NCBI GenBank assembly: GCA_018266075.1
Contig: JAFEBB010000005.1
Span: 124,001 to 188,000 of the forward strand
Reading direction: 5' to 3'
DNA: 64,000 nt
Source of the DNA: Deltaproteobacteria bacterium
GTDB lineage: Bacteria > Myxococcota > Myxococcia > Myxococcales > SZAS-1
Shown here: piece after piece, positions 1-64,000 of the stretch
How the letters are laid out: every line of letters begins with the position of its first letter
How positions within the stretch are numbered: the stretch's first letter is position 1
Program-made: the position numbers and the translations under genes
The notes under the pieces: model-generated
Told to the model about the DNA's origin: nothing
What the model saw: only the letters and a program-made list of their open reading frames with translations
The model's database searches: none

Positions 1-1
1 C

Positions 2-55
2 AAGGGTCGTGAGCTGAACGAGATCGCGCTGGAGCGCTTGCGCGATCTTTCTTGA
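2..55 (+). CDS. C-terminal end of an unidentified protein (partial)
   Basis: The first bases of the window read through an open frame ending in KGRELNEIALERLRDLS and a TGA stop. The tail is a charged amphipathic helix with normal codon use for this genome, so it is probably the 3' end of a real gene entering from the left. Too little is visible to name a family. The next 188 bases up to the HU gene hold no convincing ORF and presumably carry the HU promoter. Confidence 0.45.
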   Translation, partial: KGRELNEIALERLRDLS

Positions 56-243
56 GCTCCGCTGGCCCGCAAATGGCCGAGATCCCGCAGGACCGCACAG
101 AATCTGGAGGAGATGAGGGTTGCCGCTTGACGAGCGCGATCGCGCTTGCCTAAGGTCCGCGCAATTTCGGCTGGGCGGGGGATGGTCCAACGCGCTGGTC
201 GGGGGAGTTCAAACACGGGAGCGCACACGCGCTCGGAGGCCGC

Positions 244-519
244 ATGACCAAGGCTGAGCTGATCGAGAAGGTGTCCAAGGAGTTCGGTGGCGAGCTGTCC
301 AAGAAGGCCGTCGGCGAGATCGTCGAGGGGACCTTCGCGGAGGTTGCGAAGTCGATCAAGAAGGAGAAGCGCTTCGGCTTCCCCGGCTTCGGCACCTTCA
401 CCGTTCGCGAGCGCGCCGCGCGCATGGGCCGCAACCCGCAGACGGGCGCCCCGGTCAAGATCGCCAAGTCGAAGACCGTGAAGTTCAAGGCCGCGCCGGA
501 GCTCAAGAAGAGCCTGTAG
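244..519 (+). CDS. HU/IHF family DNA-binding protein
   Basis: A 91-residue protein of the usual HU length. HU dimers bind and bend DNA with little sequence preference and compact the nucleoid. The N-terminal helices (MTKAELIEKVSKEFG) are followed by the saddle motif PGFGTFTVRERAARMGRNPQTG at about residues 46-67, which includes the conserved G-F-G-x-F and GRNPxTG elements of the DNA-gripping arms. The ATG is preceded by GGAGGCCGC, a reasonable ribosome binding site. It is monocistronic: the next genes lie convergently on the other strand, separated by a hairpin. HU and IHF subunits are hard to tell apart by eye, so no symbol is given. Confidence 0.95.
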   Translation: MTKAELIEKVSKEFGGELSKKAVGEIVEGTFAEVAKSIKKEKRFGFPGFGTFTVRERAARMGRNPQTGAPVKIAKSKTVKFKAAPELKKSL

Positions 520-544
520 TCGCAGCCGCAGGGGGCATCACGCG

Positions 545-572
545 AGGGGCTCTGGCGAAAGCCGGGGCCCTT
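545..572. terminator. Hairpin between convergent HU and mlaD-like genes
   Basis: A 12-bp stem (545-556 with 561-572, three G-T wobbles) closed by a GAAA tetraloop sits in the 65-bp gap between the two converging stop codons. It could end transcription from both sides, but neither strand shows a clear T-run, so its strength as an intrinsic terminator is uncertain. Confidence 0.45.
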
Positions 573-584
573 CGTCGTTGCGGG

Positions 585-1598
585 CTACTTCCAGAGCACC
601 TTCCACGGGTGCGCCTTCAGGTCCGCCACGAGCGCCTTGAGGTCCTTGTAGACCTGATCGTCCTTCACGAGCCCGCCGACGCTGCCCTTGCCCTCGTCGA
701 TCTCCTTGATCAGCTTGTCGGCGCGCGTGGCGATGTCCTCCAGCGACTCGCTCGCTCTTTCGTAGCGCGCAATCGCCGCCTTGAGCTGCGCGCCGTCCTG
801 CGGCGTGAAGTCGCCGGCCATGTTGTTTGCCGAGTGCGCGAGCTGGCGCGCGTCGGTCATGAGCGGCGGCACGTTCTCCTTCAAGTTCGACGCCACGCTC
901 GACGCGTCGTCCACGAGCCCGCGCACCTTGCCGCTCGCAAGCAGCGTCCTCGACTCGGCGGCAATCTCGCGCAGGTCGCTCGCGGCCTCGCGGACATCCT
1001 TCAGCGTGCCGGTGATGGAGTCGTGGCTCTCGCCGAGCAGCGCGTCCACGCCGCGCGTGAGGTGCGACGCGTCCGCGAGCAGGCCCATCGCGCCGCCGTC
1101 GCTCGTGCCCATCGCGAGCAGATCGGCAGCGGTCTCGCTGAGCTTGTCCATGCGCGCGAGCAGCAGGTCGAGCCGGGGAGGATCGTCGCCGCGCAGCTCG
1201 TCACCCGACTTGAGCGCCGGGCCCGCGCCGACGCCGGGATCGATCTCCACGAACGGCTCGCCGAGCGCACCCTGCATGGCCACGCCGATGCGCGCGTCGC
1301 GATGGAGCTTGTCGAGGATCGGACCCTGGAGCGTGAGGTCCATCGTCACCGCGAGCGGCTGGCCTCGCGGATCGAGCCGCTCGGGCGCGAGGGTGATGTC
1401 GCGGACGCGACCGACCTGCACGCCCGCGACCTTCACCGGCGCGCCCACGGGCACGCCGCCCGAGTGCGCGAAGTCGACCTTCAGCCGCGCCTCGCCGTTG
1501 TCCTTGAACGAGCCGATGAGCCAGAGCAGTCCCGCGCCGCTGGCCAACGCGGCCAGGGCCAGGAGCGCAACGCGCAGCTCGAGGCGACGCTCATCCAT
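585..1598 (-). CDS. MlaD-like MCE domain lipid-binding protein
   Basis: A 337-residue inner-membrane-anchored periplasmic protein. One N-terminal transmembrane helix (about residues 8-29, LRVALLALAALASGAGLLWLIG) is followed by a single MCE domain at about 37-120 with the core APVKVAGVQVGRVRDI. MCE proteins form hexameric rings that pass phospholipids between an ABC transporter and the outer membrane. The long C-terminal half is predicted helical and rich in heptad-like hydrophobics, as in the helical needle or collar of larger MCE proteins. It is the last gene of a six-gene operon and overlaps the ATPase gene by 8 bases. A GTG six bases further upstream (1604) is an alternative start. I chose the ATG because GGGGTGAGG precedes it closely. 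Confidence 0.88.
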   Translation of the reverse strand: MDERRLELRVALLALAALASGAGLLWLIGSFKDNGEARLKVDFAHSGGVPVGAPVKVAGVQVGRVRDITLAPERLDPRGQPLAVTMDLTLQGPILDKLHRDARIGVAMQGALGEPFVEIDPGVGAGPALKSGDELRGDDPPRLDLLLARMDKLSETAADLLAMGTSDGGAMGLLADASHLTRGVDALLGESHDSITGTLKDVREAASDLREIAAESRTLLASGKVRGLVDDASSVASNLKENVPPLMTDARQLAHSANNMAGDFTPQDGAQLKAAIARYERASESLEDIATRADKLIKEIDEGKGSVGGLVKDDQVYKDLKALVADLKAHPWKVLWK

Positions 1599-2319
1599 CC
1601 TCACCCCGTTCTAGCAGCGCGGTGGCGGCAGGCGAGTTTGACGCCTTCAGCCCCGAGGCCGGCCCGTCGTAGCCCACGCGGCCCTTGTGCAGAACGAGCG
1701 TGCGTTGCGCGGTGCGTTCGGCCGACGCGAGATCATGCGAGACGACGATCGCTGCGGTTCCGCGTCGGGCCGCGTCGGCGATGAGGTCGTCCACCTGGCG
1801 CGCCGAGCGGGGATCGAGCCCGGTCGTCGGCTCGTCGTACACGAGCGCGCGCGGGCCGCACGCGAGCGCCCGCGCGACGCTCGTTCGCTTCTGCGTGCCC
1901 GGCCCAACTTCGGACGGCCGTCGATCCGCGACTTCCGCGAGCCCGACCTGCGCCAATGCGGCATCCGCGCGCTCGAGCGCCTCACGCTTCGACACTCGCC
2001 GCACGCGCACCGGCCCGAGCGCGACGTTCTCGCGCAGGGTGAGCCAATCGAGCAGGGCAGGGCCCTGGGTCACGTAGCCCAGCTCGGCGCGACGCGCGCG
2101 CCACTGCCGCTCGTGCAGGTTCTCGATGGCCACGCCATCGAGCTCGATGTGTCCCGAGTCCGGGCGCAAGAGCCCTACCGCGAGCTGCGCCAACACGCTC
2201 TTGCCCGCGCCGCTCGGGCCCATGATGAAGGTCACACCTTGGAATGGCAGCTCGAGGTCGAGGGCATCGATAACTGTTTGGTTACTAAACCGTTTGGTGA
2301 TGTTCTGGAAGCGCAACAT
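1591..2319 (-). CDS. MlaF-like ABC ATPase with degenerate signature motif
   Basis: A 242-residue cytoplasmic ATPase subunit of the Mla/MCE-type lipid transporter. Visible motifs: Walker A GPSGAGKS (about residues 35-42), Q-loop (YVTQGPAL), Walker B ALVYDEPTTGLDP, and an intact switch histidine (VVSHD). The ABC signature, normally LSGGM or LSGGQ, reads VGPGTQKR: the signature serine and first glycine are replaced. This is complementary to the other ATPase of the operon (3791-4486), which keeps LSGGM but lacks the switch histidine. The start ATG overlaps the permease stop as TGATG. The region near codon 12 holds one of the TAAC-N6-GTTA dyads in AT-rich codons. Confidence 0.9.
   Translation of the reverse strand: MLRFQNITKRFSNQTVIDALDLELPFQGVTFIMGPSGAGKSVLAQLAVGLLRPDSGHIELDGVAIENLHERQWRARRAELGYVTQGPALLDWLTLRENVALGPVRVRRVSKREALERADAALAQVGLAEVADRRPSEVGPGTQKRTSVARALACGPRALVYDEPTTGLDPRSARQVDDLIADAARRGTAAIVVSHDLASAERTAQRTLVLHKGRVGYDGPASGLKASNSPAATALLERGEDG
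2271..2284. other. Intragenic dyad TAAC-N6-GTTA, site 1
   Basis: A perfect TAAC-N6-GTTA dyad inside the downstream MlaF-like ATPase gene. On the minus strand it reads TAACCAAACAGTTA, through codons AGT-AAC-CAA-ACA-GTT-ATC. The AT-rich stretch stands out from the surrounding GC-rich codons. See the finding on this dispersed motif. Confidence 0.55.
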
Positions 2320-3056
2320 CAGTACGCTCCCAGCGCGGCCGCGACCGCCGCGGCGCCGAGGTCGATGGCCATCATCGCCAGGAACGAGCTGACCGCGCCG
2401 GCCGTGGTCGCGCGGCCCACCGCGCTCGCTCCGCCTCTCGCGCGCATGCCGTGGAGCGCGCCCGCGAGAGGAATGGCGAGGCCGAAGAGCGCGGCCTTGG
2501 CGTAGCCGTAGACGAAGTCGGCGCGGCTGGTCATGAGCGCATCGGTCCACGCGGCGCCGTCGGAGCCGTACACGTACGTCGACGTGATCCGCGCGCAGAA
2601 CGCCGCCATCGCCAGCCCGGCCGTGAACAGGATCGGCATCACCAGCACGCCGGCTACGAGTCGCGGCGCCACGAGCTCTGCGTACGGATCGCCGCCGGTC
2701 ATCACCAGCGCCTCGAGCTGCTCGCCCTCGGCCATCGTCCCGAGCTCGGCGGCGATCATCGAGCCGAGCTGCAGCGCTGCGAGCCCACCCACGAGAATCG
2801 GGCCGAGCTCGCGCGTGAGCAGGTGCAACGCGGGCGGCCCGACCACGGCGATGTCCTGCACGATCGGCTTTGCTTCGTGATCCGCGTGCGCCACCAGCGC
2901 CGCGCCGAAGCAGCCCAAGCCCACGAGCACCAGGGGCAGGGTGCGGTTGCCCATCTCGTGCAGCTGGCGCACGAGCTCGTGCGAAGGAACGCCGCGTGCG
3001 AACGCGCGTCGCAGCGTGGTGCGCAGGAGCAGCAGCATGGCGCCGAGCTCGAACAT
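2319..3056 (-). CDS. MlaE family permease (second of two)
   Basis: A 245-residue integral inner-membrane protein of the MlaE/YrbE permease family, which pairs with MlaF ATPases and the MlaD ring to move phospholipids. It has five or so hydrophobic segments, among them [17 protein letters not shown] near residue 40 and a C-terminal helix near 225-244. The family core (ELGPILVGGLAALQLGSMIAAELGTM, about residues 83-108) is recognisable, including the conserved E-L-G-T-M coupling-helix region. It directly follows the first permease gene with no gap (TAG then ATG). The two permeases are clearly different in sequence, so they may form a heterodimer rather than the usual homodimer. Confidence 0.9.
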   Translation of the reverse strand: MFELGAMLLLLRTTLRRAFARGVPSHELVRQLHEMGNRTLPLVLVGLGCFGAALVAHADHEAKPIVQDIAVVGPPALHLLTRELGPILVGGLAALQLGSMIAAELGTMAEGEQLEALVMTGGDPYAELVAPRLVAGVLVMPILFTAGLAMAAFCARITSTYVYGSDGAAWTDALMTSRADFVYGYAKAALFGLAIPLAGALHGMRARGGASAVGRATTAGAVSSFLAMMAIDLGAAAVAAALGAY

Positions 3057-3794
3057 CTAGAGCCGTCCTCCCACGAGCGCTGTGATCGCGAAGTCGAGGA
3101 TGAGCACGGCCACCACGCTCTGGACGACGCTCGTGGCCACGCTGCGCCCCACGGCCCGCGCGCCGCCGCGTGTGGCGAGGCCGCTCCGCGATGAGAGCAG
3201 TCCAATCGCCGCGCCGAAGCACACGGTCTTCAGCAGGCCCTCGAAGACATCGCGCAGCTTCACCCACTGATCGATCGAGTGAATGAACATCGCCGGCTCG
3301 ACACCGAGGACGACCTTCGCCGCAACAACACCGCCCATCACCGACGCGAGATCAGCCGGCAGCGCGATGAGCGCCATGGCGAGCACCGTCCCGAGCAGGC
3401 GCGGCGCCACGAGGACTTCATACGGATCTGCCCCGAGCCCACGCAGCGCCGAGACCTGGCCGCCCAGCGAGAGGTTGCCGAGCTCCGCGGTGTTGCTCGC
3501 GCCGACCCAGCCGCTCATCACCAGGGCCACCATCAGCGGGCCGAACTCGCGCAGGATGCTGATGCTGGCCATGCCGCCGAGGATGTCGCGCGCGCCGAAG
3601 CTCACCGTGTACGCGGCCGTCTCGAGCACGATGATGGCGCCGGTGGCCATGGCCACGCCGAGCGCGATCACCAGCGAGCCGGTGCCGAAGCGCGAAAGCG
3701 TGCGCATCAGCTCGCGGCCCCACAAGCGCGGGAGGGCGGCGAGCGCGCGTCCGGCCACGAGCGAGAGCTGGCCGAAGGTCGCGAGCGCCGTCAT
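3057..3794 (-). CDS. MlaE family permease (first of two)
   Basis: A 245-residue permease of the same family and length as its downstream neighbour. The core segment reads EFGPLMVALVMSGWVGASNTAELGNL at about residues 84-109, followed by the coupling stretch VSALRGLGADPYEVLVAPRL that is typical of MlaE/YrbE proteins. Four to five membrane helices are evident. The start ATG overlaps the stop of the upstream ATPase gene as ATGA, which indicates translational coupling. Its most likely role is to form the membrane channel of the lipid transporter together with the second permease. Confidence 0.9.
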   Translation of the reverse strand: MTALATFGQLSLVAGRALAALPRLWGRELMRTLSRFGTGSLVIALGVAMATGAIIVLETAAYTVSFGARDILGGMASISILREFGPLMVALVMSGWVGASNTAELGNLSLGGQVSALRGLGADPYEVLVAPRLLGTVLAMALIALPADLASVMGGVVAAKVVLGVEPAMFIHSIDQWVKLRDVFEGLLKTVCFGAAIGLLSSRSGLATRGGARAVGRSVATSVVQSVVAVLILDFAITALVGGRL

Positions 3795-4486
3795 GCGGCC
3801 CCCAGCAGCGGGGCGGCCGCGCGTCGCACGTCATCGGGCTTGCCGTGCGCGACCATCTTGCCGTCCTCCAGCGCGAGCGCCGAATCCGCGAGTCCCCAGA
3901 GCGGCGCCGGGTCGGCAACCGCGACCACGAGCGCGCGGCCACGCGAGCGCGCAGCGCCGAGCAGCGAGGCGATGCGCTTTTGCGTGCCCGGATCGAGACC
4001 CGCGAGCGGCTCGTCCACGAGGAGCACTGCGGGATCCATGGCCAGCGCGCGCGCCAACCCGGCGCGTTTGCGCATGCCGCCCGAGAGCTGCTCCGGCAGC
4101 TTGTTCGCGGCGTCGGTCAGCCCGACGTCGTTCAGCGCTTGTGCGATACGGATATCAGCATCCGAAGCGCCCCGTCTGCGCAGCGGCTCGGCCACGTTCT
4201 GGCGGACGGTGAGCGAGTCGAAGAGGGCGTCGTTCTGGAACACCATTCCCACGTGCGCGCGCAACGCATCGACGCCGGTCGGCTTGGCGAGGTCGAGCTC
4301 CGCGCCTTCCACGTGCACCTGTCCGCGCGCCGGCGCGAAGCCCACCAAAGCCTTCAACAGCGCGGTCTTGCCCGCACGCGACGGCCCGAAGACGAGCAGC
4401 GCCTGGCCATTGTCCACGTCGAAGCTGAGCGGCCCCAGCGTGAAGCCCGGGCTCTCGATGCGCAGCTCGCGGACGTGGACGCTCAT
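3791..4486 (-). CDS. MlaF-like ABC ATPase lacking the switch histidine
   Basis: A 231-residue ABC ATPase. Walker A is GPSRAGKT (about residues 34-41), the Q-loop is MVFQNDALF, the signature is canonical (LSGGMRKRAGLARAL) and Walker B reads VLLVDEPLAGLDP. At the H-loop, where the family has SHD, this protein reads VAVADPAPL, so the switch histidine is replaced by alanine. Together with the degenerate signature of the other ATPase (1591-2319) this predicts a heterodimer with one crippled and one canonical ATP site. The start was set at ATG 4486, which overlaps the UbiB stop as ATGA; the frame stays open upstream to 4624 but those residues overlap the neighbouring gene. Confidence 0.88.
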   Translation of the reverse strand: MSVHVRELRIESPGFTLGPLSFDVDNGQALLVFGPSRAGKTALLKALVGFAPARGQVHVEGAELDLAKPTGVDALRAHVGMVFQNDALFDSLTVRQNVAEPLRRRGASDADIRIAQALNDVGLTDAANKLPEQLSGGMRKRAGLARALAMDPAVLLVDEPLAGLDPGTQKRIASLLGAARSRGRALVVAVADPAPLWGLADSALALEDGKMVAHGKPDDVRRAAAPLLGAA

Positions 4487-6180
4487 CTGGGTTTGAGCCA
4501 GCGGCTGATGCGGATCTTCCGCAGCCGTCCGGCCAGGAGGTACCAGCTCACGCCCGCGCCGAAGAGCCCGCCCGCGACCACCAGGCCCAGCAGGCCCAGC
4601 ACCGGCACGCCGTGGAAGAACCACTCGTAGCGCGAGAACGAAATGAACGCGCCGACGAGGAACGCCGCGCTCAAGATGCCGAGGAAGACCGTGAGTCCCG
4701 CGCCGCGGACGTTGTCGCCGAGCTTGTCGAGCTGCTCGCCGCGCACGCTCACCGTGAGCTTGCCGGTCTCGAGATCGACGAGGATCTGCGAGAGCTGCAG
4801 CGGCACTTCGGTCGCGAAGTTCTGCAGCCGCAGGCCCATGCGCATCAGGCTGCCCTGCAGATCGCCGGGGTCGAGCCGGTCTTTGAGGAGCTTCTGCACG
4901 TACGGCTGCGCGAACTCGAGCACGTTCAGGTCGGGGTAGACCTTGCGGATGATGCCCTCGACCAGAATCGACGCGCGCCCGAGCACCGCGTACTCCTTGG
5001 GCACGCGGATGCGATAGCGCACGGCGAGGTCGAGGATCTCGCGCATCAGGCTCTGCGCGTTGATGTCCTTGATGGTCGTGGCGGCGGAGAGGTTGCGCTC
5101 GAGGATTCCGGCGATGTCGTCGCGGAAGTTGGTGAGGTTGGCGCGGTGGTCGGTGGAGCCCACGCGATAGAAGACGCGCGCGGCGGTGTCGGCGTCCTTG
5201 AGCGCGATCGCCATCACCAGCGTGACGATCGTCTCCTGCATCTGCCGGCTGATCTTGCCGACGAGCCCGAAGTCGATGAGCCCGATGACGTTCCCCTCGC
5301 CCTGAAGCACGAGGACGTTGCCCGGGTGGGGATCGCCGTGGAACGCGCCGTCGTCGAAGAGCTGGTGGAAGCTCGCCTCGACGAGGTGCTGCGCGACCGT
5401 CTTGCGATTGTGGACGTCGAAGTTGGCCTCGGTGATCTTCGCGCCGTGCAGCCGCTCCATGGTGAGCACGGTGCGGCCCGAGAGCGCGTCGTGAACCTTG
5501 GGAATCTTCACGTACGGCCGGTCGGCGTGGTTGCGCAGGAACAAGCGCAGGTTCTCCGCCTCGTTGGCGAAGTCGAGCTCCTCGCGAATGGTGCGGTCGA
5601 ACTCCTCGACGATGCCGCGCGGCGCGTAGATGCCGGCTTCTTCGACCACGGCTTCGAGGGCGGTGGCCAGGTAGTAGAGCAGGTCGACGTCGGCGCGGAT
5701 GGACTCGGCGATGTTGGGGCGCTGCACCTTGACGACGACCTCATCGCCTTCGAGCGTGCGCGCGAGGTGCGCCTGCGCGATGGACGCGGAGGCGAGCGGC
5801 TCCGGCGAGATGCTGGCGAAGATCTCCTTCGCTGGCTTGCCCAGGGCGCGCTCGATCTCGGCTTCGATCACGGCGATGGGCAGGGCAGGGGCTTGATCCT
5901 GGAGGTGGGTGAGCTCGTCGACGAGGAGGGCGGGGAGCAGATCCGGCCGTGTGGACAGCATCTGTCCGAGCTTGGTGAAGGTGGGGCCGAGCTCGGCGAG
6001 GAGCTCGCGGAAGCGTCGGGCGCCGCTCTTCTGAAGGGCTTCGGGATCTGGGGTGCCGCCGGTCTGCTTGGCGACGTCAGCGATGCGGGAGCGGGCGAGC
6101 ACCTCGCCGAACCCGTGGCGCACCAGGGCCGCGGCGATCTGCCGCAGGCGGGCCAAGTCCTGAAACGCCTCCCGAATCAT
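4483..6180 (-). CDS. UbiB/ABC1 (ADCK) family atypical kinase
   Basis: About 565 residues. All hallmarks of the UbiB atypical kinase family are present: the KxGQ motif in FTKLGQMLSTRPDLLP (about residue 70), the alanine-rich loop ASIAQAHLA, the VVVKVQRP lysine, the ExD element EELDF, the catalytic HGDPHPGN and the metal-binding IDFG. Two C-terminal hydrophobic segments (about residues 505-560) anchor it in the membrane. Family members support ubiquinone synthesis and more generally lipid or isoprenoid handling. Being the first gene of a lipid-transport operon with ATGA coupling suggests a role in lipid trafficking here rather than, or besides, quinone synthesis. An in-frame GTG at 6198 is an alternative start; neither has a good ribosome binding site. 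Confidence 0.88.
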   Translation of the reverse strand: MIREAFQDLARLRQIAAALVRHGFGEVLARSRIADVAKQTGGTPDPEALQKSGARRFRELLAELGPTFTKLGQMLSTRPDLLPALLVDELTHLQDQAPALPIAVIEAEIERALGKPAKEIFASISPEPLASASIAQAHLARTLEGDEVVVKVQRPNIAESIRADVDLLYYLATALEAVVEEAGIYAPRGIVEEFDRTIREELDFANEAENLRLFLRNHADRPYVKIPKVHDALSGRTVLTMERLHGAKITEANFDVHNRKTVAQHLVEASFHQLFDDGAFHGDPHPGNVLVLQGEGNVIGLIDFGLVGKISRQMQETIVTLVMAIALKDADTAARVFYRVGSTDHRANLTNFRDDIAGILERNLSAATTIKDINAQSLMREILDLAVRYRIRVPKEYAVLGRASILVEGIIRKVYPDLNVLEFAQPYVQKLLKDRLDPGDLQGSLMRMGLRLQNFATEVPLQLSQILVDLETGKLTVSVRGEQLDKLGDNVRGAGLTVFLGILSAAFLVGAFISFSRYEWFFHGVPVLGLLGLVVAGGLFGAGVSWYLLAGRLRKIRISRWLKPR

Positions 6181-6297
6181 TGCGTTAGGACGTAGCACGC
6201 AGGGGTGCAGCGAGCCACATTTCGACCCGGAGCGGGAAGGGCGCTACACGAGGACCGGAGACGCCAGGCTTTCCCTGAAACGCTCCGTGACGGAGTG

Positions 6298-6381
6298 CTT
6301 GGGAAACGGTGCCGGTGATTGGTGATCGGCCTTGGGTTCGTCCCGATCACCAATCACCGATCACCTGTACCGTTCCCCAAG
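6298..6381. repeat. 84-bp two-tier hairpin containing heptanucleotide repeats
   Basis: This structure occupies the 311-bp gap between the divergent UbiB and kinase genes, which has no ORF of its own. The inner stem is 17 perfect base pairs (6313-6329 with 6343-6359) around a 13-nt loop. An outer stem of 13 bp with one mismatch (6298-6310 with 6369-6381) encloses it. The sequence runs in a 7-base register: GGTGATT, GGTGATC, then after the turn CCCGATC, ACCAATC, ACCGATC. Two other loci in the window show the same 7-base periodicity with different words. Since it lies upstream of both genes it is not a conventional terminator; it could influence their promoters or the kinase leader. Confidence 0.75.
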
Positions 6382-6491
6382 TACCCGCGCGCCCCGAGCT
6401 TCTCCGGGAAAGCCCGGCACCCAACAACCCGAACACCCCCAGCGCACATCCTTGGACACCCGGGGTTTCCGGGGGTTAGAATCGTAAAGAC

Positions 6492-8555
6492 ATGGTCCGT
6501 GAAAGAGGCGGCGCGCCTCCAGCGACCTCCCGCGATCGGGAGGCGAGTTCGCTGGGTGTGTCGTTCGGCCGCTACCAGCTTTTGAAGAAGCTCGCCGCCG
6601 GCGGCATGGCCGAGGTGTACCTCGCCCGCCAGTCCGGCCTCGAGGGCTTCGAGAAGCTCGTCGTCATCAAGCGCATCCTCCCGCACCTCGCGGGCGACGA
6701 AGAGTTCGTGCAGATGTTCTTGAACGAGGCGCGCATCGCCGCCCGCTTCAATCACGCGAACATCGTCCAGATCTACGACCTCGGGAAGATGGAGGAGACG
6801 TACTTCATTGGCATGGAGTACGTGCACGGCGAGGACCTCGGCCGTGTGATGCGCAAGGCCTGGAACGCCGGCACCTGGATCCCGCCGCAGCTCGCGCTCC
6901 GCGTGATCGCCCAGGCCTGCGAGGGCCTGCACTACGCCCACACCAAGGCCGACGACTCCGGCCAGCCGCTCAACGTCGTCCACCGCGACATCTCGCCGCA
7001 AAACATTCTGGTTTCATTCGACGGCGGCGTGAAGGTCGTGGACTTCGGCATCGCCAAGGCCGCCGACTCCGCCAGCAACACGCGCTCGGGCACGCTCAAG
7101 GGCAAGTACGCGTACATGTCGTCGGAGCAGGCCCAGGGCAAGGCCGTGGACGCGCGCACCGACGTGTTCGCGCTCGGGCTGGTGCTCTACGAGCTCCTCA
7201 CCGGCGTGCGCCCGCTCAAGCGCGATACCGACATCCAGACCTTGCAGGCCGCGCTGCAGTGCGAGATCGAGCCGCCGTCGAAGGTGGCCAGCATCAGCGA
7301 CACGCTCGATCCGCTGATCATGAAGGCGCTCACGCGGCGCGCCGACGATCGCTACAACTCCGCGCGCGACTTCCAGCTCGCCATCGAGGACTACCTCGTC
7401 CAGAACCAGCTCGCGGCGAGCTCGGTGCACCTCTCCGAGTTCATGAAGACGCTCTTCGCCGACCGGCTCGACGAGGAGAAGCGCGAGGGCCGGCCGATGC
7501 CGTCGGTGCAGCTGGCCACGGAGTCGCAGCAGAGCTTCCCGGCGATCAACGCGGCGCCCAGCACCGGCCCCGTGCCCGCGCCCAAGGCCCAGTCCTGGGA
7601 AGCGCCGCCGGGTCGTCGCGACTCGGGCGAGGGTCAGCGTCGGAGCACGCGTTCTGCGCTCGCGGCCCAGGCGCCCGCGCCGGCGCCGGAAGAGCTCGAG
7701 GAGGAGGACGCCGACGACGGGCCGACGACGCAGGAGTTCGTCGAGCCGCCGCGTCGCAAGACCGGCCAGCAGCGGCGCGCCACCGGAGAGCAGCCGCGTC
7801 GCACCAGCGGCGAAGGTACGCCGCGCAAGACCTCGGGCGGCGTGCCGGCGGTGCGCCAGCGCACGCGGAGCTCGGCGAGCGTGGCCGCGAGCGGAATGCC
7901 GGACGCGCCGCCGCGGACGTCAGGTGAGTCGCGCATCAAGGACGAGTCCTGGAAGGACTCCAACAAGCCCCAGCCGCGCACGACCGAGCGCAAGGGCAGC
8001 CCGCTGCCGCTGCTCATCGTGGTGCTCGCGTTGGGCGCGGGCGGCTTCATGTTCCGCGCGGACATCCTCAGGGTCATCAACGGCACCAAGGGCACGGCTT
8101 CCGCGACCAACGGTACCGGCGCGCCCCTCGCCACCACCACGCTCACGCTGCTCACGGATCGCGCGGTGTCCGTCGAAATCAACGGCGAGGTGGTGGGCAC
8201 CACGCCGATTCGTAACTATCCGGTTAAGCCCGGAAACGTGGCGGTGCACTACTTCGACCCGGGCCAGGGCATCGACAAGACCGTCACCTACGCCATCCGC
8301 GAGGGCGACGCCGCGCAGCACCGCGAGGACTTCGAGATCACCCGCGTGCAATTCAAGGCCGATCGCGCCATCCAGGCCGACGTGTTCTTGAACGGCAAGA
8401 ACATCGGCACCACCAACGCGGCGCCGCTGAACCTCGCAGTCGGCGAGTACGAGTTCGAAGCCAAGGCCGACAACGGCACGCTCGTGGGCACCGCGCACGC
8501 CAAGCTCAAGAAGGACACGATCAACTTCGTGACCTTCACGCTGCACCGGCAGTGA
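6492..8555 (+). CDS. Membrane-anchored Hanks-type Ser/Thr protein kinase with PEGA-like domains
   Basis: A 687-residue signalling kinase. The kinase domain (about residues 26-300) shows the glycine loop KLAAGGMAEVYLA, catalytic lysine K60 (VVIKRI), HRD at 164-166 with N171, DFG at 184-186, and YMSSEQ in place of the usual APE region, as is common in myxobacterial kinases. A low-complexity proline, arginine and acid-rich linker (340-500) leads to one transmembrane helix at about 505-521. Outside the membrane there are two short beta domains resembling PEGA repeats (LLTDRAVSVEINGEVVGTTP and RAIQADVFLNGKNIGTT). The substrate is unknown. A SUKH-type gene follows after 3 bases, so the two are probably co-transcribed. 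Confidence 0.93.
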   Translation: MVRERGGAPPATSRDREASSLGVSFGRYQLLKKLAAGGMAEVYLARQSGLEGFEKLVVIKRILPHLAGDEEFVQMFLNEARIAARFNHANIVQIYDLGKMEETYFIGMEYVHGEDLGRVMRKAWNAGTWIPPQLALRVIAQACEGLHYAHTKADDSGQPLNVVHRDISPQNILVSFDGGVKVVDFGIAKAADSASNTRSGTLKGKYAYMSSEQAQGKAVDARTDVFALGLVLYELLTGVRPLKRDTDIQTLQAALQCEIEPPSKVASISDTLDPLIMKALTRRADDRYNSARDFQLAIEDYLVQNQLAASSVHLSEFMKTLFADRLDEEKREGRPMPSVQLATESQQSFPAINAAPSTGPVPAPKAQSWEAPPGRRDSGEGQRRSTRSALAAQAPAPAPEELEEEDADDGPTTQEFVEPPRRKTGQQRRATGEQPRRTSGEGTPRKTSGGVPAVRQRTRSSASVAASGMPDAPPRTSGESRIKDESWKDSNKPQPRTTERKGSPLPLLIVVLALGAGGFMFRADILRVINGTKGTASATNGTGAPLATTTLTLLTDRAVSVEINGEVVGTTPIRNYPVKPGNVAVHYFDPGQGIDKTVTYAIREGDAAQHREDFEITRVQFKADRAIQADVFLNGKNIGTTNAAPLNLAVGEYEFEAKADNGTLVGTAHAKLKKDTINFVTFTLHRQ
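8213..8226. other. Intragenic dyad TAAC-N6-GTTA, site 2
   Basis: A perfect TAAC-N6-GTTA dyad in the PEGA-like part of the kinase gene, reading through codons CGT-AAC-TAT-CCG-GTT-AAG. On the minus strand it reads TAACCGGATAGTTA, which fits the extended consensus TAACCRRANNGTTA. See the finding on this motif. Confidence 0.55.
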
Positions 8556-8558
8556 GCC

Positions 8559-8960
8559 GTGCGCCCGCCTCCCGATTTGCACCGTCGAGTCGATCGAGCT
8601 CGTGTCGAGGCGTGTCTAGAGCGGCTTGGCGTCGAAGTGCCGAGGGACTTTCGCGACTTCTACCTTCGGTACGAAGGCGCGTTTGGAAGCTCAGCAACGG
8701 GCTTCGAGTTGCTCGACCTTTGCGAACGTTCTCCGTCGATCGAGTCGAGTACGAACGAGGTCCATCAGGTGCACGGTTGGCCGGCGCGCTATCTGGTTCT
8801 GACGACGTACGTCGGAAACGGCGTGCTCGTCCTCGACTGCGAGACGGCCTCCGTCTTCGACGTGGACTTCGAGGGCTCCGATCGTGAGCTGCTCCAAGGC
8901 AAGCTCGCGCCTCGGTGGAAATCGTTCGGCGATTTTCTCGAGTTCTTCTTCGCAGCGTAG
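8559..8960 (+). CDS. SMI1/KNR4 (SUKH) family protein
   Basis: A 133-residue protein starting with GTG 3 bases after the kinase stop. The pattern VEVPRDFRDFYLRYEG, then GFELLDL, then YLVLTTYVGNGVLVLDCETASVFDVDFEG and a final SFGDFLEFFF is that of the SMI1/KNR4 fold. Bacterial SUKH proteins are often immunity proteins against polymorphic toxins, but no toxin gene is adjacent. Here the context is a Ser/Thr kinase. The related eukaryotic family acts as a signalling regulator, so a role linked to the kinase is possible but unproven. The codon use is slightly less GC-biased than that of the kinase. Confidence 0.75.
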   Translation: MRPPPDLHRRVDRARVEACLERLGVEVPRDFRDFYLRYEGAFGSSATGFELLDLCERSPSIESSTNEVHQVHGWPARYLVLTTYVGNGVLVLDCETASVFDVDFEGSDRELLQGKLAPRWKSFGDFLEFFFAA

Positions 8961-8966
8961 CTATAG

Positions 8967-9923
8967 CTATTCGGCCTTCAGCGCATCCCACGCGTCCTGC
9001 AGCTCCGCCGGGAGCGCGCTCTCGATCTCCACGCGCTCGCCCTTGGCCGGACTGGTGAACGCCAGCCGCGCCGCGTGCAGGAAGTGTCGCTTGAGCCCTG
9101 GAATCGCCGGCCCGCCGTAGAGCGCGTCGCCCAGGATCGGCGCGCCGATCGCGGACAGGTGCACGCGGATCTGGTGCATCACGCCGGTGTCGATGCGCAC
9201 CTCGAGCAGCGAGGCATCGCCCTTGCGCTGCAGCACCCGGAAGCTCGTGCGCGCCTCGCGGGCCTTGAGCCGCTTGGCCTCGTCCTCGGAGCCGAGCGCG
9301 ATCATCTTCCGCTCGTCTTTGGGATGGTGGGCCACGGGCAGCTCGATCTCGCCTTCGTCGGCCAAGGGGCCTGTCACGGCCGCCAAATAGTGCTTGTCCA
9401 CGGCTCGCGCCGCGAAGGCCGCCCGGAGCGCCTGGTGGGCCTCAGGCGTGCGCGCGGCGGCGAGGAGCCCGCTGGTCTCGGTATCCAGCCGGTGCACCAG
9501 CCCCGCCTCGCGCGGCGCCGCAGGGTTCGCGGCCACACACTCGGGGAAGCGGGCGACCAGGAAGTTCGCGGCCGTCCCACGCTCGCCAGGCTGCAAGGGG
9601 TGCGAGGGCATGCCCGAGGGCTTGTCGAGGACCACGACGGATGCGTCCTCGTAGGCGATGCCCAACGCGAGCTCCGGCTGCGGCTCCGGCGCCACCGTGG
9701 CAGGCACGACCGCGTCCTCGGGCGGCAGCTCCACCTCGAGCACGTCGCCGCCGGCGGCCATCTCGCCCTTGCGCACGCGCTTGCCGTTCTTGCGGACCAG
9801 CCCCTCGTCGAAGAGCTTCTTCGCCCGGGCGCGCGAGAGGTTCAGGGCGTCGACAATCAGCTTGTCGACACGCTCGGCCGCCTGCTCGGCGGGCAATTCG
9901 ACGCGCTTGCGTTCCACGGCCAT
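8967..9923 (-). CDS. RluA-family rRNA/tRNA pseudouridine synthase with S4 domain
   Basis: A 318-residue enzyme that isomerises uridine to pseudouridine in rRNA or tRNA. The N-terminal S4 RNA-binding domain (about residues 15-70, with LSRARAKKLFDEGLVRKNGK) is followed by the catalytic domain with the signature HRLDTETSGLL at about 143-153, whose aspartate is the nucleophile. Further on come the family motifs YLAAVTG and HQIRVHLSAIGAPILGDALYGG. The architecture fits RluD/RluA-type large-subunit enzymes. The exact target position cannot be decided from sequence alone. It is convergent with the preceding SUKH gene. Confidence 0.92.
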   Translation of the reverse strand: MAVERKRVELPAEQAAERVDKLIVDALNLSRARAKKLFDEGLVRKNGKRVRKGEMAAGGDVLEVELPPEDAVVPATVAPEPQPELALGIAYEDASVVVLDKPSGMPSHPLQPGERGTAANFLVARFPECVAANPAAPREAGLVHRLDTETSGLLAAARTPEAHQALRAAFAARAVDKHYLAAVTGPLADEGEIELPVAHHPKDERKMIALGSEDEAKRLKAREARTSFRVLQRKGDASLLEVRIDTGVMHQIRVHLSAIGAPILGDALYGGPAIPGLKRHFLHAARLAFTSPAKGERVEIESALPAELQDAWDALKAE

Positions 9924-9977
9924 GGCCCGGCGCTATACCACTGGCAGGCCCACAGTGCGGGTGCGATTGCAAGATCC

Positions 9978-10010
9978 CCACGAAGGTCACCATCTTCAGG
10001 CCCTTCGTGG
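9978..10010. other. Intergenic inverted repeat upstream of dksA
   Basis: A 9-bp perfect stem (9978-9986 with 10002-10010, CCACGAAGG and its complement) around a 15-nt loop, between the divergent pseudouridine synthase and DksA genes. It lies about 50 bases upstream of the candidate DksA promoter. The rest of this 226-bp gap holds no gene. It could be an operator or a transcript hairpin; there is no T-run. Confidence 0.4.
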
Positions 10011-10061
10011 TGCAGAATGTCGGTTCGCCTCGTCGGGCGCGGGGCCAGCAGCCAGGTCGGG

Positions 10062-10090
10062 TTGACACGCCTGGAGGGCAGCATTAAAAC
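10062..10090 (+). promoter_or_regulatory. Candidate sigma70-type promoter of dksA-like gene
   Basis: TTGACA at 10062-10067 is followed after 16-17 bases by TTAAAA/TAAAAC at 10084-10090, in an otherwise very GC-rich gap. The predicted start is near 10097, giving a leader of about 50 bases that contains a small GCCC-TTTTT-CGGGC type hairpin before the GTG start at 10150. Confidence 0.5.
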
Positions 10091-10149
10091 ACCCGCCCTT
10101 TTTCGGGCACTCCAACTGCGCGGGGCCGTGCTGCGCGGGGGTTAGCGTC

Positions 10150-10512
10150 GTGAATCAGAAGGACCTGAAGCGTTTCAAGAAGATGCTCGAGGAGAGCAAG
10201 CGCGAGCTGCTCAAGAGCGCGAAGAAGACCCTCATGGAGGAGTCGAACTTCGACACCGACGACCTCCCGGACGAGATCGACCTGGCGTCCAGCGAGTACA
10301 CCCAGTCGATGGTGTTCCGCCTGCGCGACCGCGAGAAGTTCCTCCTCAAGAAGATCGACAAGGCGCTCCAGCGCATCGAGGACGGCACCTTCGGCGTCTG
10401 CGAGCGCTGCGACGAGGAGATCTCCGTGAAGCGCCTCGAGGCGCGCCCGGTGACCACCCTCTGCATCCGCTGCAAGGAAGAGCAGGAGAAGAAGGAGAAG
10501 AGCTACGGCTGA
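10150..10512 (+). CDS. dksA: DksA/TraR-family zinc-finger transcription regulator
   Basis: A 120-residue protein that binds the RNA polymerase secondary channel and works with (p)ppGpp. A long coiled coil (about residues 3-75) contains the tip motif DEIDLAS (41-47), which matches the functionally essential DxxDxA. The C-terminal zinc finger has C84-x2-C87 and C105-x2-C108. The charged C-terminal tail is normal for the family. The start codon is GTG. It is monocistronic, with its own promoter candidate and a strong terminator immediately downstream. Confidence 0.93.
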   Translation: MNQKDLKRFKKMLEESKRELLKSAKKTLMEESNFDTDDLPDEIDLASSEYTQSMVFRLRDREKFLLKKIDKALQRIEDGTFGVCERCDEEISVKRLEARPVTTLCIRCKEEQEKKEKSYG

Positions 10513-10518
10513 CCCTGA

Positions 10519-10565
10519 CGAAAAATCCCCTCCGGCAAGCTTCACTTGAGACGGGGGATTTTTCG
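10519..10565. terminator. Strong intrinsic terminator after dksA
   Basis: A perfect 12-bp stem, CGAAAAATCCCC at 10519-10530 paired with 10554-10565, around a 23-nt loop. The A-run and T-run are built into the base of the stem, so it could act on both strands. It begins 7 bases after the DksA stop. Confidence 0.75.
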
Positions 10566-10657
10566 GCAAGGAACCGTCGGCTCTCTTGACCGCGGGGCCG
10601 CCGCGTCTGCCGCGAAGCGGGCAGGCGAGGGCGGCCTCGGTCGTTTCTGGCCCCGCC

Positions 10658-11827
10658 ATGCCCACGCACCCCATCGATCCGACGGCGCCCTGGAGCGCGT
10701 TTGGCGGCACGGCCGAGCAGTGGGCGGATTGGCGCTGGCAGCAGCGCAACTCGATCAAGACCCTGGCCCAGCTCGAGAAGCACCTGGAGCTGACCGACGA
10801 CGAGCGCCGCGGCGTCGACGAGACGGCCAAGATCTTCCGGCTGGGCATCAGCCCGTACTACCTGTCGCTCTGCGACGCGAAGCACCCGTTCTGTCCGGTG
10901 CGCATGCAGGCCGTACCCACGCGGGCCGAGGCGCGCATCAACGAGGGCGAGCTCGAGGATCCGCTCGGCGAGGACAAGCACCGTCCCGTGCCGGCGATCG
11001 TGCACCGCTATCCGGATCGCGTGCTGTTCCTGGCGCTGGATCGCTGCAGCGTCTACTGCCGGCACTGCACGCGCCGGCGCATGACCGGCTCCGACGAGAC
11101 CGACCTCGGCAAGGACGAGATCGCCCAGGGCATCGAGTACGTGCGCGCGCATCCCGAAGTCCGCGACGTGCTGATTTCAGGCGGCGATCCATTCCTGCTC
11201 GCGACGCAGAAGCTCGAAGGCATCCTGGCCGGGCTGCGCGCCATTCCGCACGTGCAGATGATCCGCATCGGCACGCGGGTGCCGGTGTGTTTGCCCCAGC
11301 GCGTGGACGCCGAGCTCTGCGACGCCATCCGGAAGCACCACCCGGTCTTCGTGGTCACGCACTTCAACCATCCGAAAGAGCTCACGCCCGAGGCGAAGGC
11401 GGCCAGCGCGCGGCTCGTCGACGCGGGCATTCCCGTGGAGAACCAGTGCGTGCTCTTGCGCCGCGTGAACTCCACCGCGCGCACGATGAAGGAGCTCTCG
11501 CACCGGCTGCTGATGACGCGCGTGCGGCCGTACTACATGCACCAGGCCGACGTGGCCGAGGGCATCGAGCACCTGCGCACGCCGCTGGCCAAGGGCGTGG
11601 AGATCCTCGAGCAGCTGCGCGGGCACACAAGCGGGCTGGCCGTGCCGCACCTGGCGATCGATCTGCCTGGCGGCGGCGGCAAGGTCACGCTGCAGCCGAA
11701 CTACCTCTTGGCGATCGGCGAGAAGGAAGCGACGTTCCGCAACTACCGGAACGAGATATATCGCTATCCGGAGCCGGCCGAGCGCGACTGCAGCTGCCCG
11801 TACGACGAGATCTTCTACGGTCAGTAG
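10658..11827 (+). CDS. Lysine 2,3-aminomutase-like radical SAM enzyme (KamA family)
   Basis: A 389-residue PLP and radical SAM enzyme. The cluster motif C130-x3-C134-x2-C137 (CSVYCRHC) is followed by the KamA-family arginines (TRRRM). The PLP-binding lysine sits in PGGGGK after HTSGLAVPH, as in clostridial KamA. KamA interconverts L-lysine and L-beta-lysine; the related EpmB modifies lysine on EF-P. The length and the C-terminal extension with CSCPY favour KamA over EpmB, but other amino-acid specificities (for example glutamate) exist in the family. I placed the start at ATG 10658 because the frame upstream overlaps the terminator. The gene is convergent with, and overlaps by 7 bases, the next one. 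Confidence 0.85.
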   Translation: MPTHPIDPTAPWSAFGGTAEQWADWRWQQRNSIKTLAQLEKHLELTDDERRGVDETAKIFRLGISPYYLSLCDAKHPFCPVRMQAVPTRAEARINEGELEDPLGEDKHRPVPAIVHRYPDRVLFLALDRCSVYCRHCTRRRMTGSDETDLGKDEIAQGIEYVRAHPEVRDVLISGGDPFLLATQKLEGILAGLRAIPHVQMIRIGTRVPVCLPQRVDAELCDAIRKHHPVFVVTHFNHPKELTPEAKAASARLVDAGIPVENQCVLLRRVNSTARTMKELSHRLLMTRVRPYYMHQADVAEGIEHLRTPLAKGVEILEQLRGHTSGLAVPHLAIDLPGGGGKVTLQPNYLLAIGEKEATFRNYRNEIYRYPEPAERDCSCPYDEIFYGQ

Positions 11828-12468
11828 TCCGCGGACTTCGACTTCTTGCCGTGGTGCCCGCCGCCGTGCCTGCCGCCGGACGGCGGGGGAGCGGCAGCGG
11901 CAGCGGCGTCGTCACCGGCGGCGCCCGCGTTGGGATCGTCCTTGGGATCGAGCTTCTCGACCGCGGGGACCAGGTTGCCGTCGGCGTCGTACTGGGGCTT
12001 GGCCGCGGGCTCCTTCTTCTCGGGCTCGGCGGACATGTCGAGCGGGTGCTCCTCGTCGAAGCCCTTCACCACCTGCGGCTCGGCGTTGGCCTCTTCGGCC
12101 TTCTTCTTCTCGGCCTCTTCCTTGTCCTTCTTGCGCTGCTCCTTCACCTCGCCGGTGCGCGCGGTCTCGGCCTTGGTGTCGTCCATCGAGCGGTGGCGCT
12201 GTGCCGCGGCGTAGTCGTGGTTGTTGGTGCCGTGCTTCTCGAGCACCTGGTCGTCGGCCTCCTGCATCTCCTTCTGCTTGGCGTGCCGCGCCTCCATCGA
12301 GTCGTCGTCCTTGTACTTCTCCTCGATCTTGGCGTGCGCCTCGTCGCGGTCGGCGTCGATGTTCGCCTTCTCGTCGGTGGTCAGCTCCTTCTTGCCGTCG
12401 AACTCGTCGGCGAAGGCAGGGGCGGCGGCGAACATCACGACAGCGAGGGCAAGGGAACGCAGGCGCAT
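11821..12468 (-). CDS. Secreted highly charged protein of unknown function
   Basis: A 215-residue protein with a clear signal peptide (MRLRSLALAVVMFAAAPAFA, cleavage after AFA). The mature part is dominated by Lys, Glu, Asp and Ala and is probably one long helix or disordered (for example GEVKEQRKKDKEEAEKKKAE). It ends in an alanine stretch and a Gly/His/Lys-rich tail (GGRHGGGHHGKKSKS) that might bind metal. No domain family is recognisable. The ribosome binding site GGAGC precedes the ATG. The low complexity is not matched elsewhere in the window except in the histone-like tail at 54 kb. Confidence 0.75.
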   Translation of the reverse strand: MRLRSLALAVVMFAAAPAFADEFDGKKELTTDEKANIDADRDEAHAKIEEKYKDDDSMEARHAKQKEMQEADDQVLEKHGTNNHDYAAAQRHRSMDDTKAETARTGEVKEQRKKDKEEAEKKKAEEANAEPQVVKGFDEEHPLDMSAEPEKKEPAAKPQYDADGNLVPAVEKLDPKDDPNAGAAGDDAAAAAAPPPSGGRHGGGHHGKKSKSADY

Positions 12469-12544
12469 ACGTGCTCCAGGTTTTCGACGGCCTCATCGTA
12501 GTCGCTTTCTTGCCGGCAGTCTGGGGTCGTCCAAAGATCAGGGG

Positions 12545-13612
12545 ATGCGGCTGGCGGTGGTGCTGGCGTTGATGGCGATTTCGCTTCCGGCGTGGGCCGA
12601 GGAGCAGGTGCGCATCGCCGTGGCCGAAGACCTGGCCAGCGCCGACATCAGCGGCAGCGCGCTCGAGCTCTCGCCTTGGACAGACGAGCCCTCGTTCACC
12701 CCATTGCACCGCGACCTGGTGCACGTGGGCTTGAAGAAGGGCGCGCTCACCCTCGACGGCAAGCCGGCCGGTGAGGCGCTGCGCATCCAGGCGCACGCGG
12801 GCCTGCTCAAGGTGCACGGCTTTGCGGTGCGCGGGACCGTCGACATCAAGGCGACGCCCAAGGGCCTGCTCGTCGTCAACGCGATCCCGCTCGAGGACTA
12901 CCTCGCGGCCGTGCTCGGCGGCGAGATGCCGCCGGTGTTCCCGGAAGAGGCGCTCAAGGCGCAAGCCGTGGCCGCGCGGACCTACGCCATCCAGCGCAAG
13001 CTCGACGCCTACGGCCACGCGTACCACCTCGGCGCGACGGTGCTCAGTCAGGTCTACGGCGGTGCGGGCCGCGAGGACGCGCGCACCCGAGCGGCCGTGC
13101 AGGCGACCGCCGGGCAGATCCTGACCTTCGATCTCGCGCCCATCGAGGCCTACTTCCACGCGAGCTGCGGCGGAAAGACGGAGAGCGGCAAGGCCGCGCT
13201 CGGACGCGATCTGCCGTACCTGCGGCCCGTGAGCTGTCCGTGCACGGAGGACCCGAAGACGTCGTGGTCGCTGGAGCTGCCGGATCGGGTGGTGTCGAAG
13301 GACTTTCACGTGGACGCGGATGACCTGAAGGTCGCCGTGCGGTCGACCACCGGCCGCGCGCTCGCGCTCACCGACGGCGCGCATCGCATCGACGCGGTCA
13401 CCTTCCGCCGCGTGCTCGGCTACGACAAGGTGAAGAGCCTGGGCTTCGTGATCGAGCACGCGGGCGACAAGCTGGAGCTGAAGGGCCGCGGCCTCGGCCA
13501 CGGCGCCGGCTTGTGCCAGATCGGCGCGAAGGTGCTCGCGGAGAAGGGCTGGGGCTACCAGCGGATTCTCGAGCACTACTATCCCGGCGCTGTCATTCAA
13601 CGCATGTACTGA
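12545..13612 (+). CDS. SpoIID/LytB domain protein
   Basis: A 355-residue exported protein. The signal peptide is MRLAVVLALMAISLPAWA, with the ATG directly after GGGG. The SpoIID core is visible as VVNAIPLEDYLAAVLGGEMP, EALKAQAVAARTYAIQR, YHLGATVLSQVYGG and the C-terminal GRGLGHGAGLCQIGAKVLAEKGW. SpoIID of Bacillus is a lytic transglycosylase acting on peptidoglycan stripped of stem peptides; in non-sporulating bacteria homologues are thought to remodel the wall. It is divergent from the charged secreted protein and is followed 27 bases later by QueA. Confidence 0.9.
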   Translation: MRLAVVLALMAISLPAWAEEQVRIAVAEDLASADISGSALELSPWTDEPSFTPLHRDLVHVGLKKGALTLDGKPAGEALRIQAHAGLLKVHGFAVRGTVDIKATPKGLLVVNAIPLEDYLAAVLGGEMPPVFPEEALKAQAVAARTYAIQRKLDAYGHAYHLGATVLSQVYGGAGREDARTRAAVQATAGQILTFDLAPIEAYFHASCGGKTESGKAALGRDLPYLRPVSCPCTEDPKTSWSLELPDRVVSKDFHVDADDLKVAVRSTTGRALALTDGAHRIDAVTFRRVLGYDKVKSLGFVIEHAGDKLELKGRGLGHGAGLCQIGAKVLAEKGWGYQRILEHYYPGAVIQRMY

Positions 13613-13639
13613 GCGGCCGCGCCGGGTTAAACAGCGCGC

Positions 13640-14671
13640 GTGAAGCTCTCCGACTTCGATTTCGAGCTGCCCGAGTCGCAGATCGCGCAGCAGCCGCTCG
13701 CCCAGCGCGACGCGTCGCGCTTGCTCGTGCTCGACCGGAGCAAGCCCGAGCTGCAGCACCGCGCCTTCGCGGAGATCGGCGAGTACCTGCGGCCCGGCGA
13801 CCTGCTCGTGGCCAACGACGCCAAGGTGATTCCGGCTCGGCTGCGCGGGACGAAGGTCGCCACCGGCGGCAAGGCCGAGCTGCTGCTCTGCGAAGCGCTC
13901 GATGAGCAGCAGCTGCGTTGGCGAGCGCTGGGGCAGGCGTCGAAGCCGTTGCGTCCAGGTCAACGCCTGCGCTTCGAAGGCGGGCTCGAGGCCGAGATCG
14001 AAGCTCCGGCAGGCGAGGGCGCGTACGACGTCCGCTTGTTCGCCGACGACATCCCATCCGCGATTGCGAAGGCAGGCGAGATCCCGCTCCCGCCGTACAT
14101 TCGCCGGACGCCAGGCGCCGATGACCTCGCACGCTACCAAACGGTCTACGCCGCTCGCGGCACCGCCGCCGCTGCGCCGACGGCCGGCTTGCATTTCACG
14201 CCAGCGCTCCTCGAGAAGCTGAAGGCGCAGGGGATTGGCTTCGCAAAGCTGACGCTGAACGTCGGCCCGGGGACGTTCCTGCCGGTGCGCACCGAGAACA
14301 TCCTCGAGCACCGCATGCACGCCGAGCGCTTCGAGATCCCCGAGGACACCGCGCGCGCCATCGACGAGACGCGCCGCGCGGGCAAGCGCGTCATCGCCGT
14401 CGGAACGACGAGCTTGCGCGCGATGGAGGCCGCGGCCACCGACGCGCGTACCGTCCGTGCGGGCACCGCGAGCGCGCAGCTCTTCATCTATCCCGGCTAC
14501 ACCTTCAAGGTGATCGACGCGCTCATCACCAACTTCCACTTGCCCAAGTCGACGCTGCTCATGCTCGTGGCCGCGCTCGCGGGTCGGGAGCGGATCCTCG
14601 CGGCATATTCGGAAGCCGTCGCGCGCGGGTATCGCTTCTTCTCCTACGGCGACGCGATGCTCATCTGCTGA
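13640..14671 (+). CDS. queA: S-adenosylmethionine:tRNA ribosyltransferase-isomerase QueA
   Basis: A 343-residue enzyme that transfers and isomerises the ribose of SAM onto 7-aminomethyl-7-deazaguanine in tRNA, making epoxyqueuosine. The N-terminus (LSDFDFELPESQIAQQPLAQRDASRLLVLDR) and internal motifs (GTAAAAPTAGLHFTPALLEKL, LNVGPGTFLPVRTE, GTTSLRAMEAA, LITNFHLPKSTLLMLVAALAGRE) are diagnostic. The length is normal. The GTG start is 27 bases after SpoIID. A QueD-like gene lies at 56 kb, but no other queuosine gene is near. Confidence 0.96.
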   Translation: MKLSDFDFELPESQIAQQPLAQRDASRLLVLDRSKPELQHRAFAEIGEYLRPGDLLVANDAKVIPARLRGTKVATGGKAELLLCEALDEQQLRWRALGQASKPLRPGQRLRFEGGLEAEIEAPAGEGAYDVRLFADDIPSAIAKAGEIPLPPYIRRTPGADDLARYQTVYAARGTAAAAPTAGLHFTPALLEKLKAQGIGFAKLTLNVGPGTFLPVRTENILEHRMHAERFEIPEDTARAIDETRRAGKRVIAVGTTSLRAMEAAATDARTVRAGTASAQLFIYPGYTFKVIDALITNFHLPKSTLLMLVAALAGRERILAAYSEAVARGYRFFSYGDAMLIC

Positions 14672-14845
14672 GCGCCGCGCTGCCTGGTCGGGCGGCTGAC
14701 GGCTGCGCGACGGGGTGGTCCTCCGTCCCCTTGGCGACCAGCCAGCCCATGGCTACCCCTTCCCCAAGCGGGCCGTTGTGCGTTGGTCCGCGCGTGGGAA
14801 CAGGGCGCCCCGCGTTTCGGCGCGGGCAGGGCGGCGGAGGCGGCG

Positions 14846-17770
14846 ATGGGCGCGACGGCACGGGTGTGCCTGCTTGGGGCACTGGGCACTCTCCTTTGGA
14901 ACGGCTGCAGCCGCGACACGCTCAGCCAAATCCAGGTCGCAGTTCGCGCCGAGCCGCTCGACTTCGGCCCGGTCGAGATCGGCGACGTGCACCATGCCAA
15001 CCTGCGCGTCTTCAATGCCGGCGCGGCGGTGCTGCACCTGCGGCGCGTCAACGCCTCGCCGCCATTCGCCAGCGCGGAGCTGAACCCGCCGCTCGAGATC
15101 CCCGCGGGACAGGTGCGCGACATCGCCGTCGACTTCTCACCGGACGCCGAAGGACCGCTGCAGCAGACCGCCACCATCGAGAGCGACGCGGATCAGGCCC
15201 AGCCGGTCACGCTCAAGGGCTTCGGCGCGAAGGTCTTGCTCAGCCTCGGGCCGACGTCGCTCGACTTCGGCGCCATTCCCCTCGGCGGCAGCAAGACGCT
15301 CTCGGTGATGGTGCACAACGCCGGCAACGTGGGCGCGCAGCTCCGCTTCGACGGCTATGACGCGCCGGACGGCACCTCCTTCAGCTCCGCGCCCGTGCAC
15401 ATCCCTGCCAACGGCGACGCGCCGCTGCCGATCACTGCGACCGCGACGCACCTCGGCGCCATCGAGAGCGCGCTGCACGTCCGCGGCTGCCTCACCTGCC
15501 AGGAGCAGGTGGTCGGGCTCATCGCGCACGGCGTGGCCAGCGCCCTCGACGTGAGCCCCGAGCTGCTCAACTTCGGCACGGTGGCGGTGGGCGCGAACTT
15601 GAGCTTGCCGGTGAGCCTCTCCAACGCCGGCACGGCGCCGCTGAATGTAACCAATTTGTATCTGGTTGCCACCGGCGACGCGGACTTCACGCTCCCGGCG
15701 ACCAATCCGCAGCCGCCGTTCGTGCTCCAGCCGGGCGCCGCGCCGACGACCGTCATGGTGAACTTCGCGCCCACGTTGGCCAGCGCGCGCTCGGGCACGC
15801 TGCGCATCATCTCCGACGATCCCGCGACGCCGAGCTACGACGTGGTGCTCCAGGGTAACGGCGATCAGGTCCAGACCTATGTGGCCCCGCAAGCGATCGA
15901 CTTCGGCACGGTCGCGGTTGGAATGATGGCCACGGACAATGAAGTCACCATCTACAACACCAGCAGCACGCAGACGCTCACCGTCACTTCCGCGAATGTG
16001 ACCGCGGGTGGCTTGGTCTTCAGCGGCGGCTTCGGGATGAACAGCCCGGTGATTCAACCGGGCGACCATCTCAGCGTCCCGGTCATGTACTACCCGCAGC
16101 AGCCCGCCAACGACGTGGGCACGCTCACCATCGTCACCACCGACGGCACGGTGAACGTCTCGCTCAAGGGCGAAGCCGTCCAGCTCGCGCCGTGCACCTG
16201 GTCGGCGCAGCCTCCGCAGCTCGACTTCGGCACGCTCGCGCCCGGCCAGATCGAGACGCTCGCCGTGAACCTCACCAACAGCGGCAGCAACGACTGCGTC
16301 TTCACCAGCCTCACGCTCTCGGCCAGCACCGATCCGAGCTTCACGCTCCCGGACGGCCCGGTCGCGAGCGTGCTCCTGCACCCCGGCGACTGGACCACGA
16401 CGCGCGTGACGTTCAACCCGAGCAACGTGGGCACCTTCGCCGGCTCGATTCAGTTCTTCGACTCGAATCCCTCGAGCCCCATCGGCACGGTGCCCATCAC
16501 CGGCGCGTCCGCGACCGGCTGCCTCACGCTCTCGCCGGAGCAGGTGAACTTCGGCTCGGTGCCCGGCACGTGTCCCGCCTCGACGCAGACCATCACCGCC
16601 ACCAACACCTGCACCGGCAACGTGGACATCTCCTCGGTGACGCTCGGCGCGGGCACGAACGAGTTCTCCATCACCGGCGGCGTCACCAGCGCGCACACGC
16701 TCGCGCCGGGCGGCGCGGAGACGTTCACCGTGGCCTACGAGCCCACCGACGACAGCCTCGATTTGCGGTCGTTCATCGTCACCACGGCCGATGGCGTGGC
16801 GCACACCGTGGGCATGCAGGGCGTGGGCGTGATGACTCCCACGCACACGGACACGTTCTCCGAGAGCTCACAGGCCAAGGTCGACGTGCTCTTCATCGTC
16901 GACAACTCGGGCTCCATGACTGACAAGCAGGACAAGCTCGCCGCGAACTTCCAGCAGTTCCTTTCGTCGGCGCTGGCCAACAACGTGGACTTCCGCATCG
17001 TGGTCACCACCACCGGCATCCTCCCCGCGACGGGCGGCTGGGTGCAGTGCCCCGGCGGCCTCTCCGGCGGCGACGACGGCCACTGGTTCCCCGAGGACAA
17101 CAGCTCGCCGCGCATCCTCACGCCGCAGACGCCCAACCTCCAGGCGGCCTTCGCCACCAACGTGCACGTGGGCACCTGCCACTGGCTGGAGCAGGGCCTG
17201 GAGAGCGCCAAGGACGGCCTCTCGCAGCCGCTGGTCAGCGAGGTCGACGACCCGAACACGCCGCTCCCCAACGACGGCAACGCCGGCTTCCTGCGGAGCG
17301 ACGCGCGGCTCTCGATGGTCATTGTGGGCGACGCCGACGACCAGAGCCCGGACACGCTCCAGAACTACGAGCAGTTCTTCAAGGACCTCAAGGGCGACGT
17401 GCCCGGGCAGTTCGTCTTCAGCGGCATCGTCACGCCGGACAACAAGGCCTCCACGTGCCCCAACGGCGAGTCGTCGGGCGATCGCTACATGCAGCTCGCG
17501 CGCGACACCGGCGGCGACGTGGAGAACATCTGCGACTCCGACTGGGGCGCGCCGCTGGCCAACATCGCCACCGCGTCGCTGGGGCCCGTGCAGAGCTTCC
17601 CGCTCTCGGGGCATCCCTCCGACCCGACGCAGATCACGGTCACGGTGAACGGCCAGCCGGTGACCTCGGGCTGGTCGTACGACCCCACCAGCAACACGGT
17701 GGTCTTCACCCAGGGCTCGGCGCCGCCCACGGGCTCGAGCGTGCAGATCACCTATCCGGTGGGTTGTTAA
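14846..17770 (+). CDS. Large lipoprotein with ASH-type beta repeats and a VWA-like domain (intact MIDAS)
   Basis: A 974-residue exported protein. A short signal sequence ends in GTLLWNGC, a somewhat weak lipobox. About seven tandem beta-sandwich repeats of roughly 100-110 residues follow, each opening with a phrase like LDFGTVAVG; this is the ASH/HYDIN or choice-of-anchor D pattern. From about residue 685 a von Willebrand A-like domain starts (KVDVLFIVDNSGSM) with an intact metal-ion adhesion site DxSxS and a later VGDADDQ. The C-terminus has another small beta domain and ends in cysteine. It is probably a surface adhesion or scaffold protein. The start was chosen for the GGAGG five bases upstream of the ATG. 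A full-length paralogue lies at 50521-53418. Confidence 0.85.
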   Translation: MGATARVCLLGALGTLLWNGCSRDTLSQIQVAVRAEPLDFGPVEIGDVHHANLRVFNAGAAVLHLRRVNASPPFASAELNPPLEIPAGQVRDIAVDFSPDAEGPLQQTATIESDADQAQPVTLKGFGAKVLLSLGPTSLDFGAIPLGGSKTLSVMVHNAGNVGAQLRFDGYDAPDGTSFSSAPVHIPANGDAPLPITATATHLGAIESALHVRGCLTCQEQVVGLIAHGVASALDVSPELLNFGTVAVGANLSLPVSLSNAGTAPLNVTNLYLVATGDADFTLPATNPQPPFVLQPGAAPTTVMVNFAPTLASARSGTLRIISDDPATPSYDVVLQGNGDQVQTYVAPQAIDFGTVAVGMMATDNEVTIYNTSSTQTLTVTSANVTAGGLVFSGGFGMNSPVIQPGDHLSVPVMYYPQQPANDVGTLTIVTTDGTVNVSLKGEAVQLAPCTWSAQPPQLDFGTLAPGQIETLAVNLTNSGSNDCVFTSLTLSASTDPSFTLPDGPVASVLLHPGDWTTTRVTFNPSNVGTFAGSIQFFDSNPSSPIGTVPITGASATGCLTLSPEQVNFGSVPGTCPASTQTITATNTCTGNVDISSVTLGAGTNEFSITGGVTSAHTLAPGGAETFTVAYEPTDDSLDLRSFIVTTADGVAHTVGMQGVGVMTPTHTDTFSESSQAKVDVLFIVDNSGSMTDKQDKLAANFQQFLSSALANNVDFRIVVTTTGILPATGGWVQCPGGLSGGDDGHWFPEDNSSPRILTPQTPNLQAAFATNVHVGTCHWLEQGLESAKDGLSQPLVSEVDDPNTPLPNDGNAGFLRSDARLSMVIVGDADDQSPDTLQNYEQFFKDLKGDVPGQFVFSGIVTPDNKASTCPNGESSGDRYMQLARDTGGDVENICDSDWGAPLANIATASLGPVQSFPLSGHPSDPTQITVTVNGQPVTSGWSYDPTSNTVVFTQGSAPPTGSSVQITYPVGC

Positions 17771-17775
17771 CCAGA

Positions 17776-17789
17776 CGGTGATGTCACCG
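17776..17789. other. 14-bp palindrome between convergent genes
   Basis: CGGTGATGTCACCG, a perfect palindrome in the 24-bp gap between the stop of the ASH lipoprotein and the stop of the PerR-type gene. It is too short, and has no T-run, for a confident terminator; it could be a protein site. Confidence 0.3.
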
Positions 17790-17794
17790 AAACG

Positions 17795-18277
17795 TCAAGC
17801 GCGCTGCTTCCGCGCGCACTCGGGGCAGAGCCCCTCCACCTGCACGCGGATGTTCGAGACCTTGAAGCCCTTGAGTCGGGTGGGCGGGAGCTGCAGGCCG
17901 TCGAGGTCGGCGTCGTAGAGGTCGAGCACGGCCTTGCAGGCGGTGCACACCAGATGGTGGTGGTGATCCAGGTTCGCGTCGAAGCGGGCCGTCTCGTGCA
18001 GCGGCGTGAGCTCGCGAATGATGCCCAGCTGCTGCAGCGCCTCGAGGTTCTTGTAGACCGTCGCCAGCGACAGGTTGGGAATCTCGGTGCGCACGGCCTC
18101 GTAGAGCGCCTCGGCGTCGGGGTGCGACTCGGAGCGCAGCAGGGCGCGGTAGATCGCCAGGCGCTGCGGCGTCACGGCCAGGCCGGCGTCGCGGCAGCGC
18201 TCGGCGAGCCGCTCGAGGCGCGTGGCCACCTCGGTCTCGTTCATGCGCATGGGCTGCTCCAGATCGCTTCTCGACAT
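17795..18277 (-). CDS. PerR-type Fur-family peroxide regulator
   Basis: A 160-residue metal-dependent repressor. The winged helix (about residues 30-90) has the Fur-family recognition segment LSLATVYKNLEAL. The dimerisation part carries the HHHH run at 105-108, structural zinc cysteines C111-x2-C114 and C151-x2-C154, and D119 at the position that distinguishes PerR (Asp) from Fur (Glu). The C-terminus GFKVSNIRVQVEGLCPEC closely resembles PerR proteins. PerR senses peroxide by iron-catalysed histidine oxidation. It is the last gene of a cluster with DUF3501, an Fe-S protein and rubrerythrin, and its probable operator lies upstream of rubrerythrin (20924-20940). Confidence 0.9.
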   Translation of the reverse strand: MSRSDLEQPMRMNETEVATRLERLAERCRDAGLAVTPQRLAIYRALLRSESHPDAEALYEAVRTEIPNLSLATVYKNLEALQQLGIIRELTPLHETARFDANLDHHHHLVCTACKAVLDLYDADLDGLQLPPTRLKGFKVSNIRVQVEGLCPECARKQRA

Positions 18278-18287
18278 GTCTCGAAGA

Positions 18288-18869
18288 CTAGGACGGCTCC
18301 AGGTCGGCCGCCAAAGAACGGCACTGCGCCGCTGTGAGCGTCACCCGGTGGTCGTACGCGGGATGGTCCACGACGAGCTCCACCTTGCCGGCGCTCGCCA
18401 GCTTGCTCGCCAGGCCGCCGAGCTTGAAGCGCACGTACTGCACGGCCGAGATGCGCGCGCCGTCGTCGCGGTTGGCGTCGAGCTCGCCCTTCACCTTCTC
18501 GCCGTCGACGACCAGCCACACGTGCTGGTCGAGGCCAGTGAGCCGGGTGAGCTGGTGCTTCACCTCGTCTTCAGTGCCGCGCAGCTCCACGAGCAGCGTG
18601 GCCGAGAGCGCGCCCGGCGGCGGCAACATGGTGTTGAAGGTCTCGAGCTCCTCGGCCACGTGCGAGGGGTCGGTCACCTTCTCGGCCCGGAGGATCTCCA
18701 TGAGCGTGAACTTCACGGTCAGCCGGTTCTCGAAGACGAAGCTCATGAACGGCCCCACGCCGATGCGTCGGTGGGCCGTCTTCTCGGCGATGACCGACTT
18801 GCGGAACTCGTCGCGCACCTGCTCGTAGACCGGCAGCGGCCAGAGGTCGGACGTGGTGAGCTGTTTCAT
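18288..18869 (-). CDS. DUF3501 family protein
   Basis: A 193-residue cytoplasmic protein. The N-terminus MKQLTTSDLWPLPVYEQVRDEFRKSVIAEKTAHRRIGVGP and the VFENRLTVKFTLMEILRAEK segment are typical of DUF3501, a family of unknown biochemical function that regularly accompanies rubrerythrin and a GlpC-like Fe-S protein. The cluster here has exactly that order. The spacing is 10 bases to the PerR-type gene, so the genes are likely co-transcribed. A role in peroxide detoxification or electron supply to rubrerythrin is inferred from context only. Confidence 0.87.
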   Translation of the reverse strand: MKQLTTSDLWPLPVYEQVRDEFRKSVIAEKTAHRRIGVGPFMSFVFENRLTVKFTLMEILRAEKVTDPSHVAEELETFNTMLPPPGALSATLLVELRGTEDEVKHQLTRLTGLDQHVWLVVDGEKVKGELDANRDDGARISAVQYVRFKLGGLASKLASAGKVELVVDHPAYDHRVTLTAAQCRSLAADLEPS

Positions 18870-18887
18870 GGTGTGCCTCGCGAAATC

Positions 18888-18901
18888 TTACCGAATGGTT
18901 A
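18888..18901. other. Near-match to the TAAC-N6-GTTA dyad
   Basis: TTACCGAATGGTTA: one mismatch from TAAC-N6-GTTA and otherwise a perfect fit to the extended consensus TAACCRRANNGTTA. It spans the short gap between the DUF3501 start and the Fe-S protein stop, overlapping the TAA stop of the latter. Confidence 0.35.
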
Positions 18902-20374
18902 ATGCGCCTTGGTGGGCGGCGCCGTGAGGTCGACCTTCACCTCGGCGGTGATCTGGTCATCGCTGGGGACGGGGATGCTCGGCGCCGTGCCGCGGTAGCA
19001 AGCGGCCAGGATCTTGGCAGGGTGGTACGCGGGCTTGCCGGTGCCCTGGGTGAGCTGCACGCCAGCGAGCGGGCAGTCGGTGACCACCGTCGTCGTCTCG
19101 CCCGCGTTCTTCACGTCCTCGACGGCCTTCTTGGCCACGTTGAGCGAGTGCTGGAAGAACTCCTTCTTCATGCCCCAGGTGCCGTCCATGCCGCAGCAGC
19201 GGTCGACCATCTCGATCTCTGCGCCGGTGGCCTTGAGCAATTCGCGCCCTCGGAAGCCGATGTTCTGGACCTTGTTGTGGCAGGGCACGTGGTACGCCAC
19301 CTTGCCCATCTTTCCCTTGAAGGCGCGCGAGAGCTGCTTCTTGCGCAGCATCTGCAAGAAGAAGTCGCCCACGTCCATCACGGCATCGGCGACTGCTTTC
19401 GCCTCGGGCGTCTTCAGCAGGCTCGGGTACTCGGTCTTGAGCAAGAGCGTACACGACGGCCCCGGCGAGAGGATCTTGCGGCCCTCCTCGACGGCGTGAA
19501 TCAGCGACGCCACGTTGGCCTGCGCTTGCGCCTTGCACCGCTCGAGATCGCCCGCGTCGAGGAAGGGCATGCCGCAGCAGCGCTGGGCGGGCACGGTCAC
19601 GTCGCAGCCGTTCTTCTCCAGCACGTCGATGACGGCCTTGGGCGTCTCCGGATCGTTGTTGTTTCCGTAGCAAGTATAGAAGAGCGCGACCTTGGGCTTC
19701 TCGGGCTCGAACGCGCCGCGCTCGTGGTTCTCCCACCAGTCGACGAACGTCTCGCTGTGCCACGAGGGCAAATCGCGATCGCGGTGCACGCCGATGGTGT
19801 GCTCCATCAGCATGCGGTTGAAGGCGTTGTGCTGGGCGGCGTTCGCGATGGGCGCCACCTTGGACATGATCTTTCCGACGGCGTCGGTCTCGCCGAGCAC
19901 GCGCTCGCGGATGCCGATCCCTTCATCTTCCGCGCGGACGATCTTGGCGCGCACCATGAGCCGCGGGAAGTCCACGGCGAACTCATGAGGCGGCACGTAC
20001 GGACACTTCGGAAAACACAACTTACAATTGTAACAAAGGTCGACGGTGGTCCGGATCTCCGCTTCGGACATGTTCCCGACGACGTCCTCCGAGCGCACCT
20101 CGACGTTCTTCAAGTGCTCGGCGGCCTCGTGCTCCTCGATGGCCTCGCCGCTGGCCTTCACGGTGAAGAGCGCGCCCTCGGCCTCGGCGCGGTGCGGATC
20201 GCGCTTGTCGATGGCCTCGAACATGAACGGGAAGCTCGGGCACAGGTTGAAGCACAGCCGACAGCCGTTGCAGATCTCGAAGACCCGCTTCAGCTCCGCG
20301 TCGAGGACGTCCTTGTCCCAGAAGCGCTTGTCGTCGTGATCGTACTGCGTCAGATCGGCTGGACCGTGGGACAT
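18899..20374 (-). CDS. GlpC/heterodisulfide-reductase-like Fe-S protein with two 4Fe-4S and two CCG domains
   Basis: A 491-residue redox protein. Two ferredoxin motifs are present, C35-x2-C38-x2-C41-x3-C45 (CNGCRLCFNLCP) and C114-x2-C117-x2-C120-x3-C124 (CYNCKLCFPKCP). Two cysteine-rich CCG domains follow (AQRCCGMPFLDAG and DRCCGMDGTWG), as in GlpC and HdrB-type subunits. In this conserved neighbourhood it is the likely electron donor path to rubrerythrin. The second ferredoxin motif is written in unusually AT-rich codons, which creates the 12-bp palindrome TTACAATTGTAA at 20022-20033. The start codon follows a heptad-repeat hairpin that also supplies its AGGA ribosome binding site. Confidence 0.9.
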   Translation of the reverse strand: MSHGPADLTQYDHDDKRFWDKDVLDAELKRVFEICNGCRLCFNLCPSFPFMFEAIDKRDPHRAEAEGALFTVKASGEAIEEHEAAEHLKNVEVRSEDVVGNMSEAEIRTTVDLCYNCKLCFPKCPYVPPHEFAVDFPRLMVRAKIVRAEDEGIGIRERVLGETDAVGKIMSKVAPIANAAQHNAFNRMLMEHTIGVHRDRDLPSWHSETFVDWWENHERGAFEPEKPKVALFYTCYGNNNDPETPKAVIDVLEKNGCDVTVPAQRCCGMPFLDAGDLERCKAQAQANVASLIHAVEEGRKILSPGPSCTLLLKTEYPSLLKTPEAKAVADAVMDVGDFFLQMLRKKQLSRAFKGKMGKVAYHVPCHNKVQNIGFRGRELLKATGAEIEMVDRCCGMDGTWGMKKEFFQHSLNVAKKAVEDVKNAGETTTVVTDCPLAGVQLTQGTGKPAYHPAKILAACYRGTAPSIPVPSDDQITAEVKVDLTAPPTKAH

Positions 20375-20383
20375 GCTCGTTCA

Positions 20384-20436
20384 GTTCCTGGTTCCTAGTT
20401 CCTGGTTCCTGGTTGTTGGACCAGGAACCAGGAAAC
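20384..20436. repeat. GTTCCTG heptanucleotide repeat forming a hairpin
   Basis: The gap between rubrerythrin and the Fe-S gene consists of 7-base units in register: GTTCCTG, GTTCCTA, GTTCCTG, GTTCCTG, GTTGTTG, then the inverted GACCAGG and AACCAGG. The last units fold back: 20401-20412 pairs perfectly with 20421-20432 over an 8-nt loop, extendable to 16 bp with one bulge. Within the transcript this hairpin lies between the rubrerythrin stop and the Fe-S start, so it may lower downstream expression or protect the rubrerythrin message. Confidence 0.8.
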
Positions 20437-20445
20437 TAAAAAGTA

Positions 20446-20865
20446 TTACTTGATGCTCTCGAGCATCTTCTGGAACTTGCCGGCGTGCTGCTTCTCGGCC
20501 TTGGCGAGGGTCTCGAACCACTCGGCCACCTCGTTGAAGCCCTCCTCGCGCGCGGTCTTGGCGAAGCCCGGGTACATGGTCGTGTACTCGTAGGTCTCGC
20601 CGGCCACCGCGGCCTTGAGGTTGTCCTCGGTGGGACCGATGGGCAGGTTGGTCGCCGGGTCGCCGGCCGACTTGAGGAAGTCCAGGTGGCCGTGCGCGTG
20701 GCCCGTCTCACCCTCGGCGGTGTCGCGGAAGTTGCCGGCCACCTCGGGGTAGCCCTCCACGTCGGCCACCTTCGCGAAGTACAGGTAGCGGCGGTTCGCC
20801 TGGCTCTCGCCAGCAAATGCGGCCTTCAGGTTGTCGTGCGTCTTGGTGCCCTTGATCGCGGCCAT
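20446..20865 (-). CDS. Rubrerythrin (erythrin domain only)
   Basis: A 139-residue diiron four-helix protein that reduces peroxide. The metal-ligand helices are recognisable: [60 protein letters not shown] and [14 protein letters not shown]. The C-terminal rubredoxin domain of classical rubrerythrin is absent, so electrons must come from another protein, plausibly the downstream Fe-S protein. The start is the ATG at 20865, with AGAGGAGAATCACC directly upstream, an excellent ribosome binding site. It is the first gene of the PerR cluster and lies below a PerR-like operator. Confidence 0.93.
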
Positions 20866-20900
20866 GGTGATTCTCCTCTGTGAAAGGGTTTCGATGAGGG

Positions 20901-20919
20901 CCGCAGAACCCGTCTGCGG
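20901..20919 (-). other. 5' leader hairpin of rubrerythrin mRNA
   Basis: CCGCAGA and TCTGCGG form a perfect 7-bp stem over a 5-nt loop, located 36-54 bases upstream of the rubrerythrin ATG and just downstream of the predicted operator/-10 region. A stable 5' hairpin of this kind usually stabilises a transcript; its role here is inferred. Confidence 0.45.
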
Positions 20920-20923
20920 CGCG

Positions 20924-20940
20924 TCGAGAATAATTATCGA
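20924..20940. promoter_or_regulatory. Predicted PerR operator upstream of rubrerythrin
   Basis: TCGAGAATAATTATCGA: the two 8-base half sites match at 7 of 8 positions around a central A, the 7-1-7-like geometry and AATNATT core expected for Fur/PerR boxes. It is by far the most AT-rich stretch in the gap. It lies about 60 bases upstream of rubrerythrin and about 94 bases upstream of the divergent thioredoxin-domain gene, so it could control both. TTGCGA some 15-17 bases upstream (minus strand) may be the -35 element, placing the box over the -10. Confidence 0.6.
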
Positions 20941-21033
20941 CGTCGATTCCGGTCGCAACAGCAATCGCACGCGAAGGGCTTGCGGTCGCGCGCGATGCGC
21001 GGCACTTGTCAGCGCGTTCACACGAGGGAACCC

Positions 21034-23175
21034 ATGGCCACACCGCCCGGCGCCGAGCACTCGAGCGAGCTCACCGCGGAGCTACAGCGCGCGCTCGCGG
21101 CGCAAGGGCCGTCGTACAAGCCGCGCACCGAGCACAAGGACGGCGAGGTGCCGCAATTCACCAACCGGCTCATCCTCGAGACCAGCCCGTACCTGCTGCA
21201 GCACGCGCACAACCCGGTGAACTGGTTTGCGTGGGGCAAGGAAGCGTTCGACGAGGCGAAGCGGCTGAACCGGCCGATCCTGCTGAGCGTCGGCTACGCC
21301 ACGTGTCACTGGTGTCACGTGATGGAGCGCGAGTCCTTCGAGGACGTGGCGATCGCGTGCTTCATGAACGAGCACTACGTGTGCATCAAGGTGGACCGCG
21401 AGGAGCGCCCGGACGTCGACGCCATCTACATGAGCGCGGTCCAGGCGCTTCACGGCTCGGGCGGCTGGCCGATGACGGTCTGGATGGATTTGCAGCAGCG
21501 GCCGTTCTTCGCGGGCACGTACTTCCCCGCGCGCGACGGCGATCGCGGCACGCGGCACGGCTTCCTGACCATGCTGCGCGAGCTCCATCACCTTTTCGTT
21601 AACGATCCGAATCGTGTGGCTGAAGCGGCGCAGTCGCTCGCGGAGGCGGTGAAGAGCGATCTCGCGGAGGGCGGCGTGTCGAGCGCGCTGCCGGATGGGC
21701 GCGTGATCGACGCGGCGGTCGAGTACTTCGAGCGCGCGTTCGACCCGGTGCACGGCGGCACGATGCGCGCGCCGAAGTTTCCGTCGAACATCCCCATTCG
21801 CTTGATGCTGCGGCACCACGCGCGAACGGGCGACGCGAAGGCGCTGCAGGTGGCCACGTTCACCCTCGAGAAGATGGCCGCGGGCGGCATGCACGACCAG
21901 CTCGGCGGCGGCTTCCATCGGTACTCGACGGACCGCGAGTGGCTCGTGCCGCACTTCGAGAAGATGCTCTACGACAACGCCATGCTCGCGGTGGCGTACG
22001 CCGAGGCGCACCAGGTCACGGGCCGCGCCGACTTCGCGCGCGTCACGCGGGCCACGCTCGAGTATCTGCTCGCGGAGATGAGGTCGCCCGAGGGTGCTTT
22101 CTACTCGGCGACCGACGCCGACTCCGAGGGCGAAGAGGGCCTCTTCTTCGTCTGGGGCGAGGACGAAATTCGCCGCGCGCTCGGCGCCGAGGCCGAGCGG
22201 TTCATTCGCTTCTACGGCGTCACCAGGTCCGGAAACTTCGAGGGTCGAAACATTCTCTTCGTGGCCAAGCCCGACGAGGACGAGTGGAAGCCGCTCGAGT
22301 CCGCGCGGCGCACGCTCTACGCGATTCGGGCCAAGCGCGAGCCGCCCCTTCGCGACGACAAGATCCTCGCGGCCTGGAACGGACTCGCGATTTCAGCGTT
22401 CGCAGTCGGCGGACGCGTCCTGCGTGAGCCGCGCTTCCTCGAGGCGGCGTCGCGTGCCGCGAGCTTCGTGCTCGAGAAGATGCGGGTGAACGGCCGGCTG
22501 ACGCGCAGCTTCAAGGACGGCCGCGCGCGGCACGACGGCTACCTCGACGACTACGCGTTCGTCACCGCGGGCCTCATCGATCTCTACGAGTCCACGTTCG
22601 ATCGGCGTTGGCTGCGCGAGGCGATCGCGCTCACGGAAGAAGTCGATGCGCACTTTGCCGACAAGGATCGCGGCGCCTGGTTCCTGACCCGCGACGACCA
22701 CGAGGTGCTGCTCGCGCGCGAGAAGCCGAACCACGATGGCGCCGAGCCTTCGGGCACCTCGGTGCAGACCATGAACGCGCTTCGGCTCGGGGAGCTCACG
22801 CAGCAAGCGAAGTTCCGCGAGTCGGCCGAGCGCGCGCTGGCGTGCTTTGGGCCCGCGCTGGGCGAGCGATCGATCGCATTAACCGAAATGTTACTTGCGC
22901 TCGAGTTCGCGCGGTCGACGCCGAAAGAGATTGTCCTGGTGTGGCCCGATGCGGAGTTGCCCGCCGATTTCGCCGAGGTGCTCGCCAGGACCTTCGTGCC
23001 CGCGCGCGTGATTGCCGGCGCGCGCCAAGCCGACGTCGACGAGCTGGCGAAGCTCGTGCCGCTGGCGGGCGAGAAGGGCGCGCAGAACGGCCAGGCGACC
23101 GCCTACGTGTGCGAGCGCGGCGCCTGCAAGTTGCCCGTGACGGAGCCGAACGCGTTCACCCAGCAGCTGAAGTGA
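21034..23175 (+). CDS. Thioredoxin-fold (DUF255/YyaL, SSP411-like) protein
   Basis: A 713-residue protein. The N-terminal thioredoxin-like domain carries [18 protein letters not shown]-type residues with C91-x2-C94, preceded by [21 protein letters not shown], which is diagnostic for the YyaL/spermatogenesis-associated 20 family. The rest is an alpha/alpha-barrel resembling N-acylglucosamine epimerase-type folds ([36 protein letters not shown]). The biochemical role is unknown in all organisms; a redox or sugar-related function has been proposed. ATG 21034 follows CGAGGG. It diverges from rubrerythrin and may share the PerR operator. The last 20 bases overlap the convergent next gene. Confidence 0.88.
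22880..22893. other. Intragenic dyad TAAC-N6-GTTA, site 3
   Basis: TAACCGAAATGTTA inside the thioredoxin-domain gene, a perfect fit to both the dyad and the extended consensus. It reads through codons TTA-ACC-GAA-ATG-TTA, a codon phase different from sites 1 and 2, and uses two rare TTA leucine codons. Confidence 0.55.
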
Positions 23176-24553
23176 GGCGTTCGCGCGCGTAACGGGCGGC
23201 ATCGCTGTCGGGGTACTGCTCGACCACGCGGCGATACACGACCATCGCCTCATCTGGCGCGCCCAGCTTCTCGGCGCAGAGCCGCGCGAGGATCACCAGC
23301 GCGCGCGGCGCGACGTCGGCCTTGGGCGTGCGCATCACGATGCCGCGCAGCACCTCCGCGGCGATCTGCGGCTCGCCGGCCGTCGAGAACATCTGCGCCA
23401 CGGCCAGGTGCTGCGCTGGATCGATGGCCAGCGCGGGAATGTCGCCCTGGCGGTAGCGCTCGAGCGCCGTGGCCACGTCGCCGCGACCAATGGCCGCGAC
23501 GAGCGCCTCGCGTGGATCCTCGAGATCGATCGGCTGAAGCCGCTTGGCGCGCTCCGCTTCGGTCTCGGGATCCGGTGGCGGCGTCCAGGTGCCCTCGGGA
23601 GCGGCCCGCGGGCGCAGCGGAACGCGGAACTTCGTGGGATCTCCGTGCGCGAGGAGCTCGGCGTGCGTGAAGAGCAGCATGCCGGCCGCGCTGGCCACGG
23701 CCGCGAGGAGCGCGGCGACCACGACGTGCGCACCGAAGTTCTCGAGCTCGTGATCCATGAGGCGCATGTCGCCGTCGATGGCCACGCCCGGCATCCACGC
23801 CACCATGAGCTGCATCAGCGCCCAAGCGGCGACGACAACCCGCAGCTTCCCCACGTCGCCGCCGAGCCGCGACTCGAGGCGCGGCAGCTCCCAGGGCAGC
23901 GCCATCATCGTGTGCGGACCATCGACCCCCGCAGCGACCAGCGCCGGCGGCACGAGCCAAATCGCCAGCGCGACGAGAATCCACGCGACCGGGCTCGCGA
24001 CGGGGATCGCGAGCTGTCCCCAGTGGCTCACGAGCGCGGCGCCCAGCGCGAGCGGTCCCAGCGTGGGCAGCCCGCGCCAGAACAGACTGACCCAGCCATC
24101 GGCGATGTCGCCGTACGTCGGCACGCCCACGAGCGGCAGCCCCTGGTCCGCGCGTCGGAGCATCATCGCGAACGCGCCGATCACCACGAACTGGCCCAGC
24201 ACCCAGCCTTGGCCGCCCCAGGTGGCCACCGTCTGCTGCGCCACGGCCAGCACCACGGCGAACGCGAGGGGCAGCAGCTGACCGACGTTCGCCAGCGCCG
24301 CCGCGAAGGAGAAAGGCTCCACCTGCGCGCGCGGCACGAGGATGGGAACGGCGATGCCGCCGCATGCCGCGCAGATGGGCAGCACCCCGGCCCCGACGTA
24401 CTTCTTGGCCGCGCAGAGCTCGCAGAGATCGCGCTGGCACGCCCCACAGTGCCACGCGGCCACGGATGGCGGATGCCGGCTGCACTGTGGGTCGCGCGCC
24501 ACGCCTCGACGCTGCGGCAGGGGAGGGCAGCCGGTCAAGCGTGCTGTCGACAC
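23156..24553 (-). CDS. Polytopic membrane protein with N-terminal zinc-ribbon/B-box-like motif and TPR-like C-terminus
   Basis: A 465-residue protein of unknown function. The N-terminus has paired cysteines and histidines ([31 protein letters not shown] at about residues 24-65) resembling a B-box or zinc-ribbon. Five to six hydrophobic helices follow (about 80-315). The C-terminal cytoplasmic part (about 345-465) looks like TPR helices ([36 protein letters not shown]). This layout recurs in myxobacterial membrane proteins. It starts with GTG and diverges from the lipoprotein at 24584, only 30 bases away. Confidence 0.75.
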
Positions 24554-24583
24554 CGCGGCGGAGGTGGTCTAGACAACGCTGCG

Positions 24584-26377
24584 ATGACGCCCCGCACGCG
24601 CCTCTGCGCAGCGCTCTGCCTCGTGCTCGCCGCGTGCGTGCACGATCCGTACGACGACGCGCGCGAGAAGGACACGCCCGACGCCTACCAGCAGTTCCTG
24701 CGTGCGCACCCCGCGGAGCACGGCTCTTCCGAGGCGCACGCGCGGCTCGCCCAGCTCCGGTTCGCCGAGGCGCGCCAGGCGCACACCGTGCTCGGGTACA
24801 AGCGCTTCCTCGAGGATTTCCCCGACAGCGAAGAGGCGCCGGACGCGCTGAAGCTGCTCGAGTCGCTGCGCTTCGCCGCGGCGCAGTCGGTGGGCTCGGC
24901 CCAGGCCTGGCGCGACTTCCTGCGCGATCATCCCGACGGCGCCCACGCCACCCAGGCCCGGACCGCGCTCGACGACGTGAGCTGGAAGCAAGCCCAGGCG
25001 TCGACCACCGCGGCTGCGATGCGCGAGTACCTGGCGCACTTCCCCGAGAGCGTGCACCGCGCGGAGGCCGAGCGCGTCGTGGACGATCGCGCGTACGCCG
25101 AGTCGCGCGCGGCCGGCAACAAAGGGCTCCTCGACTACCTCGAGCACAGCCCCAACGGCGCCCACCGCGACGAGGCTCGCGGCCAGCTCTCGGCGCAAGA
25201 GGCGGAAGCGCTCGCCGATGGCGGCGACCTCGCGGGCGCGTATGCGCTGGCCGAGCGCGTCCATGGTCCCGAGGCCGAGCCGCTCATGCAGCGCCTGGCC
25301 CAGCGCGAGCTCGCCGAGGTGGCTGCTGCGCTGGATCCCACGGCGCTCCGGCAGCTCGCGTCGCGGCGTCCGCAGGTGGCGACGGCGGCCAACGAGCTGG
25401 CCAAGAAGATCGAGCACGACGGCAAGACCAAGGCGCTCCGTGCGCAGCTCGCGCACCTCGATCCGCTCGAGTTCGGCCGGCCGCCCGAGGAGCTGGTGCG
25501 CGCCCTCGACGCGCCGGATCCGCGCGATCGCTGGCTGGCCGCCGAGGAGCTGGGCGCGCTGGGGGCGCAGTCGGCGTACGAGAAGCTCGTCGACGTGGCC
25601 GCCGATGCGCGCTTCGAAGAGCTGCGGCTGCGGGCGTTCGCGGCGCTGCAGCAGCTGGTGGCGCGGACGGGCAAGGACGCGGCCGCCGTCGACGCCCGGA
25701 GCCGGCTGGAGAAGCTCCGCCGCATGGCCTCCAGCCCGCGCATGTACTTGAAGATCGCCATCGTCGAGGAGCTCGCCGGAATGCGCGTCGAGGCCCTGGC
25801 CGACTACCAGCGCTGCCTGCGCGGCGACGCCGCCGACCTGCTCGCGCTGCGGCGCCTGCTGGAGCTCGAGCCGCCCGGCTTCGAGCGCGCGGTGGCCGCG
25901 CGGCGCCTGGCGGTGACCGTGATCGACGAGATCACCGCGCACACCTCGGCCGAGGGCGATCCGCCGCTGCTCGCGTCACGCTGGCTCTGTGGCGTCGCCC
26001 ACGACGCCGACGCCGCCCAGACCGCGCTTGCAAAGCTGCCCGAGACCGTGGCCAAGGACGCCCCCGAGGACATGAGCGCCTTCCGGGCGCGCGCCCGCGA
26101 GGCCCAGGCCCAGGCCCACGCGCGGCTCTCCGACGCCGAGGACGCCGCGCGCGCCGAGCAGAGGACCCACGTCGCCTGCGAGGCCGACGACGTGTTGCCT
26201 CGCATTCAGGACGGGGTGAAGGCGCGGCTGGCTGCGGTGGCCGCGCTTGCCGCAGCAAAGTCCGAGCTGGCGCAGTATCCCTTGAGGCAGGTGGCCCGAC
26301 GCGACCCGTCGGCCGAGGTGCGCCAGGCGGCGCTCCAGGCGCTCGCGCCGCCCAACACGCCAATCTCGCGGAGGTGA
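24584..26377 (+). CDS. Lipoprotein with TPR/HEAT-like helical repeats
   Basis: A 597-residue lipoprotein. The signal peptide MTPRTRLCAALCLVLAAC ends in a good lipobox (LAAC). The first 200 residues contain repeats of a YbgF-like kind (AYQQFLRAHPAEHGSSEAHARLAQLRF, YKRFLEDFPDSEEAPDALKLL). The middle and end resemble HEAT or armadillo repeats (RWLAAEELGALGAQSAYEKL, EVRQAALQAL). It probably serves as a periplasmic scaffold. The gene just downstream is 5 bases away with its own strong ribosome binding site, so they form a pair. Confidence 0.8.
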   Translation: MTPRTRLCAALCLVLAACVHDPYDDAREKDTPDAYQQFLRAHPAEHGSSEAHARLAQLRFAEARQAHTVLGYKRFLEDFPDSEEAPDALKLLESLRFAAAQSVGSAQAWRDFLRDHPDGAHATQARTALDDVSWKQAQASTTAAAMREYLAHFPESVHRAEAERVVDDRAYAESRAAGNKGLLDYLEHSPNGAHRDEARGQLSAQEAEALADGGDLAGAYALAERVHGPEAEPLMQRLAQRELAEVAAALDPTALRQLASRRPQVATAANELAKKIEHDGKTKALRAQLAHLDPLEFGRPPEELVRALDAPDPRDRWLAAEELGALGAQSAYEKLVDVAADARFEELRLRAFAALQQLVARTGKDAAAVDARSRLEKLRRMASSPRMYLKIAIVEELAGMRVEALADYQRCLRGDAADLLALRRLLELEPPGFERAVAARRLAVTVIDEITAHTSAEGDPPLLASRWLCGVAHDADAAQTALAKLPETVAKDAPEDMSAFRARAREAQAQAHARLSDAEDAARAEQRTHVACEADDVLPRIQDGVKARLAAVAALAAAKSELAQYPLRQVARRDPSAEVRQAALQALAPPNTPISRR

Positions 26378-26381
26378 CGCG

Positions 26382-26807
26382 ATGGATCCCTTGACCGCAA
26401 AGTCGCGCGACGAGCTGCTGGAAGAGCTCGCGCGCCGCCACCGCGACCTCCTCAAGCCCGGCGAGAAGTTCGAGCTCGTGGCCGAAGAGAACGCGCGCGG
26501 GGTGCGCGCTGTCCTGGCCCTGGCCGGTGGCGCGGATGGCACGCGCGTGGAGATGGAGGCCCGCGTCGACGCCAAGCAGAGCGGGCTCCGCGGCGATTCG
26601 GCACTCTCGGTGGTCCTCGACGCGCTGGACCTCTCGTTCGGCGAGTTCCTGGAGGCCGGGCGGACGGAGCGGCTCTCGGCTGCCTTCGAGCAGCGCGACC
26701 TGGAGGGCGTGCCCGTGGCCCTGCGCGGGCGGGTGCGGCGGCCGGCGCTCGAGGCCGAGGCCAACCGGCTGCTGGGCGAGGCCGAGTCGGACGAGTGGGC
26801 GGACTGA
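26382..26807 (+). CDS. Small conserved-type protein of unknown function
   Basis: A 141-residue soluble protein beginning MDPLTAKSRDELLEELARRHRDLLKPGEKFELV. It is mixed alpha/beta, acidic at the end, with no signal peptide, cysteines or recognisable motif. The ATG lies behind GGAGGTGACGCG, overlapping the end of the helical-repeat lipoprotein gene, so the two are translationally coupled. Codon use is normal. The function is unknown. The 209-bp gap after it holds only GC-rich inverted segments and the promoter region of the efflux operon. Confidence 0.7.
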   Translation: MDPLTAKSRDELLEELARRHRDLLKPGEKFELVAEENARGVRAVLALAGGADGTRVEMEARVDAKQSGLRGDSALSVVLDALDLSFGEFLEAGRTERLSAAFEQRDLEGVPVALRGRVRRPALEAEANRLLGEAESDEWAD

Positions 26808-27016
26808 AGCTGTCCGAAGACGGCAAGCGACATTTCCAAGGCGGAAACATCTGCTCTCGACAGGCGGTGTCAGTTCTGTCCGAATGCGGTCGCCCGGACG
26901 AACACCCGGCCGGGAGCGGGGTTGAAATAGCCCGGCCCGGGGGTTCGTAGGTGCGCCCGGGCGCCGGCTGCGAGTGCGGGTTTGCGGTGGGCGGGTGGAT
27001 TGGGAGGTAGCGACAG

Positions 27017-27709
27017 ATGCGCAGCTTGCGCGCCATCGCCGGCACCATCTTCGACCCGGTGGGCACGTTCCGCGGCCTCGCCGAGGGGCCGAAGACGCTC
27101 CTGGCCCTCCTCTTCGTGGTCCTGGCCCAGCTCTCCGTGCCGCTCGCCCTCTCCGGGCGCCTCGACACCCGCGCCGCGGCCATGAACGAGCTCGGCCCGA
27201 AGATCGGCGAGATGACCGATCGCGACGTCAGCGAGGCCATCCAGCAGAAGGAGAAGATCGCCAGCGTGATCATCGTGGCCAAGGCCCTGGTCGGGCCGCC
27301 GCTGCTCGCGCTGGAGCTGACCATCGTGCTCTGGCTCTGGGGGCGGTACCTGCGCGGAAAGCCCGCGTTCGGCGTGCTGTACTCGCTGTGCACCCACGCG
27401 CAGATCCCGTTCGCGCTGCGCGCGCTGGGCCGGACCGCGGTCATCCTGGGGCGAACCCAGATCGAGCCCGACGAGGTGGACAACCTGCTCCCCTCGGGCC
27501 TGGCGCCGCTCTTTCATGGCTCGCAGCCGATTGCGCACGCGCTCGCCGGCGCCGACCTGTTCCTGCTTTGGACCGCGGTGCTCCTGGGCATCGCGCTCTA
27601 CGCCGCTGGAAAGCTCTCGGTCACCCGAGCGGTCGTCGGAATGACCTTGGCCTACGCCGCGTTCGTGGCCGTCTTCCTGGTGGCGCTGCCCGGCCTTGGA
27701 GGGGCCTAG
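27017..27709 (+). CDS. Yip1-domain membrane protein
   Basis: A 230-residue protein with four or five transmembrane helices. The opening FDPVGTFRGLAEGPKTLLALLFVVL is typical of bacterial Yip1-family proteins, and further helices lie at about 88-110, 115-140, 180-200 and 205-228. The function in bacteria is unknown. It heads the efflux operon, 6 bases before the TolC-like gene, and has GGGAGGT before its ATG. The conserved position suggests an accessory role in the export system. Confidence 0.82.
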   Translation: MRSLRAIAGTIFDPVGTFRGLAEGPKTLLALLFVVLAQLSVPLALSGRLDTRAAAMNELGPKIGEMTDRDVSEAIQQKEKIASVIIVAKALVGPPLLALELTIVLWLWGRYLRGKPAFGVLYSLCTHAQIPFALRALGRTAVILGRTQIEPDEVDNLLPSGLAPLFHGSQPIAHALAGADLFLLWTAVLLGIALYAAGKLSVTRAVVGMTLAYAAFVAVFLVALPGLGGA

Positions 27710-27715
27710 ACAGCC

Positions 27716-29023
27716 ATGCTGCACACCCTGGTGCTCCTCGCGCTGGCGCAGGTGGCGGATCCGTCCGCTGCCCGAACGCTCACCCTCGAACAGGCCTTTG
27801 GTCTGGCGGACACGAACCACGTCGACGTGCAGCTCGCCGACCTCTCCCTGCAGCAGGCCGCGCAGGACGAGAAGGGCAGCTACGCGGGCATCCTGCCGCG
27901 GGCGGACCTCGCGGCCCAGCTCTCGAAGTCGTACTCCAAGAACAACCAGGTCCTCATCGAGAACGGGGCGGCGGTGCCCGTCACCAGCGGCTGGGTGCCC
28001 ACGTTCTGGGGCGCGCAGCTGACCGCCCAGCAGAACATCATCGACGGCGGCAAGTGGTGGACGCGCATCTCCAAGGGCCACGCCGACCGCGAGGCCGCGG
28101 AGGCCCAGCTCGCCGAGGCGCGGCTGCAGGCCCACCAGACCGTCGGACACCTCTTCTACGAGCTCGTCCGCGCCGGGCGAAGCCTGGAGATCCTGCAGGT
28201 GAACGTGCAGCGCTCACAGGAGCAGGTGGATCGGGCGCAGGCGCTGTTCGAGGCCGGCCGCGGGCCCAAGAGCGACTACTACGCCGCGCAGGTGAACCTC
28301 GCGAACGACGAGATCGCCGTGGCCCAGCAGCGCGCCAAGACGGACGTGGCCCGCAACAACCTCAACATCGCCCTGGGCCAGGCGGCGGAGCAGCCCATCG
28401 ACGCCAAGCCGCCGGATCTCTCCGCGCGGCCGGCGACCGTCAACGCGAGCCAGGCCGACGAACAAGCCTTGAAGGCTCGCCCCGGTCTGGCCGCGCTGCG
28501 CAAGCAGATCGACTCGTCCGGCATGACGATCACCCTCGCCAAGGGCGACTATTACCCGGCGCTGAACGCGTCGCTCATGTACCAGTACCAGCGCGCGCCA
28601 GCGGGTGTCGTCACCGACAATGCGCCGTGGAACAACTACACCGCCACCGGCTCGCTGAATCTGCAGTGGAACCTCTTCAATGGTCGCAGCACGGACGTCG
28701 CGGTGCAGAAGGCCGAGCTCGCGCAGAGCGCCGCGCGCGTGAACCTCATCAAGAGCGAGCGCCAGGTCACCCAGGACACCGAGACGGCCGTGCGCACCCT
28801 GACCGTGAACCTCGAGGCGCTCAGCCTCGCCGAGAAGGCGAACCAGGCCGCGAACCTGGGGCTGCAGCTCGCGCAGGAGCGGTTCAAGGCCGGCGCGGCG
28901 TCGAACCTGGAGGTCCGCGACGCGCAGCTCAAGCTCACCTCCGCCGAGCTCAACCTCGTCTCCACGCAGATCGACGTGCACCTTGCGGATCTCGACGTCC
29001 GCGCCGCCGAGGGGGCCCTGTGA
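27716..29023 (+). CDS. TolC-family outer membrane efflux protein
   Basis: A 435-residue outer-membrane channel. It has a short signal peptide (MLHTLVLLALAQVA) and two helical-hairpin repeats typical of TolC (LTLEQAFGLADTNHVDVQLADLSLQQA and the later AQLKLTSAELNLVSTQIDVHLADLDVRAAEGAL). Together with the adaptor and ABC parts downstream it would complete a MacAB-TolC-type tripartite exporter spanning both membranes. The substrate is unknown. Confidence 0.92.
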   Translation: MLHTLVLLALAQVADPSAARTLTLEQAFGLADTNHVDVQLADLSLQQAAQDEKGSYAGILPRADLAAQLSKSYSKNNQVLIENGAAVPVTSGWVPTFWGAQLTAQQNIIDGGKWWTRISKGHADREAAEAQLAEARLQAHQTVGHLFYELVRAGRSLEILQVNVQRSQEQVDRAQALFEAGRGPKSDYYAAQVNLANDEIAVAQQRAKTDVARNNLNIALGQAAEQPIDAKPPDLSARPATVNASQADEQALKARPGLAALRKQIDSSGMTITLAKGDYYPALNASLMYQYQRAPAGVVTDNAPWNNYTATGSLNLQWNLFNGRSTDVAVQKAELAQSAARVNLIKSERQVTQDTETAVRTLTVNLEALSLAEKANQAANLGLQLAQERFKAGAASNLEVRDAQLKLTSAELNLVSTQIDVHLADLDVRAAEGAL

Positions 29024-29053
29024 CCCCGCGGTCTGCGACACTCTGAGGCCATC

Positions 29054-30328
29054 ATGATCAAGCGCATCGTCATCGGAATCGTGCTCTTGGGAGCGGTGGT
29101 GGGCATCACCATCGCCGGCTTGAAGCCCAAGCCGCCCAAGCCCACCGACGTCCAGGTCACCAAGGCCAGCCGCGAGGCCATCACCCGGACCATCACGTCG
29201 GCGGGCAAGCTCGCGTCGGCGACCACGGTGAAGATCAACTCCAACGTGTCGGGCGACATGGTGGAGCTGAACGTCAAGGTCGGGGACAAGGTCCACAAGG
29301 GCGAGGTGCTCGCCAAGATCGATCCCACCCGCTACCGCGCGCAGGCCAAGAGCGCTCAGGCCGCGCTCAGCGCCGCGCAGGCCGACGTGGGCGTGTTGAA
29401 AGTGCAGATGGTGCACGACCAGGCCGAGCTCGAGCGCGTGAACAACCTGCACGCCAAGGGCATGAGCTCGGATGCCGAGGTGGAGCAGCAGAAGAGCCTG
29501 GTGGCCGGCGACGACGCCAAGCTCGCCGCCGCCCAGCAGCGCGCCGACCAGGCCAGGGGCCAGCTCGACGAGGCCGACGACTACCTCTCCAAGTGCACGC
29601 TGGCGGCGCCCATCGACGGCGAGGTCATCGAGCTCGATCGTCAGCAGGGCGAGCGCGTCCGCGGCAGCGACTTGTCCGAAGACGTGGTGATGGTGCTCGC
29701 CACGCTGTCGCAGATGGAGGTGAAGGTCGAGGTCGGCGAGCACGAGGTGGTGTACCTGCACCTCGGCGACAAGGCCGACGTCGAGCTCGACGCCATCGAG
29801 GGCAAGAAGTTCCCCGGCCAGGTCATCGAGATCGGCCAGAACGCCATCATCCGCAACCCGGGCACCGAGGCGGAGGTGATCAGCTTCCCCATCCGCGTGG
29901 CGCTCGAACAGCGGCCGCCGGGCGCGCTCCCGGGCATGAGCTCCACCGTGCGCGTGAGCACCGAGACGCACGAGAAGGCGGTGGTGTTGCCCATCCAGGC
30001 CGTCACGGTGCGACCGGAGAAGGTCATCGCCAAGGCGCCGCCGCCGAGCGAGACGAGCATCAAGACCGCCGACGCCAACACGCCCGGCAAGGGCGAGATG
30101 GCCAAGGTCGTCTTCGTGATGAAGGACGGCAAGGCGCAGCTCCGCCAGGTGCACACCGGACTGTCGAGCGAGACAGACGTGGAGATCGTGGACGGCGTCC
30201 AGGAGGGCGAGGAGGTCATCTCCGGTCCGTACCGGACCGTGGCCAAAGAACTGAAGGACGGCGACACCGTGCACGAGACCAAGCCGGGCGAGGGCGGCGG
30301 CCCCGGCAACGGCCCGGGAGGCGCGTAG
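29054..30328 (+). CDS. MacA-like periplasmic adaptor (HlyD/MFP family)
   Basis: A 424-residue membrane-fusion protein. One N-terminal membrane helix (MIKRIVIGIVLLGAVVGITIAG) is followed by the barrel-sandwich/biotinyl-lipoyl motif (VSGDMVELNVKVGDKVHKGEVLAKID), a long alpha-helical hairpin (residues about 95-180) and then the second lipoyl half (LAAPIDGEVIEL). A glycine-rich tail ends the protein. It would bridge the ABC permeases and the TolC-like channel. The spacing to the ATPase gene is 3 bases. Confidence 0.92.
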   Translation: MIKRIVIGIVLLGAVVGITIAGLKPKPPKPTDVQVTKASREAITRTITSAGKLASATTVKINSNVSGDMVELNVKVGDKVHKGEVLAKIDPTRYRAQAKSAQAALSAAQADVGVLKVQMVHDQAELERVNNLHAKGMSSDAEVEQQKSLVAGDDAKLAAAQQRADQARGQLDEADDYLSKCTLAAPIDGEVIELDRQQGERVRGSDLSEDVVMVLATLSQMEVKVEVGEHEVVYLHLGDKADVELDAIEGKKFPGQVIEIGQNAIIRNPGTEAEVISFPIRVALEQRPPGALPGMSSTVRVSTETHEKAVVLPIQAVTVRPEKVIAKAPPPSETSIKTADANTPGKGEMAKVVFVMKDGKAQLRQVHTGLSSETDVEIVDGVQEGEEVISGPYRTVAKELKDGDTVHETKPGEGGGPGNGPGGA

Positions 30329-30331
30329 GTC

Positions 30332-31072
30332 ATGGCCACGCCCGCCACCGACGCGTCCCCCGGCGCGCTCATCCGCCTCGAGGGCATCGAGCGCACCTAC
30401 CGGGTGGGCGGCGAAGAGGTGCACGCGCTGCGCGGTGTGTCGATCGACATCGCCCACGGCGAGTGGGTGGCGATCGTGGGCCAGTCGGGCTCGGGCAAGA
30501 GCACGCTCATGAACGTGCTCGGCTGCCTCGATACGCCGACCGCGGGCCGCTACCTCCTCAACGGCAAGGACGTCTCGCACATGGGCGACGACGAGCTGGC
30601 CGACGTCCGCAACCAGGAGATCGGGTTCATCTTCCAGACGTTCCAGCTGCTGCCGCGCGACTCGGCGCTCGCGAACGTGGAGCTGCCGCTGGTGTACCGC
30701 GGCGTCGGCTCGCGCATGCGGCGCAAGATGGCCATCGAGGCGCTGGAGAAGGTCGGCCTCGCGGACCGCATGAAGCACAAGCCCAACGAGCTCTCCGGCG
30801 GTCAGCGCCAGCGCGTGGCCATCGCCCGCGCGCTCGTGGGAAAGCCCTCGCTGCTGCTCGCCGACGAGCCCACCGGCAACCTGGACTCCGCGACCGGCGA
30901 AGACATCGTGAAGCTCTTCGGCGAGCTGCACCGCCAAGGCAACGCGATCGTGCTGGTGACGCACGCGCCCGAGCTCGCCGCGCGGTGTCCGAGAGCGGTG
31001 AAGATCAGCGACGGCAAGGTGGTCGCGGATGGGCCAGGAAGAGAGGTCAGCGGAGTTCTCAAGGCTTCGTGA
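30332..31072 (+). CDS. MacB/LolD-type ABC transporter ATPase
   Basis: A 246-residue ATPase with Walker [10 protein letters not shown], signature [15 protein letters not shown], Walker [13 protein letters not shown] and the switch histidine VTHAPE. The sequence is that of the MacB/LolD/FtsE group, which powers mechanotransmission rather than classical transport. Unlike E. coli MacB the ATPase is a separate polypeptide from its permeases. It is followed by a 77-bp gap containing a heptanucleotide repeat. Confidence 0.93.
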
Positions 31073-31083
31073 CGCAATCGCGG

Positions 31084-31111
31084 GACGTGGGTCGTGGGCC
31101 GTGGGTCGTTC
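31084..31111 (+). repeat. Heptanucleotide repeat (GTCGTGG type)
   Basis: Four 7-base units in register, GACGTGG, GTCGTGG, GCCGTGG and GTCGTTC, in the 77-bp gap between the ATPase and first permease genes of the efflux operon. Unlike the two other heptad loci it lacks a long inverted half; only TGGGT...ACCCA could pair. Confidence 0.65.
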
Positions 31112-31149
31112 GGTGAACCCAGAGCGTTGAGCGGGGTTGTGACAAGACG

Positions 31150-32385
31150 ATGCTGAAGCTGATTCGCGAGCTCCTGGAGAACGTCCGCATCGCGGTGGTC
31201 GCCTTGACCGGCAACCGCTTGCGGACCGTGCTCACCTTGCTCGGCATCGGCATCGGCGTGGCCACGCTCATCGCCATCTTCGGGATCATCCAGGGACTGA
31301 ACAGCAGCTTCTCCAGCCAGCTGGATGCGCTGGGAAGCTCGAGCCTCACCATCTCGCAGCGCCCGTGGATCATGGGCCCGCAGAACTGGTGGAAGTTCCG
31401 CAACCGCCCGCGCGTGACCATCCGCGACTTCCAGGAAGTGAAGCGCCAGAGCCAGCTCGCGAACGCCGTGGCGCCGAGCGTGGGCGACTCGTACGAGATC
31501 AAGTGGGGGGACAAGAGCATCCCCACGGTGCAGACCGTGGGCACCACCGAGGACTTCTCCGTCGCCCGCGGCACCTTTCCGCACGTGGGCCGCTTCATCT
31601 CCGACACCGACAACGATCTCCGCCAGCGCGTGGTGGTGCTCGGCCCCGACGTGTCCGACCCGCTCTTCGGCAGCAGCGAAGCGGCCGTCGGCCACTGGAT
31701 CCAGATTGGCCGCGAGCGCTACCAGGTGATCGGCGTGCTCGATCGCCGCGGCAAGCTGCTGGGCCAGAGCCTCGATCTCATCGCCATCGTGCCGTTCGAG
31801 ACCTTCCGCAATGACTTCGGCGCCCGGCGCGGCATCAACATCGCCGTCTCCGCCACCGACCCCAAGGCGCTCGACGCCCTCGAGGATGAGACCACCACCA
31901 TCCTGCGCCGCGTGCGCGGCCTGCGCCCCGAGCAGGACGACAACTTCACCATCAACCGCCAGGAGCAGTTCACCAAGCTCTACGACCAGCTCACCGGCAC
32001 GCTCTACGCGGTGGCGCTGGGCGTGGGCCTCATCACGCTGGTGGTGGGCGGCATTGGCATCATGAACATCATGCTGGTCTCGGTGCGCGAGCGGACGCGC
32101 GAGATCGGCGTGCGGCGGGCGCTGGGCGCGCGCAAGCGCACCATCGTCACCCAGTTCCTCTTCGAGAGCGTGGCGGTGAGCCTCGCGGGTGGCGGCGCGG
32201 GCACGGCGCTGGGCCTGACGGTCGCGCACCTGGTGGGCGAGCTCACGCCGCTCGCTGCGGCAGTCACGCCGTCCGGCATCCTGCTCGGTGTGGCCTTCAG
32301 CACGGTGGTGGGTGTGCTCTTCGGCATCTGGCCGGCGTGGAGCGCGGCCAACCTGGACCCGGTGGAAGCGCTTCGCTACGAGTGA
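31150..32385 (+). CDS. MacB-type FtsX-fold ABC permease (first)
   Basis: A 411-residue permease with the MacB topology: one N-terminal helix (TVLTLLGIGIGVATLIAIFGI), a large periplasmic domain (about residues 50-280) and three C-terminal helices (from VALGVGLITLVVGGIGIMNIMLVSV). The cytoplasmic loop RERTREIGVRRALGARKRTI is the family hallmark. The following permease is homologous but distinct, so the exporter probably contains a heterodimer. No clear ribosome binding site is seen. Confidence 0.92.
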   Translation: MLKLIRELLENVRIAVVALTGNRLRTVLTLLGIGIGVATLIAIFGIIQGLNSSFSSQLDALGSSSLTISQRPWIMGPQNWWKFRNRPRVTIRDFQEVKRQSQLANAVAPSVGDSYEIKWGDKSIPTVQTVGTTEDFSVARGTFPHVGRFISDTDNDLRQRVVVLGPDVSDPLFGSSEAAVGHWIQIGRERYQVIGVLDRRGKLLGQSLDLIAIVPFETFRNDFGARRGINIAVSATDPKALDALEDETTTILRRVRGLRPEQDDNFTINRQEQFTKLYDQLTGTLYAVALGVGLITLVVGGIGIMNIMLVSVRERTREIGVRRALGARKRTIVTQFLFESVAVSLAGGGAGTALGLTVAHLVGELTPLAAAVTPSGILLGVAFSTVVGVLFGIWPAWSAANLDPVEALRYE

Positions 32386-32388
32386 ACC

Positions 32389-33615
32389 ATGGTCGCGCTC
32401 TGGGACACCTTGATGCTGGCCTTCCGCGCCCTCAGCGCCAGCAAGCTGCGCTCGGCGCTCACCCTGCTGGGCATCATCATCGGCGTGACCACGGTCGTGG
32501 CGATGATGGCGCTCATCGAGGGCCTGCGGAACAAGGTCGACGAGCAGCTCGCGGGCCTGGGCGCCGGCGTGTTCCAGGTGCAGAAGTGGCCGCACGGTCC
32601 CAATTCGAAGGACTGGCACATCTTCGCCAAGCGCAAGGACCTGACCATGGCCGACGCGGCGCTCCTGCGCACGCTGCCGAGCGTGGCCCAGGTGGGCTGC
32701 GAGGCCTGGGAGGGCGCGAAGAAGGTGTCGAGCCACTTCGCCAGCACCTCGGCGAACCAGGTGATCGTGGGCGCCACGCCCGAGTTCCTGGAGAACAACG
32801 GCCTCAACCTCGCCCACGGCCGCTTCCTCACCGACGACGACATCCTCGACGAGCGCCCGGTGGCCGTCATCGGCTACGACGTGGTGGACACGCTCTTCCC
32901 CGGGCAGGAGCCGGTCGGCCAGGAGATCATCATGGCCGGCGCGGTGTACCGCGTGGTGGGCGTGTTCGCGCGGCAGGGCGCGGGGCTCTTCGGCGACTCG
33001 CAGGACAACATCGTCGCGCTGCCCATCACCCAGTTCTTCCTGCACTACGGCAAGGCGCGCTCGCTCAACATCACCATCAAGGCCAAGGACCCGAAGCTCA
33101 TGTCCGTGGCGCAAGATGAAGTGGTGGGCGCGCTTCGTCGCCGCAGGCAGGTGGCGCCGACCGCCGAGAACGACTTCGAGATGTTCAACAACGAGACGGC
33201 CGCCGAGACCTTCAACAACCTCTCCAAGACCATCTCCGCGGCCACGGTGGGCGTATGCCTGTTGAGCCTGCTCGTGGGCGGCATCGGCGTGCTCAACATC
33301 ATGCTCGTGTCGGTGAGCGAGCGGACCAGCGAGATTGGCGTGCGCAAGGCGCTGGGGGCGCGCAAGCGCCGCATCCTCATGCAGTTCACGGTGGAGGCCA
33401 TCGTGCTCTCGCTGCTGGGCGGCGCCATCGGCGTGCTGCTCGGCGTGGGCATCTCCGTGGGCGTGCGCGAGCTGACCCAGATCCCCACCGAGGTGCCGAT
33501 CTGGGCGGTGGGGCTCGGGCTTGGAGTGAGCACGCTCACCGGGCTCATCTTCGGCATCTACCCGGCGTCGCGCGCCGCGCGGCTGGATCCCGCGCTGGCC
33601 ATGCGGGCGAGCTGA
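32389..33615 (+). CDS. MacB-type FtsX-fold ABC permease (second)
   Basis: A 408-residue permease of the same topology, starting 3 bases after the first. The N-terminal helix is ALTLLGIIIGVTTVVAMMALI; the C-terminal helices begin at about residue 285 (VGVCLLSLLVGGIGVLNIMLVSV) with the hallmark SERTSEIGVRKALGARKRRIL. It is the last gene of the efflux operon. Its final codons already lie in phase with the 21-bp repeat array that follows. Confidence 0.92.
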   Translation: MVALWDTLMLAFRALSASKLRSALTLLGIIIGVTTVVAMMALIEGLRNKVDEQLAGLGAGVFQVQKWPHGPNSKDWHIFAKRKDLTMADAALLRTLPSVAQVGCEAWEGAKKVSSHFASTSANQVIVGATPEFLENNGLNLAHGRFLTDDDILDERPVAVIGYDVVDTLFPGQEPVGQEIIMAGAVYRVVGVFARQGAGLFGDSQDNIVALPITQFFLHYGKARSLNITIKAKDPKLMSVAQDEVVGALRRRRQVAPTAENDFEMFNNETAAETFNNLSKTISAATVGVCLLSLLVGGIGVLNIMLVSVSERTSEIGVRKALGARKRRILMQFTVEAIVLSLLGGAIGVLLGVGISVGVRELTQIPTEVPIWAVGLGLGVSTLTGLIFGIYPASRAARLDPALAMRAS

Positions 33616-34038
33616 GCTCGGGCATCGGCTTGCTGCACGACCAGGACGATCTCGCTCCTAACCCGAATGGACTGCGGCTCGGCCCTCGTGGCGTGCGCGC
33701 ACGTTCACGGTGTCGCGACGCCCGCCAAACGGGCCAGCGCCGGTGCCCATCTGGCGTCCTGGCCGCGCAAACGAGGAGGCGGCTCTCCCGAGCGGGCATG
33801 CCTCGAAGCCCATTGGGCGAACGCGCTTCGCCCGCTGGCGCGCGCGTGAGCCCGGGCGGCGGGCCCGCGGTTCCAATTGGCTGGGCTGCGGGCACAGAGG
33901 GAGCACGGAGCAGCCCAGTTGGCATGCGCGCGAGCCAAGCGGGCTGACCTCTCCGCCAGCGAGGCTTGGGCCCGAGCCCATGGGCGCTTCGACCAGGCCC
34001 TGCGTGCTGCCGCCTGAGCACTCCGGGCCAGGGGGGAT
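33598..34038. repeat. 21-bp-period degenerate tandem array with dyad cores
   Basis: Writing the sequence in rows of 21 from 33598 gives 21 consecutive rows that align without a single insertion or deletion. The consensus row starts GCC at columns 1-3 and has GG at columns 9-10; the best rows contain an 11-bp dyad such as GCCCATTGGGC (33808) or GCCCAGTTGGC (33913). Rows are strongly diverged. The array fills the 422-bp gap between the convergent permease and HD-domain genes, which holds no credible gene. A 21-bp period equals two DNA turns and also seven codons: a minus-strand frame open down to 33658 reads as a heptapeptide repeat with P-L-G/P-M-G at a fixed position. Confidence 0.8.
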
Positions 34039-35357
34039 CAGACGCCCATCGACACCGACGTCCGGCCCTTGAGCAGCTTGATGGGCTGGATGGCCATCAT
34101 GTTCATGAAGACCTTGAGCAGCTCGGGGTCGAACTTGTTGCGCATCTCGCTCCACATGAGCATCAGCGCGATCTGCGGGCCGTAGGCGTCGCGGTAGGGG
34201 CGCCGTGAGGTGAGCGCGTCGTAGGTGCAGGCGATGGCGATGATGCGCGAGTAGAGCGCGAGCTGCGCCTTCGGGATGATCATCGTGATGTTGCCGCGCG
34301 AGTCCTTCACGGCCGCGCCGAACTCCACCTTGCACTCCTGGGTCACCACCAGGCGGGTGAGGGTGGTGCGGGTGAGCGCGCGCTCGCGGAGGATGCCCGC
34401 CACGGCGAGCAGCGGCGCGCGGTTCACGTGCGTCTTCTCTTCCTTGGTGAGCGCGCCCTTCTTCTGCACCATATCCAGCGGGATGAAGGCCATGCCCGCG
34501 TCGTGGAAGAGCGCGGTGATGCCCAGCTCGCGCAGCGCTTCCTTCTGCAGGCCCACTTCCTGGCCGAGCACGATGCTGGTGAGCGCCACGTTCACCTGGT
34601 GGAAGGCGAGATAGTCGTCGTCGTCCTTGAGCGTGCTCATGCCCAGGAAGTGGGCGCGCTGCTCGGCAGCGATGTCGACGAAGTCTTGAATCACGCGCGC
34701 GGCCTTGTTGCCCGAGAGCACCTGGCCGGTCTGGCGCACGCTCTTGATGTACTCGCGGATGTAGACGACGCCGCGGCCGTACACCGTCATCGCGTACTTC
34801 TTGCGGTCGACCTTTTGATCGTCGGGGTTCTCGAGGTCGTCCTTGTCGAGCTTCTCTTTTATCTTGGCCCACCGCGTGAGCCGCATGTTGAGGAGCTTGC
34901 GGCCCTGCACGCCTTCTTCGGTGGCGTTGTCCTTCTGCTCCTTCGAGAAGATCCAGACGAAGTTCTTGAGCTCCTCCACGTTGGTGGAGCGGGTGAGGGT
35001 GATGGCGCCGACGTCCTTGGAGCGCATCTCCTGGAGCAGCTCCTTCACGTTGTCGAGGGAGTTGGGGTCCACCTTCACCAGCATGTTGTTCAGGTAGAAG
35101 GCGTTCTTGAGGCCCTGGAGCTCGAGCTTGCCGTCCTTGGCGATGATGGCGTTCGCCGTCTCCACCATGCTGGTGAGCGGCTTCTGGAAGATGGCGTTGT
35201 CGGGGTCGTAGAGCTTCACCGAGCGCACGAGCATGTACAGGTTGGCCACCAGGTTGCGGCCCATCGCCTGCAGCTTTTCGTTGTAGGCACGGCCGAGCTC
35301 GTCCGTGTTCTCACGGTCGGTGGTCTCGACGTTTCCAATTTTCAGGTTGTCGGCCAT
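34038..35357 (-). CDS. HD-domain (HD-GYP-like) protein with N-terminal LY-type module
   Basis: A 439-residue cytoplasmic protein. The C-terminal half has an HD-GYP-like fold: FHQVNVALTSIVLGQEVGL, the metal pair in ITALFHDAGMAF, THVNRAPLL and YDALTSRRPYRDAYGP. The GYP triad and the HHE region are missing, so cyclic-di-GMP hydrolysis is doubtful. The N-terminal 150 residues (SVKLYDPDNAIFQKPLTSMVETANAI...) resemble the N-terminus of the upstream HEAT protein, which suggests a shared module. It sits 3 bases after that gene in a two-gene operon. Confidence 0.82.
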   Translation of the reverse strand: MADNLKIGNVETTDRENTDELGRAYNEKLQAMGRNLVANLYMLVRSVKLYDPDNAIFQKPLTSMVETANAIIAKDGKLELQGLKNAFYLNNMLVKVDPNSLDNVKELLQEMRSKDVGAITLTRSTNVEELKNFVWIFSKEQKDNATEEGVQGRKLLNMRLTRWAKIKEKLDKDDLENPDDQKVDRKKYAMTVYGRGVVYIREYIKSVRQTGQVLSGNKAARVIQDFVDIAAEQRAHFLGMSTLKDDDDYLAFHQVNVALTSIVLGQEVGLQKEALRELGITALFHDAGMAFIPLDMVQKKGALTKEEKTHVNRAPLLAVAGILRERALTRTTLTRLVVTQECKVEFGAAVKDSRGNITMIIPKAQLALYSRIIAIACTYDALTSRRPYRDAYGPQIALMLMWSEMRNKFDPELLKVFMNMMAIQPIKLLKGRTSVSMGV

Positions 35358-35360
35358 GGG

Positions 35361-37139
35361 CTAGCCCTGGTTGTTCGGATCGCCGGTGAGGGCCTTCTTC
35401 ACGTTGAACATCGCCTTGCGCGTCGCAGTGAGCAGGTCCTGATCGGCGGTCTTGTCGGCTTCCGCGATCTGCAGGAGCTTGAAGGCCACCAGCGAGGTGC
35501 TCTGCCCCAGGCCGTTCACGGCGAGGAGCTTCTCCTCGTTGACCTTCTTCTTGTTGAAGAGCGACGCCTTCTGCTCGAGGATTTGCTTGAAGTAGCCGAT
35601 GGCGCCAGGCGCGTCGGTGGCGCCGAGCGCGGCGTACACGGCGATCTGCTCCTTCTGATCGCGCTTCTCGAACTCCGCCGACTTGATGACGCGCAAGATC
35701 TCCGCCACCGCCTTCTCGCGGTCGTACTTGGAGAGCGCACGTGCGGCGCCCACGCGGACTTGAGGGGCGTCGTCGGAGAGCGCCTCCACCACCAGCTTGC
35801 GCGCGCCCTCGGTCTTGGCGCGGGTGATGACGTTGAGCGCCTCCAGGCGCACCGCCAGGTTCCGGTTCTTGAGCGCGGCCGCGAAGATCTTCAACTTGTC
35901 GGGGTAGTCGCACTTGTCGATGATGTAGAGCATGTCGTGGACGGTCTGGCTCTTCTCGGAGTTGAGCCGCGCCACGAAGGGCTCCGGGTTGTCCTTGCCG
36001 AGGGCCGCGAGCGCGTCGCAGATGAGCACGCGGTTGTCCGGCAGCTCGATGCCGTCGAGGATCTCCAGCAGCGAGAGGATGGTGTTGGAGTCCAACGTCA
36101 TCAGGTAGCGGAAGATGTCGGGCGCGTTCTTGGGCTTGCCGGCCTTGAGCACGTCGCCGATGCGGTCGAGGCGCTGGCTCTCGCCCATCTTGGCGATGAA
36201 GTAGTCGCGGAGCGCCTGCGCCGCCGAGGCGAGCTGCGAGTTGCGCTCCAGCGCCTTGAGCTTCACCAGGATCTGATTGATGGAGGCGAAGTCTTCCTGG
36301 AGCAGGAGCGCGTCGAGCACGGATGCAAACGTGTCGCGCATCTCCTCGAGGATGCCGTGGCCGCCGGCCTCCATGGTCTGGAAGAGCACGGTGATGAGCT
36401 TGTTGAAGAGCTTGAGCTGATCTTCGCGGAGCTCGTCCTTCACGCGGCGCTTGAGCTCGTCGGTGCTGGTCTCGCCGGCGATGACGGCGCCGCGCAGCTG
36501 CTCCACGTTGTCGAGCTTGATGTCGAGGTCTTCCGCAGCCAGGCGCGCGAAGCGGAGGTAGTCCTCGCTGTTCGAGCGCAGGCGGCTGAAGAGGTAGCTC
36601 ACCACCTTGTCCACTTCGATCTGCACTTCTTCTTCGCTCATCTCGCCGATGGAGAAGCCCTCCACCAGGATGTACTCGATGTGCTCGAAGCTCGCGGTCC
36701 ACATCTGCGAGAGGATGTCCTCGTCGCCCTTTCGCGTGTCGGAGATGGAGATGAGGGTGAACTTGAGCAGCTCCTCGGCGGTGATGCCGGGGCGGAAGAT
36801 GAGGGCGCGAATGCCGTCTTTGTAGAACTTGTAAGGGATGTTCTCGCCGGAGTCGGCGGTCCAGAGCAGCTCGTTGAAGAGCGTGAAGGCCTGGGTCTCC
36901 ACCTTGAACGACACGGCGCCGAGCTGGTCCACGATCTGGCTGAGCGCCTGGTGCGGCTTCTCGATGAACTCCATGTACTTGCCGGTGGCGTGCCGGTAGA
37001 GGCCGATGCTCTTGATGGCGCGCTGCAAGTGCTGGATGAACTCGGTGGTGAGCTGGAGCTTCTTCTGGTTCTCGGGCTTGGCGAGGGGGTTCTCTTTGCC
37101 ATCCTCGAGGAGCTCGGGCTGTTTCTTCGCGACGGCCAT
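35361..37139 (-). CDS. HEAT-repeat protein, partner of the HD-domain protein
   Basis: A 592-residue soluble helical protein. The N-terminal region (AIKSIGLYRHATGKYMEFIEKPHQALSQI and the ELLWTADSGENIPYKFYKDGIRALIF stretch) parallels the N-terminus of its HD-domain neighbour. The C-terminal third consists of HEAT repeats (LAVRLEALNVITRAKTEGARKLVVEAL, PQVRVGAARALSKYDREKAVAEIL). It is probably a signalling scaffold. The start was set at ATG 37139, with GGAG seven bases upstream; two upstream in-frame ATGs up to 37214 are less convincing. Divergent from the Rsm22-like gene. Confidence 0.82.
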   Translation of the reverse strand: MAVAKKQPELLEDGKENPLAKPENQKKLQLTTEFIQHLQRAIKSIGLYRHATGKYMEFIEKPHQALSQIVDQLGAVSFKVETQAFTLFNELLWTADSGENIPYKFYKDGIRALIFRPGITAEELLKFTLISISDTRKGDEDILSQMWTASFEHIEYILVEGFSIGEMSEEEVQIEVDKVVSYLFSRLRSNSEDYLRFARLAAEDLDIKLDNVEQLRGAVIAGETSTDELKRRVKDELREDQLKLFNKLITVLFQTMEAGGHGILEEMRDTFASVLDALLLQEDFASINQILVKLKALERNSQLASAAQALRDYFIAKMGESQRLDRIGDVLKAGKPKNAPDIFRYLMTLDSNTILSLLEILDGIELPDNRVLICDALAALGKDNPEPFVARLNSEKSQTVHDMLYIIDKCDYPDKLKIFAAALKNRNLAVRLEALNVITRAKTEGARKLVVEALSDDAPQVRVGAARALSKYDREKAVAEILRVIKSAEFEKRDQKEQIAVYAALGATDAPGAIGYFKQILEQKASLFNKKKVNEEKLLAVNGLGQSTSLVAFKLLQIAEADKTADQDLLTATRKAMFNVKKALTGDPNNQG

Positions 37140-37228
37140 TGCCACTCCGGGATCGCGCGCGGGGCGCCAACCTGTTAGCTCCTTCATTGTACCCCTGCGC
37201 CGCCAAGCGCCCAACCGGACGAGCCCTC

Positions 37229-38359
37229 TTGAGAAACGCCCTCCCGCTGCCCTTCGCGCCCGCCCTGGACGCCCTGATGGCGCGCCTCGTCGCGCGCTAC
37301 ACCGGCGGCCGGCCCACGCTGAAGGCGGACGAGGTGGGGGAGCTGGCCTGGGGCGTGTCGTCGCTCTGGGAGGGCTTCACCGGAAAGCGCGAGCTCGCGG
37401 GAGAGGGCTACCTCGCCGATCCGCAGCTCCTGCAGGCGTACACGCTCTATTACCTGCCGCGGTCGTACGTGCAGGCGCGGCTGGCGCTGCGCCACCTGGA
37501 GGGAAAGAAGGTCTCCAAGGTGCTCGACCTGGGCTCCGGGCCTGGGCCGCTGTTGTTGGCTGCGGCCGACGCGTTCGGGCTCCAGAAGTCGCAGCTGACG
37601 GCGGTCGATCACGATCCGCGCGCGATGAAGCTGGCGGCCGAGCTCACGGGCGCTCGCACGTTCACCGCCAAGCTGCCCCAGCTTCCGCCCCCGATTGCGA
37701 ACGAGTCGTTCGACCTCCTCACGCTCGGACTGGTGGTGAACGAGCTCTTCAAGGGCCAGCCCGACGCCGTGCAAAAGCGCGCGCAGTGGCTGCACACGCA
37801 GGTGTGGCCGCGCGTCGCCGAGGGCGGGCACCTCGTCATCGTGGAGCCGGCGCTGCGCGAGACGGGCCGCGAGGCCCTGCAGCTCCGCGACGCGCTCGTG
37901 GCTTCGGGGATGCGCGTCATCGCGCCGTGCACGCGTCAGGGCAACTGTCCCGCGCTCGAGAAGGACCGCGACTGGTGCCACGCCGGACTGCGCTTCAAGC
38001 CGCCCAAGGCGCTGGAGTCGATCGGCCGCGCGGTGGGCATCGACCCCTCGGACGTGCGCTTCAGCTACTTCATCTTCGAGAAGTCGCCTGCGCCGAGCGC
38101 GGCCGGCGAGGGCCTGCGCGTGGTGAGCGAGCGCATGGAAGAGAAGGGCCGCATGAAGCTCTGGGTGTGCGGCGAGCGCGGTCGCGTGCTGCTCGACAGG
38201 CAGGACAAGCACAAGACCGACGCGAACGCCGCCCTCGACGAGCTCCAGCGCGATGACCTGGTCACCGTCGAGGGCGCGGAAGAGCGGCCCGGGAACCTGC
38301 GCGTGCTCGCGGAGACGCGCGTGGCGCGGGTTCAGCGCGCGGAAGCGTCGGGCGCCTGA
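37229..38359 (+). CDS. Rsm22-like small ribosomal subunit methyltransferase family protein
   Basis: About 376 residues. A Rossmann methyltransferase core is visible as VLDLGSGPGPLLLAAADAFG, then LTAVDHDPRAMKLA, with the Rsm22-type phrase YYLPRSYVQARLALRHL before it. The family's C-terminal cysteines are present (APCTRQGNCPALEKDRDWCHAGLRF) and may bind an Fe-S cluster. Rsm22 proteins are tied to mitochondrial ribosome assembly; the bacterial function is unclear. The start is uncertain: TTG 37229 is chosen as the best position clear of the divergent gene, with ATG 37277 as alternative. Confidence 0.8.
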   Translation: MRNALPLPFAPALDALMARLVARYTGGRPTLKADEVGELAWGVSSLWEGFTGKRELAGEGYLADPQLLQAYTLYYLPRSYVQARLALRHLEGKKVSKVLDLGSGPGPLLLAAADAFGLQKSQLTAVDHDPRAMKLAAELTGARTFTAKLPQLPPPIANESFDLLTLGLVVNELFKGQPDAVQKRAQWLHTQVWPRVAEGGHLVIVEPALRETGREALQLRDALVASGMRVIAPCTRQGNCPALEKDRDWCHAGLRFKPPKALESIGRAVGIDPSDVRFSYFIFEKSPAPSAAGEGLRVVSERMEEKGRMKLWVCGERGRVLLDRQDKHKTDANAALDELQRDDLVTVEGAEERPGNLRVLAETRVARVQRAEASGA

Positions 38360-38360
38360 G

Positions 38361-39458
38361 TCATCGCGCCACGCCTTCGACGACGCTCACCAGCACCGGC
38401 GTGTGCACCACGCGCGTGAGCTCGAAGCCGGCCCGATCGAGCAGCGCGCGCATCTCCGCGCGGCTGCGCTGGCGGCCCTCGTCGCAGACGGTGAGCATCT
38501 GCAGATCCACGAACGGCCCCGGCCCATCGGTCGTGTCCGGCTCGACGAGCATCTCCGTCACGAGCACGCGATTCCCGGGCTGCATGGCCTTGCGGACGTT
38601 TCGCAGGATCCGCAGCGAGCGCGCGTCGTCCCAGTCGTGGAGGACGTCTTTGAGCAGGTACGCGTCGCAGCCCGCGGGCACGTCGTCGAAGAAGCTGCCG
38701 GGCCAGAGCTGAACGCGCTCGAGCATGCCTTGCCCGCGCAGGTAATCGCGCGCGAGGTCGATCACGCCCGGCCCATCGAGCAGCGCACCCTGGAGCGCGG
38801 GGTGCGCGCGCAGCAGCGCCGAGAGCAAGTGTCCGCGGCCGCCACCGACGTCACACACGCGTCGAACCTCGTGCCACGGATAGGCCGCGGCCACGCTCGG
38901 CGCCATGGAGAGGGTGAGCTGCGTCATCACCTCGGCGAAGAGATCGCGCTCGTCGGGATGCTCGTCGAAGTAGGTCCACACCGACTTGCCGAACACGCGC
39001 GGAAAGGCGCTCTTGCCCGTGCGCACCGTCTCCGCGAACGAGGCCCACGCGCCTGCGGTGCTCGGACTGCCCATGTACGCCGCGTACGCGCGCACCGACA
39101 GCGGTCCATCCGAGCGCAGCACTTCCGACAGGCGCGTGTTGCCCCAGCGTCCATCCGCGAGTCGCTCGAAGATTCCGAGCGTGGCCAGCGCGCGCAGCGT
39201 GCGCTCGAGGCCATCGCGATCGAGACCCGTGGACTGCGCGAGCTCCGCACCCGAGCGCGGACCGCTGTGAAGCAAGTCGGCAATCCGGTGCTCGGCGACG
39301 AGGGCCAGCGTCTGCGTGGCGCCGGTGCCCATCGCCCGCTCGACGATCACCAGCTGCGCCGGGACGATTCGATCGGCCAGCCCATGCAGCGCGCGGCGGA
39401 ACGCGAGCATCAGCTTCACGGCGAACCGCGGCGGCGGCGTGGCGAGCAGGTCGATCAT
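38361..39458 (-). CDS. O-methyltransferase (acetylserotonin O-methyltransferase-like)
   Basis: A 365-residue SAM-dependent methyltransferase. The N-terminal winged-helix dimerisation domain (IADLLHSGPRSGAELAQSTGLDRDGLERTLRAL) is followed by the catalytic part with the SAM site VCDVGGGRGHLLSALL and the family motif DAYLLKDVLHDWDDARSLRIL, whose histidine is the usual catalytic base. Such enzymes methylate hydroxyl groups of small molecules, often secondary metabolites. The ATG overlaps the esterase stop as ATGA, so the two genes are coupled and may act on the same compound class. Confidence 0.88.
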   Translation of the reverse strand: MIDLLATPPPRFAVKLMLAFRRALHGLADRIVPAQLVIVERAMGTGATQTLALVAEHRIADLLHSGPRSGAELAQSTGLDRDGLERTLRALATLGIFERLADGRWGNTRLSEVLRSDGPLSVRAYAAYMGSPSTAGAWASFAETVRTGKSAFPRVFGKSVWTYFDEHPDERDLFAEVMTQLTLSMAPSVAAAYPWHEVRRVCDVGGGRGHLLSALLRAHPALQGALLDGPGVIDLARDYLRGQGMLERVQLWPGSFFDDVPAGCDAYLLKDVLHDWDDARSLRILRNVRKAMQPGNRVLVTEMLVEPDTTDGPGPFVDLQMLTVCDEGRQRSRAEMRALLDRAGFELTRVVHTPVLVSVVEGVAR

Positions 39459-40783
39459 CCGTGCGGGAAGAACGTCTCGGGGATGTTGTGGAAGCGGCCG
39501 GCCCAGTGCGGCCAGTCGTGGGTGCCGCCTTGCTCGGTGACGTGCGTGCACGCGTAGTCGTGCGCCTGGAGCGTCTGCCAGAGCTGCTGGGTGACGGCGA
39601 GGTTGTCGTCGCTGGTGCTGTCGCCGGTGCCCGAGTCGAGGTACCAGGTGATGGACTTGGTCGACGCGTTCTGCACTGTGGTGATGAGCTCGTTGTTGTT
39701 CCAGAAGAACGATCCCGACTGCGACGCCGAGTGTCCCCAGATCTCCGGCCGCTGGAACGCGATGTAGCCGGAGATGAGCCCACCCAGCGATTGGCCTGCG
39801 ACCACGCGGTGCGACGCGTCCGCGAGCGTGCGGTAGTGCGTGTCGATGAAGGGCACGAGCTCGTCGGAGAGCAGCTTCACGTACTCGTCGCCGCGCGGAT
39901 TGGGCGCGACCTGCGGCGAGTACGTCGGGTCGTAGTCCCACACGTACTCGTTGCCGCGGTTGTTCTGATCGTCGAGCGCGACCGTCACCAGGATGATGGG
40001 CGCGCTCGTCGAGCCATCGATCGAACCTTGCAGCTTCTGATCGAACTGGCCCTTGGTCAGCGCCTCGCGGCCGTCGTGGTTGTAGATGACCGGCAGCGCG
40101 TCGCTCGCCTGGAAGTACTGCGGCGGCAGGTACACGAACACGTCGCGCGTGTTGGCCTCCACGGTCGACGTGAAGTGCTCGCGCCGCGTATTTCCCTCGA
40201 GGAGCGCGTGGCCGGGCAGGGTGACCATGGCGTTGAACGTGCCCAATCCCGAGCCTGGATCGATGCCGTCCCAGCTGAGCCACGGATCGAGCTCGTCCTC
40301 GAGGAACGCGCCGTTCACCACGAGCTTGTAGGCGTGCCGCTCCTGGTCGCCGAAGTGCTGCGTGGCGATGAACAGGCTCGTGCCGCGCACCGAGAGCATC
40401 GGCTGCGCCGTGGTCGACCAGCCGTTCCAGTCGCCCGCGACCGATGCCGCGCCCGTGCCGCGGTAGAGGAAGGTGACGTCGTCGCCGTTGCGCAAGGGCG
40501 TGCCGCCGGAGGTCGCCACGTCGGCCATGAACTGGTCGATGCGCGCTTCCTGGCTCACCTCGTCCTGGATGCCTGCCAGGTCGGCCTGGAGCTGGGTGAG
40601 CAGGGCCACGGGCGCGCCGAGGCGTGGGTCGTCGTGCGCGGCGGTGGGCAGCCCGGCGTCCGAGCCGCCGTCAACGAGCCCGGCATCGACGCCGCCATCG
40701 CCCGTCCCACCTGGCTGACCGCAGCCGCCGAGCAGCAGCAGGGCGCCCAGGAGGGCCAGCGTTTGACGGGTTGGCGTGTCCAC
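39455..40783 (-). CDS. Lipoprotein esterase of the Fes/enterochelin-esterase type
   Basis: About 442 residues. The signal peptide ends in the lipobox LLGGC. An N-terminal beta domain (FLYRGTGAASVAGDWNGW) resembles the E-set/CBM48-like domain of Fes-type esterases, followed by an alpha/beta hydrolase with the nucleophile elbow VAGQSLGGL and DVFVYLPPQYF upstream. A final THDWPHW contributes the histidine. The substrate is unknown; Fes itself opens cyclic siderophore esters. GTG 40783 is chosen since it begins a standard signal peptide; a GTG at 40813 is also in frame. Confidence 0.82.
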   Translation of the reverse strand: MDTPTRQTLALLGALLLLGGCGQPGGTGDGGVDAGLVDGGSDAGLPTAAHDDPRLGAPVALLTQLQADLAGIQDEVSQEARIDQFMADVATSGGTPLRNGDDVTFLYRGTGAASVAGDWNGWSTTAQPMLSVRGTSLFIATQHFGDQERHAYKLVVNGAFLEDELDPWLSWDGIDPGSGLGTFNAMVTLPGHALLEGNTRREHFTSTVEANTRDVFVYLPPQYFQASDALPVIYNHDGREALTKGQFDQKLQGSIDGSTSAPIILVTVALDDQNNRGNEYVWDYDPTYSPQVAPNPRGDEYVKLLSDELVPFIDTHYRTLADASHRVVAGQSLGGLISGYIAFQRPEIWGHSASQSGSFFWNNNELITTVQNASTKSITWYLDSGTGDSTSDDNLAVTQQLWQTLQAHDYACTHVTEQGGTHDWPHWAGRFHNIPETFFPHG

Positions 40784-40843
40784 GGCGGCCGCAGGTCGTA
40801 GCACGGGCGGCACCGGCCGCGGAATGGCCCGGTCATGAAGCTG

Positions 40844-40873
40844 TTGCGGTGGCCGGACCCCCTTTGCTACAAG
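40844..40873 (+). promoter_or_regulatory. Weak sigma70-like promoter candidate for yajC-secDF
   Basis: TTGCGG at 40844-40849 and CTACAA/TACAAG at 40867-40873 with 17-18 bp spacing, in the gap between the divergent esterase and YajC genes. The match to consensus is moderate. Confidence 0.33.
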
Positions 40874-40951
40874 GGCGCGTTTTTCGGGAACGAGTGGCCC
40901 AGGTCTGGAACGGGCGAGCCCGGGTAGGGCAGCTCGTCATAGGAGCCTATT

Positions 40952-41320
40952 TTGCTTCACGAGGTCTTGCGCGGGCTCATCGCCCAGTCTGACGGCTCCG
41001 GCTGGAGCAGCCTGTTCTTCCCGGCTGCCATCGTGGCGGTGATGTACTTCCTCTTGCTGCGCCCGCAGCAGAAGGCCGCTCGAGATCAGCAGAGCCTCGT
41101 GGCCACGCTGAAGAAGGACGACGAGGTGGTCACCTCGTCGGGAATCCTCGGAAAGATCTACGCGGTCGCCGACAAGGTGGTCACGCTGGAAGTGGCCAAC
41201 GGCGTCCGCATCCGGGTTTTGAAGACGTTCATCCAGGCGAAGCAGTCGAGCGCAGCCGAGGCCGACGCTACCGCCAAGAAAGACGCCGACGACAAGGCGG
41301 CTTCCAAGGAGGGCAAGTAA
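40952..41320 (+). CDS. yajC: Preprotein translocase subunit YajC
   Basis: A 122-residue membrane protein of the Sec accessory complex. One transmembrane helix (LFFPAAIVAVMYFLLLRPQQKAARDQQ) carries the diagnostic LLRPQQK, followed by the small beta domain (KKDDEVVTSSGILGKIYAVADKVVTLEVANGVRIRVLKTFIQ). The tail is lengthened with Ala/Lys/Asp. The start is TTG with GGAG eight bases upstream. It is directly followed by secD. Confidence 0.95.
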   Translation: MLHEVLRGLIAQSDGSGWSSLFFPAAIVAVMYFLLLRPQQKAARDQQSLVATLKKDDEVVTSSGILGKIYAVADKVVTLEVANGVRIRVLKTFIQAKQSSAAEADATAKKDADDKAASKEGK

Positions 41321-43090
41321 GTGGATCGCGCCTGGTGGGCGAAAGTGCTGATGATCGTCGGGATCACGGCAATCGCGACGTGGTACCTCATCCCGACCTT
41401 TTTCTACTTCAAGCTGCCGGCCGACGTGCGCAACGACACGGAGGTCCTGCAGAAGGCGCTTCCTTCATGGGCGCCCTCGGCCAAGCACAAGCTCAACCTC
41501 GGCCTCGACCTCCAGGGTGGCATCCACCTGGTGATGCGCGTGGACGTGGACAAGGCGCTGCGGACGAAGACCGAGACGCGCACCGAGCAGATCAAGAGCA
41601 CGCTCAAGGACAAGAACATCGCCGGCGCCGAGGCCAAGGCCCTGCCGGATGATCTGCGCGTGCAGCTGACCTTCAACAACGCCGACTCTGCGAAGTCGGC
41701 CGAGAAGATCATCAGCGACTACTACCAGGACATGCACGTGGCGTCGGGCACCGACACCACCGTGCTCCTGGCCTTCAACGACCAGGACATCAAGCGCGCC
41801 AAGACCGACGCGGTGGACCAGGCGGTGAAGACCATCCGCAACCGCGTGGACCAGTTCGGCGTGGCCGAGCCGGAGATCTCCAAGCGCGGCTCCGACAGCA
41901 TCAGCATCGAGCTCCCCGGCCTCAAGGACCCGGAGCGCGTGAAGGACCTGATCGGCCAGACGGCGCAGCTGCAGTTCAAGATCGTCGACGACGACAACAC
42001 CGAGGCCCAGAACCTCTTCAGCGACGTGCAGCTCCCGCCGGGCGTGACCCTCTGCGCGCGCTCGAACCACTGCGCCAACGCCGAGAACGTGCCGTTCTTG
42101 CAGGGGCCGGATCGCAAGGTGCTCAAGGAGCTCACCCAGGGCAAGGCGCCTGAGGGCGACGAAATCGCGCTGGAGAAGCAGGAGTCGCCGGGCCAGGCGC
42201 CCACGTACCGCACCTATCTCTTGAAGTCGAAGACCGAGGCCACCGGCGAGAACCTCATCGACGCGCATGCCGCGCTCGACCAGACCGGCGGTGGGCGGCC
42301 GTATGTGAGCTTCGAGTGGAACCCGCTGGGCGCTCAGGACTTCGAGCGCCTCACCGAGAACAACATCCGCCACCGCATGGCCATCATCCTCGATGACCAG
42401 GTGATGAGCGCGCCCGTGATCCAGTCGAAGATCTCGGCCCACGGCCAGATCACCCTGGGCAGCAACAAGGACTACAACGCGCTGCTCGCGGAGGCGCAGG
42501 ATCTCTCGCTGGTGCTCAAGAGCGGCGCGCTGCCGGCGCCGGTGACCATCGGCGAAGAGCGCACCGTGGGCGCGAGCCTGGGTGAGGAGCTCATCTCGCG
42601 CGGCTGGAAGAGCTGCGCGCTGGGCATCCTGCTCGTGGTCATCTTCATGGCGCTCTACTACAAGCTCACCGGCGTGATCGCCGACCTGGCGCTCGTGCTC
42701 AACGCGCTGCTGGTGCTCGCGGTGATGGCGCTCTTCAACTCCACGCTCTCGCTGCCGGGCATCGCGGGCTTCGTACTCACCCTCGGCATCGCGGTGGACG
42801 CGAACGTGCTCATCAACGAGCGCATCCGCGAGGAGACGCGCGCGGGCCGCACGCCGCGCGGCGCGGTGGAGCAGGGCTACGGGCGCGCGTTCTGGACCAT
42901 CTTCGACGCGCACGTCACCTCGCTCATCGCCGGCTTCGTGCTGCGGCAGTACGGCACGGGCCCCGTGCGCGGCTTCGCCACTACACTCATCATCGGCATC
43001 CTCGCTTCGCTCTTCACGTCGATTGTCGTGACGCGCGTGTGCGTGGATTACCTGCTCAAGAACGTCTTCGCGAAGAAGATCTCGGTCTAA
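41321..43090 (+). CDS. secD: Protein translocase subunit SecD
   Basis: A 589-residue RND-type membrane protein that, with SecF, uses the proton gradient to complete protein export. It has an N-terminal helix, a large periplasmic P1 region with LNLGLDLQGGIHLVMRVDVD and QTIRNRVDQFGVAEPEI-type sequence (here KTIRNRVDQFGVAEPEI), and six-helix C-terminal RND core (GVIADLALVLNALLVLAVMALF, IAGFVLTLGIAVDANVLINERIREE, a canonical SecD motif). It starts with GTG 1 base after yajC ends. The periplasmic domain is somewhat longer than in E. coli-like short homologues. Confidence 0.97.
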   Translation: MDRAWWAKVLMIVGITAIATWYLIPTFFYFKLPADVRNDTEVLQKALPSWAPSAKHKLNLGLDLQGGIHLVMRVDVDKALRTKTETRTEQIKSTLKDKNIAGAEAKALPDDLRVQLTFNNADSAKSAEKIISDYYQDMHVASGTDTTVLLAFNDQDIKRAKTDAVDQAVKTIRNRVDQFGVAEPEISKRGSDSISIELPGLKDPERVKDLIGQTAQLQFKIVDDDNTEAQNLFSDVQLPPGVTLCARSNHCANAENVPFLQGPDRKVLKELTQGKAPEGDEIALEKQESPGQAPTYRTYLLKSKTEATGENLIDAHAALDQTGGGRPYVSFEWNPLGAQDFERLTENNIRHRMAIILDDQVMSAPVIQSKISAHGQITLGSNKDYNALLAEAQDLSLVLKSGALPAPVTIGEERTVGASLGEELISRGWKSCALGILLVVIFMALYYKLTGVIADLALVLNALLVLAVMALFNSTLSLPGIAGFVLTLGIAVDANVLINERIREETRAGRTPRGAVEQGYGRAFWTIFDAHVTSLIAGFVLRQYGTGPVRGFATTLIIGILASLFTSIVVTRVCVDYLLKNVFAKKISV

Positions 43091-43114
43091 GCACCGACCG
43101 ACCCGGGAAATGTG

Positions 43115-44329
43115 ATGGAACTGATCAAGCACAACCCCAACATCGACTTCATCAAGTACCGCAAGGTCGCGGTCTTCGGGTCGCTCGCGGTGAACCTCTT
43201 CGTCCTCATTCTGCTCGCCGTACGCGGGTTGAACATGGGCGTGGACTTCGCGGGTGGCTCGGAGCTCGAGGCGCACTTCACCAGGCCCGTCTCGGCCAGT
43301 GACGTCCGCAAGGCCGTGGAGAGCGCGGGCTTCAAGGAGCCGCAGGTGCAGGAGTACGGCGCCGCGGAGGAGCACGCGTTCCTGATCCGCATCGGCAAGG
43401 TGTCGATCGTGACGCCGGAGCAGGCCAGCCAGGTGGAGGCCGCGGTGAAGAGCGCGCTCGGCACCGACCTCGCCGATTACCGCTTTGACCCGGACCAGGG
43501 CGACAAGTTCGAGGTCCGCACCAAGGGCGGCACGGACACCAAGACTGCGCCCGATGAGAAGGCTCTGCGCGCGGCCATCGAGGGCAAGGGTGTGGGGGTG
43601 ATGGGCGTGACCGTGAAGCCCGAGCCCAACGGCCAGGGCTTCAACGTGGAGATCACCACCCGCGGCGTGGCCAGCAAGCTCGAGACGGCATTCAGCCAGC
43701 TCAACGGCACCGGTACGGCCACCGCGAACCCGAACGACGAGATCATCCGCCGCATCGACTACGTGGGCCCGCAGGTCGGTAAGGAGCTGCGCAACCGCGG
43801 AATCATGGCGGTCGTCTACGCCATGGTGTCGATCCTCTTGTACGTGTTCTTCCGCTTCGACTTCCGGTTCGCGCCGGGCGGCGTGGTGGCCTTGATTCAC
43901 GACGTGGTCGTGGTGCTCGGCTACTACGTGGTGAGCCACCGCGAGTTCAACCTCATCGCGGTGTCGGTGCTGCTCACCATCGTGGGCTACAGCATCAACG
44001 ACACCATCGTCGTCTACGACCGCATCCGCGAGAACATGCAGAAGCTCCGCGGCAAGGACTTCCCCACCATCATCAACATCAGCATCAACGAGACGCTCTC
44101 GCGCACCATCCTCACCTCGGGCGCGACGGCGCTGTCGCTGGTGGGCCTGCTGTTCTTCAGCGTGGGCTCCATCTGGGACTTCGCCATGGCGATGATGGTG
44201 GGCATCATCACCGGCACGTACTCGTCGATCTACATCGCCAGCCCGGTGACCATCTGGCTCGAGGAGCAGTTCGGCCGCCACGGCCACCTCTCGGGCAGCT
44301 CGGGCAACCAGAAGACCGCCGCGGCGTAA
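43115..44329 (+). CDS. secF: Protein translocase subunit SecF
   Basis: About 404 residues. The family signature is seen in MGVDFAGGSELEAHF, and the RND helices carry LIAVSVLLTIVGYSINDTIVVYDRIREN and the following TSGATALSLVGLLFFSVGSIWDFA. An unusual insertion of about 100 residues (43400-43760) lengthens the periplasmic domain compared with E. coli SecF. ATG 43115 is preferred over the GTG immediately before it. It closes the yajC-secD-secF operon and is followed by a strong hairpin. Confidence 0.95.
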   Translation: MELIKHNPNIDFIKYRKVAVFGSLAVNLFVLILLAVRGLNMGVDFAGGSELEAHFTRPVSASDVRKAVESAGFKEPQVQEYGAAEEHAFLIRIGKVSIVTPEQASQVEAAVKSALGTDLADYRFDPDQGDKFEVRTKGGTDTKTAPDEKALRAAIEGKGVGVMGVTVKPEPNGQGFNVEITTRGVASKLETAFSQLNGTGTATANPNDEIIRRIDYVGPQVGKELRNRGIMAVVYAMVSILLYVFFRFDFRFAPGGVVALIHDVVVVLGYYVVSHREFNLIAVSVLLTIVGYSINDTIVVYDRIRENMQKLRGKDFPTIINISINETLSRTILTSGATALSLVGLLFFSVGSIWDFAMAMMVGIITGTYSSIYIASPVTIWLEEQFGRHGHLSGSSGNQKTAAA

Positions 44330-44349
44330 GCAAGCCGACGTGCGAGGGG

Positions 44350-44380
44350 ACGCCGATCTGGGCCTGGCCCGGGTCGGCGT
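44350..44380 (+). terminator. Terminator-like hairpin after secF
   Basis: ACGCCGA at 44350-44356 pairs with TCGGCGT at 44374-44380; inside, GGGC and GCCC form a second stem over CTG. The sequence TCTCGTTTCC follows, so the U-tract is imperfect. It starts 20 bases after the secF stop. Confidence 0.6.
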
Positions 44381-44452
44381 TCTCGTTTCCGGGGAAATGT
44401 GGCCGGCCTAGACTGGGTTCTGGGTTGGCCCAATTCCAGGCCGGAGCCTCTC

Positions 44453-45673
44453 GTGCCCCACCAGCTCGACGACAAGCCCCGCCTTCGCTCCTGCGAGCCG
44501 CGCCCGCTCAAGCAGAGCCGCGACGGCATGGAGGTCGCGCTCCGCGACGTGATGGGCATCGCGCCGGGCATGATCGCGCTCTCGGGCACGGCCTACGCCA
44601 TCGCCGCGCACTTCGACGGCCGCAACACGCTGCGCGACATCCAGACCGCCATCGCCCGCGACAACCAGGGCCTGCGCGTGGACGCCAAGGTGCTCTGCAA
44701 CCTGGCCGACGAGCTCGATCGGGCGGGCTTTCTGGAGGGGCCCGCGTTCGAAGCGCTTCGTGCGAAGGTCCTCGCCGAGTTTCGTGCGAACCCCATTCGC
44801 GAGGCCGTCTGCGCGGGCGGCAGCTATCCGGACGACCCGGCCGAGCTGCGGCGATTTCTCGATCGCTTCTTCACGCATCCCCAGGGCCCGGGCGACGGCG
44901 GCAAGGCTGGGGCGGGCAAGCCGGTGCGCGCGCTGGTGGCGCCGCACATCGACCTCCACCGCGGCGGGCCGTGCTACGCGCACGCGTACCGCGCGCTGCG
45001 CGAGGGCTGCGACGCCGATTTGTTCGTCGTCTTCGGCACCGCGCACGCCACGCCCAGGCGGCTCTTCACGCTCACGCGCAAGTCCTACGACACGCCGCTG
45101 GGTGCGGTGCAGACCGACCAGAACGTCGTGGACGCGCTCGCGGCCGAGCTGGGTGAAGACGAGCTCTTCGGCGACGAGCTGGTGCACCGACAAGAGCACT
45201 CGTGCGAGTTCCAGATCCTCTGGCTCAAGCACCTCTTCGGCGAGCGGAAGATCACCGCGGTGCCCGTGCTGTGCTCGAGCATCGATCACCTGTCGAAGCC
45301 CTCCGAGCGCGTGTCGAAGTTCGTGAAGGCGCTGCAGAAGGCGGTGAAGGGCCGCAAGGTCTGCTTCATCGCCGGCGCGGACCTGGCCCACATCGGCGTG
45401 ATGTACGGCGACCCGCGCGGCGCCACGCCGGCCGAGCTCGCCGGCTTCAAGCAGGACGACCTGGGCACGGTGAAGCACTACTGCGGCGCGGACGCGCACA
45501 AATTTGCGATCGACGCGCGCCGCAACGGCGACCAGCGCCGGCTCTGCGGCACGGCGCCGATGTTCGTGACCAAGCTGGCTGTCGGTGAGGAGGCGCCCGG
45601 CGAGCTGCTCGACTACGGGCAGTGGACCGACGGCACGGACTCCGTCTCGTACTGCGCGGTGCGGATCGGCTGA
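44453..45673 (+). CDS. Memo-family (AmmeMemoRadiSam system protein B) with N-terminal extension
   Basis: A 406-residue protein. The Memo domain is recognisable from about residue 115: AGGSYPDDPAELRRFLDRFF, VAPHIDLHRGGPCYAHAYRAL, VFGTAHA, HRQEHSCEFQILWLKHLFG and GADLAHIG, which supply the conserved His/Cys metal residues. About 110 extra N-terminal residues resemble a PqqD-like or winged-helix domain (ALSGTAYAIAAHFDGRNTLRDIQTAIA). The usual partners AmmeMemoRadiSam A and the radical SAM protein are not nearby. The function is unknown; Memo is linked to metal-dependent redox chemistry. The start is GTG 44453, chosen because it avoids the terminator region. Confidence 0.85.
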   Translation: MPHQLDDKPRLRSCEPRPLKQSRDGMEVALRDVMGIAPGMIALSGTAYAIAAHFDGRNTLRDIQTAIARDNQGLRVDAKVLCNLADELDRAGFLEGPAFEALRAKVLAEFRANPIREAVCAGGSYPDDPAELRRFLDRFFTHPQGPGDGGKAGAGKPVRALVAPHIDLHRGGPCYAHAYRALREGCDADLFVVFGTAHATPRRLFTLTRKSYDTPLGAVQTDQNVVDALAAELGEDELFGDELVHRQEHSCEFQILWLKHLFGERKITAVPVLCSSIDHLSKPSERVSKFVKALQKAVKGRKVCFIAGADLAHIGVMYGDPRGATPAELAGFKQDDLGTVKHYCGADAHKFAIDARRNGDQRRLCGTAPMFVTKLAVGEEAPGELLDYGQWTDGTDSVSYCAVRIG

Positions 45674-45684
45674 GATCCTGGCGA

Positions 45685-46533
45685 ATGGACGCGTCGAGCG
45701 CTAAATCGGGCCGCATGGCTGAGGGCTACCTTCACGGCTTCACGTCGGCGGAGCAGCAGCGTTTGCTCGAGCAGGCCGACTTCCTCGCGCCCTGGGTCTT
45801 CGACGGGTTGCCGCTGCCAGCGCGCGGGCGGCTCCTCGAGGTGGGCGCAGGCGTGGGCGCGGAGACGCGGCACCTGCTGCAGCGGACGACCGCGCAGATC
45901 ACGACCGTGGAGTTCGACGCGCGCCAGCTGGAGCTGCAGCACAAGATCCTCGCCGGACCGATTGCAGAGAAGCGCGTCCTTCCTTTGCGCGCCGACGCAC
46001 GTGCGATGCCGCTCGAGCCCGACTCCTTCGACGGCGCCTTCATCTGCTGGGTGCTGGAGCACGTGCCCGGGCCGGACGCCGTGCTGCGCGACGTGCTGCG
46101 CGTGCTCAAGCCCGGCGCGACCGTGTGCATCGCCGAGGTTCATAACCAAAGCTTTACATTGCTTCCCCGCGACGAGCGGCTCATGGAGTTCTGGGCCGCC
46201 GTGAACCAGACGCAGGTCTCGCTTGGCGGCGATCCGTACGTGGGCGCGCGGCTGGGCGGGCTGCTGTCGGGGGCGGGGTATACGGATAGCAGCATCCGGT
46301 TCGTGCCCGTCCAGGGCGATCAGCGCGACCCGAAGCGGCGCGCGGAGATCCTGGGCTACTTCAATCGGCTGCTGCGCTCGGCCGTTCCAGCCGTGGCCGC
46401 GACCCAGGTCAAGCCCGAGGCCGAGCTGCACGGGGTGCTCGACGCCGCCTTTGGCCGCGCGCTCGCCGAGCCCGACTCGGTCTTCCTCTACACCTTTGCC
46501 CGCGCCACCGCGCGGAAGCCGGAGCACCCGTGA
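45685..46533 (+). CDS. Class I SAM-dependent methyltransferase
   Basis: A 282-residue methyltransferase with motif I LLEVGAGVGAETRHLL, the acidic end TTVEFDARQLELQ, LRADARAMPLEPDSFDGAFICWVLEHVPGP and the post-motif LRVLKPGATVCIAEV. The substrate is unknown. An internal start at 45715 (MAEGYLHG) is possible. Its GTG-starting downstream neighbour overlaps its stop, so they are coupled. A near-match to the TAAC-N6-GTTA dyad lies inside it at 46143. Confidence 0.85.
   Translation: MDASSAKSGRMAEGYLHGFTSAEQQRLLEQADFLAPWVFDGLPLPARGRLLEVGAGVGAETRHLLQRTTAQITTVEFDARQLELQHKILAGPIAEKRVLPLRADARAMPLEPDSFDGAFICWVLEHVPGPDAVLRDVLRVLKPGATVCIAEVHNQSFTLLPRDERLMEFWAAVNQTQVSLGGDPYVGARLGGLLSGAGYTDSSIRFVPVQGDQRDPKRRAEILGYFNRLLRSAVPAVAATQVKPEAELHGVLDAAFGRALAEPDSVFLYTFARATARKPEHP
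46143..46156. other. Near-match to the TAAC-N6-GTTA dyad (intragenic)
   Basis: TAACCAAAGCTTTA within the methyltransferase gene, one mismatch from the dyad and a good fit to TAACCRRANNGTTA. It lies in a visibly AT-rich patch of a GC-rich gene. Confidence 0.35.
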
Positions 46534-46856
46534 GCACGCTCTCCACCTGGCTCGTCACGATGACGGGCGTCATCGCCGCCACCATGACCACCGGCAGCTG
46601 GGTGCCGCAGGCGGTGCGCACCATCCGCACCAAGAGCGCCGGCGACTTCGCCTGGAGCTACCTGCTGTTCTTCGGCACCGGCGTGTTCCTCTGGCTGCTC
46701 TACGGCGTGTTCCGCCGCGACGTGGCCCTCATGGGCTGCAATGGCGTGACCTTCCTGCTCGTGGCGCGCATCGGCCTGGTGAAGTGGCAGGTGGAGCGCG
46801 AGGCCAAGAGCGCCGCGGCCAAGGTGCAGCCCGAACCGCGCCGGGACGCGGCCTAG
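46530..46856 (+). CDS. SemiSWEET-family PQ-loop sugar transporter
   Basis: A 108-residue membrane protein with three helices and the PQ-loop motif GSWVPQAVRTIRTKSAGDFAW, then the helices SYLLFFGTGVFLWLLYGVF and LMGCNGVTFLLVARIGLV. SemiSWEETs dimerise to a six-helix sugar channel. It starts with GTG overlapping the methyltransferase stop (GTGA) and has a short charged tail. Confidence 0.9.
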   Translation: MSTLSTWLVTMTGVIAATMTTGSWVPQAVRTIRTKSAGDFAWSYLLFFGTGVFLWLLYGVFRRDVALMGCNGVTFLLVARIGLVKWQVEREAKSAAAKVQPEPRRDAA

Positions 46857-46857
46857 T

Positions 46858-47736
46858 CTAGCTGGCCTTGTCGGTGCCCTTGGCCACGGGCTCCGGACGC
46901 GGCAGCGGCGAGCTCCGCAAAAGGAACGACTCCACGGCCGCGTTGAAGAGCGGCGCCGAGGCCAGGTTCATGCCGTGCGTGGCGCCCGCGAGGATCTCCA
47001 GCCGCGCGCCGGGGATGAGCTTGGCGAGCATGCGACCTTGATCCAGCGGGCTGAGCGCATCCGCGCTGCCGGCGAGCACCAGCGTGGGCGCCACGATGCG
47101 CCGCAGCTCCTCGCGCGCGTCGTGGGTGAGCAGCGCCCAGAGCTGGCCCACGGCGCCCAGGTCGCTCGAGCCGAGCTCGGTGCGAAGATCCCAGCCGCGG
47201 TCGAGGATGGCCTGGCCCTCGGCATCGAGTGGCTCGTCGGCGACCACGTGGCTCTCCCAGGCCGCGCGCAGCGCCTTCTCGAACGCCGCGCGCCCGCCGA
47301 AGCCCGAGCGCGCCCAGCCCGTCACCGACATCGCCGTGAGCTTGGCCACGCGGCGCCGAAGCGCCTGGTCCGCGTGCGAGAACGTGGCCGCGAGCACCAT
47401 CGCGCCCACGCGCTCCGGGCGCGAGATGGCGATGCGCTGGCAGATCATGCCGCCCATGGACACGCCGAGCAGATCCGCGCGCGGGAGCGCGAGGTGGTCC
47501 ATCAAATCGAGGGCGTCCTGGGCGAGGTCGGGGATCGCCCAGGGCAGGGGAGGCACGCTGCTGCGCCCGGCGCCGCGGTTGTCGAAGCTCACCACCGTGC
47601 GGTGCTTGGCGAGAACGCGCGCCTGCAAGGCGAAGCCCTCCAGGGGCGCACCAAAGCCCATCACGCAGAGCAGCGGCGGGCCTTCGCCGGTGACCTCGTA
47701 GTGCAGGGTGGCGCGAGACAACCGGGCGACGGGCAT
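46858..47736 (-). CDS. Alpha/beta hydrolase
   Basis: A 292-residue hydrolase. The nucleophile elbow is GVSMGGM (about residues 92-98), preceded by FDNRGAGRSS; the acid lies in LVLAGSADALSPLD and the catalytic histidine in GATHGMNL. It resembles 3-oxoadipate enol-lactonase or haloperoxidase-type hydrolases, but specificity cannot be read from sequence. It sits 9 bases downstream of the M1 peptidase gene on the same strand, so the two are probably co-transcribed. Confidence 0.87.
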   Translation of the reverse strand: MPVARLSRATLHYEVTGEGPPLLCVMGFGAPLEGFALQARVLAKHRTVVSFDNRGAGRSSVPPLPWAIPDLAQDALDLMDHLALPRADLLGVSMGGMICQRIAISRPERVGAMVLAATFSHADQALRRRVAKLTAMSVTGWARSGFGGRAAFEKALRAAWESHVVADEPLDAEGQAILDRGWDLRTELGSSDLGAVGQLWALLTHDAREELRRIVAPTLVLAGSADALSPLDQGRMLAKLIPGARLEILAGATHGMNLASAPLFNAAVESFLLRSSPLPRPEPVAKGTDKAS

Positions 47737-47745
47737 GGGCGCGCT

Positions 47746-50271
47746 CTACTTGCCGAAGTTGCCCTTGAGCTTCTGCTTGGCCAGCGCGGAGATGCGCGGG
47801 TTGGTGCTCTTGGAGAGGTTGGTGAGCTCGGTCTTGGCGTTGGGCGTCTTCACGTCGTCGAGGAGGTTCATCCAGCGGGCGCGGGCCTCGTCGGCGATGT
47901 TCCCGTCGCTGGAGAAGATGGCCACCATCTGGGTGCCGCCGGCGCTGCGCACCAGCGCCTTGTTCTGCGAGAGCACGCGGATGACGCCCGCCTGCACCTC
48001 GGTGGACTCGCGATGCGCCTGGAGCTCGCTCTGCAGCACCGGCACCACCGCGGCGTCCTCCACCGCGGCCATGCCCTCGAGGATCGCCCGCCAGTAGGGC
48101 ACGCCGCGGTCGCTCTGGGTCTTGAGCGCGTCTTTGAGCGCCGCGATCGCGGGGCCGTCGCCGCGGTGGCCGAGGCCCAGCGCCGCGCCCTCCACGAGAT
48201 CGAGCGAGGCGTTCTTGTCCTTGAGCGGCTTGGTGAGCAGGCCCATCACCGAGGGATCCTCCACCTTGCCCAGGCACGCCAGGCCCGCGCGGCGCAGCTC
48301 GGCCATGCCCTGCGGATCGTCGGCCAGGCTCGCCGGCGAGACGGCCTGCTCCAGCACCGCGGAGGCGAGCGGCTCGGGGATCCGCTTGGCGGAGGTGTGC
48401 ACCAGCTCGCGCAACAGGCCGGCGCGCACGTAGGGCGAGTGATCGGTCTTGAGGGCGTGCGCCAGCGCGGAGAGCGCCTCGTTCGAGGGCGGCGGCCCCT
48501 TGCGCTCGGGATCGGCCAGCGTGCCCGCGAGCTCGAGGTCGGCCCAGAGGCGCGCCATCGCGTCGGGGTCCTTGGCGGCCTCGGCGGCGAGCGCCTCCAC
48601 CTTCTCGTTCGCGTCGATGCGCGCGAGCACGGTGTCGCCCTGGTTCCAGTCGAGCCACTCGGGCTCGGCAGGGAGGTTCATCTCCACCGTCTCCAGCGAC
48701 TTGGTGAGCGCGAGCGGCACGTCGAGGTGGAACGAGGGCTCGGCGGTGCGGTGCGCCACGATGGTGAGCGTGGCCGGGAAGATGACCTTCTTGCCCGCGT
48801 GGTTGGGCTTCTGCTCCACGTTGATGACCAGGTTGTGCGAGCCCTCCATCCAGCGGTGGGTCACCTTGAGCACCGGGTAGCCGGCCTCGCCGAGCCAGGC
48901 CTTCTTGAAGTCGGAGAGGCTCTTGCCCGAGGCGGTGGTCACGGCCTGGAAGAGCTCGTCGCTGGTGCCCGTGCCGTTGGCGTGCTCGGTGAGGTAGTTG
49001 CGCAGCGCCTTGCGGAAGGTCTCGCGGCCCACCTGCTTCTCCAGCATGCGCAGCACGGCGGCGCCCTTCTCGTAGGCGGCGTCGTCGAAGAGGTCCTCTT
49101 CCGTCGCGGCCGGTCCGGTGAGGGCGCGCGAGCGCGGGCCGTCCTCGAAGCGGAAGTAGTGGTCGCGGTCGTAGAGCATGGCGTCGATGAAGGCGGCGTC
49201 GTTCTTCAGCAAGTCCGTGGCGGCCACGCGGCTCAGGTAGGTGGCGAAGGCCTCGGAGAGCCACACCTCGCCCCAGTTCGCGGGCGTGACCGAGTCGCCG
49301 AACCACTGGTGGGCGAGCTCGTGGTGCACGAGGCGGGTGAGCTCGTTGCGGCTGGCGAGCGCGTCGGTCGGCGGCGCCGCTTCGGACGCGCGCAGGAACG
49401 TGGCGCCGGTGTTCTCCATGCCGTGCCAGGGGAACTGCGGCACGCCCACCTGCGCGTAGCGCGCCCAGGGGTAGGGCACCTGGAGGAAGTCGGCGAAGTA
49501 GGTCATGCCGGCCTTGGTGGCATCGATCACCGGGCCGAGCTTCGCCGCGTCGCCGGGCGCCGCGAGGAGCGTCGCGGGCACCGCCGCGCCCGTGATGGGC
49601 GTGCTCTCGAAGGGGCCGGCCGCCACCGCGAGCAGGTAGGTGCTCATCGGCTTGTCCTGCTTGAAGCTCACGCGGTGCTTGGCGGGGCCGTCGCCCTCGA
49701 CCTTCTCGTCGCCGGTGGGCTCGGTGTTGGAGACGACTTCGAGGTTGGCGTCGGTGGTGACGTTTACGTCGAACGTGGCCTTGTCGCCGGGGCGGTCGAT
49801 GCAGGGGAACATGCGGCGGGCGCCGTCGGGCTCGAACATCGTGTAGTAGACCGTGCGGCCGGCGTGCTCCGGGTCCTCGACCTTGATGAGGCCCATGCTG
49901 GCGCCGGGCTTGGCCTTGCCGTGCGCGGTCACCAGGAGCCGCAGCGACGCGCCCGCCTGGGCCTCGCTGGGCAGGGTGATGGCCAGCTGCTGCTTGCCGT
50001 CGGGAAGCGTGTTCACCGCGTGGGCGAGCTCGGTGTCGCCCTGCTTGACCGTGTTCACCTCGAGGTCCTGCACGTCGAGGTTCACCGTGCTGGTGGGCGC
50101 GGTGGGCGAGAGGGTCACGGCCACGGTGGTCTTGAAGTCGCCGCTCTGGCCGTCGAGCTCCAACGAGAGCGCGTAGTGGATGTCGCGGAAGTGCACCTCC
50201 GGCGGCTTGGGCGGCGGCGCCGGCTTGTGCTTGTTGGCGACGAGCAGGAAAGCGAGGGCGAGCACGTGCAT
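47746..50271 (-). CDS. M1-family zinc metallopeptidase (aminopeptidase N type) with HEAT-like C-terminus
   Basis: An 841-residue secreted or periplasmic peptidase. The exopeptidase motif GMEN is at 284-287 and the zinc site HEXXH at 317-321 (HELAH) with the third ligand E340 after exactly 18 residues. The N-terminal beta domain (residues 25-220) is followed by the thermolysin-like domain and a long helical region with HEAT-like repeats (VRAGLLRELVH, AIAALKDALKTQ). The N-terminus MHVLALAFLLVANKHK is short for a signal peptide but hydrophobic. ATG 50271 is preferred; the frame is open to 50364 without a credible start. Confidence 0.92.
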   Translation of the reverse strand: MHVLALAFLLVANKHKPAPPPKPPEVHFRDIHYALSLELDGQSGDFKTTVAVTLSPTAPTSTVNLDVQDLEVNTVKQGDTELAHAVNTLPDGKQQLAITLPSEAQAGASLRLLVTAHGKAKPGASMGLIKVEDPEHAGRTVYYTMFEPDGARRMFPCIDRPGDKATFDVNVTTDANLEVVSNTEPTGDEKVEGDGPAKHRVSFKQDKPMSTYLLAVAAGPFESTPITGAAVPATLLAAPGDAAKLGPVIDATKAGMTYFADFLQVPYPWARYAQVGVPQFPWHGMENTGATFLRASEAAPPTDALASRNELTRLVHHELAHQWFGDSVTPANWGEVWLSEAFATYLSRVAATDLLKNDAAFIDAMLYDRDHYFRFEDGPRSRALTGPAATEEDLFDDAAYEKGAAVLRMLEKQVGRETFRKALRNYLTEHANGTGTSDELFQAVTTASGKSLSDFKKAWLGEAGYPVLKVTHRWMEGSHNLVINVEQKPNHAGKKVIFPATLTIVAHRTAEPSFHLDVPLALTKSLETVEMNLPAEPEWLDWNQGDTVLARIDANEKVEALAAEAAKDPDAMARLWADLELAGTLADPERKGPPPSNEALSALAHALKTDHSPYVRAGLLRELVHTSAKRIPEPLASAVLEQAVSPASLADDPQGMAELRRAGLACLGKVEDPSVMGLLTKPLKDKNASLDLVEGAALGLGHRGDGPAIAALKDALKTQSDRGVPYWRAILEGMAAVEDAAVVPVLQSELQAHRESTEVQAGVIRVLSQNKALVRSAGGTQMVAIFSSDGNIADEARARWMNLLDDVKTPNAKTELTNLSKSTNPRISALAKQKLKGNFGK

Positions 50272-50520
50272 GGTGTCAACTCCATCGCCCAACTCCGGGC
50301 GCGGTGCCAGCACTTTCGCCGAGGGCGAGCGGCCCGTCGAGCGAAATGATAAGGATATCAGCATCGCAGAAGCGGCCGAGCGGTTTTCTGCCCGCGCGCC
50401 AGCGGGTGCGCTTGCAGGGAAGCGCGGTGCCCACCCATGCCGAACCCGGGACCGGAGCGCCCGCGGCGCGCCCTGGCACGGCCAATGCTCGAGTGCCCAT
50501 CCGGGGAGCGGAGGGGCGCA

Positions 50521-53418
50521 ATGCGGCGGGCGGCTTGGGCGGCGGCGCTCCTATGGGCGGCCAGCGGTTGTTCGGGGAAGGACCGGCTCCTGGCGGTCGA
50601 CGGGCTCCCCTCCACGGCGCAGGCGCTCGACTTCGGCACCATCTCCGTGGGCACCGCCCAGACGCTGGAGCTGGAGCTGGTGGACCACGGCCGCGCGCCG
50701 GTGACCATCAATGGCGTGGAGATCGAGAGCCGGGGCCGGGTGTTCGCGGCCCAGGCCCAGGCCACGACGGTCGCCGCCGCAGGGGGACGCACCCGCATCC
50801 GGGTGACGTTCCACCCGGAGACGGAGGGCCCATTCGGCGACAAGCTGGTCATCCGCACCGACTCGGCCGAGGTGCCGCTCCTGCGCGTTGCCCTGCGTGG
50901 CTTGAGCGGACCGGCGGCCATCACCTTCGATCCGCCGCGGCTCGACTTTGGCGGGATGGAGACCGGCGACGAGCGCGGGTTGGACGTGACCGTGCACAAC
51001 CCCACGGACCTGCCGCTCACGCTGGTGCCGTTCGCTTCCCCGGGCGAGCTGGCGCTGAGCGCCGGCACAGCCCAACCGAACGGCGATACGCACCTGACGG
51101 TGTTCTTTCGCGCGGGTGTGGTGGGCAACCGGACGACGCTGGTCACGGCCACGCCCTGTGCCACCTGCACGGCCGCACGGCTCCCCGGCCGAGCGGACGC
51201 GCTGCGGAGCGCCATCGCCATGGAGCCGGACCCGCTGAGCTGGAGCGCCGTGCCCGTGCACCGCACCGCCGACGCCAAGGCAAAACTGCACAACCTCTCC
51301 TGGCGGCCCGTGTCGGTGACCAACCTGAGCGTCGACGGCGAGGACTTCACGGTGCTCTCCGGGCCCGGTGGACAGGTGATCCAGCCAGGGCAGTCGGCGC
51401 CGGTGGAGCTGCGCTTCGCGCCCCAGCACGCCGGGCCCACGCACCGGCAGCTCGACGTCGCCTACCACTCGTTCGCGGATCGGGCGGGGCAGGGCACGCT
51501 GGTGGGGCTCGGCGGCGGGCCGCAGATCGCGGTGGCGCCGATGTCGCTCGACTTCGGCGACCTGCCGGTGGGCGGAAAAGCGCGGCTGCAGCTGAACGTC
51601 CAGAATGCGGGGCTCGAGGAGGCGCTGGTGCTCACCAGCGTGACCGGCGCGGATACGCCATTCAGCGCGCACTTGCCCGTGGTCGCGAGCGTGGCCCCGG
51701 GCGCCGCGGCGATCCAGGTGGCCGTGGACTTCGCGCCGATCGTGCCGGGCACCTTCTCCGGCGTGCTGCACATTCAGTCGAACGACCCGGCGACGCCGAT
51801 CCTCGACATCCCCGTCGCGGGCTCGGCCCACGCCGCAGGTCCGTGCGCCTTCAAGCTCACGCCCATCAAGCTCGACTTCGGCAATGTGCCGCCGGGCTCG
51901 GGAGCGGTGCTCGGCTTCCGCTTCGAGGACACCGGCAGCCACGAGTGCGCGGTGAAGGACATCCAGCTCTCGAGCACGAGCGACCCCGCGTTCTTCATGC
52001 CCGGCGGCGCGCTGGTGGGCGGCGACCTGTTCCCGACGGATGCGTTCAGCGCCCAGGTGGCCTTCAAGAGCCCGGGCCCAGGCGAGTTCCACGGCGACCT
52101 GGTGCTCACCGTGAACGACCCGCTCCGGCCGCACCCGCACATCCCGATCATCGCGCGCTCGCAGCAGAGCTGCCTGGTGGCCGAGCCGCCGTTCATCGAC
52201 ATCGGCCCGGTGCGGCTCGACTGCTCCGCGCACGACGGCTCGACGCTGGTGACCAACGCCTGCGTGAACCCGGTGACCATCACCGGCGTCGACATCGGCG
52301 AAGGGACACTGCCCGAGTTCAGCCTCGTGGATCCGCCCTCGGTGCCCATGCCGCTCGCGCCCGGGGCGACGTTCAACCTCACCGCGCACTACGCCCGGAG
52401 CGAGCTGGGCCAGCAGTACGCGCCGCTCTTCGTGAAGGCCGACAGCGACGCCCAGCCGCTGCTCATCCCGCTCCTCGCCGAGACGCTGCACGTCGGTCAG
52501 CAGTTCGACCGCTTCCTGCAAGGCAGCGGGACCGAAGCCGACGTGCTCTTCGTGGTCTCGAACACCACCACGATGGCCGAATACCAGCAGCGCCTGGCCG
52601 CGGCCGTCGGCGACCTCCTCGACAACGCCGCCGCGCAGGGCGTGGACCTGCACGTGGGCGTGACGAGCGCGGGCATGTCGTCGGTGTCGGGAGGCGCGTG
52701 TCCAGGCGGCGCGGCGGGCGGTGAGGCGGGGCGGCTGGTGCCGGTCGATGGCTCGCGTCCGCGCATCGTGACCCTCAACCAGGCCAACGCGCTCGCGGTC
52801 CTGCAGCAGAACGTGCGGGTGGGCGATTGCCAAACGCTGCAGCAGGGCCTCGAGGCCGTGCGGCTCGCGCTCTCGCCGCCGCTGGTGGACCACGCGGATG
52901 ACCCGCGCACGCCCGCGCCGAGTGACGGCAACGCAGGCTTCTTGCGGCCGGAGGCGCGGCTGGTCGTGGTGGTCGTGTCGGACGAGGACGATCACTCAGG
53001 CTTCGATCCGGCGGTCTACGTGCAATTCCTCAAGTCGCTCAAGGGCCTGGGCGACGGACATCGCGTGGCGCTGGACGCCATCGTTCCGCTCGGCGGCTCG
53101 TGCACGACCGCAGGGCCGCCGGGGCCGCGCTTCGCCCAGGTCGCGAACGACACGGGCGGCTCGGTGTTCGACATCTGCGAGAACGACTACGGCCAGATGC
53201 TCGACGCGCTCTCGACCCGCGGCATTGGCCTGCAGACCGTGTTTCCGCTCTCGTCGGTACCGGATGCGGCCGGCGTGACGGTGTTGCTCAACGGCGCGCC
53301 GGCCAACGGATCGGATTGGTACTACGACCCGAACCTCAACGCCGTGGTCTTCAACCCTGGCTTCATCCCCCCGCCAGGCACCCAAATCGAGGTCGACTAC
53401 ACCTCATCGTGCAATTAG
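50521..53418 (+). CDS. Large lipoprotein with ASH-type repeats and a VWA-like domain with a broken MIDAS
   Basis: A 965-residue paralogue of the gene at 14846-17770, with the same domain order. The lipobox is good (WAASGC). ASH-type repeats follow (LDFGTISVGTAQTLEL, LDFGGMETGDERGLDV, LDFGDLPVGGKARLQL, LDFGNVPPGSGAVLGF). The VWA-like part begins EADVLFVVSNTTTM, where the DxSxS metal site of the paralogue is replaced by S-N-T-T-T; VSDEDDH is retained later. The C-terminus again ends in a small beta domain and a cysteine near the end. ATG 50521 follows GGAGG at 50509-ish within a GC-rich leader. It is divergent from the M1 peptidase. Confidence 0.85.
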   Translation: MRRAAWAAALLWAASGCSGKDRLLAVDGLPSTAQALDFGTISVGTAQTLELELVDHGRAPVTINGVEIESRGRVFAAQAQATTVAAAGGRTRIRVTFHPETEGPFGDKLVIRTDSAEVPLLRVALRGLSGPAAITFDPPRLDFGGMETGDERGLDVTVHNPTDLPLTLVPFASPGELALSAGTAQPNGDTHLTVFFRAGVVGNRTTLVTATPCATCTAARLPGRADALRSAIAMEPDPLSWSAVPVHRTADAKAKLHNLSWRPVSVTNLSVDGEDFTVLSGPGGQVIQPGQSAPVELRFAPQHAGPTHRQLDVAYHSFADRAGQGTLVGLGGGPQIAVAPMSLDFGDLPVGGKARLQLNVQNAGLEEALVLTSVTGADTPFSAHLPVVASVAPGAAAIQVAVDFAPIVPGTFSGVLHIQSNDPATPILDIPVAGSAHAAGPCAFKLTPIKLDFGNVPPGSGAVLGFRFEDTGSHECAVKDIQLSSTSDPAFFMPGGALVGGDLFPTDAFSAQVAFKSPGPGEFHGDLVLTVNDPLRPHPHIPIIARSQQSCLVAEPPFIDIGPVRLDCSAHDGSTLVTNACVNPVTITGVDIGEGTLPEFSLVDPPSVPMPLAPGATFNLTAHYARSELGQQYAPLFVKADSDAQPLLIPLLAETLHVGQQFDRFLQGSGTEADVLFVVSNTTTMAEYQQRLAAAVGDLLDNAAAQGVDLHVGVTSAGMSSVSGGACPGGAAGGEAGRLVPVDGSRPRIVTLNQANALAVLQQNVRVGDCQTLQQGLEAVRLALSPPLVDHADDPRTPAPSDGNAGFLRPEARLVVVVVSDEDDHSGFDPAVYVQFLKSLKGLGDGHRVALDAIVPLGGSCTTAGPPGPRFAQVANDTGGSVFDICENDYGQMLDALSTRGIGLQTVFPLSSVPDAAGVTVLLNGAPANGSDWYYDPNLNAVVFNPGFIPPPGTQIEVDYTSSCN

Positions 53419-53420
53419 AC

Positions 53421-53437
53421 CCAGACGGGGCGTCTGG
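53421..53437 (+). terminator. Short perfect hairpin after the ASH lipoprotein
   Basis: CCAGACG-GGG-CGTCTGG, a perfect 7-bp stem two bases after the stop codon. There is no T-run, so termination may be weak. Confidence 0.4.
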
Positions 53438-53494
53438 CTGTAAGCCCGATTAATTCCAATGGATTGGAGCATGCAGGCGGGCATGCGGATCATG

Positions 53495-53540
53495 GGTGAA
53501 CGTCGTTCATTTTGACACTGAGGGTTCACCGTGATTTCGA
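53495..53540 (+). promoter_or_regulatory. Promoter/operator candidate before the histone-tailed gene
   Basis: TTGACA at 53512 is framed by GGTGAAC (53495-53501) and its complement GTTCACC (53524-53530), and the palindrome TGAAC-GTC-GTTCA lies at 53497-53509. A convincing -10 is not visible: TTTCGA at the right spacing is poor, and the ATG would be almost at the start site. The inverted repeats look like a regulator site around the -35. Confidence 0.38.
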
Positions 53541-53547
53541 TCGAGAT

Positions 53548-54228
53548 ATGTCGAGCACGGCAGGCAAGCCCCCGCTCAAGGACCCCGCGCGAATCCCGAC
53601 CGCGGAGGACGTCGACCGGCATTTGAACCAGTTCTCCCGCTACGCGCGCGTGGTGCGCGGCGCGGCGCGCGTGGCCGGTCTGTCGACGCGGCTCGCGTGG
53701 AGCAACCAGGGCTGGATGGAGCAATTTCGCCTGGAAGATCCCGTGCTGGGCGAGGGCGTCCTGGGCTCGTTGAACCTGGTTCGCGTGCCGCCGGTGGCCA
53801 GCATTCCGGTGAGCCGCACCCTCGAAGAGGCGCTCGCCCAGCGCATCATCCCCGAGGCGGTCCGCGTCGCGGTCGCGAAGGCCGAGGGCAGCCAGGTGAA
53901 GTGGGTGGAGCTCGAGCTCACCGGTCCCATTCCGGCCGAGACCATGGCGGCGCTCATCGCCATGAAGACCGACCTGGTGAAGACCGGCGTGGTGCAGCTC
54001 TCCGCGGCCGATCGTCCCAAGGTCACGCCGCGTCCGGAGCCCGAGCCGATCCGGCCGATTTCCAAGCCCGCCGCGCGGCCGTCGCGGCCCTCGAAGACCG
54101 CGGCCAAGGCCTCGACCAAGAAGCCCACCAAGGCCAAGAAGCCGGCGGCCAAGAAGCCCGCTGCCCGCGTGGCCAAGCCCGCCAAGAAGCCCGCTGCCAA
54201 GAAGGCCGCGAAGGGCAAGCGCCGCTAG
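53548..54228 (+). CDS. Protein with histone-H1-like Lys/Ala/Pro-rich tail
   Basis: A 226-residue protein. The first 155 residues (KDPARIPTAEDVDRHLNQFSRYARVV onward) form a compact mixed domain that I do not recognise. From about residue 165 the sequence turns into PRPEPEPIRPISKPAARPSRPSK and then repeats of AAKKP-type (TKAKKPAAKKPAARVAKPAKKPAAKKAAKGKRR), like eukaryotic H1 and bacterial AlgP or HctB tails. Such tails bind DNA or RNA non-specifically, so a nucleoid or RNA-associated role is likely. A strong terminator follows. Confidence 0.78.
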   Translation: MSSTAGKPPLKDPARIPTAEDVDRHLNQFSRYARVVRGAARVAGLSTRLAWSNQGWMEQFRLEDPVLGEGVLGSLNLVRVPPVASIPVSRTLEEALAQRIIPEAVRVAVAKAEGSQVKWVELELTGPIPAETMAALIAMKTDLVKTGVVQLSAADRPKVTPRPEPEPIRPISKPAARPSRPSKTAAKASTKKPTKAKKPAAKKPAARVAKPAKKPAAKKAAKGKRR

Positions 54229-54254
54229 CCCCGACCCACTTCGAGGAGCACCCC

Positions 54255-54279
54255 AACCGCGCGACCTCGCGCGGTTTTT
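54255..54279 (+). terminator. Intrinsic terminator
   Basis: A perfect 9-bp GC-rich stem (AACCGCGCG and its complement) over the tetraloop ACCT, followed by TTT as part of a TTTTT run. It ends 51 bases after the histone-tailed gene. Confidence 0.85.
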
Positions 54280-54390
54280 CATTTCTCGATCACCGCGTCC
54301 CGCAACTCGCGCGCAGGGCCCGGGTTGGAGTGCTCGAACGTCACGCCGCAGCGGCCGACGCGGCCCAACGAAAGCTCCCGAGGAGGAACC

Positions 54391-55566
54391 ATGAACCGCT
54401 TGATGAAGCTCAGCCTGGTCGTCGCTTCGACCTCGCTGTTTGCCTGTGGCCTGAGCAAGACCACCACCGCCATCCAGGACAACGCGCCCACGTACTCGAA
54501 CGCAGCGCTCGACATGGAGAGCGGCGACACCAGCAGTCCCTCGAACGAGCAGACCGCCGCCCTCGACCAAGGCTCGTGCCACCCGTACCTCTTCGCGCGC
54601 ACGCGCAACGTGGTGCGCCGGCTGAACTGGCACCTCTACAAGGTGCTCTTCATGTTCGACCACGTGATCGCCGAGCACCCGAGCGCGCAGTCGGGCGCCA
54701 CCGCGACCTGGGAGCGCAAGGGCCCCATCAACACCTTCCGCGTGGTGGGCACCAAGGTCAGCGAGACCGAGTTCACCTACGAAGTCGACGTGAAGAAGAG
54801 CAGCGCCGACGACTCGACCTTCGTGAAGGTGGCCAACGCGGACATCACCGTCGCCGACGCGACCAACGCGGGCAACACCGCGGGTGACGCGCGCAACGAG
54901 AGCGGCACGCTCAGCATCGACTTCGGCGCCCTGGGCAGCGTGGTGACCACCGAGACCGCCACGGGCACGCTCAACTACAAGTTCAGCATCTCCGGCCAGC
55001 AGCGCGACATCGAGGTCACCCTCGCGAACTTCACCCCGAACGACACCATCACCGACATCTCGCCGCGCAACGCGCACTACGTCTTCACCCGCACCGTGGG
55101 TGTGGGCGGCAGCCTCAAGTACACCGACGAGCTCATCCTGCTCTGCCCGTACCTCAACGGCGCGCCCAACACCGCCGCCCGCTCGAGCGTGAACACGGTG
55201 TTCCGCTGGACGCACCTCTCGGACGGCACCTTCGTGGCCCGCGGCGACACGGCGGCCACTGCGGACTCGGCCGACACCAACACGCCCAACATCCCCAGCG
55301 GCGACAAGATCGAGGGCGTCACCTGCGGCACCCTGGGCAACGGCGACGCGGAGAAGTACTGGATGATGAAGCTCGAGGACTCGAGCGGCGCCACGATCCA
55401 GTCGGGCACCTTCAGCTACGACTCGCTGCCCAACACGGATCCCACCACGGCCTGCGACGCGGCCTTCGGCCCCATCCCGAGCACCGATAACGGCACCAAC
55501 GACTACGACTTCTCGAGCGTGAACTTCGCCGACCCGACCGCGGTGAGCTTCCCGAGCCAGGGCTAG
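54391..55566 (+). CDS. Lipoprotein of unknown function
   Basis: A 391-residue lipoprotein starting MNRLMKLSLVVASTSLFAC with a usable lipobox, and AGGAGGAACC directly before the ATG. The mature part begins with a helical stretch (YLFARTRNVVRRLNWHLYKVLFMFDHVI) and continues as beta-rich Ser/Thr/Asp sequence (ATWERKGPINTFRVVGTKVSETEFTYEVDVKK). It ends in FGPIPSTDNGTNDYDFSSVNF. No family is recognised; it may be an outer-membrane or surface protein. It is monocistronic, placed between two terminators or gaps. Confidence 0.75.
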   Translation: MNRLMKLSLVVASTSLFACGLSKTTTAIQDNAPTYSNAALDMESGDTSSPSNEQTAALDQGSCHPYLFARTRNVVRRLNWHLYKVLFMFDHVIAEHPSAQSGATATWERKGPINTFRVVGTKVSETEFTYEVDVKKSSADDSTFVKVANADITVADATNAGNTAGDARNESGTLSIDFGALGSVVTTETATGTLNYKFSISGQQRDIEVTLANFTPNDTITDISPRNAHYVFTRTVGVGGSLKYTDELILLCPYLNGAPNTAARSSVNTVFRWTHLSDGTFVARGDTAATADSADTNTPNIPSGDKIEGVTCGTLGNGDAEKYWMMKLEDSSGATIQSGTFSYDSLPNTDPTTACDAAFGPIPSTDNGTNDYDFSSVNFADPTAVSFPSQG

Positions 55567-55637
55567 TCGAAAGACGAGCGCAGCACGCGCGGCCGTCGTC
55601 CCTCCGGGGGCGGCGGCCGTTGTGTTAGAAGCGGCGC

Positions 55638-55973
55638 ATGCCCTGGACGCCGCTCATCGACGTCGCGCAGCTGCCGCCGGGCCGCGGCGTGGTGGTGGAT
55701 CGGCCGGGCGGGGCGCTCGCGGTGTTCGTCGAGAACGGCGTGCCCCACGTGCTCGAGAACACCTGCCCGCATCGCGACGGCGATCTCGGGGAAGGCCACG
55801 TGGTGAATGGCTGCGTGTACTGTCCGCTCCATGCTTGGCCGTTCGACCTGCGCACCGGCGAATCGCCCACGCATCCGTTGGCGCGGGTGCGCGTGTTTCC
55901 CGCCCGCATCGAAGGCGGAAAGGTCGAGGCCGAGTTAGAGAACGCGCAGGTCGAATCGCAAGGAGCCCGCTAG
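55638..55973 (+). CDS. Rieske 2Fe-2S ferredoxin-like protein
   Basis: A 111-residue protein with the cluster motifs C43-P-H45 and C62-P-L-H65 (TCPHRDGDLGEG and YCPLHAWPFDLRTG), so two Cys and two His ligands with the normal spacing. Small Rieske proteins of this kind carry electrons to oxygenases or act in nitrite-reductase-like complexes. Here it starts an operon with pteridine enzymes, which hints at an oxygenase or hydroxylase pathway. The QueD-like gene follows without a gap. Confidence 0.92.
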   Translation: MPWTPLIDVAQLPPGRGVVVDRPGGALAVFVENGVPHVLENTCPHRDGDLGEGHVVNGCVYCPLHAWPFDLRTGESPTHPLARVRVFPARIEGGKVEAELENAQVESQGAR

Positions 55974-56333
55974 ATGCCGCCGCGCATGCAGGTCGAGGTC
56001 GACTTCCGCTTCTCCGCCGCGCACGCCCTGCCGCTGTACGAGGGCCCGTGTCAGCGCATGCACGGCCACAACTACAAGCTGCGCGTGATCTCGACCGCCA
56101 CGCTGAATCCCAAGACCGGCATCGCCCTCGACTTTGGCGACGTGCAGAAGGTCGTGCAGCGCGAGATCATGCCGCAGTGTGATCACCGCGTGCTCAACGA
56201 CTTCATGGAGAATCCCACCGCGGAGAACGTGATCCTCTGGATGTGGGAGAAGCTGAAGGGGCCGCTGCCGGGGTTGCTCGAGCTGCGGCTCTGGGAGCAA
56301 GACGAGTTCTGCATGGTGTACCGGGGCGAGTGA
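55974..56333 (+). CDS. 6-pyruvoyl-tetrahydropterin synthase / QueD family
   Basis: A 119-residue zinc enzyme. The zinc-binding HGHNY with the preceding catalytic cysteine (GPCQRMHGHNY), the QCDHRVLND aspartate-histidine pair and PTAENVILWMWEKL are diagnostic of the PTPS/QueD family. PTPS makes 6-pyruvoyl-tetrahydropterin, QueD makes 6-carboxy-tetrahydropterin for queuosine. The neighbouring FolE and SDR fit a biopterin route, while QueA elsewhere in the window fits queuosine, so the product remains open. Confidence 0.88.
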   Translation: MPPRMQVEVDFRFSAAHALPLYEGPCQRMHGHNYKLRVISTATLNPKTGIALDFGDVQKVVQREIMPQCDHRVLNDFMENPTAENVILWMWEKLKGPLPGLLELRLWEQDEFCMVYRGE

Positions 56334-56911
56334 TGCCGAAGCCGGATCGAGCGCGCATGCAGGCGGCGGTCCGGGCCTTCCTCGAGGCCGCGGGCCTCGA
56401 CGCATCCGCGGATGTGAACCTGCGCGAGACGCCCGAGCGTGTGACGGAAGCCTGGGCCGACGAGTTTCTCGATGGCTACCAGCGCACCGCGAAGGACGCG
56501 CTCGGTGAGACCTACCCGGTGCCTGCGAGCGGCAGGGGCGAGCTGGTGGTCGTGAGCGGAATTGCGTTCCACTCGGCGTGTCCGCACCACCTGCTGCCGT
56601 ATCGCGGCGTGGCGCACCTCGCGTACGTGCCGAACGATCGCGTGGTGGGTTTCGGCAAGCTCTCGACGCTCGTGGATGTCCTCGCGCATCGCCTGGTGCT
56701 GCAGGAGGATCTCGCGCGCGAGATCGCGAACGCGCTGGTGCGCGAGCTGGGCGCGCTCGGTGCGGCGTGTGCGATCCGCGCGGAGCAGGCGTGTCTGCGG
56801 ATGCGCGGTGAGGAGCAGCCGCACGCGGTCACGTACTCCGAGAGCTACGCGGGCACGCTGGCGACCGACGCCGAGCTGCGCGCGCGCTTCGTCCGGGTGG
56901 TGGGGCCGTGA
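56333..56911 (+). CDS. Divergent GTP cyclohydrolase I (FolE-like)
   Basis: A 192-residue protein starting at ATG in TGATG overlap with the previous gene. The FolE core is clear: LRETPERVTEAWADEFLDGY, HSACPHHLLPYRGVAHLAYVP and VVGFGKLSTLVDVLAHRL. Deviations are notable: the CEHH zinc/active-site motif is CPHH, and the C-terminal HxC reads QAC (AEQACLRMRG), so one normally conserved histidine is a glutamine. It may still be an active cyclohydrolase or a subfunctionalised relative. The gene feeds the PTPS and SDR neighbours. Confidence 0.85.
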   Translation: MPKPDRARMQAAVRAFLEAAGLDASADVNLRETPERVTEAWADEFLDGYQRTAKDALGETYPVPASGRGELVVVSGIAFHSACPHHLLPYRGVAHLAYVPNDRVVGFGKLSTLVDVLAHRLVLQEDLAREIANALVRELGALGAACAIRAEQACLRMRGEEQPHAVTYSESYAGTLATDAELRARFVRVVGP

Positions 56912-57579
56912 GCGAGGGCTGGTGGCTCGTCACCGGGGCGTCGCGCGGAATTGGGCGCGCCGTGGCGCTTGCGCTGGCTGAGCCCTCGCGGCCGCTGCTG
57001 CTCACCGCGACTCGAATCGAGCACGTCGAGCCGCTCTGCGCCGAGCTCGTGGCTCGCGGCATGCGTGCCGAGCCGCTGGCGATGGATCTCACGCGACTCG
57101 AGTCCGGGCGGCTGCAAGCGGCGCTCGAAGGCAAGCCGCTTGCGGGGCTGGTGAACAACGCGGGCGTGCTCGAGCGCGGGAATCTCTCCGACGTCACCGA
57201 CGCGCAGCTCGAGCGCATCGTGGCCGTGAACTTCTCGGGCGTGGTGAAGGTCACGCGCGAGGCGCTGCGCGGCATGCGGCCCGGCGCGCGCATCATCAAC
57301 ATCGGCAGCATCTCGGGAACCCTCGGGACGCCGGGCGCGAGCCTCTACAACGCGACGAAGTGGGCCATGACGGGCCTCACCAAGAGCTGGGCCGAGGAGC
57401 TCAAGCCACGCGGGATCTTCGTCGCGGAGGTGCGGCCGGGCTCGGTCGACACCGACATGCTCAAGCAGACGCCCTTCGAGCCGCAGATGCAGCCCGAGGA
57501 CGTGGCCAAGGTCGTGCGCTACCTCGCGCTGGAGGCGCCCGGTGCGATGACGGGCGCCGCCGTGGACGTGTTCGGATGA
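56908..57579 (+). CDS. Short-chain dehydrogenase/reductase
   Basis: A 223-residue SDR. The cofactor motif is TGASRGIGRAVALAL, then NNAGV, and the catalytic triad lies in NIGSISG, YNATK. GTG start overlaps the FolE stop (GTGA). In the context of FolE and PTPS it could be a sepiapterin-reductase-like enzyme finishing tetrahydrobiopterin, but SDR specificity is not readable by eye. Confidence 0.88.
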   Translation: MSEGWWLVTGASRGIGRAVALALAEPSRPLLLTATRIEHVEPLCAELVARGMRAEPLAMDLTRLESGRLQAALEGKPLAGLVNNAGVLERGNLSDVTDAQLERIVAVNFSGVVKVTREALRGMRPGARIINIGSISGTLGTPGASLYNATKWAMTGLTKSWAEELKPRGIFVAEVRPGSVDTDMLKQTPFEPQMQPEDVAKVVRYLALEAPGAMTGAAVDVFG

Positions 57580-58943
57580 AGCTCCTGCCGCAGCTGCGCG
57601 AGATCTTCGGCGAGGCGCTGAGCGTCGACGCGGAGAAGCGCGCCGAGTACGGCCGCGACGAGAGCGACATGGGCGTTCATCCGCCCGAGGCGATCGTCTT
57701 CGCGAGCGCGACGGAGCAGGTGAGCAGGCTGCTCGCGCTGTGTCAGCGCCAGCGCGTGCCGGTGGTGCCCGTGGGCGCGCGCTCGGGCAAGAGCGGCGGT
57801 TCACTCTCGGTGAAGGGCGGAGTCGCGCTGAGCCTCGAGCGGATGAACCGCATCGTCGAGGTGAACGCGGGCGACCTCACGGCGACGGTGCAGCCCGGGG
57901 TGATCCTCGGCGACCTGATGCGGGCGGTCGAAGCGCAGGGGCTCTTCTATCCGCCGGACCCGAACAGCCTCGAGGTGTGCACGCTCGGCGGGAACATCGC
58001 CGAGAACGCAGGCGGGCCGCGCGCGCTCAAGTACGGCGTCACGCGCGACTACGTGCTCGGCATGGAGTGGGTGACGCCCACCGGCGATGTGCTGCACGTG
58101 GGCAAGCAGACCATCAAGGGCGTCGCGGGCTACGACCTGGTGGGCTTGTTCGTGGGCAGCGAGGGGACGCTCGGCGTCGCGACGGAGATAACGCTTCAGT
58201 TAATACCCTTGCCCCGCGCGGTGCAGACGGCGCTCTTGCTCTTCGGCTCGCTCGACGACGCCGCGCGCGCCATCACGGCCGTGCTGCAAGGCGGCTTCTT
58301 GCCGCGCACGCTCGAGCTGCTCGATCCGAACGCGGTGCGCGCGGTGAACGGTCGCGGCTTCGATTTTCCGAGCGGGACGGCCGCGGCGATCATCGCCGAG
58401 GTCGATGGCAGCGACGCCGACGCGTGCCTGGCCGAGCTGGCGAAGTTGTGCGAGCTCGCGCAGGCGCAGGGCGCGCGCGAGGCGCTCGTGGCCCAGAACC
58501 CGGCGCAGCGGGAGCAGTTGTGGGCCGCGCGGCGCAAGGTGTCGCCGGCGCTGCGGCAGCTCGCCAAGCACAAGCTCAGCGAGGACATCGTCGTGCCCCG
58601 CAGCCAGATCCCCGCGATGATCTCGGCCACGCACGAGATGGGGAAGCGCCTGGGGCTCGAGGTCGCGACCTACGGCCACGCGGGTGACGGCAACCTGCAC
58701 GCCAACGTGCTCTATGGCGGCCCAGAGGACCTGCCGCGGGTGGACGAGGCGATGGCGACCATCATGCGCGACGCCGTCCGGCTCGGCGGGACCATCACCG
58801 GCGAGCACGGCGTGGGCGTGGCCAAGCGGAAGTACCTGGCGCTCGAGCAGTCGAGCGCGCTCATCGCGCTGCAGCGCGGCTTGCAGCGCTTCTTCGATCC
58901 CGCGGGCATCATGAACCCCGGCAAGATCTTCCCCGACCCGTGA
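57576..58943 (+). CDS. GlcD-like FAD-linked oxidase (D-lactate/glycolate dehydrogenase type)
   Basis: A 455-residue flavoenzyme of the VAO/PCMH family. The FAD-binding part is [68 protein letters not shown], and the C-terminal FAD-oxidase domain shows [32 protein letters not shown] and [14 protein letters not shown]. The substrate is probably a 2-hydroxy acid. ATGA overlaps join it to the SDR before and the UDG after. Confidence 0.92.
58189..58202. other. Intragenic dyad TAAC-N6-GTTA, site 4
   Basis: TAACGCTTCAGTTA within the GlcD-like gene, reading through codons ATA-ACG-CTT-CAG-TTA-ATA. ATA and TTA are conspicuously rare here, and three occur within 18 bases exactly at the dyad. The minus strand reads TAACTGAAGCGTTA. 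Confidence 0.55.
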
Positions 58944-59650
58944 ACGCTCTCGAGAAGTTGCAGCGTGAGATCATCTCGTGCCGGAAGTGTCCGCGGCTGG
59001 TGGCGTGGCGCGAGCAGGTGGCGCGTGAGAAGCGACGCGCGTTTCGCGACTGGACCTATTGGGGCCGGCCCGTCCCGAGCTTCGGCGATCCGCGCGCGCG
59101 CCTGGTGATCGTGGGCCTCGCGCCGGCGGCACATGGGGCGAATCGCACCGGCCGCATGTTCACGGGCGATCGCTCGGGCGACTTTCTCTACGCCGCCCTC
59201 CACCGCGCGGGCTACGCCAACCAGCCCACGAGCACGCACAAGGATGATGGGCTCAAGCTGCGCGACGCGTACATCGTGGCGCCGGTGCGCTGTGCGCCGC
59301 CGGCCAACAAGCCCACGCCCGAAGAGATCGCCACCTGCGCGCCGTACCTCGAGCGCGAGCTCGAGCTGCTCAAGCCCAGGGTGACGCTCGCGCTGGGCGC
59401 GATTGCGTGGAACGCGATCCTCGATCACCACGCGGCGATGGGCCGGACGATTCCGCGGCCGCGGCCCAGGTTTGGCCACGGCGCCACCTGCGAGATTCCG
59501 GGCGCGCCACTGCTGCTCGGCAGCTACCACGTGAGCCAGCAGAACACGCAGACGGGGAAGCTCACGCCCAAGATGTTCGACGCGGTGCTCGCATGCGCAC
59601 GTCTTGTTGCCGGCGGTTCAAGCCAGCCCCACCATCCCAACGCATCTTGA
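58940..59650 (+). CDS. Family-5 (UdgB-type) uracil-DNA glycosylase
   Basis: A 236-residue DNA repair enzyme that removes uracil and related bases. The 4Fe-4S ligands include C14 and C17 in SCRKCPRLV and further cysteines in [22 protein letters not shown]. Motif A is [25 protein letters not shown], where the A-H replaces the catalytic Asp of other families as in family 5. The histidine motif is [14 protein letters not shown]. Its GTG start overlaps the oxidase stop. The link to the pteridine operon is probably only transcriptional. Confidence 0.92.
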
Positions 59651-59664
59651 ACTACTCTCGAGTG

Positions 59665-60777
59665 ATGCGAGGATCATTCCTGCGAATCATCGCCGCGAGC
59701 TTGGCGACCGGCGCGATGGCAGCGTGCCTGAAGATTGAGGCGCCACCATCATGCAGGCAAGACGCCGATTGTCCACCGACGGCATTTTGCAACCTTGAAG
59801 TCGCCGGGGGAGTTTGTTTCCAGCGTGAAGATGCAGGTGCAATCGCAACAGTGTCGAGCCTAGGCTCCTCCGGTTCGGCCGGCGCCGGTTCAGCGGGGGA
59901 TTCATCGAGCTCCGCCGGTTCGACGAGTTCAGGGTCGAATTCGGGAAGTTCGGCCGCAGCAAGTTCGAGTGGCGGTCCGAACTCAGGGGCATCCGGGGCT
60001 TCCACGTCGTCCACTTCGACGACGGGATCGACTGGAGGAAGTGGTTCGGCCTCCAGCACCAGCAGCACTGGAACCACGGGCCAAGTTCGGATCGTGAGCT
60101 TGACCGCCTCGCCTCAAATCATCAATAGCGGCCAAGTCTCAACGATCTCCTGGGTTACTCAGAACGCAACCGTACTTGAACTCGATCCCAGTCCCGGCGT
60201 GGTGACAGGCACCAGTTACGAAGTGGCTCCCGGAGACACAACGGTTTACACGCTGCACGCGAGCGACGGAGTAACGATCGTCAGCCAGGATGTGGTCGTC
60301 GGCGTTCGGCCGACGATTTCAGGCTTTGGAGTGAGTCCATCACCAATTCAGTGCGGACAACTCATCACTTTCAATTGGCAGGTCACTGGCGCGGCGAATT
60401 TGAACCTCTCGCCATTCGCGGGGAATGTGACCGGGCGTACCGCGGCGTCCGTGCAGTTGAAGCGAAATGCCCTCTTTCAGTTGACGGCGTCGAATGATGC
60501 TGGCTCGACGACTGCGGATTTACTCGTCGTCGCTCCTCCAGTTGTCGACGAATTCCAGGCCGATCAGGCTTCGCTGTCCGATGGTGGAGTCGCAACGATC
60601 ACGTATTCCACAGAGTGCACGGACGCTGCGTCGATCAGTCCAGATGCGGGAGTTGCATTGGCGCTCAATAGTCAGTCGAACTTCCAGGTTTCGCCGAGCA
60701 TTACGACCACGTACACCCTGACCGCGGTCAGCGATGCAGGTTCAACCCAGTCGCAGCTCACCATTTCCGTACCGTAG
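59665..60777 (+). CDS. Lipoprotein with Ser/Gly-rich stalk and Ig-like domains
   Basis: A 370-residue lipoprotein (MRGSFLRIIAASLATGAMAAC, good lipobox). A cysteine-rich short head (SCRQDADCPPTAFCNLEVAGGVC) is followed by a Ser/Thr/Gly stalk of about 95 residues and three Ig-like beta domains of about 85 residues each (VSLTASPQIINSGQVSTISW, FGVSPSPIQCGQLITFNWQV, VDEFQADQASLSDGGVATITY). It is an outer-surface protein by all signs. The gene is visibly lower in GC than its neighbours, as is the next gene, which suggests acquisition or relaxed selection. It starts 15 bases after the UDG stop. Confidence 0.85.
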   Translation: MRGSFLRIIAASLATGAMAACLKIEAPPSCRQDADCPPTAFCNLEVAGGVCFQREDAGAIATVSSLGSSGSAGAGSAGDSSSSAGSTSSGSNSGSSAAASSSGGPNSGASGASTSSTSTTGSTGGSGSASSTSSTGTTGQVRIVSLTASPQIINSGQVSTISWVTQNATVLELDPSPGVVTGTSYEVAPGDTTVYTLHASDGVTIVSQDVVVGVRPTISGFGVSPSPIQCGQLITFNWQVTGAANLNLSPFAGNVTGRTAASVQLKRNALFQLTASNDAGSTTADLLVVAPPVVDEFQADQASLSDGGVATITYSTECTDAASISPDAGVALALNSQSNFQVSPSITTTYTLTAVSDAGSTQSQLTISVP

Positions 60778-60782
60778 TGCTC

Positions 60783-61217
60783 TCAGGGAAACCCGAGGCT
60801 CAGTCGTGTACGTACGATTCCTGACCCGGTTGAAATATGCAGATCAAGCGGTTGTCTTCGCAGGCACTGCGTGACCTCGGGAAGGTTCGGCCCGTCGCGT
60901 TGTTCACTGACCCCGCGCGCTCGCTCGTTGCCATTCTCATCAAAAGTAGCGTCGACCTGATATCTAAGTGCGACACCCGCATGGGTTGCTGCGACGGGCT
61001 GCCAGCACTCGCGAAGGAGGCGTTCGCGCTCAGCGTCCAAGGCGAGTTGGGCCTCACCTTGAGATCTCATGCGGGCAACCGCTGGATCAATCGCACTCGA
61101 CGCCTGTTCCATTCTTGAAGCCGATGGTTGCGCTCGCAGGCCGAGGTAGAGGCCAGCGCCTCCAAGCGCTCCAGCCGCCACGATCGCGACAGGTATAGAC
61201 CAATTCTGTGAGTTCAA
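60783..61217 (-). CDS. Small membrane-anchored protein of unknown function
   Basis: A 144-residue protein with one N-terminal transmembrane segment (SIPVAIVAAGALGGAGLYLGL) and a small periplasmic domain with two cysteines (LRECWQPVA and VTQCLRRQPLDLHIS) that may form a disulfide. The second part (LRYQVDATFDENGNERARGVS) resembles the TonB/AgmX-type C-terminal beta-alpha-beta fold, a tentative guess. GC content is lower than average. It lies 12 bases downstream of the collagen-like gene on the same strand. Confidence 0.65.
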   Translation of the reverse strand: MNSQNWSIPVAIVAAGALGGAGLYLGLRAQPSASRMEQASSAIDPAVARMRSQGEAQLALDAERERLLRECWQPVAATHAGVALRYQVDATFDENGNERARGVSEQRDGPNLPEVTQCLRRQPLDLHISTGSGIVRTRLSLGFP

Positions 61218-61229
61218 GGTCGTGATGGT

Positions 61230-62405
61230 CTAGTTTGTAATTGTCGCCGTCGTGTAGCTGTATTCGTTATTGTTCCAATTTGCGTTTCCATTCGTGGTGC
61301 CGCAGAGACCAACCGAATAAGTCCCTGCTGCCAAACCCGAGAGGACGCTGGTGAGCGAGAAGGGCAGCCGCGTGTTCTGCGCGACGCGCTCGCCGAAGAG
61401 CCCGCCGCCGCTGGTAAACAGTGTCGTGCCGCTCACGTAACAAATATCGATATCGAGTGAGGTCGCGCCCCCTGAAGCCGTCGACCCGAGGTTCGCAACC
61501 GAGGTGACGAGAATGTTCTGGCCGGCGGCGATCGTCACTGACACGGAGGCCGCAAGCATTCGGTACGTTGTGTCGGCAGGGAGCGCGGACCCAGGGGCAT
61601 TGAAGACGAAGCCCTGCGCATTCGTCGTGATGGCCACGCCAGCGGCACCCGTTGCGCCCTTGGCTCCCGCCGGACCCGTGGCGCCGGTGGCGCCTGTCGG
61701 ACCGGCTGGACCTGCGACTCCCTGTGCGCCCTGTGGCCCCGCCGCGCCCGCCGGACCCTGCGCGCCAGCAGGCCCGGCGGCACCCTGGGCGCCTTGCGCA
61801 CCTTGCGGACCGGTCGGACCTGCGGGGCCCTGGGCACCTTGCGCGCCCTGCGGACCGGTCGGACCTGCGGGGCCCTGTGCACCCGATGCGCCCGTCGGAC
61901 CCGCGGGACCCGTCGGTCCGGTGGGGCCGCGCAGCCCCGACGACGGTCCCACCCAGTTGCCGTTTGAGTCGATGACCTGGGTGCCGTTCACGGTGACGCT
62001 GGTGGGGTTGATGTCGCCGGTGGCGTCGTTGGCCTTGAGCGCGTAGGGCACGCTGGTGATGGCTTCTCGAGGCGTCATCTCCGCGTCGGTGCCCACCGCG
62101 ATGCCCAGGTATCGAATCGTCCCGTCGAAGGCGCTCGCCGGCAGCGCGGTCACGCTGCCCAACTGCACCGCGAAGTAGCCCTGGTTCACCTGGATGGTCT
62201 GCTGCTCCGTCCAGAGCGCGCTGCCGCCGGCCGGACCGGCGTAGAGCGCGAAGTGCAGGATCACGGCGCCCGTCACCGGGTTGCCGCTGGAATCGACGAG
62301 CCGGCCCTCCTCGGTGAGCGTGTCGGGCACGGCGGCGCGCGCGAGGCGAGGCGCGGCGAGGGTTGCCGCCACCAGGGCCATGGCCAGCGTCAGTTTGCGG
62401 AGCAT
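61230..62405 (-). CDS. Collagen-like surface protein
   Basis: A 391-residue exported protein. The signal peptide is [25 protein letters not shown] globular head of about 135 residues ([26 protein letters not shown] onward) precedes 33 uninterrupted Gly-X-Y triplets (about residues 157-256), rich in GPT, GPA and GAQ, and a C-terminal beta domain of about 130 residues follows. The layout is that of trimeric bacterial collagen-like proteins and phage tail fibres, where the C-terminal domain may act as trimerisation or binding head. The triplet region contains a 45-bp direct repeat. No anchor motif is seen. Confidence 0.9.
61804..61893 (-). repeat. 45-bp tandem repeat in the collagen-like gene
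   Basis: Two 45-bp units (61804-61848 and 61849-61893), identical over the first 29 bases and near-identical thereafter, encode [15 protein letters not shown] twice. A candidate for length variation of the collagen stalk by slipped recombination. Confidence 0.75.
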
Positions 62406-62423
62406 CGGAGACCTCGCTTCGAA

Positions 62424-63026
62424 TCAGGGCGCGCCAGGCGGGACCACGCCGAGCTGCATGCGAAAGTTGGTGGACTGCATCACCGGCCGGGAGCCGTCGC
62501 TGGTGCGGACCTGGAGGCTGTGGTTCGCGCTCGACATCGCCGTCGCGCCTGCCACTTCGCCAGTCTGGTTCGCGTCGCCAGCGCCGGTGGTGCTCGTCGT
62601 GCCTGTGGTGCTGCTGGTGCTGCCCGTCGACCCTGCGGCCGTGGTGGAGCCGGAGCTTCCCGCGCTGGTGGACGTCGACGCGGAGCTGCCCGCGCTGGTC
62701 GACGTCGACGCGGAGCTGCCTGCGCTGGTCGACGCCGTGGTCGACCCGTGCGAGCCGCCGTTGCTGCTGTTCGTCGATCCGGCGGTGCCGGTGGAGCCAG
62801 CGGCCGTCGTCGAGCCCGCGCTGCCCGACGCGCTGGTGCCCTCGATGCTCCCGCCCGTCGAGCCCGTGCCGGTGGTGCTGCCGCCCGAATGGCCGCCGCT
62901 GGTGGAGGAGATGAGCTGGCCAGAGGTGGTGGTCGTCGTCTTCTGGGGCGGGCTCTGGGTGAGCTTGTTGCCGCTGCAACCCGCAAGCACGGCCACCAGG
63001 AGGATCGTGGCGCCGCGCAGAGACAT
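62424..63026 (-). CDS. Ser/Thr/Gly-rich lipoprotein
   Basis: A 200-residue lipoprotein (MSLRGATILLVAVLAGC, good lipobox). About 120 residues consist almost only of Ser, Thr, Gly and Ala (for example SGSAGSTTAAGSTGTAGSTN), ending in a short tail with SDGSRPVMQSTNFRMQLGVVPPG. It is a flexible, possibly glycosylated surface stalk, lying 18 bases upstream of the collagen-like gene on the same strand. The low-complexity part is built from DNA repeats. Confidence 0.82.
   Translation of the reverse strand: MSLRGATILLVAVLAGCSGNKLTQSPPQKTTTTTSGQLISSTSGGHSGGSTTGTGSTGGSIEGTSASGSAGSTTAAGSTGTAGSTNSSNGGSHGSTTASTSAGSSASTSTSAGSSASTSTSAGSSGSTTAAGSTGSTSSTTGTTSTTGAGDANQTGEVAGATAMSSANHSLQVRTSDGSRPVMQSTNFRMQLGVVPPGAP
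62661..62736 (-). repeat. 30-bp tandem repeat in the Ser/Thr-rich lipoprotein
   Basis: Two and a half units of 30 bp (62661-62690, 62691-62720, 62721-62736), nearly identical, encode AGSSASTSTS. Period 30 equals ten codons, so length changes would keep the frame. Confidence 0.75.
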
Positions 63027-63140
63027 GCCGAACTCGCTCCAACCGGGCGCTTGGCCAGCGCCTTGTCAATCGCGTGTAGCAGAAGCCTGGAGCAGGGCGC
63101 AACAGGCCGTCCCGCGCTGCCCAAGCCCCCATTATCGGCG

Positions 63141-64000
63141 TCAGTGCGTCGAAGGTTGCTCCGGCAAGCGCTCCAGGAGCTTCGGCGCCTCGCCGCGAGG
63201 GAGCTCGAACCAGAAGGTGCTCCCTCGGCCCGGCTCCGAGGAGAGCCCGATGCGTCCGCCGTGCGCCTCGCAGAGCCGCTTGGCGGTGGCCAGGCCGAGC
63301 CCGATGCCTGGCTTCTGCACGTCGGTGCCGCGGACGTAGGGCTCGAAGATGGTGCTCTGCAGCGGCTTGGGGATGCCGTTGCCGTTGTCGACGACCTCCA
63401 CGCGCACCCGGTCGCGCTCGACGGACGCGCGGATGCGCACGCTGCGCCCGTCCTGGGTGGTGCCGTCGGGCATGTACTTCACGGCGTTGGTCACGAGGTT
63501 TCCGGCGATGCTGGCGAGCACCCCGGGCAGGCAGGCCACCCAGACGCCCGGCGGCGCCTCCAGCTCCACGGTCACCTCGCGCTCCCGGGCGAGGTCGGCG
63601 GCATCGGCGGCCACGCCCTCGAGCACCGGCTGCAGCTCGCAGATCGCCCCGGGCTCCGAGCGCGCGCCTGCCCGGGCGAAGGTGAGCAGCGCCTCCACGA
63701 TGCGGTGCGTGCGCTTGAGGCTGGCGCGCCCGCGGCGGACCGCGTCCTCCTTGGGCAACCCGCGCTCCATGAGGTCGAGCGAGAGCCCCACCGCGTTGAG
63801 CGGGTTGAGGATGTCGTGGGCCACGCGCCCGGCAAACGCCTCCAGCTCCTCGGCGCGCGCACCCAGCAATCGTTGCTGCGACTCCAGCGTCTCCAGGTAG
63901 AAGCGGATGGTGCGCCACACCAGCACCGCCGCCACGAGCGTCGCGAGGATGCAGATCGCGTCCAGCAGGTAGAGGAGGCGCACCGAGCCTGCCTGTTGGC
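63141..64000 (-). CDS. Sensor histidine kinase, C-terminal part (runs off the window)
   Basis: The visible 285 or so residues hold one membrane helix (LDAICILATLVAAVLVW), a HisKA domain with H-box FAGRVAHDILNPLNAV, and a HATPase_c domain with NLVTNAVKY (N-box), VDNGNGIP (G1), GIGLGLATAKRL (G2) and GRGSTFWFELP. It therefore autophosphorylates on the H-box histidine. The frame is open beyond the GTG at 63983 to the window edge, so the protein probably begins outside and may carry a further membrane or sensor domain. The partner response regulator is not in the window. Confidence 0.88.
   Translation of the reverse strand, partial: QQAGSVRLLYLLDAICILATLVAAVLVWRTIRFYLETLESQQRLLGARAEELEAFAGRVAHDILNPLNAVGLSLDLMERGLPKEDAVRRGRASLKRTHRIVEALLTFARAGARSEPGAICELQPVLEGVAADAADLAREREVTVELEAPPGVWVACLPGVLASIAGNLVTNAVKYMPDGTTQDGRSVRIRASVERDRVRVEVVDNGNGIPKPLQSTIFEPYVRGTDVQKPGIGLGLATAKRLCEAHGGRIGLSSEPGRGSTFWFELPRGEAPKLLERLPEQPSTH

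Follow-up and report, generated by a model that had tools for sequence, protein, structure and literature searches.

The window analysed here, a 64,000-nucleotide stretch of contig C5 of a Deltaproteobacteria (Myxococcota) genome, carries a 420-base intergenic tandem array between a permease gene and an HD-domain gene. The features of this locus, in window coordinates, are as follows.

32389–33615, plus strand: permease gene (ABC-type, MacB-like by sequence), whose 3′ end overlaps the first row of the array as initially annotated
33619–34038, no strand assigned: tandem array of twenty 21-bp units, the opening two of them weak, with the consensus GCC[CA]AN[TC][GT]GGC-N10 and free of indels
33661–34038, no strand assigned: array core, 18 units in a single unbroken phase (four-array profile, score 93.0)
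33808–33818, no strand assigned: exact 11-bp dyad GCCCATTGGGC in the unit at 33808
33913–33965, no strand assigned: run of three perfect GCC-N5-GGC dyads at 21-bp steps; no other triple in the genome is free of mismatches
34038–35357, minus strand: HD_5-domain gene, convergent to the permease gene and conserved beside a 617-aa gene in relatives

The convergent intergenic setting agrees with the initial annotation, which had aligned 21 gap-free rows of 21 bases from position 33598. That alignment holds, but its first row (33598–33618) does not belong to the array: it consists mostly of the last codons of the permease gene, whose stop codon lies at 33613–33615, an overlap the annotation had itself recorded. 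The array proper begins at 33619–33661.

Autocorrelation against shuffled controls, which had been proposed as a check, revealed a clear 21-bp comb. Match rates at lags 21, 42, 63, 84, 105 and 126 were 0.41, 0.44, 0.45, 0.40, 0.43 and 0.41, with a mean of 0.422 against 0.302 ± 0.0095 in 1000 dinucleotide shuffles (maximum 0.331), and these lags (in the order 63, 42, 105, 126, 21, 84) were the six highest among lags 1–129. A coding-corrected statistic over 864 kb of the same genome gave 0.183 for the window array and 0.241 for an array at C1:213609, with everything else at or below 0.094, indicating that the window feature is both real and rare. A period-21 signal at 11941–12031, picked up in the initial scan, proved to be a coding region. 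TRF with default scoring did not report the window array, because its units are too diverged. Elsewhere in the window lie a strong tandem array with periods of 9, 18 and 45 bp at 61620–61916, probably a coding collagen-like (Gly-x-y) stretch, and a 30-bp tandem repeat at 62651–62734 (2.8 copies, 94%, unit CGGAGCTGCCCGCGCTGGTCGACGTCGACG).

Column counts support the description of GCC at positions 1–3 and GG at positions 9–10 as the strongest columns, with C at 2 in 15/20 units, C at 3 in 16/20, G at 9 in 17/20 and G at 10 in 18/20. The conserved columns are G1, C2, C3, A5, G9, G10 and C11, with C15 in addition, and the 11-bp dyad that had been pointed out coincides with the consensus GCC[CA]A-N-[TC][GT]GGC. 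Only about 60% of the array's letters agree with the column consensus; the phase is nonetheless free of indels over the 18 strong units from 33661 to 34038, or from 33619 if both weak opening units are included. Dyad symmetry of the unit reached 0.68, compared with 0.42 for permuted columns (p = 0.002).

Two explanations had been offered for this exact phase, a coding repeat of heptapeptides or a helically phased set of protein sites. The first appeals to the equivalence of 21 bp with seven codons and to one minus-strand frame that stays open across 18 units. The frame does exist, but one stop-free frame of this length is ordinary at 73% GC with a 21-bp period. Stops interrupt five of the six frames of the window array and most frames of its sister arrays. 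Among 40 gene-linked 21-bp arrays, the frame of the linked gene and the two others were open in 25, 23 and 24, showing no frame preference; periods of 22, 43 and 65 bp in related arrays are incompatible with heptapeptides yet preserve the two-turn geometry, and the arrays are intergenic in all orientations. We conclude that the array is non-coding and regard a heptapeptide repeat as barely credible. The second explanation fares better, since the two-turn period, the dyad-symmetric units and the conserved outer arms described below all accord with a set of putative binding sites.

Eight relatives retain the HD gene and, behind it, the 617-aa gene, yet the array is absent from the orthologous gap behind the HD gene in all eight, and no permease was found at that locus in any of them. 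An aperiodic gap in relatives had been named as evidence against the array; the finding argues against conservation at the locus, not against the array itself, and it marks the array as a dispersed element rather than a fixed feature of this gap. The idea of a function specific to this locus, involving the permease or the HD gene, was therefore dropped. The window copy is a solo, gene-less, dispersed and diverged array inside a rearranged gap.

The initial annotation had proposed a profile search for further arrays, and this search, using the triple-dyad pattern and a gap-free profile built from four arrays, yielded seven others in the same genome with the same phase and half-site motif (C3:163124, C10:21044, C48:8534, C62:33163, C102:15814, C4:94243 and C113:36). 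They are intergenic wherever their flanks were read. With the exception of the C10/C102 pair, they have only phase and motif in common, both strands alike. Across 75 units from four arrays, the pattern is GCC[CA]AN[TC][GT]GGC followed by ten variable bases, with the information mostly in the dyad arms. The arrays at C10 and C102 are unit-by-unit paralogues (72–77%), and between them mismatches affect 13/84 sites of the outer GCC/GGC arms compared with 63/210 in the other columns (p = 0.012), a modest yet direct indication that the arms are constrained. Because at least seven other arrays have this phase and half-site motif, the window copy is either a trans-bound outlier of the GCC-N5-GGC group or a slowly decaying copy of it.

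Downstream of the C10 array is a small gene (G000:C10:20259-20819) that belongs to a multi-copy family. Copies number 12 in the same genome (two partial, at contig ends), 28 in G008, at least 21 in G019, 12 in G014 and two in G003, and public Myxococcota-type MAGs contributed 15 loci, at least one of them common with G019; a single 4.6-Mb genome thus holds 28 copies. The family is present in 5/145 genomes of the order, and a 195-genome sample of the phylum contained no additional family-bearing genome. Own-genome loci lie on C28 (G000:C28), C5 (C5:57252), C109, C75, C85, C10, C73, C8 and C13 (for example L069:3244-3951 and L092:4488-5135). The window's part of contig C5 contains no family gene, the nearest being the copy at C5:57252, 100 kb away.

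Common to the family members are a region of about 150 residues containing the motif TRxxRxTxGxxQ and a disordered tail. Pfam, NCBIfam and PHROGs gave only chance-level matches and a PDB sequence search found no relative, leaving this a small-protein family without annotation in the libraries searched. AlphaFold2 models predict a helix, a beta hairpin, a long helix and a basic C-terminal helix. Fold comparison of these models against the PDB returned only prefoldin-like long helices (Z ≤ 5.4) and no RHH or HTH adaptor or other recognised DNA-binding fold, matches so weak that they exclude nothing. The array at C1:213609 (L204:13609-13840 and 13835-14380) is of a second type with the dyad AGACGTCT; the gene downstream of it encodes FG-GAP-like repeats, and the gene immediately before it is a distant family relative that lacks TRxxRxTxGxxQ. 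Two further homologues occur at C15:30955 and C55:48392.

A 21- or 22-bp array was found in 41/67 upstream but 0/69 downstream regions of family genes at a single threshold, with one duplicate locus removed; copies within a genome are not independent, and the array and promoter thresholds were chosen after first looks at the data, with controls at identical thresholds. TRF applied to 2 kb on each side likewise gave upstream periods of 21/42/63/84/126, 22/44/66, 43 and 65 bp, and mostly short-period, coding-type repeats downstream. Upstream arrays occur in every examined genome that carries the family and typically end 130–350 bp before the gene. In one of two G008 genes that are 99% identical, about 460 bp of extra sequence separates gene and array (L164:2648-3111 compared with L165).

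The link to the family is frequent, not universal. Seven more intergenic arrays, in convergent, divergent and other settings, came to light in 400 kb of G008 sequence away from the family loci (L234:3445-3822, L236:9514-10017, L239:13567-13923, L244:1-378, L248:2059-2520, L249:18985-19446 and L252:6322-6636), and no family gene was found in the stretches holding them. These arrays indicate that the class is wider than the gene link, and on their account we abandoned the assumption that every array is tied to the gene family. Arrays without a nearby family gene run at about 18 per Mb in G008, and several adjoin lipoprotein-like genes. The family-free genomes G033 and G011 showed none in 200 kb each; to date, arrays are known only from family-carrying genomes (the window's own and G008), a distribution that rests on little sequence.

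Collectively, these data define an undescribed class of intergenic tandem arrays in some Myxococcota, with a two-turn period, a dyad-symmetric unit and array-specific sequence. The window array has the period (21 bp), the symmetric unit profile and the intergenic position. The consensus is in most cases particular to a single array (for example GTCACGGTGACGGGCCGGCCC, TCCCCGAGGGATCGCCGACGA and ACCCGCCGGGGAATCGCGATC), and two-turn geometry is the sole feature common to arrays of 21, 22, 43 and 65 bp. Tandem repeats of other kinds in these genomes span many different periods. Units often combine an 11-bp odd with a 10-bp even palindrome, and 42/58 arrays exceeded column permutations in dyad symmetry at p < 0.05, with the best-axis search applied to the permutations too.

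Dyad symmetry maintained despite array-specific sequences could also reflect selection for self-complementarity, the arrays folding as a series of hairpins or one long hairpin in RNA, single-stranded DNA or a cruciform. Compensatory changes within units are indeed in excess in a few arrays (C62, z 5.4; C109, z 3.8; L239, z 3.1). Pooled over 58 arrays, however, covariation showed no excess (z −1.8, or −0.5 with G-U pairs), six arrays were significantly negative, and the window array itself gave z −0.01. This absence fits separately read half-sites better than hairpin pairing; hairpins, moreover, need no helical period, and Rfam produced no gathering-level match, only one chance-level match outside the array core. 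RNA hairpins were rejected because two within-unit covariation tests gave no pooled support, and a fold-back element of any kind appears very unlikely.

Sequence turnover is far quicker in the arrays than in the linked protein. In G008, a pair of copies whose genes are 99% identical has arrays that match at only 81%, and at 72% protein identity the arrays of paralogues are down to background similarity. An apparent slow co-evolution of array and protein (Mantel r 0.24) was discarded, as it seems to rest on a few near-identical pairs. Such turnover would be expected of a functionless satellite, in which slippage and unequal exchange generate and homogenise the units, mutation sets their symmetry and period, and the window copy is a decaying fossil; its strongly decayed units and the lack of positional conservation in relatives point the same way. 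Ordinary slippage, however, neither fixes a two-turn period nor makes palindromic units, as the many periods of co-resident repeats illustrate. Nor does it account for the strong bias to the upstream side of one gene family, for the conservation of outer dyad arms between paralogous arrays, or for high divergence with zero indels across 18–20 units. We therefore consider a functionless origin distinctly unlikely.

Many family members have a sigma-54-type promoter about 80–160 bp before the start. A TGGC[AC]C-N5-[CG]TGC[TA]-type site at −81 to −102 was recovered by leader alignment in 8/9 own-genome family genes tested, and sites scoring at least 15 occur upstream of 21/68 family copies, compared with 3/68 on the reverse strand and 2/68 downstream, over a background of about 0.02 per kb per strand. 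RpoN is encoded in every one of the five genomes, alongside 24–52 enhancer-binding proteins. Roughly nine family loci have a gene for such a protein at a distance of up to about 2.5 kb, an apparent and modest enrichment in raw counts. Examples beside family genes or arrays are L088:1266-2900 (own C85), L092:6099-7001 (own C109), L164:3340-5100, L167:2-1813, L141:124-1332, L146:2541-5000 and L102:1893-2942, with the array sometimes between the two genes.

These observations raise the possibility that the gene-linked arrays are oversized upstream activating sequences for enhancer-binding proteins, whose dimers occupy dyads upstream of a −24/−12 promoter, with the window copy a displaced or orphaned enhancer. 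Enhancer-binding proteins do bind tandem dyads (PMC4894688; PMC9765219): GcsR recognises three 18-bp tandem palindromic sites that form a sigma-54 upstream activating sequence (PMC4894688), and Nla28 of Myxococcus xanthus is a sigma-54 enhancer-binding protein with upstream activating sequences of its own (PMC9765219). Like those sites, many gene-linked arrays place palindromic tandem sites upstream of a TGGCAC-N5-TTGC-type promoter. Unlike them, the arrays comprise 12–28 sites rather than about three, differ in sequence from array to array and, when solo, are promoterless. Most family copies in G008 and the MAGs lack a sigma-54 promoter, yet many have arrays, and the arrays of G008 appear more numerous than plausible enhancer-binding specificities. 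No sigma-54 site scoring at least 15 lies within 600 bp of the window array on either strand, and the solo arrays in general have no convincing site nearby, apart from one isolated match at C62; solo arrays as enhancers of their neighbours were accordingly rejected. Given also how modest the enrichment of activator genes is, we judge the enhancer explanation unlikely.

Comparison with other systems places the arrays in a wider context. The ParR/parC, TubR/tubC and StbA/stbDR centromeres consist of helically phased tandem short repeats upstream of a gene for a small DNA-binding protein. As in parC-type centromeres, sequence differs between the arrays while spacing is kept. The arrays differ in being chromosomal and multi-copy, in their 21-bp units with two dyads, in lacking a motor gene and sometimes any linked gene, and in a linked protein family without a known fold or family match; beside the window array, where the neighbours are the permease and HD-domain genes, there is no partition motor gene of the ParM, TubZ or ParA type. 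Plasmid iterons are direct repeats of about two helical turns set in a row beside a gene. Direct two-turn repeats are common to both, but the arrays have palindromic units and no Rep protein, the same two neighbours of the window array include no replication initiator, and neither array nor linked protein has a phage or plasmid match at the DNA or protein level (72,556 plasmid records). REP/BIME elements have one sequence per genome and no strict period; like them the arrays are dispersed, intergenic, palindromic and present in tens of copies, but they are array-specific in sequence and fixed in period.

To our knowledge, the arrays fit no known repeat class, whether CRISPR, REP/BIME, iterons, centromeres or coding repeats, and open-licence PMC text yielded no description of them. 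Since no known array type fits on the defining features, we rate the class as new. In mode of action, it would most resemble parC-type centromeres and tandem enhancer sites.

We propose, at roughly even probability, that the window stretch is a solo member of this phased dyad-array class and acts as a multi-site platform for a dimeric DNA-binding protein. Each array would offer some 10–30 dyad-symmetric units at two-helical-turn spacing, and a dimer filling successive dyads on one face of the helix could build a phased nucleoprotein patch, through which the array may influence the chromosome or gene expression. In gene-linked copies, the array lies about 150–900 bp upstream of the small-protein gene. 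The product of that gene, a predicted long-helix protein with the conserved basic motif TRxxRxTxGxxQ, is the first candidate binder, and enhancer-binding proteins are the second. The platform is supported by the dyad arms, which carry most of the conservation in the window type and whose outer positions change half as often as other columns between C10 and C102. The main objection to a simple sequence-specific reader is the fast turnover of arrays relative to linked proteins, a pace not easily reconciled with a single slowly evolving protein of that kind.

That the arrays outpace the linked protein suggests a more open reading, in which phase and symmetry matter most. What is read would then be the period and the symmetry and not any fixed sequence: each genome would contain tens of array-specific two-turn satellites (for the window's own genome, a count extrapolated from 864 kb and the profile search), organised by a lineage-specific multi-copy protein family much as fast-evolving centromeric satellites are by their binders. 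We advance this possibility tentatively, as something short of probable.

The arrays thus keep their period and palindromy, change sequence freely and prefer the front of one unannotated multi-copy family. If nothing reads them, they would point to a mutational process that generates palindromes at intervals of two turns; if they are read by proteins, they would provide a model, in bacteria, of rapidly evolving repeat DNA and the proteins that bind it.
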